31,452 nt of DNA from a virus. The notes beneath the pieces are model-generated. The model saw only the letters and a list, made by a program, of their open reading frames with translations. It was not told where the DNA came from and searched no databases. The position numbers were made by a program, and so were the translations under genes. The DNA lies in IMG/VR virus record IMGVR_UViG_3300021511_000281, positions 1 to 31,452 of that record. One strand, written 5' to 3'. This document shows positions 1 through 31,452 of this stretch, one piece after another; position 1 is the first letter of the stretch; the number at the start of each line of letters is the position of its first letter.

Positions 1-1920
1 TCGTGGGAGCGTGTGCCGTTTTGGATTGAAGTGGCGTTTTGCCTGTCGGATGTGGAAATTGATCAGGTAACTACCAGCAAATGCACACAGGGCGGCGGTA
101 CCACGCTGGCCAATGCGTTTTGCTCCTGGGTAGTGTGCGAGTCACCTGGGGGATTTTTGACTGTCCTACCCACCGAAACATCCCTGGCCCGTCGAGTAAA
201 ACGGCTCAGGGGTATGTTCGGGGCAAATCCGATATTGAAACGACACCTCGGGCCGCTGCGAAACATGACCGAGGGCGGGGCCGAGCTGGACAACATGAAC
301 ATATACACAGGTTTCGCCGGCTCGCCGATAACGCTCTCGGATGTACCTCTGCCGTACATCGTCCTGGACGAGACCGGCAAATATCCCGCCGGCAGCGGCA
401 AGGAGGGAAACCCGGTCGGCCAGGCCCGCGCCCGGCAGAGATGGTTTTACTATCGAATGATGCTGGTCAATTCCTCTCCCGCCCTGGAAGAGGATGTGTT
501 GGATAATGAACTGAACGCCGGGGACAGTTGCGAATTTTTCGTACCCTGCCCGCATTGTGGATTTCGTCAAATGCTCACCTGGGATCAGTACAGCCTGGAC
601 AAGGGCGAGGATGGGCACCTGCTGGAGCCGAAAGAATATACCGACGGCGACCGAGCCAGATATTTTTGTAGCAAGTGCGCCGCCGAGTGGACAGAAACCG
701 AGCGTTGGGGAGCCGTAACTCGTGGCGTGTGGATACCCACCGGCATGTCGGAAGATAAAGCCGCCGAGCGATTTGCGATATGGGAAGATTTTTGGCGAAA
801 CCCCGACAGTCAGATAGAAAGTCCCAATCGCCCGAAGGCGTTGGAGAAATTATATAAAAAGCTCCGCAAAAATCACACAGCTAGGCACCGCTCGTTTCGT
901 CTGCCGGCATTCGTGCTGCACCCGAATGTCACAAACGCCGGCCAGCTCGCAGCGGAATACGCCTTTGCGATTCAGCGAAAAAAAGCGGCCCAGGTAAAAT
1001 ACCTGCAGAATTTTATAAATCTGCAGTGTGCCGAGCCGTGGAAGGAAACGGAAAAGTCGTTTTCAGAGGCGGCGCTGAAGGATCACCGCGTGGATATCGC
1101 GGTCGACTTGGTACCACAAAGGGCCCAGTTGTTGACCTGCGGTATTGATGTTCAGAAACACGGGTTTTATGTCGTGGTTTGCGCGTGGGGCTACATGTGG
1201 GAGTGCTGGCCGATCTATGCCGAATGGATTGACGCGGGCTGCACGATTTCAGGAACATTTCATCGCGGAGAAACTGACCAGCCCCACAACTACCAGCCGA
1301 TCAAACGGGAACTTCTGCCGCGGTCGTGGGAGTGGGCCGGCCACGCGGAGAAGATAGGCCTCTCGTCGACCGGGATTGACTCTGGCGACGGCAATGTTAC
1401 GGATGTCGTTTACGGCGTGTGCGATAGCCTGGCCGACCCGAGTTTCTTTTTCCCCGCCAAGGGCATAGACAACCAGGATCAGCCCGTAGTGGTCAAGATA
1501 CTCAACGACGATGAGGGTCGCCGAGGGCGAAAACGAATTTTCAGGCCCAACGCGATCCGCGTGAATGTTTCGACCCTCACCTGGAAGAACCGGCTCTATC
1601 AGATGATGAGCAACCCCTACCCAGGGGCGGGCTATATGCACATACCGGACTATCTTTCGGACGAATTCTGGAATCAGATAACCAGCGAGGAGCTGAAGCC
1701 CACATACAAAAACGGCAAAAAAAAGCTGGTATGGAAACTCAAGAAAAAACGCACCGCCAATCACTACCTTGATGCTCTGGTTCTGGCCGCCGTGGCTGCA
1801 CACCGTGCGGGGGTTTCCCGGCTGACGGACATTGCCAACACCCCCAACATGTCGGAGGCTCCCAAGAGGGGGGCGCGGCGAAAAAAGAAAAACCAGCAAT
1901 CGCAGGTCGGTCGTTTCTGA
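1..1920 (+). CDS. Phage terminase large subunit, lambda gpA family (5' end cut by window edge)
   Basis: This is the ATP-driven DNA-packaging motor and end-cutting nuclease. The frame is open to base 1 and homology begins at once, so the N-terminus lies outside; the GTG at 13 is probably not the start. A degenerate Walker A-like segment (TSKCTQGGGTT) lies at about 73-105 and Walker B (YIVLDE) at 355-372. The gpA-type zinc finger is visible as CPHC (547-558) and CSKC (667-678). The C-terminal nuclease has its expected acidic residues: Asp in GIDVQ (1147), Asp in GIDSG (1378) and Asp in YLDAL (1771). At least 639 residues are present against 641 for lambda gpA, so the full protein is probably somewhat longer. 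It heads the late operon; a small subunit would be expected just upstream, outside the window. The family is assigned from motifs and confidence is high. Confidence 0.93.
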   Translation, partial: SWERVPFWIEVAFCLSDVEIDQVTTSKCTQGGGTTLANAFCSWVVCESPGGFLTVLPTETSLARRVKRLRGMFGANPILKRHLGPLRNMTEGGAELDNMNIYTGFAGSPITLSDVPLPYIVLDETGKYPAGSGKEGNPVGQARARQRWFYYRMMLVNSSPALEEDVLDNELNAGDSCEFFVPCPHCGFRQMLTWDQYSLDKGEDGHLLEPKEYTDGDRARYFCSKCAAEWTETERWGAVTRGVWIPTGMSEDKAAERFAIWEDFWRNPDSQIESPNRPKALEKLYKKLRKNHTARHRSFRLPAFVLHPNVTNAGQLAAEYAFAIQRKKAAQVKYLQNFINLQCAEPWKETEKSFSEAALKDHRVDIAVDLVPQRAQLLTCGIDVQKHGFYVVVCAWGYMWECWPIYAEWIDAGCTISGTFHRGETDQPHNYQPIKRELLPRSWEWAGHAEKIGLSSTGIDSGDGNVTDVVYGVCDSLADPSFFFPAKGIDNQDQPVVVKILNDDEGRRGRKRIFRPNAIRVNVSTLTWKNRLYQMMSNPYPGAGYMHIPDYLSDEFWNQITSEELKPTYKNGKKKLVWKLKKKRTANHYLDALVLAAVAAHRAGVSRLTDIANTPNMSEAPKRGARRKKKNQQSQVGRF

Positions 1921-1973
1921 CCGGCCATTACTAACCAGCAGGCCTTGCCTGCACAATACAAGGATCAAAAATC

Positions 1974-2360
1974 ATGGAAGAGACACACGACGCACAGGGA
2001 ACGGAAGCCCCCGAATCGCAAGAGTTGGATACCGGCGAAAACCAGGTGGAACTTTTGCAAGGTATCACATTGCAGGATTTTCGCAAGCTGAAGGATATCC
2101 GCGAAAAGCCGGATAATTTTCTGCGAGCACTGGCCAGGGCCTCAGGGCTATCCGCCGAGGGCGATCATGAGCAATTGGCCAAGCGGCTGTGGGCAAAGCG
2201 AAAGACGAAAAACAACAAAGGCAAAACGCCCTCGCATGTCAACGGCGGAACGCTGTGCAGGCGTTGTCAGAACATCATGCGGGTAACTTATACCGGCCCG
2301 GAATATCGCCGGTATGTCTGCGACAGTTGCGGCAACACCGCGAAGATTCCCCGCAGGTAG
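1974..2360 (+). CDS. Small zinc-ribbon protein, function unknown
   Basis: 128 residues. The N-terminal third is acidic and Gln/Glu-rich and probably disordered. A helical, Lys-rich middle follows (KRLWAKRKTKNNKGK). The C-terminus is a compact zinc ribbon with two CxxC knuckles, CRRC and CDSC, about 17 residues apart. The ATG is preceded by AAGGA at suitable spacing. A nucleic-acid-binding role is plausible from the ribbon and the basic stretch, but no family is recognised. It sits between the terminase and a ParB-like gene. Its amber stop is followed by a further open stretch in the same frame (2361-2624), which is noted separately. Confidence 0.7.
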   Translation: MEETHDAQGTEAPESQELDTGENQVELLQGITLQDFRKLKDIREKPDNFLRALARASGLSAEGDHEQLAKRLWAKRKTKNNKGKTPSHVNGGTLCRRCQNIMRVTYTGPEYRRYVCDSCGNTAKIPRR

Positions 2361-2624
2361 TTTTTTGTAAAAAAGCAAAAAACGCCATCGAGGGCGGTCG
2401 GCGGCGGCCACGCCAAACCGACAGCGTCGAGAAGCTGGAACTTCCCGACCTTTTACACCCCCGACGGCAATTTTTGGAGAGATGTAAACGGAAATATATC
2501 GGCGGCCACGAGAATGGTCTTGAAAAATGGTTACAAAAAGAACGAATCGCAAAACGCCGAACCTGCGTCATATCACACCGAAGCTGCGACAATTCGCGGT
2601 GTCGATAGAGTCGCTGAGGCTTGA
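2361..2624 (+). other. Open, protein-like stretch in frame after the amber stop of the zinc-ribbon gene
   Basis: The frame of the 1974-2360 gene stays open for 87 codons after its TAG and ends at TGA 2622-2624, overlapping the first ~98 bases of the ParB-like gene. The later part reads like real protein (for example SWNFPTFYTPDGNFWRDV) and not like random translation. No ATG, GTG or TTG start with a ribosome site lies near its beginning; the first ATG, inside it at about 2512, is weak. It could be a C-terminal extension cut off by a nonsense mutation, a read-through product, or chance. Other genes here use TAG as an ordinary stop, so general recoding is unlikely. Confidence 0.3.
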
Positions 2625-3177
2625 CCCCGACAATGCCAACCAGCATGGATCGGACTCTCTGACGAAAATAGCCGCGAGCCTGAAGGAGTTCGGACAGCAG
2701 CTTCCGATTCTCCTGGGCCCGCGGGGAATCGTCAAACACGGCAACGGCGTGCTGGAGGCTGCCCGCGACATTCTCGGCTGGAGTCATATCGCCGCGATGG
2801 GGAGCAATCTCAAGGGCGCGAAACTAAACGCCCTGGCCATAGCCGTCAATCGGACGGCGGAGTTCAGCAAATGGAACAAGCCCGTCCTGGCCGAGCAGAT
2901 AACCGCCATTGCCGCCGAGGACGAAAAGGCCCTCGCGGCGGCGGGTTTTGGCAACGATGTCGAAGAAATCCTGGAAATATTGGACGGCGGCTCCGGGCGA
3001 GGCACCACCAGGGCCAGCACAAAGCGAACCATCGCTGATGTCGGCGTTACCGTCGGCGGGTACCGATGGCAGGTACCCAGGAAAAAATACGAGGCCTGGC
3101 TGGAGAATCTACGCCAGTCGTCCGGATTCGACGAGGATGCCGTCATCGACGAAATGAAAAGGAGGCTGGGCCTATGA
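2527..3177 (+). CDS. ParB-like (ParB/sulfiredoxin fold) protein
   Basis: 216 residues. The N-terminal ~110 residues match the ParB N-terminal fold: a strand-helix unit (SIESLRLDPDNANQHG), the helix SLTKIAASLKEFGQ, and then LPILLGPRG leading to a box II-like segment, KHGNGVLEAAR, where canonical ParB proteins have GERRxxA. The tail (AVNRTAEFSKWNKPVLAEQI) matches the usual phage ParB-like continuation. Such proteins bind DNA or nucleotides; members include partition CTPases, nucleases and free-amino-acid kinases, and phage copies often accompany DNA-modifying enzymes. The start at 2527 lacks a good Shine-Dalgarno sequence, so a slightly later start is possible. The stop overlaps the next gene by ATGA, so the two are translationally coupled. 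Confidence 0.8.
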   Translation: MVTKRTNRKTPNLRHITPKLRQFAVSIESLRLDPDNANQHGSDSLTKIAASLKEFGQQLPILLGPRGIVKHGNGVLEAARDILGWSHIAAMGSNLKGAKLNALAIAVNRTAEFSKWNKPVLAEQITAIAAEDEKALAAAGFGNDVEEILEILDGGSGRGTTRASTKRTIADVGVTVGGYRWQVPRKKYEAWLENLRQSSGFDEDAVIDEMKRRLGL

Positions 3178-4694
3178 AACTGATATCGATTTGCGATATT
3201 CGGCCCAGCACCTACAACCCGCGAACAACTGACCCTGCAAGGCTCGACATGATCGAGCTGTCGCTACGGAAACTGGGTTTCCTCCTGCCTATCTACGCCG
3301 ACGCCGACGGTGAGATACTCAGCGGACACCAGAGGCTGATAGTGGCCCGGCGGATTGGATTGTCAAAGGTGCCGGTGGAATACACCAGGGAAATGGAACT
3401 CGCCCAGCGTAAAGCGGTGAATATCGCGTTTAATAGGGCGACAAACGACCTGGCCTCTGCGGATACAACTGCCAGTTTGACCAGCGAGCTGCGGTCTGCT
3501 AGAGTACAGGAAGTGGCCGAAAGATTACCGGACAAGCAGCCGAATTCTCCTGAATTTTACCCGTGCTTAAAATCTGCCCGGGTGGCCATCAAGCCCTTGC
3601 TGCGAGTCAATTCCGCCCGATGGGTAAAATACGCCTCGGTGATTTCCCGGATGTTGCTGCACAAGGGAATCCTCATGCCGATTATTACCAGACCTTCGGG
3701 ACTGGTAGTCAATGGGATAGGCCGCCTGGAAATGCTCGCGGAGATGAAAAAGGCCACCGCCGAGATAGTGAAAATATCAGACGCCGAGGCTGACCTGGCC
3801 GAGGCTATGCTGAATCTTCTGTCGATGGACTTTTCCATTCACGAGCGGTACGACGATTTGCTGCGATACAACAGTTTTCGCCGGGCACGGAGGGCGAGGT
3901 CGTATCTCGGGCGAGGTTTCGTTTTCGCAACTGTCGGGGCAAAACCCGCCAAGCAATTCGATATCCTCAACCCGAGCCACCGGCGGCGATGGACGGCTAT
4001 TCACGGTGAAAAAATTCTGGATTTCGGAGCTGGGCATCTGACCGAAACCCGCCTGCTACAGCAGGCGGGTCTGGATGTTACGCCGTTTGAGCCGTACCGC
4101 CTGGGGCCGGATAGCCAGATTGACAAGGCCGAGAGTATTCACTTGAGCCGGCAGTTTTTGAAAGCCGTCGCCACGGGCAAAAAGTTCTCGAGTATTTTTA
4201 TCAGCTCGGTTCTCAACAGCGTGCCCTTTGAGCATGACCGGCGACAGATAGTTACGATTTGCTCTGCCCTGTGTGATGGGTCGTGCAGACTGTACGCCTG
4301 TGCCAGCAGCGATAACCAGACCGGCTGGAAGTCGCTAAACGGCAAGGAGTATATCAACGCCACGCATCAGAACAATCTGACATTCCGGCTGGACTACGAA
4401 GACAATATCCAGCTGGGCGACATTTCCCAAACGCCCAAGGTGCAGAAATATCACAGCCGACGGCAATTTCGCGAGTTGTTCGAGACGGTTTTTGAGTCGG
4501 TCGAGATTTCTGAACAGTCGAATAATGTTCAGGCCATCTGTCGCAGACCAAGGGCCATCGATCCGGCCTCCTTGCGGGCGGCTCTGGAGTTTGAATTTGA
4601 CCTGCCATATCCCGACGGTAGCCGGATGGGATTGGTTAACCAGGCCATTGACGCCTTTTTGAAACGAAAAAGATTGATAAGGGTAAAATTATGA
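3174..4694 (+). CDS. Double ParB-like domain fused to a SAM-dependent methyltransferase
   Basis: The start is set at ATG 3174, with AGGAGG at 3160-3165 and an ATGA overlap with the gene before, giving 506 residues; an in-frame extension to 3066 is not needed. Residues 1-70 form a ParB fold with box II as GHQRLIVARR (51-60). Residues ~133-235 look like a second, diverged ParB unit (VNGIGRLEMLAE, 179-190). From about 275 a class I methyltransferase follows: motif I DFGAGHLTE (283-291), then SSVLNSVPFEHDR near 344-356. There is no NPPY or DPPY (amino-methyltransferase) motif and no PCQ (C5-cytosine) motif, so it is not a standard DNA methylase. The SVLNxxP segment recalls small-molecule-type or phosphorothioation-associated methyltransferases. 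Its substrate is unknown. It is coupled to the HAD gene downstream by another ATGA overlap. Confidence 0.78.
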   Translation: MKLISICDIRPSTYNPRTTDPARLDMIELSLRKLGFLLPIYADADGEILSGHQRLIVARRIGLSKVPVEYTREMELAQRKAVNIAFNRATNDLASADTTASLTSELRSARVQEVAERLPDKQPNSPEFYPCLKSARVAIKPLLRVNSARWVKYASVISRMLLHKGILMPIITRPSGLVVNGIGRLEMLAEMKKATAEIVKISDAEADLAEAMLNLLSMDFSIHERYDDLLRYNSFRRARRARSYLGRGFVFATVGAKPAKQFDILNPSHRRRWTAIHGEKILDFGAGHLTETRLLQQAGLDVTPFEPYRLGPDSQIDKAESIHLSRQFLKAVATGKKFSSIFISSVLNSVPFEHDRRQIVTICSALCDGSCRLYACASSDNQTGWKSLNGKEYINATHQNNLTFRLDYEDNIQLGDISQTPKVQKYHSRRQFRELFETVFESVEISEQSNNVQAICRRPRAIDPASLRAALEFEFDLPYPDGSRMGLVNQAIDAFLKRKRLIRVKL

Positions 4695-5143
4695 ATAAAG
4701 AAAAAAATAACCAAATAATCCTTCTGGATTTGAATTACACGCTTGTCGCCAATTCGCATATTAAAAAATCTCCCTTCTATTGCCAGATCGAGATAGAGCA
4801 GTACCGCTACTGGCTTATCGATCTGATTCTGGAGCGGACGGTTATTCTGATAACCGCCAGGCCAGTCAAATATCACCGCCTTACGCTTGCGAGCATTTTT
4901 CACAAGACCGGCTTCCAGCCGACGGCGGCGTTTTTTAACAACCTGCGATTGTACCCGCCGGCGTTTAAGAAGCGGGCTGTCCTGGAGCGAATCTTTCCCC
5001 GGTGGGGCAATGATCCACAAAAGTATCTGGCGATAGAATCCAACCCGCAAACGCGGGCAATGTACGCGAACCTTGGCATAGCTGCCATCGCAGTGGGAGA
5101 TGAACAATGGACCACACTACCGACACCCCCAACGATTCAGTAA
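4691..5143 (+). CDS. HAD-superfamily-like phosphatase/phosphotransferase, altered active site
   Basis: 150 residues with the four HAD landmarks in order: motif I LLDLNYTLV (Asp13, Asn15, Thr17), motif II LITARP (Thr55), motif III Lys in AFKKR (93/94) and motif IV YLAIESNPQ (112-120). The nucleophile Asp13 is present, but the second motif I aspartate, usually the general acid/base, is Asn, and motif IV has Glu-Ser where an acidic pair is usual. It may therefore be slow, act as a phosphotransferase, or only bind ligand. The size fits a cap-less HAD such as polynucleotide 3'-phosphatases or nucleotidases. It overlaps the methyltransferase fusion by 4 nt and the CmoA-like gene by 37 nt, so all are expected to be made together. 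Confidence 0.75.
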   Translation: MNKEKNNQIILLDLNYTLVANSHIKKSPFYCQIEIEQYRYWLIDLILERTVILITARPVKYHRLTLASIFHKTGFQPTAAFFNNLRLYPPAFKKRAVLERIFPRWGNDPQKYLAIESNPQTRAMYANLGIAAIAVGDEQWTTLPTPPTIQ

Positions 5144-5844
5144 ACCACAAGCCCGCCGGGCAGTGGGAATTTGACGAAGATGTTACCGGCTGTTTTGACG
5201 ACATGCTTGCCCGGTCGATCCCGGATTACGACACCATGCGAAAAGCCGTCTTTGAGCTGGCCTGTAGGTATGTGCAAAAAGATACCGCGATAGTCGATCT
5301 GGGCTGCTCTCGCGGGGCGGCCATGGCACCGCTGATTCAGAAGTTCGGCTCTCACAATTTTTTCGTGGGCGTCGAGGTATCCGAGCCGATGTACAAGGCC
5401 GTGTGTGAGCGGTTCGCCGGATATATTCAATGCGGCATGGTCGAGATACGCAACTCCGATCTGCGGGAGCAATACCCCCGCGTGCCGGCCAGCGTAACGC
5501 TGGGAATTCTTACGCTCCAGTTTATCCCGCTGGAATACCGTCAGCGGGTCGTGGCTGAAGTTTTCCGCAACACCGTCCCTGGCGGCGCGTTTATTCTGGT
5601 CGAAAAGATTTTAGGCTGTTCGGCTGACCTGGACGATCAGTTCGTGGAGCGATACTACGATCTGAAACACGCCAACGGTTACAGCCTGGCCTCGATAGCC
5701 GAGAAGCGCGAGGCCCTCCAGGGCGTCCTGGTCCCCGTTACCGCCAAGTGGAATGAGGACTTGTTGACCCAGGCGGGGTTCGCCCGCGTCGATTGTTTCT
5801 GGCGATGGATGAACTTCGCTGGCTGGATAGCGGTAAAAAAATAA
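5107..5844 (+). CDS. CmoA-like carboxy-SAM synthase / SAM-binding enzyme
   Basis: 245 residues, nearly the length of E. coli CmoA (247), and collinear with it as I recall that sequence. The N-terminus WEFDEDVTGCFDDM resembles CmoA's W-F-D-x-x-V-x-x-x-F-x-D-M. Motif I is DLGCSRGAA (64-72). The CmoA-typical LTLQF lies at 135-139, ANGYS at 189-193 and the Lys-Arg of EKREAL at 200-201, the region that in CmoA contributes to carboxylate binding. CmoA makes carboxy-S-adenosyl-methionine from SAM and prephenate, normally for tRNA wobble uridine modification by CmoB. No CmoB-like gene is seen. GGGAG at 5095-5099 supports the start. It could instead be an ordinary methyltransferase of the same subfamily. 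The gene ends the overlapping cassette. Confidence 0.8.
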   Translation: MDHTTDTPNDSVNHKPAGQWEFDEDVTGCFDDMLARSIPDYDTMRKAVFELACRYVQKDTAIVDLGCSRGAAMAPLIQKFGSHNFFVGVEVSEPMYKAVCERFAGYIQCGMVEIRNSDLREQYPRVPASVTLGILTLQFIPLEYRQRVVAEVFRNTVPGGAFILVEKILGCSADLDDQFVERYYDLKHANGYSLASIAEKREALQGVLVPVTAKWNEDLLTQAGFARVDCFWRWMNFAGWIAVKK

Positions 5845-5943
5845 TTTTCTCTGATTGACAATTTTTTCTGAATGCATCAAGCTATTTATTGTTATGGGCT
5901 GGATAATACTCTGTTGGGCGTGTATGCAGGGAGCGAGTAGCGT
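5845..5943 (+). other. AT-rich gap before the TIR gene
   Basis: A 99-bp AT-rich spacer breaks the chain of overlapping genes. It holds a TTGACA hexamer (5855-5860) and a GATAAT (5902-5907), but they are 41 bp apart, too far to form one sigma-70 promoter. A local promoter for the TIR pair is possible but not shown. GGGAG lies about 11 bases before the TIR start codon. Confidence 0.3.
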
Positions 5944-6996
5944 ATGAATGTATTCCTAAGTTGGTCAGGTGACAGGAGCAGAGCCGTCGCACTCGCGCTA
6001 CGGGATTGGCTTCCCGATGTGCTGCAAAACATCCAACCGTTCATGTCGGAGCATGATATTGGTGCTGGTGCTCGTTGGGCGACTTCACTTGGGAAGTCCC
6101 TGGAGACCACAGACACCGGTATAGTGTGCCTTACCCCCGAAAACATCGGTGCTCCTTGGGTGTTGTTTGAGGCAGGGAGCCTTGCGAAGAAACTGGAAGC
6201 TGCGTGCGTTATTCCATTTAGGCTCAATCTGAAAGCAGCTGAAATCCCATATCCTCTGGCACAGTTTCAAGGCCTCGATGTTAACCGCGATGGCACGCTC
6301 ACGCTATTGGAGACCCTTAACAATATTCGGCCACAGCCGATGGAAACAGAGAGATTGGAACGCTTGTTCGTCAAATTATGGGGAGACATCGAGGGAGACT
6401 TGATGAAGGCTGCGACCATTCCTACAACGAAGCGGCAGCAGCGTACAGAAAGGGAAATTCTTGAAGAAATGTTGCAGCTTACGCGAAACAACCTCTCAGT
6501 CTTTACTACCACCGTACAATACCAAAATATCGGTTTTGAACATACTGGTGATGTTGATGCAGCAGCGTCCCACGCGACTACAGCGGATGTGTACTGGCAT
6601 GCGAAAGGCTTCACTCGTGATCAAGCACTTGAGTTCTGCGGGGTTATGAAGAACAAGGGAATCCCATGTCGTTTTGCGGAACATCGGGACAAGCGTCCGC
6701 CGGATGCAGTTTTTATTGGTGCCCTGGTACCGGCCGAGTTTGCTCGCCTCGCCCTTCGGGCTATACCCTACAAAGTAAGCTACATTTTCCGCCCTGACTA
6801 CCCAGAGGAACAAGGTGGCTCGTCGGACGGGATGAAGATCGGCATCGGGTATAGATCAACACACTTCGATACAAGGCGAGAGCCACATGCTAATCCGTTG
6901 CCACTTTCTGAGGATGGCTTCGCGGATCTGGTAGAGTCAGGGATTACGAGTGTCGAGTTTCATGCGAGACTGCGGCGGATAACGAACATGACATAG
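5944..6996 (+). CDS. TIR-domain protein with unknown C-terminal domain (putative NADase/defence effector)
   Basis: 350 residues. The first ~125 form a bacterial TIR domain: strand A with VFLSWSGD (3-10), helix ALALRDWLPDVL, a loop with MSEHDIGAG, the strand GIVCLTPEN, and PWVLFEAGSL containing the likely catalytic glutamate, Glu76. TIR domains with this Glu cleave NAD+ or make cyclic nucleotide signals. A helical linker (about 145-175) leads to an alpha/beta C-terminal domain (about 195-300, including RPPDAVFIG) that I do not recognise; it could sense or oligomerise. Codon use is less GC-rich and less planctomycete-like than the flanking structural genes, which suggests separate acquisition. 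The membrane-protein gene follows after 43 bp. A role in phage exclusion or cell suicide is inference. Confidence 0.85.
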   Translation: MNVFLSWSGDRSRAVALALRDWLPDVLQNIQPFMSEHDIGAGARWATSLGKSLETTDTGIVCLTPENIGAPWVLFEAGSLAKKLEAACVIPFRLNLKAAEIPYPLAQFQGLDVNRDGTLTLLETLNNIRPQPMETERLERLFVKLWGDIEGDLMKAATIPTTKRQQRTEREILEEMLQLTRNNLSVFTTTVQYQNIGFEHTGDVDAAASHATTADVYWHAKGFTRDQALEFCGVMKNKGIPCRFAEHRDKRPPDAVFIGALVPAEFARLALRAIPYKVSYIFRPDYPEEQGGSSDGMKIGIGYRSTHFDTRREPHANPLPLSEDGFADLVESGITSVEFHARLRRITNMT

Positions 6997-7039
6997 GGAT
7001 TCCAACATAGACATCCTGCTTGCAAGGAGAAAAGAATAT

Positions 7040-7855
7040 ATGAGCTGGATAAACAACCAAGTATGGGGCATCATCGGCGTCGCTATCGGTGTTATCGGTA
7101 TTCTAATCGCATGTATATTTTACCGTCGTTCGCGACGCAGTAAGAAAATTTACTTCGACAGTAGAGCCTTTCAGTTGATTTCATACCACACAGCATCAGT
7201 GCCCGGCCTCAATTTCTCTTACAACAACAAAGAACTATTCGACCTCTGCGCCGTGAAGGTCATGTTATGGAATGCGGGAAATGAGGTTATTCACTCAGGC
7301 GACTTCGCATCGACGGACTATCTAAAACTGGCTATACCCGCAGGAAAAATCGTATACGCACATATATCCTATCAGACGCGACCAACGAACCTCTTCACCT
7401 TGTCAAAGATCGCGGGCGACGCAGAGATGGACATCCAGTTTGATTACATTGGGTCGGGAGAAGGTGCGATTGTACTCCTGCTTACCACTCAATCAGAAGG
7501 CAACCCTCCCGAAATGCAAGGCACTATCAAGGGGTTTGGCACCCCGCTAGCCCAGACAACTAACAAGATAACTGAAGGCGTGCTTCGAGCGGTGTTGATT
7601 GTTTTTGCCGGATTCTTGATAGTGACTTATTCTGTCATAGCGATTCTAAGTGTCAAGTTAGCTCTTAACTTCTCCGCGTGGAAAGCCACATTAATGATGA
7701 TAATATCCACGATAACTACATCTTTCGCATTAGGATACTTCACCTATCGATTTCTTGACTTACTACTCGGAAAATTGCCTCCTCGCTTTGGAGTTGACAC
7801 GAAATTAGCAAAACTGTTCGAAAGTGATTTCAGAGCGACAGACATTATCCACTAA
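7040..7855 (+). CDS. Three-helix membrane protein, partner of the TIR gene
   Basis: 271 residues. One N-terminal transmembrane helix (about 8-28) is followed by Arg/Lys-rich RRSRRSKK. A soluble, mostly beta domain of about 140 residues comes next (VKVMLWNAGNEVIHSGDF and following), then two further helices (about 181-206 and 214-241). The beta domain with its N-x-G-N-x-x-I-x-x-x-D-F pattern resembles a group of uncharacterised membrane proteins that I associate with defence islands; this is recall, not a search. AAGGAGA at 7024-7030 supports the start. The gene shares the lower-GC composition of the TIR gene and is probably co-transcribed with it. It could be a membrane effector, an anchor or an immunity protein for the TIR product. 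Confidence 0.7.
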   Translation: MSWINNQVWGIIGVAIGVIGILIACIFYRRSRRSKKIYFDSRAFQLISYHTASVPGLNFSYNNKELFDLCAVKVMLWNAGNEVIHSGDFASTDYLKLAIPAGKIVYAHISYQTRPTNLFTLSKIAGDAEMDIQFDYIGSGEGAIVLLLTTQSEGNPPEMQGTIKGFGTPLAQTTNKITEGVLRAVLIVFAGFLIVTYSVIAILSVKLALNFSAWKATLMMIISTITTSFALGYFTYRFLDLLLGKLPPRFGVDTKLAKLFESDFRATDIIH

Positions 7856-8057
7856 AGCCTTACATACCCATAAAATAACCCCCCGCAGGCTAGATCGTTG
7901 AATCACGCCATTGGTTACTGTAACAGTTTCTCACCAAAGGATTTATCAATAAAAAATTTAACCTTTTTTCCGGCCCCTGCAAAAAAAAAATTGCAAAAAC
8001 ATCTATTTCTATATTTTTTTATAGGGAATTTCGGGCGAGTTAAATTGATTAAAGGGT
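7856..8057 (+). other. AT-rich non-coding spacer between cargo and head genes
   Basis: About 200 bp with no convincing gene. It has an imperfect operator-like palindrome (GTTAC T GTAAC, 7914-7924), long A and T runs near 7980-8020, and a TAGGGAATTTCGGG stretch resembling the heptamer repeats elsewhere. A promoter that restarts late transcription after the insert would be logical, but no clear -35/-10 pair with normal spacing is visible. The next start codon (8058) has AAAGGG only 2 bases upstream, too close for a standard ribosome site. Confidence 0.35.
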
Positions 8058-8291
8058 ATGACAACCACCGTCTGCCCGACAACCGCCGAGCTGTTGACTG
8101 CCGCCAAGGCCGCGTATTCCGCGCGCTTAGCCGGCGGAGATGTGGAAGAAGTAACCATCGGCGGCGTCTCCACCAGGTTTGGCTCGCTGACGGCTCTTAA
8201 GCGTCAAATCGACCAGATGGAAGTCCTGTCGCTAATGGAACAGGGCGGCTCCAGGCCCAGTCGAATTTCTCTCCCCGGGAGGTATTCCTGA
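8058..8291 (+). CDS. gpW-like head-tail joining protein
   Basis: 77 residues. It resembles lambda gpW: an N-terminal helix (TAAELLTAAKAAYSARLAGG), a short beta hairpin (EEVTIGGVSTRFG) and a second helix (LTALKRQIDQMEVL), followed by a basic tail. gpW (68 residues) sits in the capsid portal channel after packaging and makes the platform for tail joining. The position immediately before the portal gene is the lambda position. The stop overlaps the portal start (TGATG). The assignment rests on pattern, size and order. Confidence 0.75.
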   Translation: MTTTVCPTTAELLTAAKAAYSARLAGGDVEEVTIGGVSTRFGSLTALKRQIDQMEVLSLMEQGGSRPSRISLPGRYS

Positions 8292-9823
8292 TGGCCGCTG
8301 TCGCCAAAAATGCCAAAACCCTCCCCGCCAGTATGCAGAAGTACGCGACCGGGCCGGCCAAGAATTTCTCGCAAAAAGGCGCCCCGCCCGCGCAGGCAAA
8401 GGACGGCTACGACGCGGCCAGGTACAGCCCGTACCGCACTCTCTTTTCCGGTCTGGGCGGCTCTGCGGACAACCATCTCTCGTCAATGACGCACTGGCAG
8501 CTCATGGAGCAGTGTCGCGACGGGCGACGAAACAGCCCTCTGTTGGCCGGTGCGGTCAAGCGGACGGTGGAAAATGTCGTCGGCACAAGTTTCCGCTGCA
8601 AGTCCACCTCCCAAAGCAACGATTTTAATCAGCGGGCCGATGATTATATCAATGAGCGATGGGCCACCTGCGACGCTCGCGGCAGAACTGACTTCCACGG
8701 CCTCTTGCAGATAATACTGGGCAGCCGAATGACCGACGGCGATATTTTGCTGGTTCATACCGACAAGGGCACCATTAGAATTCAGGAAGCCGACCAGATA
8801 GTCACGCCCACGGGCGTTTTTGGCAAGAGCCGGACAAAACGAAAAATCGTCAACGGCGTGGAACTGGACGCCTGCGGGCGGGCCGTGGCCTACTGGGTGG
8901 CCAATCGCAAGCACATCACCTTTGGCGGATTCGTGGACGATAAAAGGAACGCCAAGCGAATACTCGCGAGTCATTGCACCTTTGCCGGCAATATTCAGCG
9001 GTCCAGCCAGACGCGAGGCGAGCCGGACCTGTCGTCCTGCCTGCCGGTCTACGAGAATTTCAACAAATACTTAATGGCCGAGACCAACGCCGCCTGGGCA
9101 CAGGCAAACTATCCCGGCGTGATCGAGCGAGACCCCACCGCCGGCTGGGAAATGCCCAAGGCCATGATGGACGCGGCGGTTCAGGACTCTCTGTCTAATA
9201 CAACTCTCACGCGGGGCGAGCGGGAAGACCCCAACCAATGGCCCGAACTGTTTCCGGGCGAAAAATTAATTATGCTCAAAAACGAGCGACCGAGCGATGT
9301 GTTCGAGCCATATCTTCGCACAGTCCTGCGAATTATCGGCGTGCCGATCGGTCTGCCGCTGGAACTTATTCTGCTGGATTTCAGCCAGACGAATTATTCA
9401 TCCGGACGGCTGGCGGTGATTCAGAGCCAGCTTGTTTTTGGCACGATGCAGAAATGGCTCATTAACTCAATATGTGATCCCGTGCGGGAGCGATGGATTC
9501 GCGACGGCATCGCATCTGGCGTATTGCCCGTCGTGTCCGATCCGTTCGCGGTCAAGTGGTACCCCCCCAGCTGGCCGTATGTTGACCAGCTCAAGGGTAT
9601 CCAGGCCGATGTAATGGCCATCAAAAACGGCATTCGCACCATCGGCGAAATCGCCGAGCGACGCGGCCTGACGGTGAAGGAATTGGTGGAAGATTTGAAG
9701 AAGGAAGTCGATATATTCGGCAATGCCGGACTGATACATCCGATTTTGCAGATCAAGAATTTTGTCAAACCCAAGGGCAAGCCCGTGGAACGCCCACAAC
9801 CTGCGGAGGCGGTAGCGGCATGA
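8291..9823 (+). CDS. Portal protein, lambda gpB family
   Basis: 510 residues (lambda gpB 533). The lambda-family portal signature is clear: MEQCRDGRRNSPLLAGAVKR, then VVGTSFRCKS, GLLQIILGSRMTDGDILLV and the later SQTNYSSGRLAVIQSQ segment near 375. Twelve copies form the ring at the capsid vertex through which DNA passes; the protein docks the terminase and later the neck. The C-terminus is Pro/Lys-rich. It overlaps the protease gene by 4 nt (ATGA), keeping the lambda order W-B-C. Confidence 0.93.
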   Translation: MAAVAKNAKTLPASMQKYATGPAKNFSQKGAPPAQAKDGYDAARYSPYRTLFSGLGGSADNHLSSMTHWQLMEQCRDGRRNSPLLAGAVKRTVENVVGTSFRCKSTSQSNDFNQRADDYINERWATCDARGRTDFHGLLQIILGSRMTDGDILLVHTDKGTIRIQEADQIVTPTGVFGKSRTKRKIVNGVELDACGRAVAYWVANRKHITFGGFVDDKRNAKRILASHCTFAGNIQRSSQTRGEPDLSSCLPVYENFNKYLMAETNAAWAQANYPGVIERDPTAGWEMPKAMMDAAVQDSLSNTTLTRGEREDPNQWPELFPGEKLIMLKNERPSDVFEPYLRTVLRIIGVPIGLPLELILLDFSQTNYSSGRLAVIQSQLVFGTMQKWLINSICDPVRERWIRDGIASGVLPVVSDPFAVKWYPPSWPYVDQLKGIQADVMAIKNGIRTIGEIAERRGLTVKELVEDLKKEVDIFGNAGLIHPILQIKNFVKPKGKPVERPQPAEAVAA

Positions 9824-11283
9824 GCAAAATACACAAAATAGCGACGCTGCTGACCGCGTTTGAATCTTCCGCCTGGATGCTGGAAGGCGGTTTTTATCAA
9901 CGAATGGCCGAGGTACTGTTGCGCAAGGACGCCGGCGCGTTTCTGACCAGCGAAGAAGTGGACGAAATTGTCCGCCCTAAAGCTGTCGATGGGAAAGCCA
10001 AGACGCCCGCCCGCCCGTTTGACTATCAGACAATCGGCCCTGTGGCCGTGGTACCGATATTCGGCGTGATCTCGAAATACTCCACGCTGGTCGAGCGGAT
10101 ATCCGCCGGGCGGGGATGCTCCTGCGAAACCATTCGTAATAACCTACGGCTCGCTCTGGCGGATGAGTCCGTCGAGACCATCATTATCCGCGTGGATTCT
10201 CCCGGAGGCTCGGTTGCGGGGATAGATGACCTGGCTAGGGAGATTTTCCAGGCTCGCGACAAGAAAAAGATTATCGCCCTGGCCGAGGATACCTGCGCGT
10301 CGGCGGCCTACTACCTGGCCAGCCAGGCCGAGAAGGTTTTCGCCAACTCGTCCGCCGTCGTCGGCTCGATCGGCGTTATCGCCGGGATACTGGATTCGCA
10401 CCGGGCCTACGAAAACGAGGGTTTTCATGTGGTAACTATCAAATCCAGCGACAACAAAGGTTCTGGCACGCAGGGCACGGTTATTACCGAGCAACAGCAG
10501 CGACAGTGGAAGACCACGATCATGGGTCATTACGACCTGTTCATTGATGCGGTAACCCGAGGCAGAAAACAACTCACCCGCGAAGGCCTCGTAGCCGCCA
10601 GCGAGGGGGCTGAGCATATCGCCGACGGCAGGGTATACCTGGGAGCCGAGGCTCTCAAGCTGGGCCTGATTGACGGGTTGGCGACATTTGAAGAGCTGGT
10701 AGAAAACAACTCGCCTGATGGCGGAATGTATAACGGTGATTTTGAAAACACCGACACAGAAACCGACGGCATGAATGCCGTAGAAAATGACACCACCGCG
10801 AAAGGAATTAGTAACATGGCAGAGAAAGACAAAAACAAACAGGCCGAGCAAAAACCCGACGCCACCAAAGCTGTATCCGACGAGAGGCAACGATGCGCGA
10901 CTGTGTCCAAGGTGTTGGCCGGCGAGCCGGATCTGTTGGAAAAGGCCCTGGCCGATGGAGCCTGCGACGAGACCGCGGCCAAGGCGATGCTCGCCGATAC
11001 GCTCCAGACAAAACTCGCCGAGGCCCAAAAGGCCAACACAGAGTTAACGGCGGAGAACGAAATGCTCAAAGGCATGGTCAAAAAACCCGCCGCCTCGGGC
11101 GATGACCTACCCACCGCGGAGTCCACCGACACCGACGGGCCGCAAAACTGGGAAGCAGCCCTGGCGGAGTTTGACGCTATGTATCCCAAAGACCCCGAAA
11201 AAGCGCAGGACGAGGCTATGGCAGCTCATCCCACGCTGTACGCCGCGTGGCGTCAGGAGCAGGGAATCGACACTAAAAAGTAG
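9820..11283 (+). CDS. S49-family prohead protease with C-terminal scaffold (lambda gpC/Nu3 type)
   Basis: 487 residues. Residues ~70-290 form an SppA/ClpP-fold serine protease: VAVVPIFGVIS, RVDSPGGSVAG (oxyanion region, 124-134), the nucleophile Ser161 in CASAAYYLAS, GSIGVIAG, and a likely catalytic Lys208 in VTIKSSDNKG. The enzyme matures the prohead. The last ~155 residues are charged, Ala/Glu/Lys-rich and coiled-coil-like, as expected of an assembly scaffold. In lambda the scaffold Nu3 is made from an internal start in gene C, and a matching internal start is seen here (separate entry). It starts by ATGA overlap with the portal gene. Confidence 0.92.
   Translation: MSKIHKIATLLTAFESSAWMLEGGFYQRMAEVLLRKDAGAFLTSEEVDEIVRPKAVDGKAKTPARPFDYQTIGPVAVVPIFGVISKYSTLVERISAGRGCSCETIRNNLRLALADESVETIIIRVDSPGGSVAGIDDLAREIFQARDKKKIIALAEDTCASAAYYLASQAEKVFANSSAVVGSIGVIAGILDSHRAYENEGFHVVTIKSSDNKGSGTQGTVITEQQQRQWKTTIMGHYDLFIDAVTRGRKQLTREGLVAASEGAEHIADGRVYLGAEALKLGLIDGLATFEELVENNSPDGGMYNGDFENTDTETDGMNAVENDTTAKGISNMAEKDKNKQAEQKPDATKAVSDERQRCATVSKVLAGEPDLLEKALADGACDETAAKAMLADTLQTKLAEAQKANTELTAENEMLKGMVKKPAASGDDLPTAESTDTDGPQNWEAALAEFDAMYPKDPEKAQDEAMAAHPTLYAAWRQEQGIDTKK
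10816..11283 (+). CDS. Internal in-frame scaffold protein (Nu3-like), gene within a gene
   Basis: An in-frame ATG at 10816 inside the protease gene is preceded by AAAGGA (10801-10806) with 9 bases of spacing, a better ribosome site than most start codons here. It would give a 155-residue protein, MAEKDKNKQAEQ onward, with a helical Glu/Ala-rich core (KLAEAQKANTELTAENEML) typical of scaffolds. The other in-frame ATG at 10771 lacks a ribosome site. The layout copies lambda C/Nu3. Expression is inferred from the ribosome site and precedent. Confidence 0.7.
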   Translation: MAEKDKNKQAEQKPDATKAVSDERQRCATVSKVLAGEPDLLEKALADGACDETAAKAMLADTLQTKLAEAQKANTELTAENEMLKGMVKKPAASGDDLPTAESTDTDGPQNWEAALAEFDAMYPKDPEKAQDEAMAAHPTLYAAWRQEQGIDTKK

Positions 11284-11348
11284 CAGGCAGGAAACAGGCA
11301 AATAAACAAAAAAACATCAATCAGGCACACTTGTTAGGAGATACAAAC

Positions 11349-12476
11349 ATGACTACACCTTATACCCCCGATTACGATGAAGTACCGGATGTCAACGAAG
11401 CCCCGCTTCGCGAGAGTCCGCTCTCCCAGGTCGCAGCGGCTGCATTGAACTATGGCCGACGCGTAAAAAACGCCGCCAACGGCAAGGTGGTCTATGCCGG
11501 CGTGGATGATATGGATTTCCTCGGCGTAACCGCCGCCAGAGTGGCTATCAACGCCGCGGTGGCGGTGTACCTGCGGAACCACTCGGCGATGATCCCGGTC
11601 TATGTTACCGGTGCCGTGGCCAAAGGTGACTATCTGTACGGAGCAGCCGACGGCGGTTTTCAGACCACGCCAAACGGCCCGGCCCTGGCCCAGGCCCAAC
11701 AGGCTCGCACCGCGGCGGGTATCGTCTCTGCTATCCTGATGGGTTACGGAGCAGGCTCGCAGCAGGTGAGTATGGAGAGCGCCGACGAAGCCAAAATAGT
11801 CCTCTACGACGATTTCATCAGCGGTTTCACCGAGGACGGTGGAAAGTTTTCCGAAACTCCCGACAAGGGCAACTGGCTGTTGACCGTCGTGGACGGTGAT
11901 ACGGACAATGGCGAGGTCTGCAAGGTAACCGATGACGGCCCGGGCGGGCTGTTGGAGCTTACCACCAACGACGCCAACGCCGACAGCTGTGAGCTGCAGC
12001 TCAACGGCGAGGCGTTTGCCCTGCAGGTAGGCAAGGAACTGACATACCGCACGCGGCTGGCTCTGAAGGATGTTTCCGCCTCTGACCTGTTCGTCGGTCT
12101 GGCCATTACGGACACGACCGTCCTGGCCGGTGTGAGCGACAGGGTAGGTTTCCAGGTCGATCACGACGGGAACATTGACTGTCTCGTCGAGCAGGACACC
12201 ACGGAATACAAGGTAGATTCCGAGGTAGACATCGCCGACTGTGCGGCTATCGGCAGTTTTGCCACCAAGGGCGTGGAACTGGCGTTCCACTGGGATGGCG
12301 TCGACACGGTGAAGTTTTCCATTGACGGCACTGTCGTCAAGGCCTTCACCGACAACGGATCGACGATCCTGATCCCGGACGATGAGGCTCTTACGCCGAC
12401 GTTCGCCATCAAGGCCGCCGCCGCTGCTGCCCAAACACTTTGGGTGGACGAGTTGCAGGTCGAGATGCAGCGGTAG
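11349..12476 (+). CDS. Capsid decoration-like protein fused to a lectin/glucanase-fold domain
   Basis: The start is ATG 11349, with TTAGGAG at 11334-11340; the earlier TTG at 11331 is rejected. 375 residues. The N-terminal ~135 residues (VYLRNHSAMIPVYVTGAVAKGD and after) resemble DUF2190-type head decoration proteins, and the gene sits where lambda has gpD, just before the capsid gene. After a short linker, residues ~150-375 are beta-rich and resemble a concanavalin-A-like domain (AFHWDGVDTVKFSIDG is typical of its late strands; QTLWVDELQVEMQR closes it). The protein may stud the capsid and carry a sugar-binding domain outward. The fusion is seen directly; the domain names are pattern-based. 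Confidence 0.7.
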   Translation: MTTPYTPDYDEVPDVNEAPLRESPLSQVAAAALNYGRRVKNAANGKVVYAGVDDMDFLGVTAARVAINAAVAVYLRNHSAMIPVYVTGAVAKGDYLYGAADGGFQTTPNGPALAQAQQARTAAGIVSAILMGYGAGSQQVSMESADEAKIVLYDDFISGFTEDGGKFSETPDKGNWLLTVVDGDTDNGEVCKVTDDGPGGLLELTTNDANADSCELQLNGEAFALQVGKELTYRTRLALKDVSASDLFVGLAITDTTVLAGVSDRVGFQVDHDGNIDCLVEQDTTEYKVDSEVDIADCAAIGSFATKGVELAFHWDGVDTVKFSIDGTVVKAFTDNGSTILIPDDEALTPTFAIKAAAAAAQTLWVDELQVEMQR

Positions 12477-12573
12477 TTTTTCAAAAAAAAACAACCAGTA
12501 GTTTTACAACAAAAAAACCCGCCAGTCATGGATGAACGGCGGCAAAAAGCACCACGAATGAAAGGATTCTACC

Positions 12574-13530
12574 ATGCCACAGCAACCAACAACCACCCCA
12601 AGGCCCGACCTGCAGCGAGCGATGCAGCAAGTTCTCACGCAGGGGACGGATGAGTTTATCGCCCCGATAGTTTCACCAGCCCTGCCGGTCAATCGCAAGG
12701 GCGATGTTTTCGGCGTCCTCGGCGCCGAGGCATTGCTATCCATGGGCGACGATCGCAAGGCCCCTCGGAGCAAGTCTGCCCGCGGCGATTATGAGCTGAC
12801 GACAGATCAGTATGCCTGCGTGTCCAGGAGCTGGGAAGAGGTCGTCGACGACGAGGAAGTCTCCGAGTTCGGTACCGCCTTCAATATGGAGCGGATAGCC
12901 ACAGATCGCGCCACTGGCGTAATCCTTCGCGGCCACGAATATCGTGTAGCTCATCAAATTTTCAACGAGACCAATTTCACCCCGCACGCCGCGGTGGCGG
13001 ACTGGGATACGCTGGCGTCTGCCGACCCGCTGGTGGATGTGAGTGCAGGGAAAGTGGCCATGCGAATAATCAAGCCCAACGCGCTGATTATCAGCTATGA
13101 CACCTTCCTGAACCTCGGTCTAACCGATGCTGTTATCGAGAGAATCAAACATGTCGATTCCAATGTCAAACGAGGCGAGATTAGTACCGGTCATCTGGCT
13201 TCCTATTTTGGCGTCGAGCGGGTGCTGGTTGGCAGTGGTGTCTACAACTCCGCACCTAAGGGCGAAACGGCCATCTCCGCGAATATCTGGTCAAACGACT
13301 ACGCCATGCTCTGCCGCATTGCCCCTGGCGTATCTCGTGACATGATGGTGCCCTGTATTGCCAGGACAATGGTCTGGACCGAGCGGGCCGGTAGCGGTCA
13401 ACTCTGCGGCGTGAGCAGCTACCGCGAGGAAGCGTCCGAAGGCACTATTATCAAGGTTGTTACAGCCCTGGACGAAAAACTGATGTGCGACAAAGACCTC
13501 GCCGGCTATCTAATAAAAATAGCCGCGTAA
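12574..13530 (+). CDS. Major capsid protein (HK97 fold)
   Basis: 318 residues, close to lambda gpE (341). An early segment (FIAPIVSPALPVNRKGDVFGV) is followed by the TDQYACVSRSWEEVVDDEE region, a helix with IKPNALIISYDTFLNL, and the C-terminal EEASEGTIIKVVTALDEKL strand pattern that often closes HK97-fold capsid proteins. Position after protease, scaffold and decoration genes is decisive. AAAGGA precedes the ATG. An inverted repeat follows the gene. Confidence 0.87.
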   Translation: MPQQPTTTPRPDLQRAMQQVLTQGTDEFIAPIVSPALPVNRKGDVFGVLGAEALLSMGDDRKAPRSKSARGDYELTTDQYACVSRSWEEVVDDEEVSEFGTAFNMERIATDRATGVILRGHEYRVAHQIFNETNFTPHAAVADWDTLASADPLVDVSAGKVAMRIIKPNALIISYDTFLNLGLTDAVIERIKHVDSNVKRGEISTGHLASYFGVERVLVGSGVYNSAPKGETAISANIWSNDYAMLCRIAPGVSRDMMVPCIARTMVWTERAGSGQLCGVSSYREEASEGTIIKVVTALDEKLMCDKDLAGYLIKIAA

Positions 13531-13554
13531 TTTTTGCGTAAAAACCTGCGTCTG

Positions 13555-13604
13555 ACCGGGTCGGTCGGTAGGGCGGAATGGATTCCTAAAGCCGCCGGCC
13601 CGGT
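13555..13604 (+). terminator. Possible stem-loop after the capsid gene
   Basis: ACCGGG (13555-13560) pairs with CCCGGT (13599-13604), and flanking CGG/CCG runs extend the stem with mismatches. The loop is long (about 20-38 nt depending on pairing). ATTTTG follows, so this could be a weak terminator that lowers expression of the downstream genes relative to capsid protein. No folding calculation was done. Confidence 0.35.
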
Positions 13605-13664
13605 ATTTTGTATATGTTTACATGTTTATCAGTTTTTTTTTGGGACAGCGAAAGGATTTGCAGC

Positions 13665-13919
13665 ATGGAGAACCTCATGCCGGTTTGGCTCCAGGTATTT
13701 TATATATTTTTAGCTGTGATCATGCTGGGGTGGGCCACCTGGATCACCTTGCTGGTAATAGCTCATGGAAACAAACTCTCTAAATTTGAAGAACGATGCG
13801 ACAACCGTTGTAAAAACCTCACCGAAATCAGCCAGACGGTCTGGCGAACATCCCGCAACATTGTCCGTATAGGAATGAAGATGGGCATTGAAGACCAGCT
13901 AGAAAGGGAATCACCATGA
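13665..13919 (+). CDS. Small membrane protein with coiled-coil tail (holin- or inner-spanin-like)
   Basis: The start is chosen at ATG 13665, with AAAGGA at 13651-13656; upstream in-frame codons give an unlikely N-terminus. 84 residues: one strong transmembrane helix (about 5-33, VWLQVFYIFLAVIMLGWATW), then a charged amphipathic tail (KLSKFEERCDNRCKN and following) with two cysteines. The shape fits an inner-membrane spanin or a structural membrane anchor. It overlaps the lipoprotein gene by ATGA, as inner and outer spanin genes often do. There is no endolysin nearby, so a lysis role is only a suggestion. Confidence 0.6.
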   Translation: MENLMPVWLQVFYIFLAVIMLGWATWITLLVIAHGNKLSKFEERCDNRCKNLTEISQTVWRTSRNIVRIGMKMGIEDQLERESP

Positions 13920-14242
13920 ACATGAAACCCAGCACTATCGCAATCGTATTGGTAGCCTCGGCTCTGGCCCTGGCATCCATGGGCTGCTCGGGCACCGGCG
14001 GAGTCGGCGGTCAGGGCTTTACGATCACCGTCAACCAGGGCGCAGCTGGCCCCGAGGCCTCCGGCCAGGCCACAAGCGCCGACGCCCAGGCCAGTGGCAC
14101 CGGCGGTAATAGTAGCGTTATAAATATCGTCGTCCACGACGGAGGCACGGGGTTTCCAAACCCTTCGCCGGCTCCGGCGAAGGTAACGACGGAGCCGAAC
14201 GAAACCTCGCAGACCTCGTCGGACACACCGTCCGGCGAGTAG
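13916..14242 (+). CDS. Small lipoprotein (possible outer spanin)
   Basis: 108 residues. The N-terminus is a type II signal peptide: Lys4, hydrophobic core TIAIVLVASALALA, and lipobox SMGC with Cys24 as the lipidated residue. The rest is low complexity, rich in Gly, Ala, Ser, Thr and Pro (SPAPAK, TSQTSSDTPSGE). Outer spanins are short Pro-rich lipoproteins, and this gene is coupled to a TM/coiled-coil gene upstream. A second reading frame over its 3' end looks coding (14116-14331), so its annotated C-terminus could be altered by a frameshift. Confidence 0.65.
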   Translation: MNMKPSTIAIVLVASALALASMGCSGTGGVGGQGFTITVNQGAAGPEASGQATSADAQASGTGGNSSVINIVVHDGGTGFPNPSPAPAKVTTEPNETSQTSSDTPSGE

Positions 14243-14331
14243 CCACAAGTATTGGAATACCGTGGTTTTGGGCGTTGCTCCTGGGTGTAGGGGCGACATT
14301 CATCGCAAAACTTTTGAGCAGGAGCAAATGA
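14116..14331 (+). CDS. Hidden -1 frame segment with a transmembrane helix, no normal start
   Basis: In the -1 frame relative to the lipoprotein gene, an open stretch runs from 14116 to TGA 14329-14331. Its end reads LADLVGHTVRRVATSIG, then a hydrophobic helix IPWFWALLLGVGATFIAKLL and a basic tail SRSK. The stop overlaps the holin-like gene's ATG by ATGA, the same junction used by real genes here. No ATG, GTG or TTG lies before the helix; ATT 14251 and TTG 14275 are the only candidates. It may be reached by -1 frameshifting from the lipoprotein gene, or the region may carry a frameshift mutation or sequencing error. Confidence 0.4.
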   Translation, partial: RYKYRRPRRRHGVSKPFAGSGEGNDGAERNLADLVGHTVRRVATSIGIPWFWALLLGVGATFIAKLLSRSK

Positions 14332-14624
14332 AAATGAAAAACTTCATGACAAAAATCACATCACGCAAGTTTCTCTCGGCGGTAACCATCATAGTAGTGG
14401 GGATCATCGCGATGTTTACCGATGTGCCGGTGGAACAGGTCGAACAAGCCGCCGATGGCGTCTCGGAAATATCGCCCTATGCCCAGTATGTCCCCAAGGC
14501 TATAGGCGCCCTGATGGCGATTGTTGGGTTTTTGGGCTATGCCAAGGCCGAGGCCGAGGTGGACGCCGCCCGAGCCGGTAAGGCCCACGACGCGGTAGCT
14601 CCGCACGAAGGCGCGCGGCTGTAA
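14328..14624 (+). CDS. Holin-like two-helix membrane protein
   Basis: The start is ATG 14328, with AGGAG at 14320-14324. 98 residues: a basic N-terminus (KMKNFMTKITSRK), helix 1 (FLSAVTIIVVGIIAMF), an acidic linker (VEQVEQAADGVSEI), helix 2 (AIGALMAIVGFLGYA) and a charged C-terminus. Two helices with a short polar linker fit a class II holin or a related phage membrane protein. The location between capsid and head-tail joining genes is unusual for lysis genes. Confidence 0.6.
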   Translation: MKMKNFMTKITSRKFLSAVTIIVVGIIAMFTDVPVEQVEQAADGVSEISPYAQYVPKAIGALMAIVGFLGYAKAEAEVDAARAGKAHDAVAPHEGARL

Positions 14625-14627
14625 CAC

Positions 14628-14996
14628 ATGCCTACCTCCGCCGAAAACCTTCTTGCGATGGGCCTGCAGTCTGTGGGGTTTAACCCCGACGCGCCAGGCT
14701 CCCTGGCCCAATGGATTTATTACACGCCGGAGGGTGAACCTCAAAGCAAAATTCCCGCCGTAGTCGAACCGGTGCGGCGGGATATGCAGGACGGGAAATA
14801 CGTCGAGACACGGAAAATAACCATCCTGCGACGCGATATCGCCGAGCCTCGCGAAAAAGAGCTGTGCGTGATTGACGATGTCGGTTACGCCGTCGAGAAC
14901 ATTGCCGAACAGTCCGGCGTGATAAGCGTGCTGAATATCAAACGAGCCAGGCGGCTCCGCAAGGAACAAGGCAACGCGACGGATAGTTATCGGTAA
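14628..14996 (+). CDS. Head-tail joining / head completion protein (putative)
   Basis: 122 residues, no signal peptide. It has a helical N-terminus (SAENLLAMGLQSV) and a beta-rich middle with ETRKITILRRDIAEPREKELCVIDDVGYAVENIAEQSGVISVLNIKR, the kind of small beta protein seen as neck or completion factors (compare lambda gpFII). Position between capsid and tail genes supports a connector role; no firm family match. Its 3' end (GATAGTTATCGG then TAA) resembles the CAGTTAT/CAGTAAA heptamers, so the stop codon may come from a repeat. No Shine-Dalgarno is obvious; the gene starts 3 nt after the previous stop. Confidence 0.55.
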   Translation: MPTSAENLLAMGLQSVGFNPDAPGSLAQWIYYTPEGEPQSKIPAVVEPVRRDMQDGKYVETRKITILRRDIAEPREKELCVIDDVGYAVENIAEQSGVISVLNIKRARRLRKEQGNATDSYR

Positions 14997-15005
14997 AGGA
15001 AAAAA

Positions 15006-15032
15006 GTAATCAGCTATCAGTAGTCAGTTGTA
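15006..15032 (+). repeat. Heptamer repeat, CAGTAAT family
   Basis: Three to four degenerate 7-bp units (CAGCTAT, CAGTAGT, CAGTTGT) fill the gap between two tail-joining genes. The same family occurs at 20781-20842, inverted at 20892-20920, and at 30271-30305. Confidence 0.8.
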
Positions 15033-15051
15033 GGTAAAGAGAAATAAAAAA

Positions 15052-15582
15052 ATGGCAGTTGAACCTACAGGCATGTTTTCCAAACCTCTGGCCGCTATGG
15101 CCGATCTGCTCGGGGAGTGTGAATCTTTTCAGACATGGGTTGGCGTAGCTGCCCCGGATGTGGGAACCCCGACAGGCAAGACCCAGGCCCTGGGCCGAAT
15201 CCACTATATTGCCTATGAAGACGATGAGAAAGATTCGCAGGACGATTGCCTGGCCAACCGTCCGCTGGCCATTATAGGTTTCGGCTCGGGAGCCTCCGGC
15301 GAGCGACAGACCGAGCCGCCGAGTTTCGATCACAGCCAGACCCTGGAGCTAAGTCTCGAAGCGCCCCAGACCGGCGATAGCGAGCGGGATATTTTTCTCA
15401 ACTACACCAACGCCATCGGCGAAATTGTTGCCGAGATAGAAAGCCTCACGGGCGAGGATGGGCACCTGCTCATCTCCAGCCATCGAATAATTGAAGGCCC
15501 TGGCCGTCCGAGCGACCAGGCCCAGGCCGCCGGCGAGTTACCGGTTATCGGAGCGACATGGGAATTTGAGTGGAGTCAGTGA
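15052..15582 (+). CDS. Minor tail / tail terminator-like protein
   Basis: 176 residues, acidic, no membrane segments. N-terminal helix MFSKPLAAMADLLGECESFQ is followed by beta strands (RPLAIIGFGS, TLELSLEAP) and a long helix (DIFLNYTNAIGEIVAEIESL), then WEFEWSQ at the end. This alpha/beta layout and the place before tail tube genes suit a tail terminator or completion protein (lambda gpU-like role). No certain family match. The start lies after a heptamer repeat, with only a weak ribosome site (AAAGAG). Confidence 0.5.
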   Translation: MAVEPTGMFSKPLAAMADLLGECESFQTWVGVAAPDVGTPTGKTQALGRIHYIAYEDDEKDSQDDCLANRPLAIIGFGSGASGERQTEPPSFDHSQTLELSLEAPQTGDSERDIFLNYTNAIGEIVAEIESLTGEDGHLLISSHRIIEGPGRPSDQAQAAGELPVIGATWEFEWSQ

Positions 15583-15585
15583 TGC

Positions 15586-16080
15586 ATGCTTTATCAAATG
15601 AAATTCACATATGTCGGCACGCCGGATTTACTGCTGGCCGACAAGAAATCCATCACCGGCAAGGGCATGGAACTAATGCTGCTGGAGTGGCACCGAAAGA
15701 CCATGCCCCAGCATTTCAAGTCCGGAGCGGCAAGGAAATATCACTACGTACCCCGAACCAAGAGATACTCAATCCGCAAAAACCGCTACGCCCCTCGCCC
15801 TGCTCCGCTGAGTTATACCGGGGCCATGGCCAAACAAGTCGCCGGGCGAATAAAGATCAAGCGGAGCGATACCAAAAAGAAGGCAAAAGTCCGCGGCACC
15901 ATGTGGGCCAATGTATTCGCGTTTTTACGGCGACGCGGCAGCGAGATGCCCGATCTGCGGGCCGAGCTGACGATTATAAACAACACCGAGCGGGTGGACA
16001 TGGCCCGCTTCATGAAAAGGTACACCACAGCACAGTTCAGAAACAACAGGCGGCGTCAGACCATTACTGTAGGCAAATAG
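15586..16080 (+). CDS. Basic head-tail or tail protein, unknown family
   Basis: 164 residues, very basic (many Arg/Lys: PRTKRYSIRKNRYAPRP, KIKRSDTKKKAKVRG), with a helical middle and MARFMKRYTTAQFRNNRRR near the end. Such basic neck/tail completion proteins are common between connector and tube genes. An alternative ATG at 15598 is possible. A competing open frame at 15570-16088 has Gln/His/Arg-rich, unlikely content and was discarded. The last codons (GTAGGCAAATAG) lie inside a heptamer repeat, so the repeat supplies both C-terminus and stop. Confidence 0.55.
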   Translation: MLYQMKFTYVGTPDLLLADKKSITGKGMELMLLEWHRKTMPQHFKSGAARKYHYVPRTKRYSIRKNRYAPRPAPLSYTGAMAKQVAGRIKIKRSDTKKKAKVRGTMWANVFAFLRRRGSEMPDLRAELTIINNTERVDMARFMKRYTTAQFRNNRRRQTITVGK

Positions 16081-16099
16081 GTAAATAGGCAGGTAGGAG
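16071..16099 (+). repeat. Heptamer repeat, AATAGGC family, spanning a stop codon and a ribosome site
   Basis: Units of AGGCAAAT/AGGTAAAT/AGGCAGGT begin inside the 3' end of the upstream gene, include its TAG stop (16078-16080), and end in TAGGAG (16094-16099), which serves as Shine-Dalgarno for the tail tube gene at 16106. Confidence 0.8.
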
Positions 16100-16105
16100 A
16101 ATATC

Positions 16106-16987
16106 ATGGCAGCTGATAAACGAGACAGAGCACGAATAGCACTGGTAAAGGCAGCATCCCCCACCCTGACAATCGGCGGTATGACGAGTCAGTCGGTCAA
16201 GTCGGAAATAGAATTAAGCTCCGAGGGTGGCGACGGCGTAGATACGACATTCGCCGCGGTCATGTCGGCCAAACACAGCGTCGAGTTCACCACCAGGCAT
16301 ATCGCTACATTTCTGACAGCCTGCGGCATAGACGGCGTAGAGTGCACGACCCTGGAGGCGTGGTACCGCAAGGTCAAGGCATACGGAGCGATGGAAACCA
16401 CCGGCCACCTGAAAGTTTCCTACGCCAAGGGTTTTTTGCTACCCCAGAGCCTCAGTGCATCCCAGGAGGAAATGGCCGAGATACAGGCCAGGGCGATAGC
16501 CATCAGTGCCGATGGGACAGACCCGGTAGATATAGCCACCGGTGCCCAGGCCGTTAATGGTGTGGTGAGCGAGGCGTACACAATAGGCCCCTGCACCATC
16601 AACGGCAACGCCCATGATCTGGAGAGCGGCGAACTGAATTTTGGGCTGGAAGTGGAGAATGAGACCAACGAGGGGGGGGCATATCCAACCCTGGCTTATA
16701 TCACGGCCCGCAAGCCGGTCATCAATCTGACCAGCCGCACAGCTTTCAGCATGACCGACCTGGATTTGATAGGCAAGGAACTGACCAGTTTCACCTGGTA
16801 TTTGCGAAAACTCGACAACCTCGGGCTGCGAGACGGTAACAGCGCCATCAAGATAAGCTGCACCGGTTATGTGCATATCGAGGATTTATCAGGCGACGCG
16901 TCGAAGAAGGCCAACACGAAAATAACCGTAACGCCGGTCAAGGATTCCGGGGCGATTATTACCATCGATCCGGCTTCATCGATTTAA
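16106..16987 (+). CDS. Major tail tube protein (putative)
   Basis: 293 residues, beta-rich with Thr/Ser/Gly, no membrane segments. It starts with a short helix and a beta strand (LTIGGMTSQSVKSEIEL) and includes FTTRHIATFLTACGI, LESGELNFGLEVENE and TKITVTPVKDSGAIITI, typical of tube subunits. Size and position, upstream of the chaperone pair and tape measure, match the lambda gpV place. TAGGAG before the ATG comes from the heptamer repeat; the stop also touches the next repeat. No direct family match is claimed. Confidence 0.65.
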   Translation: MAADKRDRARIALVKAASPTLTIGGMTSQSVKSEIELSSEGGDGVDTTFAAVMSAKHSVEFTTRHIATFLTACGIDGVECTTLEAWYRKVKAYGAMETTGHLKVSYAKGFLLPQSLSASQEEMAEIQARAIAISADGTDPVDIATGAQAVNGVVSEAYTIGPCTINGNAHDLESGELNFGLEVENETNEGGAYPTLAYITARKPVINLTSRTAFSMTDLDLIGKELTSFTWYLRKLDNLGLRDGNSAIKISCTGYVHIEDLSGDASKKANTKITVTPVKDSGAIITIDPASSI

Positions 16988-17023
16988 TAGGCAAATAGGC
17001 AATAGGCAATAGGGAATAGGGAG
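16987..17023 (+). repeat. Heptamer repeat, AATAGGC family, ending in a Shine-Dalgarno
   Basis: Five units (AATAGGC, AAATAGGC, AATAGGC, AATAGGG, AATAGGG) start at the last base of the tail tube stop codon. The last unit runs into GGGAG (17019-17023), spaced 6 bases from the next ATG at 17030. Confidence 0.85.
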
Positions 17024-17029
17024 AAAAAC

Positions 17030-17287
17030 ATGGAACAGAAAATTGTTAACAAAGTGGCGGTTATTGACTCTCACGCGGCGAACCTCAACCAGGCTGCTGG
17101 TGAGTTGGGCGGGATGCTCAACGCCCTGGTGGGTAACCAACAACAAAAGTTTCCTGACCAGGCGGAAGTTTTGCAACGGGTATCCGTTGACCTGGCCACC
17201 TCGGCGTCGGCGATTGAAAAGGCCCTGAAACATCCGGGCATGGCTGTGTCTGGAAAATCCAAAGACCAACCCAATAAAGAGAAATAA
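17030..17287 (+). CDS. Small helical tail-region protein, unknown
   Basis: 85 residues, mostly helical with heptad-like spacing (VIDSHAANLNQAAGELGGML, VLQRVSVDLATSASAIEKAL) and a Lys-rich C-terminus. It lies between the tail tube gene and the frameshift pair and could be a tail assembly factor. No family recognised. The next gene starts 2 nt after its stop, so expression is coupled. Confidence 0.55.
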   Translation: MEQKIVNKVAVIDSHAANLNQAAGELGGMLNALVGNQQQKFPDQAEVLQRVSVDLATSASAIEKALKHPGMAVSGKSKDQPNKEK

Positions 17288-17289
17288 TC

Positions 17290-18048
17290 ATGGCGGGTTT
17301 TTTATATTTCATTCCAGGTCTTTCCGCACCTCCCGATGGCGAGCTAATCAATCGTGGCCTGGCGGCTGTGCTGGGTTTTCGCGATGACGGGCATGTTGCT
17401 CTCGGGCCGTTCCGTGCTATCGATTTAGGCCCCGACGGTGAACGCGGCGTTTTGTTGGCGCCGACGGGCTGTGAGCTGAGTGATTATGACGCCGGGGACC
17501 AGACCTGGTATCCCGCCGGGGAAGACAAAAAATACTGGTTCGGTTTTTCCCAGGAAAATCCGCCCGGCCCGGACGAGCTGGCAAGAGACCGCCAGGTACC
17601 CGGTCAGGCCGTGCGGCTGGGCGACGGCAGACAGTGGCATGTACCGATAGCGAGAAACTGCCCGAGGTCTCGCGGTCTGTCCGCCGAGGGTCAAAAGACG
17701 GACAACCCCCTCACGCAGTATCAAAAACTTTTCGACATGTCTCTGGAAGTGTGGGGTTGCTATGACCTGCTCTCACAACAGGTGCGACTGGGGCAACGCG
17801 GCGAGGAAATTCCCCAGGAAATCACCGACGGCTTGATCGCACCGGATCGCGAGGAGGAAATTCTGGTCGAGTGCCTACGGACGAATTATCGCCTGGGCGA
17901 ATATGAAATACGTGCCCTTGGCCTGCTGAACGAACTGTGCGAGGAAAACATCCTGCGGACGCTTATAGATTTCGACGGTTATTGCCAGCTTGCCCAGGGC
18001 CAGGTAGAGGAGGCAAACAGACATGATGAAAAAAAAAATTCTGCCTGA
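17290..18048 (+). CDS. Tail assembly chaperone, short form (G-like, frameshift donor)
   Basis: 252 residues, soluble. The N-terminal half is Gly/Pro/Asp-rich and beta-like (GFLYFIPGLSAPPDGE); the C-terminal half is helical and acidic (REEEILVECLRTNYRLGEYEIRALGLLNEL). It lies directly before the tape measure gene, where tailed phages carry a pair of chaperone frames joined by programmed frameshifting. The zero frame ends DEKKNSA at TGA 18046-18048, just after a run of ten A, and the -1 frame continues with a convincing 49-residue segment. At 252 residues it is longer than lambda gpG (140), so the role is inferred from position and frameshift layout. Confidence 0.6.
   Translation: MAGFLYFIPGLSAPPDGELINRGLAAVLGFRDDGHVALGPFRAIDLGPDGERGVLLAPTGCELSDYDAGDQTWYPAGEDKKYWFGFSQENPPGPDELARDRQVPGQAVRLGDGRQWHVPIARNCPRSRGLSAEGQKTDNPLTQYQKLFDMSLEVWGCYDLLSQQVRLGQRGEEIPQEITDGLIAPDREEEILVECLRTNYRLGEYEIRALGLLNELCEENILRTLIDFDGYCQLAQGQVEEANRHDEKKNSA
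18029..18038 (+). promoter_or_regulatory. Poly-A slippery site for -1 ribosomal frameshift
   Basis: Ten consecutive A read as GAA AAA AAA AAT in the zero frame, containing A-AAA-AAA, a strong bacterial -1 slippery heptamer. A slip moves ribosomes past the TGA at 18046 into the frame ending at 18185. The site is 7 bases before that stop. Confidence 0.65.
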
Positions 18049-18185
18049 TACCCCACGGCCCGGCCCCATACAAACGGTGGCTTGAATACAGGATGTGGAT
18101 AAACGGGCGAAACCCGGACTACTGGCCGACATGTGCGGATATAGCGATGTGGCTGGAGAACAGTAGCCAGGCAATAGGCAGATAG
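18039..18185 (+). CDS. Tail chaperone -1 frame extension (T-like part of the G-T fusion)
   Basis: In the -1 frame, 48 codons plus the TAG at 18183-18185 encode a segment including PYKRWLEYRMWINGRNPDYW, then ADIAMWLENSS. It is rich in Trp and Tyr and has a helical end, unlike chance translation. The first ~35 codons have no ATG with a ribosome site, so it is best read as the tail of a 298-residue fusion starting at 17290. The last codons (QAIGR, stop) lie in a heptamer repeat. The fusion would match the lambda gpGT design, a minor product needed for tape measure assembly. Confidence 0.6.
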   Translation, partial: FCLIPHGPAPYKRWLEYRMWINGRNPDYWPTCADIAMWLENSSQAIGR

Positions 18186-18204
18186 GCAAGTAGGCAATAG
18201 GGAG
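18168..18204 (+). repeat. Heptamer repeat, AATAGGC family, before the tape measure gene
   Basis: Five degenerate units of AGGCAAT/AGGCAGAT/AGGCAAGT form the end and TAG stop of the frameshift extension. The last (AATAGGGAG) gives GGGAG at 18200-18204, the Shine-Dalgarno for the gene at 18213. Confidence 0.85.
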
Positions 18205-18212
18205 TTTGAAAA

Positions 18213-19892
18213 ATGGCAGGCGGCGGCTCTGGTGGACAGGTTCATGTTACGATGACATCTGACGAGGCGGAGGTATGGTCCTCGCTCCAGAAGATCGCCG
18301 GCGGGTTTCGCAATGTCGAAGCTGCCGGGGGTCGGGCTGCCAATAAGACCAGAAAAGGTTTCAAAAAAACTTCAGGGGCTACCAATGAATTGGCCAGCAG
18401 GCTGGGGATTTCCACGCGGGCATTTACCAGTTGGGGTGCCGCTGGCGTAGCTGCCACAGGAGCTATCGGCGCTGCAGTACTCAAGCTGATGAAAAGGATG
18501 AAGGAGGTCAACGACGAGGTGGACCAGATGTCCCGCACCGCAGCCGAGCAGGTCGGCGGGTCGGGGACTCGGGCATTGGCGGATATTCGGGGAACCAGCC
18601 AGGAAGCGGCCCTGATGAGCACATATCGCAGTGCCGTGAAATATGATGTTTCCCGCGAGACCGCCGAGCAGGCGGCCTTTACTATCGAGTCGGGGCTGAA
18701 AGCCAAAGATGTCGGCGGCCAGGACAACCTGAACAGAATAAAAGGCATGGCCCTGAAAACCTCCAGTCTGACCGGTGCCGGCGGAGACACTACAGGCCGC
18801 CTGGTGTTGACAGCGCGCGAGGCCCTTGGGGCGACAGACCCCAAAGAGTTTGCCAACTTCATGGCCAAGGCTCGGACATATGCCCAACAGTCTATGGTAA
18901 CACTGGAGGAATACGGCGGGATTTTGAACGAGATACTCCCTGAGGCCATCAAGCGGGGAATTGATGTTGACCAGGCCATGGGACAGATCGCGGCGATGAG
19001 TTTCCGCGTGAAAGACCCGCGGAAGGTCAAGACCGCCTATCGCCAGATGATGCGCGGCACGCAAAAAAACTCGACTACCATGCGTAAGGTAGCCAAGGCC
19101 GCGGGGATGGATGTGTCATCCATGGGTTCCACACAGCTTATGGAACTCCAGGGCAAAATGCTGGCCGACGCCGCCTCGGAAGGCCCCCAGGCCCTGGGCA
19201 AGCTAATAAAACAACTTAAACTCCCCGAGGAAATCGCCACTACATACCTGGCCACCACCGACCCGGCCTCGGCTGCCAGGCTGGCGGAACTAAAAAAAGC
19301 GGGGCAAGCGGCAACTGGCGGACAAATAAACCTGGACTGGATCAAAGCCGGTGGGGCGTTGCGAAAGATACGCACATCCAAAACAGCCAAAGAAGCTGCC
19401 AAAATGAAGGAAGGCATTGCCGAGGCTCCCCATGTTGCCTTAACCGACGAGGCGGAAGCCTTTGTTCAAGACGCCATGACCAGCAGCTCTGAAGCCCGGA
19501 ATGCTCGCATCCTCGGTCTGACGAAGGGCAACGCCCGATCTGTAGCCATGCATAATGCCCGGGCAAAACTCGAACAGATTGTCGCCAATAAAAAAATAGA
19601 CCGTGGTCTACGAACCCGCGCATCGGTGGCCCTGGAGGGTTTGGAGGATGGTTTTGGGGTGTCGATGTACGAGACCACCGGTATAGGCCGCCGCGACGAA
19701 ATGAAAGAGGCCGGCCTGGTTATTCAAAAGGCCGGCCATGCCGTGGATTTGATGATCGCCGAGGGTAGGTTGCGTAAAGAACAGGCTGCCCAGACCAATG
19801 AGACCGCCCGGAATTTGAACTCCGCCAGCCGCAATCTGCTGAAAGCTACAGGTGGCACCAACCCCGACGCACATCTTGAGGGGGCACCATAA
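18213..19892 (+). CDS. Tail tape measure protein (short)
   Basis: 559 residues, almost wholly helical, Ala/Lys/Met-rich. It has a Gly-rich start, one hydrophobic segment (GVAATGAIGAAVLKL, about 76-93) and then repeated helices (MKRMKEVNDEVDQMSRTAA, and later TAREALGATDPKEFANFMAKA). Tape measures set tail length at roughly 1.5 angstrom per residue, so this one implies a short siphovirus tail of about 80-85 nm; that figure is a rule-of-thumb estimate. It follows the chaperone frameshift pair and precedes tail tip genes. No peptidase or lysozyme motif was recognised. Confidence 0.8.
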   Translation: MAGGGSGGQVHVTMTSDEAEVWSSLQKIAGGFRNVEAAGGRAANKTRKGFKKTSGATNELASRLGISTRAFTSWGAAGVAATGAIGAAVLKLMKRMKEVNDEVDQMSRTAAEQVGGSGTRALADIRGTSQEAALMSTYRSAVKYDVSRETAEQAAFTIESGLKAKDVGGQDNLNRIKGMALKTSSLTGAGGDTTGRLVLTAREALGATDPKEFANFMAKARTYAQQSMVTLEEYGGILNEILPEAIKRGIDVDQAMGQIAAMSFRVKDPRKVKTAYRQMMRGTQKNSTTMRKVAKAAGMDVSSMGSTQLMELQGKMLADAASEGPQALGKLIKQLKLPEEIATTYLATTDPASAARLAELKKAGQAATGGQINLDWIKAGGALRKIRTSKTAKEAAKMKEGIAEAPHVALTDEAEAFVQDAMTSSSEARNARILGLTKGNARSVAMHNARAKLEQIVANKKIDRGLRTRASVALEGLEDGFGVSMYETTGIGRRDEMKEAGLVIQKAGHAVDLMIAEGRLRKEQAAQTNETARNLNSASRNLLKATGGTNPDAHLEGAP

Positions 19893-20275
19893 TGGCGAGT
19901 ATTGACGGCGTAGATTATCCGATTATGCGAGGTTCGCCTGCCGAGCCTGTCGAGGGGATGGACAACAAAACCCGCCTCGGCGTCGACGGCATGGAAGACC
20001 GCCTTATTGGTCTGCGCTCCGCCGACAGCACGATCGAGACCATATCCACCCATGCCAACGGCAGCGCGGCACAAGCGGCCAAGGAGGCTCAGTCCAGGTT
20101 GGTGGGTACCGTGGCGACCCTCGTAGACTCGTTTGACGTTACGCACCTGGTGATAATCAAAGGCGTCGAGCAGCATGTCCGAGCCATCCTCAACCCGGTA
20201 GGGACGGGAGTGTCCGCGTCGGACACCACCCAGCTACGGACGATCTGGACCCTGCGGAAGGCGGTGGGATTGTAA
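19892..20275 (+). CDS. Minor tail protein, unknown family
   Basis: 127 residues. It begins with a beta-like IDGVDYPIMRG segment, has a helical middle (AQAAKEAQSRLVGTVATLVDSF) and a C-terminal strand-turn region (VIIKGVEQHVRAILNP). It overlaps both neighbours by one nucleotide (TAATG at each end), which binds it to the tail operon. Its place after the tape measure suggests a distal tail component. No further function is visible. Confidence 0.55.
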   Translation: MASIDGVDYPIMRGSPAEPVEGMDNKTRLGVDGMEDRLIGLRSADSTIETISTHANGSAAQAAKEAQSRLVGTVATLVDSFDVTHLVIIKGVEQHVRAILNPVGTGVSASDTTQLRTIWTLRKAVGL

Positions 20276-20793
20276 TGGCTACTGTCAGGGCGAAAACTGC
20301 GAAGGTTTTTTTGCGTTGGGCCGCCGGCCATGGGGTTCCGCTGGGCGGTGGATATTTTGTGTACATGTCAGCGCGGAACGGCGAAATAGATTTTGAAGCC
20401 GACCCGCTGAATGCAAACCCGATCGACGCCTGGCCTGTGGAACTTGCCCCGCACAAAATCGGCGACGGGCTTGGCCCCGACGGCTCCGGCCCGGACGGCT
20501 TCGGCGAGGGCGGCTTCCCCAACGGCGAGGGGCCAGACGGCTATGGCCCCGACGGCTTCGGCACGACCTGGTTCGAATACACCACCGGTGTCCTCGAGGA
20601 CGGCACCTACAAGTTCGCCGTCTGCCCGGTAGACCGGTTCGGCAACATCAACACCGCCGACGCCATTGAGACCGTCATATCGCCCGCCGGCACCCCGCAC
20701 CCGCCAACAGACGCCCAGCCAAAAGCATACGATCTGCCCACCAAGCAACTGACCGTCGAGTGGCAAGCAAACCCGAAAAACAGTCATCAGTAA
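20275..20793 (+). CDS. Tail protein with Gly-Pro-Asp-Gly repeats and fibronectin-like parts
   Basis: 172 residues. The first ~55 residues (FLRWAAGHGVPLGGGYFVYMS) and the part after 100 (EYTTGVLEDGTYKFAVCPVDRFGN) read like a fibronectin III-type beta sandwich interrupted by a 30-residue low-complexity insert of GPDG(F/Y/S)G units. The last residues (NPKNSHQ) and stop are formed by CAGTCAT/CAGTAAA heptamers, so a repeat may have replaced or trimmed the natural end: the sequence breaks off after LTVEWQANP, where such a domain would continue. Confidence 0.55.
   Translation: MATVRAKTAKVFLRWAAGHGVPLGGGYFVYMSARNGEIDFEADPLNANPIDAWPVELAPHKIGDGLGPDGSGPDGFGEGGFPNGEGPDGYGPDGFGTTWFEYTTGVLEDGTYKFAVCPVDRFGNINTADAIETVISPAGTPHPPTDAQPKAYDLPTKQLTVEWQANPKNSHQ
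20473..20562 (+). repeat. In-gene Gly-Pro-Asp-Gly repeat
   Basis: Ninety bases encode about five degenerate GPDGxG hexapeptide units with a broken middle (GEGGFPNGE). The insert sits between two beta-domain halves and is probably an exposed, flexible or ion-binding loop. Confidence 0.7.
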
Positions 20794-20842
20794 AGAAAAG
20801 CAGTTATCAGTAGTCAGTAGTCAGTAATCAGTAATCAGTAAA
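20781..20842 (+). repeat. Heptamer repeat, CAGTAAT family (six clean units plus two in the gene end)
   Basis: Six perfectly phased 7-bp units of form CAGTDRT occupy 20801-20842. Two more (CAGTCAT, CAGTAAA) at 20781-20794 form the C-terminus and stop of the upstream gene. Confidence 0.9.
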
Positions 20843-20891
20843 AGCAGAAACAACAACAAAAGCAACTACGAAAGACGCGAAAGTTTTTTTG

Positions 20892-20920
20892 TTTTTACTG
20901 AAAACTGATTACTGAAAACT
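20892..20920 (-). repeat. Inverted copy of the CAGTAAT repeat, forming a hairpin with 20822-20843
   Basis: Bases 20893-20914 are the reverse complement of 20822-20843 at 19 of 22 positions, enclosing about 49 bases that contain GAAAGACGCGAAAG, a motif also seen in related form near 30.25 kb. The element fills the 148-bp gap before the 20942 gene and could fold in RNA as a terminator-like or stabilising stem. Confidence 0.7.
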
Positions 20921-20941
20921 TTTTGAAAAAAGGATTTAGAC

Positions 20942-22222
20942 ATGGAAGTCAAAAAACCATCTGACAGCGTATTATCGGCCCTGGGCCTAGGTGCATTTGG
21001 CGATAGCGGTCTGCCTTATATGACCGTTGGCGAGTTTCCACATTATAGCAACAAGCTGTATCGCCAGTGGTTTTTGGATCAGGTGCTTTTGCCGCTGGTG
21101 TCGCTGCGGGTTTTCCAGAAATCCACGGACACGGCCTTACAGGTCTCCGTCATGTCCGGCAAGTTTTTGAATGCCGACGCCCTGGTCGAGTATGCTGGTA
21201 GTTCCGCCCAGGCCCTCACGGACAACGCCACGAATTACATCTACCTGCTGGCCGACGGAACGCTGACGATCAACACGACGGGCTTCCCCGTGCCTTCCGT
21301 TACGAGTCATATCCGGCTGGCCGAGGTCGTTACCGCCAGCGGCGCGATCGTGGGTATCACCGACAGGCGAGACACGGCGATGTTCTCGCTCGCCGGCGGC
21401 TCCGGCGGGGCCGGTGCGCTCAACACCCTGGACTGGCAGGAGTCTGTCCTGGACGAGGTGGATTTTGTCATCGCCGAGCCTGGCAGCCCCACCCTGGGCG
21501 ATCGCTATATCAACACCGTCACCGGCACGAGCAGTTGGACCAGCCAGGCCGTTACCGCCAACAACATCTACCAGTACAACGGCACGACCTGGACGGAGAT
21601 AGTCCCCACCGAGGGAGCCTGCTGCCTGGTCGAAGACAGCGACATGTTGGTCGGCTTCAACGGGGCGTCGTGGATAGACATCGGCACATTCGCCCTGCTA
21701 GCCGAGGCTCAGACATTTTTCGCCGCCACAGACATCACAGGCGCCGAGGCCGAGCAGTTGACCGATGGCTCCAACGCCGACACACTCCACACGCACGACA
21801 CCGCAGGCTTGGCGGAGAACGCCGTCAAGACCGCCACGGTCGATAACCGAGCCGTAACCGACATCAAGCGGGGGCACATGACGGTCGAGGAAAACACCGC
21901 AGGCGTCGGCTCGCCGAATGTCCTGACCGCCGACGAGAGCCGCAAGGTGCTGACCAATGAAGGTGCTACCGCCACCAACTACCACACTCTGCCGACCGCA
22001 GCGGCGGGTCTGTCATTCCCTTTTATCGCCGCCGACGCGAGCAACAAAATCCGTATCACGGCGGCGGCGGGCGACAAAATCCGCGTCGCCGGCGTCGAGT
22101 CCGTCGCAGCAGGTTACATCGAGTCCACTGGCCAGGGCGATACTATCATGCTCATCGCCACGGACGAGGAGTATTGGTATGCGACATCTATTATAGGTAT
22201 TTGGGATGTCGAGGTTTCGTAA
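20942..22222 (+). CDS. Tail fibre / tip protein with W-rich binding modules
   Basis: 426 residues. The N-terminal ~170 look like a tail attachment region. Residues ~180-250 carry two repeats of the phage module with IYQYNGTTWTEI and LVGFNGASWIDI, the DUF2793-like pattern in phage fibres. A later GSNADTLHTHDTAG segment is a metal-site loop common in fibre shafts, and a beta-rich C-terminal domain ends with YWYATSIIGIWDVEVS. It probably helps host recognition. The stretch before its ATG is non-coding repeat, so it may use that spacer's own ribosome site (AAAGGA). Confidence 0.65.
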   Translation: MEVKKPSDSVLSALGLGAFGDSGLPYMTVGEFPHYSNKLYRQWFLDQVLLPLVSLRVFQKSTDTALQVSVMSGKFLNADALVEYAGSSAQALTDNATNYIYLLADGTLTINTTGFPVPSVTSHIRLAEVVTASGAIVGITDRRDTAMFSLAGGSGGAGALNTLDWQESVLDEVDFVIAEPGSPTLGDRYINTVTGTSSWTSQAVTANNIYQYNGTTWTEIVPTEGACCLVEDSDMLVGFNGASWIDIGTFALLAEAQTFFAATDITGAEAEQLTDGSNADTLHTHDTAGLAENAVKTATVDNRAVTDIKRGHMTVEENTAGVGSPNVLTADESRKVLTNEGATATNYHTLPTAAAGLSFPFIAADASNKIRITAAAGDKIRVAGVESVAAGYIESTGQGDTIMLIATDEEYWYATSIIGIWDVEVS

Positions 22223-22267
22223 TTATAGTTTCGCAAAAAAAACCTTAAAAATAAGGATAAAAAAACC

Positions 22268-22591
22268 ATGAGCAACAATACAGTAATCGGAGCTGGAGCG
22301 GCGGTAATGTTCCAGCCAGACGGCACGCCGGAACTATTAAATGTATCAACCGCCGCCCAGCAAAAGACAGGCCTGACCGCCGGAGCCGTGTACGAGCTGC
22401 GAGGCCTGGACGGCTACGTCCACATCGGCCCGGCCAACTCGACGGCAGACTCGAACAAAGTAAATCTCGTCCGTCCCGGCGAAACGGTCTACAAACAACT
22501 TGGCCCGGCGGAGACCAGTTTTTACTACTGGGGCGACGCGGCCTGCGACTTGGAGATGGTCAAGGTTGCACTGTCGGCAATTACCAGTTAG
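22268..22591 (+). CDS. Small tail-region structural protein, unknown
   Basis: 107 residues, beta-rich with no membrane segment or signal (TGLTAGAVYELRGLDGYVHIG, then LVRPGETVYKQLGPAE). It has the look of a small fibre-associated or capping protein between two fibre genes. AAGGAT precedes the start. No family recognised. The next gene starts 8 nt after its stop. Confidence 0.5.
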   Translation: MSNNTVIGAGAAVMFQPDGTPELLNVSTAAQQKTGLTAGAVYELRGLDGYVHIGPANSTADSNKVNLVRPGETVYKQLGPAETSFYYWGDAACDLEMVKVALSAITS

Positions 22592-22599
22592 GGCAAACA

Positions 22600-24213
22600 A
22601 TGCTGATACCCGCGCAAAAATATATCGAGAAGAAAAACATTCCAGGCCTGGTCGCGAGCTACGAATTCGCAGGCTCGCCCGCTGCCCGTCGAGGCGAGAT
22701 CTGCGACTTGGCATATCCAGGTATCAACTCTGGCACGGTCTACGGGCGGCCTGCCGTGAGCTTCGACGGTGTTAACGATTATCTTGAGGTTGACACGCCG
22801 TTTGACGCTCTGGGCGGTCATCGCTACGCTGTGATGGCGGGTTGGTTTTATTTTGAAGGCTCTAATGATAAGACTATTCATCACAGTCGCTATTCTGGGG
22901 GAGCTTCTGTTCGAGTCCTTATTCGTTTATATTTTAATGATACCCTAGTCGTATCTTGTGCGACAGCTAAAGGTGATTCGTTAACGACCGAAATAACCAC
23001 TAACACCTTACCACAAGACCAATGGGTGTCGCTGCTCGTACTAGTGGATGCAGAGGATAACTTGTCCACAATATGGGTTAATGGCCAATTACTTGAGACC
23101 CTCGCAATGACACCAGCGTTTTCCCGTGATACTTTTGAAGCAGATGTGCCAGAAGATATTTTGTGGGGCATTCATCCTTCTATGGTCTATCAATATGACG
23201 GAAAAATGAAAAACCTTGCCATTGGTGGGTTTGATTCTCCGCCTACTCTGGCAGACGCAAAACGATTCCACAATTTCCCGCAGCAATGGTTAGCGGAGTT
23301 TGGCTTTGACGCTTGGTATCGCTGCAACGAGGGAGACGGTGGCGACATTATTGACTGGTCTGGTAATGGCCACACTATGAGTCGTGTGGGTGCGACCTGG
23401 GACACAGGAGCCAATGGCGGGGATAGCTGGGTCAAGGGCGTAGACGCGATTAACGATGCTACATGGACAGACCCAATGACTGATACGACCTTTGTTGTTG
23501 ACAATGGCTCTAGGTTTGCCGCTGATGATATTATCCGCGTGTCTGACTCTGCGGAGCTGATGCAAGTTACCAATGTCTCGACTAACACTCTGACAGATAC
23601 ACGAGGCTATCTTGGCACGACCGCCGAGGCTCTGGCTGATAACGATGTGCTGTTAATCCAAGGCGATAGCTTTTCACCTGATGGCAAGTACCATGACGGC
23701 GATAAAGATTATACAGAGCTGCCCGCCGCTGTAATGACAATCCTGGCTGGTAAGCCCGGCGGTAGTTTTGTTGCGACAGTGAGTCGCAATCGAATTGGTA
23801 TTAGGGAAACGTTGATAGAGGGTAGCATTGTCTCCGGCCTCACAAAGTTTGTTGTAGAATTTATGGCGGATAACAAAATCCGAGTAGGGGGACGCGACCG
23901 ACCTGGCACGTCGTTTCAGTCCAAGACAACCACGACCACATTTGCGACAACAGACCAGTTGCACATTGTTGGGATAATAGATATTGCTAACGACGACGTA
24001 TATATTTATGTCAATGGCGTGTTACAACCTACAACTGGCTCGCCTAGCTGGGCTAGTAGTAATTTTGACGGCACAGTCTATGGCAAGCCCAGGCTGTGGC
24101 GACAAGTCGGTGGTAATTATCCATTCCAAGGCTCCCCAAAAACAGCTCAATTTTACCCTCGTGTTTTGTCCGCGAACGAAATTCTCGCACTTTATAATCA
24201 AGGAAAATCATAA
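22600..24213 (+). CDS. Tail fibre with two LamG/concanavalin-A-like domains
   Basis: 537 residues. The first lectin-like domain covers ~15-205: AVSFDGVNDYLEVDTPF, MAGWFYFEGSN, DQWVSLLVLVDAEDNLSTIWVNGQ and MKNLAIGG. A linker with RCNEGDGGDIIDWSGNGHTM (LamG-like start) follows, then a central beta segment, and a second lectin-like domain ends about 530 (VGIIDIANDDVYIYVNGV, FYPRVLSANEILALYNQG). These domains bind glycans, so receptor recognition is likely. Beyond about 22850 the DNA becomes more AT-rich with different codon choice, suggesting that the receptor-binding part was exchanged. It overlaps the next gene by one base (TAATG). Confidence 0.75.
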   Translation: MLIPAQKYIEKKNIPGLVASYEFAGSPAARRGEICDLAYPGINSGTVYGRPAVSFDGVNDYLEVDTPFDALGGHRYAVMAGWFYFEGSNDKTIHHSRYSGGASVRVLIRLYFNDTLVVSCATAKGDSLTTEITTNTLPQDQWVSLLVLVDAEDNLSTIWVNGQLLETLAMTPAFSRDTFEADVPEDILWGIHPSMVYQYDGKMKNLAIGGFDSPPTLADAKRFHNFPQQWLAEFGFDAWYRCNEGDGGDIIDWSGNGHTMSRVGATWDTGANGGDSWVKGVDAINDATWTDPMTDTTFVVDNGSRFAADDIIRVSDSAELMQVTNVSTNTLTDTRGYLGTTAEALADNDVLLIQGDSFSPDGKYHDGDKDYTELPAAVMTILAGKPGGSFVATVSRNRIGIRETLIEGSIVSGLTKFVVEFMADNKIRVGGRDRPGTSFQSKTTTTTFATTDQLHIVGIIDIANDDVYIYVNGVLQPTTGSPSWASSNFDGTVYGKPRLWRQVGGNYPFQGSPKTAQFYPRVLSANEILALYNQGKS

Positions 24214-24575
24214 TGGACGAAGAAGCAGTAATCCCGAAAAGAAAACAAAACCCATCAAAGGCCGCTTATATAAAAGCAGGGCCTAAGATTAAGAAGAAGC
24301 TCGAAGACGATACTTTGCCGGAGAAGTTCAAGAAGTTCTTCCGCAAGGGGCCGGGTTCTCAGTTCGCAGACACTAAAGACGGCGGGATTATCTTCAAAAA
24401 TTGGGAAGATGCGATTCTCCCGCACGAGTCGAACAACGAAATTGACGTTGAGAATGTGCAGTTGTTTGCTGAGTTCGCTGTTTATGCGGACGGGTTAAAC
24501 GAACCGCTGACGAGCTTGGTAGTTGAGGACGCGAAGAAAGAGCTTCCTGAGCCTGAAGGCATGGTGGAGATTTAA
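24213..24575 (+). CDS. Small charged protein after the LamG fibre (assembly factor?)
   Basis: 120 residues. The N-terminus is Lys-rich (KRKQNPSKAAYIKAGPKIKKK), the C-terminus acidic (KKELPEPEGMVEI). The middle has FRKGPGSQFADTKDGGIIF and FAVYADGLNEPLTSL. It is coupled to the fibre gene and shares its lower GC, so it may have moved with it, perhaps as a fibre chaperone; that role is inferred from position only. Confidence 0.5.
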   Translation: MDEEAVIPKRKQNPSKAAYIKAGPKIKKKLEDDTLPEKFKKFFRKGPGSQFADTKDGGIIFKNWEDAILPHESNNEIDVENVQLFAEFAVYADGLNEPLTSLVVEDAKKELPEPEGMVEI

Positions 24576-24596
24576 GAATGATCTCTGCGTTCTCTG

Positions 24597-24616
24597 CCCA
24601 GCACTTATTTGCTGGG
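24597..24616 (+). other. Small hairpin between 24575 and 24644
   Basis: CCCAGCA (24597-24603), loop CTTATT, TGCTGGG (24610-24616): a perfect 7-bp stem. No U-run follows, so it is not a typical terminator. It lies where the gene chain is broken and the next start codon (24644) lacks a Shine-Dalgarno. Confidence 0.4.
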
Positions 24617-24643
24617 GCCTCCTGAATACTGCTCCTTAAAAAA

Positions 24644-25222
24644 ATGGCTGATGAATACAAAATCTACCGCCGCCCGTCTGAATCTGATGAGTGGGAGTAT
24701 GTCGACTCTGTCCCTGCGGGGACAGCCGAGGTCGTTGTCGCCCAGTTGCCCGAGACGACCTGGCAGTGGGGTATCTCGGTGGTTACGGCTGCTGGCGTCG
24801 AGTCTATGGGCAAGGCCGAGGTTATCGTCTCGGTCGACGAGTTCGGCTCGTATGCTTTGCCGCCCAACGCCCTGGTCTATGCCGCCGCCCGTCCGGTAGC
24901 CGGCGGGAAGATCGAGATTGACATCACCTACAATGGCCGGGGCCAGCTGGGCGTAGCCAGGAGCGTGCAACTCGCCCCGCTGGTCGACAATCATCCAGCC
25001 TGGGGTAGTCCTCTGGCCACGGTCAATGTCGGGGCCAGGCTGTCGCATCGCGTAGCCCGCCCGGATAATGTTTTCGCCGACGGCCAGATAATCCGCCTGG
25101 TAGCCAGGGCGATAACCGCCGACGCCCCGCCGGGTCTTGGGCCGGTCTACATCCTCCCGCTGACGGTAGCCCAGTCAACAGGCCCGCCAGCGATAGAGCA
25201 CCTGGAGGCCAGCCAACTATGA
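24644..25222 (+). CDS. Tail protein with fibronectin III-like domain
   Basis: 192 residues, beta-rich. The first ~65 residues (YKIYRRPSESDEWEYVDSV, then TWQWGISVVTAAGVES) match the strand pattern of an FnIII domain. A second beta-rich part follows (KIEIDITYNGRG, IIRLVARAIT). It resembles tail proteins that surround the tail tip. The ATG follows an A-run with no obvious ribosome site; a stop codon upstream in frame excludes a longer gene. The end overlaps the next start by ATGA. Confidence 0.55.
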   Translation: MADEYKIYRRPSESDEWEYVDSVPAGTAEVVVAQLPETTWQWGISVVTAAGVESMGKAEVIVSVDEFGSYALPPNALVYAAARPVAGGKIEIDITYNGRGQLGVARSVQLAPLVDNHPAWGSPLATVNVGARLSHRVARPDNVFADGQIIRLVARAITADAPPGLGPVYILPLTVAQSTGPPAIEHLEASQL

Positions 25223-27519
25223 CTGATTTGCTAACAGACACAGCGGCGCCATATGTGATGATACGTGATAACTGGGCGGACGACTGGCAGTTTTCGCCAT
25301 GGTTGGATGTAGTGTCTTGTAATATAGCCCTCCCCCCGACGATGTCCGAGGCTACGTTGCGTTGGCGATATGGCAGCATTCGCAAGCCTGGCGACGATAC
25401 GTTTCGGAAATATTCGCCACCGCTCGACGGTCTGCTCAAATGCTGGGTGCGTATCATCCAGCCGGACATGGAGACTGTTTTGTGGACGGGCCGGATAACC
25501 TCCTCTCGCGATATGCCCGGCGGCATGTTCCCCGACGATGTTAACAGGCGTATACCCACCGGCGATATGGAGTTTAAGGCTCATGGGTTGGAGTATCTCC
25601 TGAACCGTTATTGCGACATCAACGGCAGTCATATTTATGACGGTAGCCAGCTGCAGCTGACCGACGCGATATTGCCGTTCAATTTGCGGCCTGCCCGCGG
25701 GCTGTCCCTGACCGGCAATCGTTCGAAGGAGAAGCACGCTCTGCCCAACGGGGTGGAGTGTTATGTGTTTTCCCCCAACGGGGTGGAGTGGACGGCGTAT
25801 GACGTTATCGAATATCTTCTGGCTGCCTGGGGGCCGGAGGAACCATACTTCACTTTGTACGAGGCCCCGGCGAGCGAGAACCTTAAAAAGGTTATCGACG
25901 TCTGGCCCCAGCTGCGACAGTTGGGCGAGAATATCAGTGCCATCGCCCGCCGCCAGCGTGGTTTTGCCTGGGGTATCGTTTACCCGGAAAGTGCGGAGGA
26001 ACCGAACATTGGTATTACAAGCGTGTTCGATTCCCCTGTTACGCTCGCGGGGGTGGAGCTGGTGGAAAACCAATATCAATACGATGTGGATTTGGATGAG
26101 GATACCGCGTCCCTGGATGTCGAGGATGATGATGTTTCCGGCCTGGTTACGGTCGAGACTACCAAGAGCCTTGACGCCCAATATGATGAGATCGTCGTTG
26201 AGGGTGAGCCGATGTTGGTTTGCGGCACGGTGTCGGTTGCCTCTGGCACGCTCAAGGCCGGGTGGAAAGGGACGGACGCGACCGCGTACAACACCGCCAG
26301 CGAGGAGGAACGACGCAACACCCGATATCGCAAGGTCTATGCGGCGTTTGAATTGGCCGCTACCAAGGCCGAGCAACTTTTCGCCATTGGCGACGGTACC
26401 AGAGGTGGCCCGCCGAAAATTGACGACAACGGTAAAGTCGACTGGGAAAACCCGGACAACCCCGCGGGACTGTACCTGACCGGCAAGACTTTGCAGCGTC
26501 AGATACCGTTGGCCAATGACGCCGCCACGTTCACCCCCGCCACGCCGGATGAGTTTTTAACTCCGCTGGTGTGGATAAAGACGGAGGCTGATGACCTTTA
26601 TGTCCCGCTGCACAAGCTCAAGGATTATGATGAAACTTACCCGAACCTGAGCGTCTGGATGCTGGATGACCGGTTGGGTTTTCGTGTGCAACCTACTCCA
26701 CAGCATTTTTTGGGGCTGGGCCAATTCACGGGCGACGCGGACAAACTCCCCGAGTTGGACTGGCGGAAATTGTATGCGACGGTTGCTCTGTGGGCCGACG
26801 AGCGGCTGTCGGTTCGCGTGGTTTTGCGGACGGTAAAAGATTTCCCCCGCCGGCTGCGGATCCGCGTACCCGACGCTCAATGCTGGGTGTTGATGCCGTC
26901 CACCAAATGGAAGGTCGCCGACGGCGGCTCGTCGCTGGGCGGGCACCCCAACGGCACCGACGGGCAGGTCTTGCGGAACGACCGCGAACGACTGGCGGCG
27001 GTGGCGGCGATGGCCAAGGCGTGGTACGGCAAGCCCCGCCGGGCTATCAAGCTGGACTACAAAAGATTCACGACAAATTTTTTGCCGGGCGAGATGATCA
27101 AAAATTTGCAGGTCAATGGCCAGTCCACCAGCGTCCGGGCGGTGATTAGTAATGTCGAGTGGAATTTTGAAGAGGGCACTACGACCGTCCAGACCGACTT
27201 TGCCGAGCTGGACGCCGTGGGCATGGTTTTTGGCGGCGGCGGTAGCGTCGGCGTCGGTGGGGGAGGGTCTATGTCCGCTGCTCCGGCGGCGATGATATCT
27301 GCCGCCACGGCCCAGGGCCAGGCCCAGGCGGAGGTGGCTCCGGGCGGTACATCCGGCACCCTGGGTCAGGCCGAGCCAAACCTCCCCGCGATCGCCGCGG
27401 CAGAACCAGCAGGCCGGCGAGTAGACGGGCTGCCGGGGATGGTCAATCAGCTTACATCACTGGGGGGGATTATCACGCCTATTTACGACTACCCCATGAT
27501 GATCGACCCGGAAGAATAA
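25219..27519 (+). CDS. Large tail tip / baseplate hub-like protein
   Basis: 766 residues. The N-terminal ~120 residues (VSCNIALPPTMSEATLRWRYG, VRIIQPDMETVLWTGRIT) look like a hub or distal tail domain. The mid part includes YDVIEYLLAAWGPEEPYF, and QLRQLGENISAIARRQRGFAWGI. Residues ~600-700 are beta-rich (AIKLDYKRFTTNFLPGE). The C-terminus is a Gly/Ala linker (VGVGGGGSMSAAPAA) and tail. Overall plan suggests the siphovirus tip (lambda gpJ-like place), but no family match is certain. A 17-bp direct repeat (encoding PNGVE twice) at about 25744-25790 is a small local duplication. Confidence 0.6.
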   Translation: MTDLLTDTAAPYVMIRDNWADDWQFSPWLDVVSCNIALPPTMSEATLRWRYGSIRKPGDDTFRKYSPPLDGLLKCWVRIIQPDMETVLWTGRITSSRDMPGGMFPDDVNRRIPTGDMEFKAHGLEYLLNRYCDINGSHIYDGSQLQLTDAILPFNLRPARGLSLTGNRSKEKHALPNGVECYVFSPNGVEWTAYDVIEYLLAAWGPEEPYFTLYEAPASENLKKVIDVWPQLRQLGENISAIARRQRGFAWGIVYPESAEEPNIGITSVFDSPVTLAGVELVENQYQYDVDLDEDTASLDVEDDDVSGLVTVETTKSLDAQYDEIVVEGEPMLVCGTVSVASGTLKAGWKGTDATAYNTASEEERRNTRYRKVYAAFELAATKAEQLFAIGDGTRGGPPKIDDNGKVDWENPDNPAGLYLTGKTLQRQIPLANDAATFTPATPDEFLTPLVWIKTEADDLYVPLHKLKDYDETYPNLSVWMLDDRLGFRVQPTPQHFLGLGQFTGDADKLPELDWRKLYATVALWADERLSVRVVLRTVKDFPRRLRIRVPDAQCWVLMPSTKWKVADGGSSLGGHPNGTDGQVLRNDRERLAAVAAMAKAWYGKPRRAIKLDYKRFTTNFLPGEMIKNLQVNGQSTSVRAVISNVEWNFEEGTTTVQTDFAELDAVGMVFGGGGSVGVGGGGSMSAAPAAMISAATAQGQAQAEVAPGGTSGTLGQAEPNLPAIAAAEPAGRRVDGLPGMVNQLTSLGGIITPIYDYPMMIDPEE

Positions 27520-27520
27520 A

Positions 27521-29770
27521 ATGGCTGGATGGACTGGGACATGGCCTGCGGATTTTGACACGAACTACCGCACGTGGGATTTTTACAAACAGTTCGCCAA
27601 GGCCATCTGGGAACGCGAGCAGGCTGTCTTCGGCAACGCTGACGCCGACTGGCCCTTCGACGATGCCGAGGGCAATGAAAACTGGGGCCAGATAGATTAT
27701 TACGACCTGCTGCCTCCACCGGAACCTTCACTTAATGAAGTCTGGCTCCCTCCTCGATACGCCGAGCATTTTAGACCTGCTCCGCAACATATCCTCGACG
27801 ACCCTACCAATAATCCGCCAAGCAACCCTAATCATACCGATATTTATTACGTGGCCGATTCTCCGACCGGCGCCTGGGCAGGACACCCAAACTCCCGGGC
27901 TTCGTGGATAAGACATTGGGTGTGGGAGGGCGAGTGGATAAATAAGAGTTATTGGGAATTTTCCAAGCTAGAGGAAAAGCTCTATTACCACTCCAACGAC
28001 TATCCGCTGCATAAATACTGGGTGTTTCATAATGACCAATGGGGCGACATGGGCGAATACTCCGGCCCCGTTACATGGCAAGGGATAATTTATAAATGGG
28101 ATGGCTCGGCATGGGACGCAGTGCCGAGCCGCGACACCGCGCACCCCAACGAAAAATCTATTTGGCGAGGCCCGAATGGCAGAGTATTTGTTACCTATGG
28201 TGTTCCCCAAGGCCCCGCTACGCCTCCCGCTACGCCTCACAAGGCATATGACAATCCCAATTATCACCCGCGAGATTTGCCAGGCTGGGGAGATTTGCAA
28301 AAAACATTACATCGCCGAGCTGGTGCCTTTTTTTTAGATGATATTCCCGACGAGATAACTGCTATAAGTGGCGATATTGTCGCTTTTTGGGATGCCTGCG
28401 GTATTCCGCCCGAGCACAAACCGAATGAGTATATGTCGCTTTGGGATGGTAACATGCTCGTCGATTGGTGGAACGGCGACTATATGCCACATTTATATCC
28501 CGAGGGGTTTCGGTTCGCCTGCTCAAATAATTATCCCGGCCATGCCGGACAAATTGGCACGCTGCACTGGATATTAAACGGCGAGGGAAAAGTTGAGCAG
28601 GGCGGTGAAGGTGATGCCTATAATTTAACCTTCGAAACGCCTGCCGATGGTTACCGAGTCGACAGCCTCGGCTATACCTATCGCTACAATGCCGCCGAAT
28701 CGCAGTGGATAAAAACCTATAATAATGGCAGCTTCACCCGTAAATATCCCCGCCGGATTTCATCTCTCGATGCTGAAACAGATCAAGAAGGTAATGACGC
28801 TGCCATAGGCCAACGGGCCAGGTTTGTCGGCCCGCCGGGGGGCGGCGATATACCGCTGAACCATATTGTCTCAGCGTCCAGCTCTCCGCCAGACCCTCCC
28901 GAGGATAACTACCTGGTGCTGGATAATGCCACTGGCGATTGGGCTGGACACGAGGGGAAATATGTCCGATGGAACGGGTATAACTGGACATTTTACGGTC
29001 AGGGTAATCTCGCGTGTTATGCGTGTGGCGTAAACAGGGGAACGCAAACGGGCGATCCTGTTCTGCCTCGCCGCGGTTATTACATTCGTCGTGTGCCGCC
29101 GGAATCCTATGTCCATAGTAATGGCCATTGGCAAAAAATCGACGGCAAAATCTACGAGTACGATGGCGAGAAATGGCTCCTGGCCGAAGACCAATCCGCC
29201 GGGCCGGACATCATTACAACTTATGGTTATGCAAGGCCAGGCGACATTATTGGCCCGTGGATTTTCAATGAACTTTATGGTGGCATAAACGTCTTGAAAA
29301 AAACATGTAGCGATGCGGGCATTTGCAATAACCCATCAGGAGGCGATACGGTAACATGGAAATGGTGGCAGAATTACGATAGTGAGGGATGGGAGTTGTT
29401 AGGCTCCGGCGCTGATGCCCATGTGGGTAGTCAGACATACACTTATTCGGAACACCAAGGTAACAGCAACGAATACTCAACAACAACATCGCCATATTTC
29501 GGTAGCCTAGCCGATGTGCCAGACAGGTTAGTAGCCGCTCATTGGTACCAGTCGCCTTGGCATACTCAGCCAGCTCATGGAGGCGGGGAAACCGACTACA
29601 TGGAAAATGAGCCAATCCATTACACTCATTTTGCGACGGGTACGCATTCAGGGAAAATGGCGTGCCCAACTCGATTTTTTGAAGACCTTGGCCCGTCCAC
29701 CAACAATTCGCCGCTCTGGGATGTTATCGAGAAAGCAATTTTCGAATGGGACTTTGAGTATCAAGCCTAG
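27521..29770 (+). CDS. Trp/Tyr-rich tail fibre with repeated binding modules
   Basis: 749 residues, unusually rich in Trp, Tyr, Asp, Gly and Pro. At least five short beta modules of pattern (Y/W)-x-(W/Y)-(D/N)-G-x-x-W recur (IIYKWDGSAWDAV, KYVRWNGYNWTFY, IYEYDGEKWLLAED, and looser ones). The phrase TGAWAGH/TGDWAGH occurs twice, before such modules. These are hallmarks of phage fibre modules of the DUF2793 type, probably sugar-binding. It starts 2 nt after the hub gene. Its stop overlaps the convergent nuclease gene's stop by 2 bases, leaving no room for a shared terminator. Confidence 0.65.
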   Translation: MAGWTGTWPADFDTNYRTWDFYKQFAKAIWEREQAVFGNADADWPFDDAEGNENWGQIDYYDLLPPPEPSLNEVWLPPRYAEHFRPAPQHILDDPTNNPPSNPNHTDIYYVADSPTGAWAGHPNSRASWIRHWVWEGEWINKSYWEFSKLEEKLYYHSNDYPLHKYWVFHNDQWGDMGEYSGPVTWQGIIYKWDGSAWDAVPSRDTAHPNEKSIWRGPNGRVFVTYGVPQGPATPPATPHKAYDNPNYHPRDLPGWGDLQKTLHRRAGAFFLDDIPDEITAISGDIVAFWDACGIPPEHKPNEYMSLWDGNMLVDWWNGDYMPHLYPEGFRFACSNNYPGHAGQIGTLHWILNGEGKVEQGGEGDAYNLTFETPADGYRVDSLGYTYRYNAAESQWIKTYNNGSFTRKYPRRISSLDAETDQEGNDAAIGQRARFVGPPGGGDIPLNHIVSASSSPPDPPEDNYLVLDNATGDWAGHEGKYVRWNGYNWTFYGQGNLACYACGVNRGTQTGDPVLPRRGYYIRRVPPESYVHSNGHWQKIDGKIYEYDGEKWLLAEDQSAGPDIITTYGYARPGDIIGPWIFNELYGGINVLKKTCSDAGICNNPSGGDTVTWKWWQNYDSEGWELLGSGADAHVGSQTYTYSEHQGNSNEYSTTTSPYFGSLADVPDRLVAAHWYQSPWHTQPAHGGGETDYMENEPIHYTHFATGTHSGKMACPTRFFEDLGPSTNNSPLWDVIEKAIFEWDFEYQA

Positions 29771-30255
29771 CGTTTCTTTTTCCGCTTCCCGCCCCGGCCA
29801 TAGTTCGTCCAGCCTAGTTTTCGCATCTGCTCGTTGATGGATTGTCGCGGGGCTATTTTAGATTTCGGATTTCGGATTTTGGAATTGTCGCCTGGCCACA
29901 GCGTGCCCAGCAGTCTGCCGTAGTAGCCTCGCTTACGTTTGGCGTTTGGGTAGGTCAGTCTCACCCGCTGGCCAGCCAGGCGTGTCAGGTCGGCCTTGGC
30001 CTGGTCGTAGAGTTCCTCGCCCCGCTCGGGCGCGTAGACCCTCAGCAGCCTCACCCGCTGCCGCAGCACCGCCCCGTCGGCCAGCGGCACGCCAATGTCC
30101 AGCGTGTCGCCATCGACCACCCTCAACACGGCGTAGCAGCCCGGCGGCGGCACATCCACCACCAGGCCACCGGCGCCGACGCCGCCACAGCCCGCAAGCA
30201 GGCAAATAGGGAATAGGCAAATAGGGAATAGGCAATAGGGAATAGTCTTTCGCAT
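29767..30255 (-). CDS. Staphylococcal-nuclease-like lipoprotein
   Basis: 162 residues. The N-terminus is a lipoprotein signal: MRKT, a Leu/Ile/Phe/Cys-rich core, lipobox LLAGC with Cys23. The SNase fold follows from ~40: VVDGDTLDI (46-54, Asp49/50 region), RLLRVYAPE (69-77; Arg69 and Glu77 match SNase Arg35 and Glu43), and YYGRLLGTL with Arg114 in the place of SNase Arg87. The usual calcium-binding Asp40 is Tyr74 here. The tail is very basic (GGKRKKKR). Both the signal peptide (bases 30199-30252) and an internal stretch (NSKIRNPKSKI) are encoded by heptamer repeats. It is minus-strand, between tail and integrase genes, and could be a secreted or membrane-anchored nuclease for superinfection exclusion or DNA scavenging. 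A second, shorter start is not obvious. Confidence 0.75.
   Translation of the reverse strand: MRKTIPYCLFPICLFPICLLAGCGGVGAGGLVVDVPPPGCYAVLRVVDGDTLDIGVPLADGAVLRQRVRLLRVYAPERGEELYDQAKADLTRLAGQRVRLTYPNAKRKRGYYGRLLGTLWPGDNSKIRNPKSKIAPRQSINEQMRKLGWTNYGRGGKRKKKR
29855..29886 (-). repeat. Heptamer repeat, GATTTCG/TCCAAAA family, inside the nuclease gene
   Basis: Units GATTTCG, GATTTCG, GATTTTG on the plus strand. On the coding strand they encode NSKIRNPKSKI between the nuclease core and its C-terminal tail, in frame. The same family lies in the integrase gene at 30479-30512. Confidence 0.8.
30199..30245 (-). repeat. Heptamer repeat, AATAGGC family, encoding a signal peptide
   Basis: About six units of AATAGGG/AATAGGC (one AAATAGGG). 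Read on the minus strand they encode the Pro-Ile-Cys-Leu-Phe repeats of the nuclease's signal peptide, up to the lipobox. Confidence 0.85.
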
Positions 30256-30270
30256 TTTCCGTGTCTTTCG

Positions 30271-30305
30271 CTTTTACTGATTACTGATTACTGATTACTG
30301 ATAAC
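30271..30305 (-). repeat. Heptamer repeat, CAGTAAT family, between integrase and nuclease genes
   Basis: Four phased units of CAGTAAT/CAGTAAA (minus strand) with flanking GAAAGAC motifs. It starts 5 bases after the integrase stop and fills most of the gap to the nuclease start, repeating the gene-junction placement. Confidence 0.85.
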
Positions 30306-30309
30306 TTTT

Positions 30310-31452
30310 CTACCCCAACGCCTTGGCCACCGTCGCGGCTTTCAATAAATCCTGCTCGGCGTAAATCAGCGTCGTATCCACCGACGAATGCCCCAGGGAA
30401 GTCCGCACAAAGTCAGGCTCAAACTGCTGCCTGGCCCGCGTGCCAAACGCGTGTCGCAACTGGTGAGGCGTCCAGGTTTCGATTTCGGTTTTTTGATTTT
30501 TGATTTTGGATTCATTTGCCTTGGCTATCGCCCGGCGGATAGCTCGGGCGTAGGAGTCCTTGTTGTAGTGGTCTGCCAGTTTGCGTTTTTTTTGGTGTCG
30601 TCGCCGTCGTCGAACATCCGGGTCATGGCTGGGCCAGGGCGGCGTCTGTCTGCTTTCTCGCTTGGCAGTGTTGCGAGCGTCTTCGGCCTCGCAGGGCTGG
30701 AAGAGATATTCCCCGCCGTCCGCACGCACCCAGTTTTTCAATATCTCCTGGGCCACCGGGCCGATGGCCACGACTCGTTCGTGCCCATGGTGTTCGGTCT
30801 TGTGGTGTTCGGGCCGATACAGCCAGACCTCGCCTGTCATGTCAATATCGCAGGTTCGCATAATGGTCATCTCGCCGCTCCGCATTCCGGTATGCCACTG
30901 GAGTTGTATCATCGCCCATATTGTCGGCGAGACCCAAGGCTCAATTTGTCGGACGGTTTCCCACCCCACGGGCTGGACGCGTTTGGTTTCCCGTCCACCG
31001 CGTCCGGATCGCAGAGGTCGCAGACATTTCAGCTCAGCCAGTTGTGCCGGTGCCACGAGTCGCTCTTCGGCAGCCCACTCGAACATCTGGCGGATCCGCG
31101 CGATGTGGCGATTGATTGCCTGGCGGACACGGCCCTCGTCGATCATGGCCTGGCGGCACCGCTTGAGTTGCGGTATGCCGAAGTCGGTAACCGGCGTATC
31201 GGCATAGAGACGGGCCACGAGTCTGATAGCGGCAGCCTGGTTGTATACCTCTGGTGTCTTGCGTCCGTTCCTGCGATAGACACGGGAAACTTCCTTGGCG
31301 TAGCCGGCGAGCAATTCCGCCATGGTTGTTACGGATTGCGGAGGCATGTCTTCCCCGGTGGCGAGCCACTCGGCGATACGGCGGTGATATTTAGCCTCAG
31401 CCTGCGGCGTGCCCCATTTTCCGCAATAGTAATCTCGCCCACTGAGTCGCAC
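30310..31452 (-). CDS. Tyrosine recombinase / phage integrase (5' end cut by window edge)
   Basis: At least 380 residues, running off the right edge. The GTG at the edge is probably not the true start; comparable integrases have ~25 more N-terminal residues before SGRDYYCGKWG. A SAM-like core-binding domain (AIRLVARLYADTPVTDF, RQAINRHIARIRQMFEWA) precedes the catalytic domain: first Arg in TGMRSGE (near 30880-30897), HxxR in HQLRHAFG (near 30445-30468), a His in LGHSSVDTT, and the nucleophile Tyr at 30361-30363 (LIYAEQ). It catalyses phage integration and excision. A heptamer repeat lies in frame just before the HxxR box (KIKNQKTEIE), which may be an insertion. The attachment site is not identified. 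Confidence 0.92.
   Translation of the reverse strand: MRLSGRDYYCGKWGTPQAEAKYHRRIAEWLATGEDMPPQSVTTMAELLAGYAKEVSRVYRRNGRKTPEVYNQAAAIRLVARLYADTPVTDFGIPQLKRCRQAMIDEGRVRQAINRHIARIRQMFEWAAEERLVAPAQLAELKCLRPLRSGRGGRETKRVQPVGWETVRQIEPWVSPTIWAMIQLQWHTGMRSGEMTIMRTCDIDMTGEVWLYRPEHHKTEHHGHERVVAIGPVAQEILKNWVRADGGEYLFQPCEAEDARNTAKRESRQTPPWPSHDPDVRRRRRHQKKRKLADHYNKDSYARAIRRAIAKANESKIKNQKTEIETWTPHQLRHAFGTRARQQFEPDFVRTSLGHSSVDTTLIYAEQDLLKAATVAKALG
30479..30512 (-). repeat. Heptamer repeat, TCCAAAA family, inside the integrase gene
   Basis: About four degenerate 7-bp units (AATCCAA, AATCAAA, AATCAAA, AAACCGA on the coding strand) encode ESKIKNQKTEIE, ~15 residues before the HxxR catalytic box. The length keeps the reading frame. 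Confidence 0.75.

Follow-up and report, generated by a model that had tools for sequence, protein, structure and literature searches.

Why do short tandem repeats sit where one tail gene of a phage ends and the next begins, and do they act there on translation? The window analyzed here, a virus record of 31,452 bases taken in full, represents a tailed temperate phage by gene content, with genes for the terminase, portal, head protease, major head protein, and tail; its right end holds a gene for a tyrosine integrase. An earlier note on this DNA had read the repeats as translational punctuation within the operon, supplying stop codons to the upstream genes and Shine–Dalgarno sequences (SDs) to the downstream ones. 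Our analysis suggests a different reading, where the arrays are very probably intergenic heptameric tandem repeats (units of 7 to 8 nt), as found in many bacterial chromosomes, that have expanded between phage genes. The kind of repeat is known and the phage is a new instance of it, indicating that chromosome-type heptamer repeats also occupy the junctions of tailed-phage structural operons. The general rule for such repeats is that sense-oriented arrays start at a stop, and the SD at the array edge is a local coincidence, a distinction that limits claims of translation regulation by these repeats.

Repeat arrays in the window

The repeats are found at five tail-operon junctions and at two sites beside the integrase, and all the positions first noted (15006, 16071, 16987, 18168, 20781, 30199, and 30271) were confirmed and exceed chance. 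AATAGGS occurs 16 times in the window against 6.7 ± 2.6 in shuffled sequences, with 0 of 100 shuffles reaching 16; for CAGTARTCAGT with one mismatch allowed, the count is 11, with 0.48 expected; and exact lag-7 runs number six against 0.12 expected, with a maximum of 2 across 200 simulations. The initial description of two 7-bp families holds for the families, an AATAGGC/G type and a CAGTAAT type, and is too narrow for the unit, as both 7- and 8-nt units occur in the AATAGGC/G type. The two lengths are mixed in the arrays at 18173 and 30205, and the junction at 16071–16100 has a period of 8 with TAGGCAAA-like units. Tandem Repeats Finder (TRF) and lag analysis show that each array repeats a unit of about 7 nt several times in tandem. 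The arrays lie between genes and at most overlap ORF ends, as is characteristic of intergenic heptameric tandem repeats.

Along the plus strand of the operon, a CAGTAAT-type array of three to four degraded units, recognized by its sequence, spans 15006–15033; an AATAGGC-type array of 8-nt TAGGCAAA units spans 16069–16099; five AATAGGC/G units span 16986–17023; and an AATAGGC array of 7- and 8-nt units spans 18168–18204. Beside the integrase, an AATAGGG/C array of 7- and 8-nt units (30199–30247, plus strand) lies past the 3' end of the gene, and a CAGTAAT array in the minus-strand reading (30271–30302) lies 9 nt from that end (30310). Heptamer-like arrays of GATTTCG and TTTTTGA units are also present at 29861–29883 and 30490–30512, the latter within the integrase ORF. 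Elsewhere in the window, a TIR-domain protein (PF13676; 5944–6996) is encoded between a methyltransferase and the structural genes, and is possibly a defense gene.

At the fifth operon junction, a CAGTAAT/CAGTAGT array (20781–20842, plus strand) forms the left arm of a palindrome whose right arm, ACTGAAAACTGATTACTGAAAAC (20892–20920, minus strand), is inverted relative to it. The region from 20781 to 20920 folds at −39.5 kcal/mol (z −4.86). This stem, together with palindromic arrays at many junctions of a second virus record, IMGVR_UViG_3300044824_000335, would suit a role of palindromic arrays as RNA hairpins that serve as terminators or mRNA stabilizers, which we consider unlikely, with a small but appreciable chance of being correct, and which is at odds with the non-palindromic sequence of the remaining operon arrays. 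No terminator-like site was called at 20781–20920.

Stop codons and a probable frameshift gene

It had been proposed that at least four upstream genes end within repeats. Three clearly do, with TAG at 16078–16080 (where the last codons of gene 15586–16080 also lie in the array), TAG at 18183–18185, and TAA at 20791–20793 (again with the last codons of the gene, 20275–20793). The fourth merely touches its array, the TAA at 16985–16987 of gene 16106–16987 having only its last two bases in common with it, and at 15006 the upstream stop (14994–14996) is outside the array.

The gene that ends in the array at 18168 is not ORF 17290–18048 itself, but its probable −1 frameshift extension. A slippery run of ten A residues (18029–18038, plus strand) lies near the end of this ORF, and the −1 frame that follows stays open up to the TAG at 18183–18185, with QAIGR and the stop encoded by the array and the predicted product ending at 18185. 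An A9–A10 run with a similar −1 tail is shared by three distant relatives, namely a syntenic prophage in genome G049 (which also has the best integrase match) and loci L373 and L391, and a G/GT-type frameshift is therefore likely. On the strength of this conservation, gene 17290–18185 is likely a frameshifted, tail-assembly-chaperone-like gene of the G/GT type.

Shine–Dalgarno sequences at the array edges

The observation that the last repeat unit provides the SD in three cases was borne out: AGGAG at 16095–16099 (serving gene 16106), GGGAG at 17019–17023 (ATG at 17030), and GGGAG at 18200–18204 (ATG at 18213) lie 6, 6, and 8 nt from their start codons, respectively. All three sit in AATAGG-type arrays. 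At the CAGTAAT-type junctions at 15006 and 20781, the SDs are weak and not supplied by the array.

These three sites raise the possibility that the arrays are kept in the phage because they provide a stop and an SD, coupling adjacent tail genes. In its fullest form, the AATAGG-type repeat would have become in this phage lineage, by exaptation, a stop-plus-SD module that renews itself, and array slippage could tune tail-gene expression; we assign a low probability to this form, and the simpler retention for stop and SD is likewise improbable. A suitably spaced SD is present in every AATAGG-type operon array (3/3). The duplex energies of these SDs range from −7.1 to −7.8 kcal/mol and exceed in strength the median of −4.7 kcal/mol over 28 other start regions of the phage, a set chosen by eye from the ORF list and including a few uncertain starts. 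However, eight array-free genes among these 28 match or exceed the array-borne SDs, and CAGTAAT-type arrays provide none. That all three AATAGG-type operon arrays carry a well-spaced SD is unusual for the family elsewhere, and could mean a real exaptation. Further evidence bearing on this possibility, as against the expansion of intergenic heptamers that we favor, comes from the placement of arrays in other genomes and from the junctions of related phages.

Array placement in other genomes

Distances from arrays to genes were determined using a simple ORF-based gene caller in mixed genomes, in one Gemmatimonadota genome, and around viral CAGTAAT arrays, and compared with random placement within the same gaps; G049, G007, and the mixed genomes served as stand-ins for the true host. 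For sense arrays, a stop is no more than 20 nt away in 26 of 46 cases in the mixed genomes (8.0 expected), in 12 of 18 in the Gemmatimonadota genome (4.7 expected), and in 25 of 37 for the viral arrays (11.4 expected), the viral counts being non-independent because many come from related contigs. These arrays either overlap the ORF end (9, 9, and 11, respectively) or lie just past the stop without overlap (17, 3, and 14). Some of this preference comes about automatically, given that the units include stops and that an ORF running into an array will by definition end there; in the Gemmatimonadota genome, where just three arrays lie past the stop, overlap accounts for most of the effect.

Within 20 nt upstream of starts, whose positions are approximate in this test, the pattern is reversed: only 1/41 sense arrays in the mixed genomes (5.3 expected), 1/12 in the Gemmatimonadota genome (3.9 expected), and 1/31 among the viral CAGTAAT arrays (6.8 expected) are found there. 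Antisense CAGTAAT arrays, on the other hand, concentrate near starts (13/32 vs. 5.7 expected). The enrichment near stops and starts that the earlier note had proposed to look for thus appears, in these other genomes, at stops, with sense arrays depleted at starts. A genuine stop preference holds generally across these repeat families. Since sense arrays near starts are rarer than random, SD supply is no general property of the repeats, and this depletion also weighs against their retention as ribosome sites. Of the translational punctuation originally suggested, the part concerning stops is therefore retained and the part concerning SDs is not; similarly, the suggestion that repeats insert at stops and persist where they provide ribosome sites is supported in its first half only.

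Equivalent junctions in related phages

The G049 prophage has homologs of the portal, head, 15052, 15586, 16106, 17290, and 19892 proteins, and is array-free at three of the equivalent junctions. There, 15586|16106 is an ATGA overlap, 16106|17290 a 12-nt gap with AGGAGGG, and 17290|18213 a TAATG overlap with GAGGGA, and the SDs are intact and of the GAGG/GGAGG type. The 16106|17290 junction of L373 is also short and array-free. Relatives thus possess syntenic junctions without repeats, in G049 with ordinary SDs, an outcome that the earlier note had itself named as refuting, and that here applies to its claim on SDs. As the array-free junctions of G049 have SDs, SDs are independent of arrays, which also counts against the arrays being kept for this purpose.

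Arrays of other sequences occur in other relatives. L391 has a 7–8-nt array, GATAATTGATAATTGACAATGGATAATGG, unrelated in sequence, at its 16106|17290 equivalent; in the syntenic stretch L391:13060–13209, a GATAATT-type array is followed by GTGGACT-like units. In the phage L378, whose capsid gene is related, arrays of CAGTAGC/CAGTTGC hold the stop, and AGGAG lies outside. Taken together with the array-free relatives, these unrelated arrays indicate that repeats of different sequence arise independently at gene junctions. In 920 kb of head-protein relatives, we found no AATAGG or CAGTAAT arrays, and period 7 stands above periods 4–6 and 8. Close relatives were not found in viral_contigs using the portal, integrase, or 16106 protein, and phage records yielded portal matches below 30% identity only and none for the 16106 protein. 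With no close relatives found that have or lack arrays, array expansion was thus not seen directly.

The same junctions bear on whether the arrays were seeded by the SDs, through slippage from an SD-like AGGG and extension upstream to the stop. Such an origin would be consistent with a last unit that is itself the SD in three cases, and with AGGAGGG and GAGGGA at the G049 equivalents. Across genomes, however, it is the stop and not the start that forms the fixed edge of sense arrays, and CAGTAAT arrays have no SD likeness. We therefore see little prospect for this reading, and as a general origin it is unsupported by array placement across genomes.

Probable expansion of intergenic heptamers, and precedents

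Under the preferred reading, the expansion of intergenic heptameric repeats, the arrays would grow and shrink by slippage where they are least harmful, which in a phage operon may be the short gaps that are its sole non-coding space, and their origin would be the host. Every unit contains TAG or TAA, and a 7-nt period, not being divisible by 3, passes through all frames, so that a stop falls within about 21 nt whichever frame is read. An array reaching the 3' end of a gene would then supply its stop as a mechanical by-product, filtered by selection. The AATAGGG unit is G-rich and SD-like and could merge with an SD. In gaps of 25–40 nt, the necessary SD would fall at the downstream array edge, and selection may keep TAGG(G)AG there.

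Heptamers of this kind have precedents in bacterial chromosomes. MacGregor (2015; PMC4679880) describes intergenic TAACTGA heptamers near starts in marine Beggiatoaceae, proposes a translational role for them, and notes that stop codons within the repeat restrict its placement. Like the present arrays, these have a 7-nt unit, are almost wholly intergenic, lie near gene ends, and in some cases overlap the upstream ORF (PMC4679880). The reverse complement of TAACTGA, CAGTTAT, is one base away from CAGTAAT and is itself present in the window at 20801. However, the TAACTGA repeats are chromosomal and close to starts, and seem to take the place of SDs (PMC4679880); the present arrays are in a phage, and those of the AATAGG type contain an SD. 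With units at least one base different and an SD in the AATAGG-type arrays, the present arrays do not belong to the TAACTGA type.

Rehm et al. (2015; PMC4692102) report GGGAATC and GGGGA(C/T)T heptamers in Xanthomonas and Nostoc. On the coding strand, the GGGAATC-type arrays of that study are found no more than 50 bp from the stop; on the non-coding strand, they are found close to starts. The near-stop rule for sense arrays was thus previously reported for other heptamers; the present arrays share this strand rule, the placement between genes, and the overlap with some stops (PMC4692102). Rehm's repeats differ in sequence, have G-quadruplex potential, and are reported absent from plasmids, while the present arrays are in a phage (PMC4692102). 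The AATAGGC/G and CAGTAAT units, with GG or an occasional GGG, fall outside that G-quadruplex group, which is marked by runs of at least three G. Both PMC4679880 and PMC4692102 cite Mrázek and co-workers for the over-representation of period-7 long simple sequence repeats in prokaryotes and for the proposal of slippage. The 7-nt period is shared with the present arrays; as described in those two papers, theirs is a genome-wide survey with no mention of a phage operon, the setting of the present case.

Distribution and likely host

Relatives of the integrase and the major head protein were found in a search within one group of genomes, which we take to be Planctomycetota from the Thermoguttaceae genome at its center (L116). 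The host is probably a member of this phylum, as judged from these two proteins, whose relatives were sought there only. In G049, a relative of the likely host, nine CAGTAAT pattern matches occur at many sites, in tandem, convergent, and antisense settings and not at ribosome sites; the AATAGGC family had no match in this genome. That family's pattern matches 24 of 392 Planctomycetota genomes. A scan of genomes for three AATAGGS units returned at least 115 stretches, mostly from cyanobacteria among the matches listed, which also include Clostridia, Bacteroidetes, Gemmatimonadota, a planctomycete, and others. A two-unit pattern gave 157 matches in a planctomycete genome and 156 in a Gemmatimonadota genome, and the reversed pattern gave 0. 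That errors in metagenome-contig assembly or sequencing made the arrays is scarcely credible, even with one contig only and no independent copy seen, as unit sequences vary, ORFs are intact across the junctions, and the repeat families recur in isolate genomes. In one Planctomycetota genome (G047, loci L155–L162), AATAGGC arrays often appear as hairpins (AATAGGG...CCCTATTGGCTATT).

Among viral contigs, AATAGGC arrays were found in 18 stretches, with no homologs of the window proteins or CAGTAAT arrays in any of them, and CAGTARTC arrays in 53 stretches. In the record IMGVR_UViG_3300044824_000335 (L215), most junctions of the stretch examined have palindromic CAGTAAT arrays whose spacer is TTTGCCTTT-like. 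This record and the contigs related to it (L184, L203, L206, and L212) are phage-like, share such arrays at most gene junctions and the recurrent TTTGCCTTT spacer, and represent the densest case seen, which makes this group a better subject than the window for the study of these arrays.
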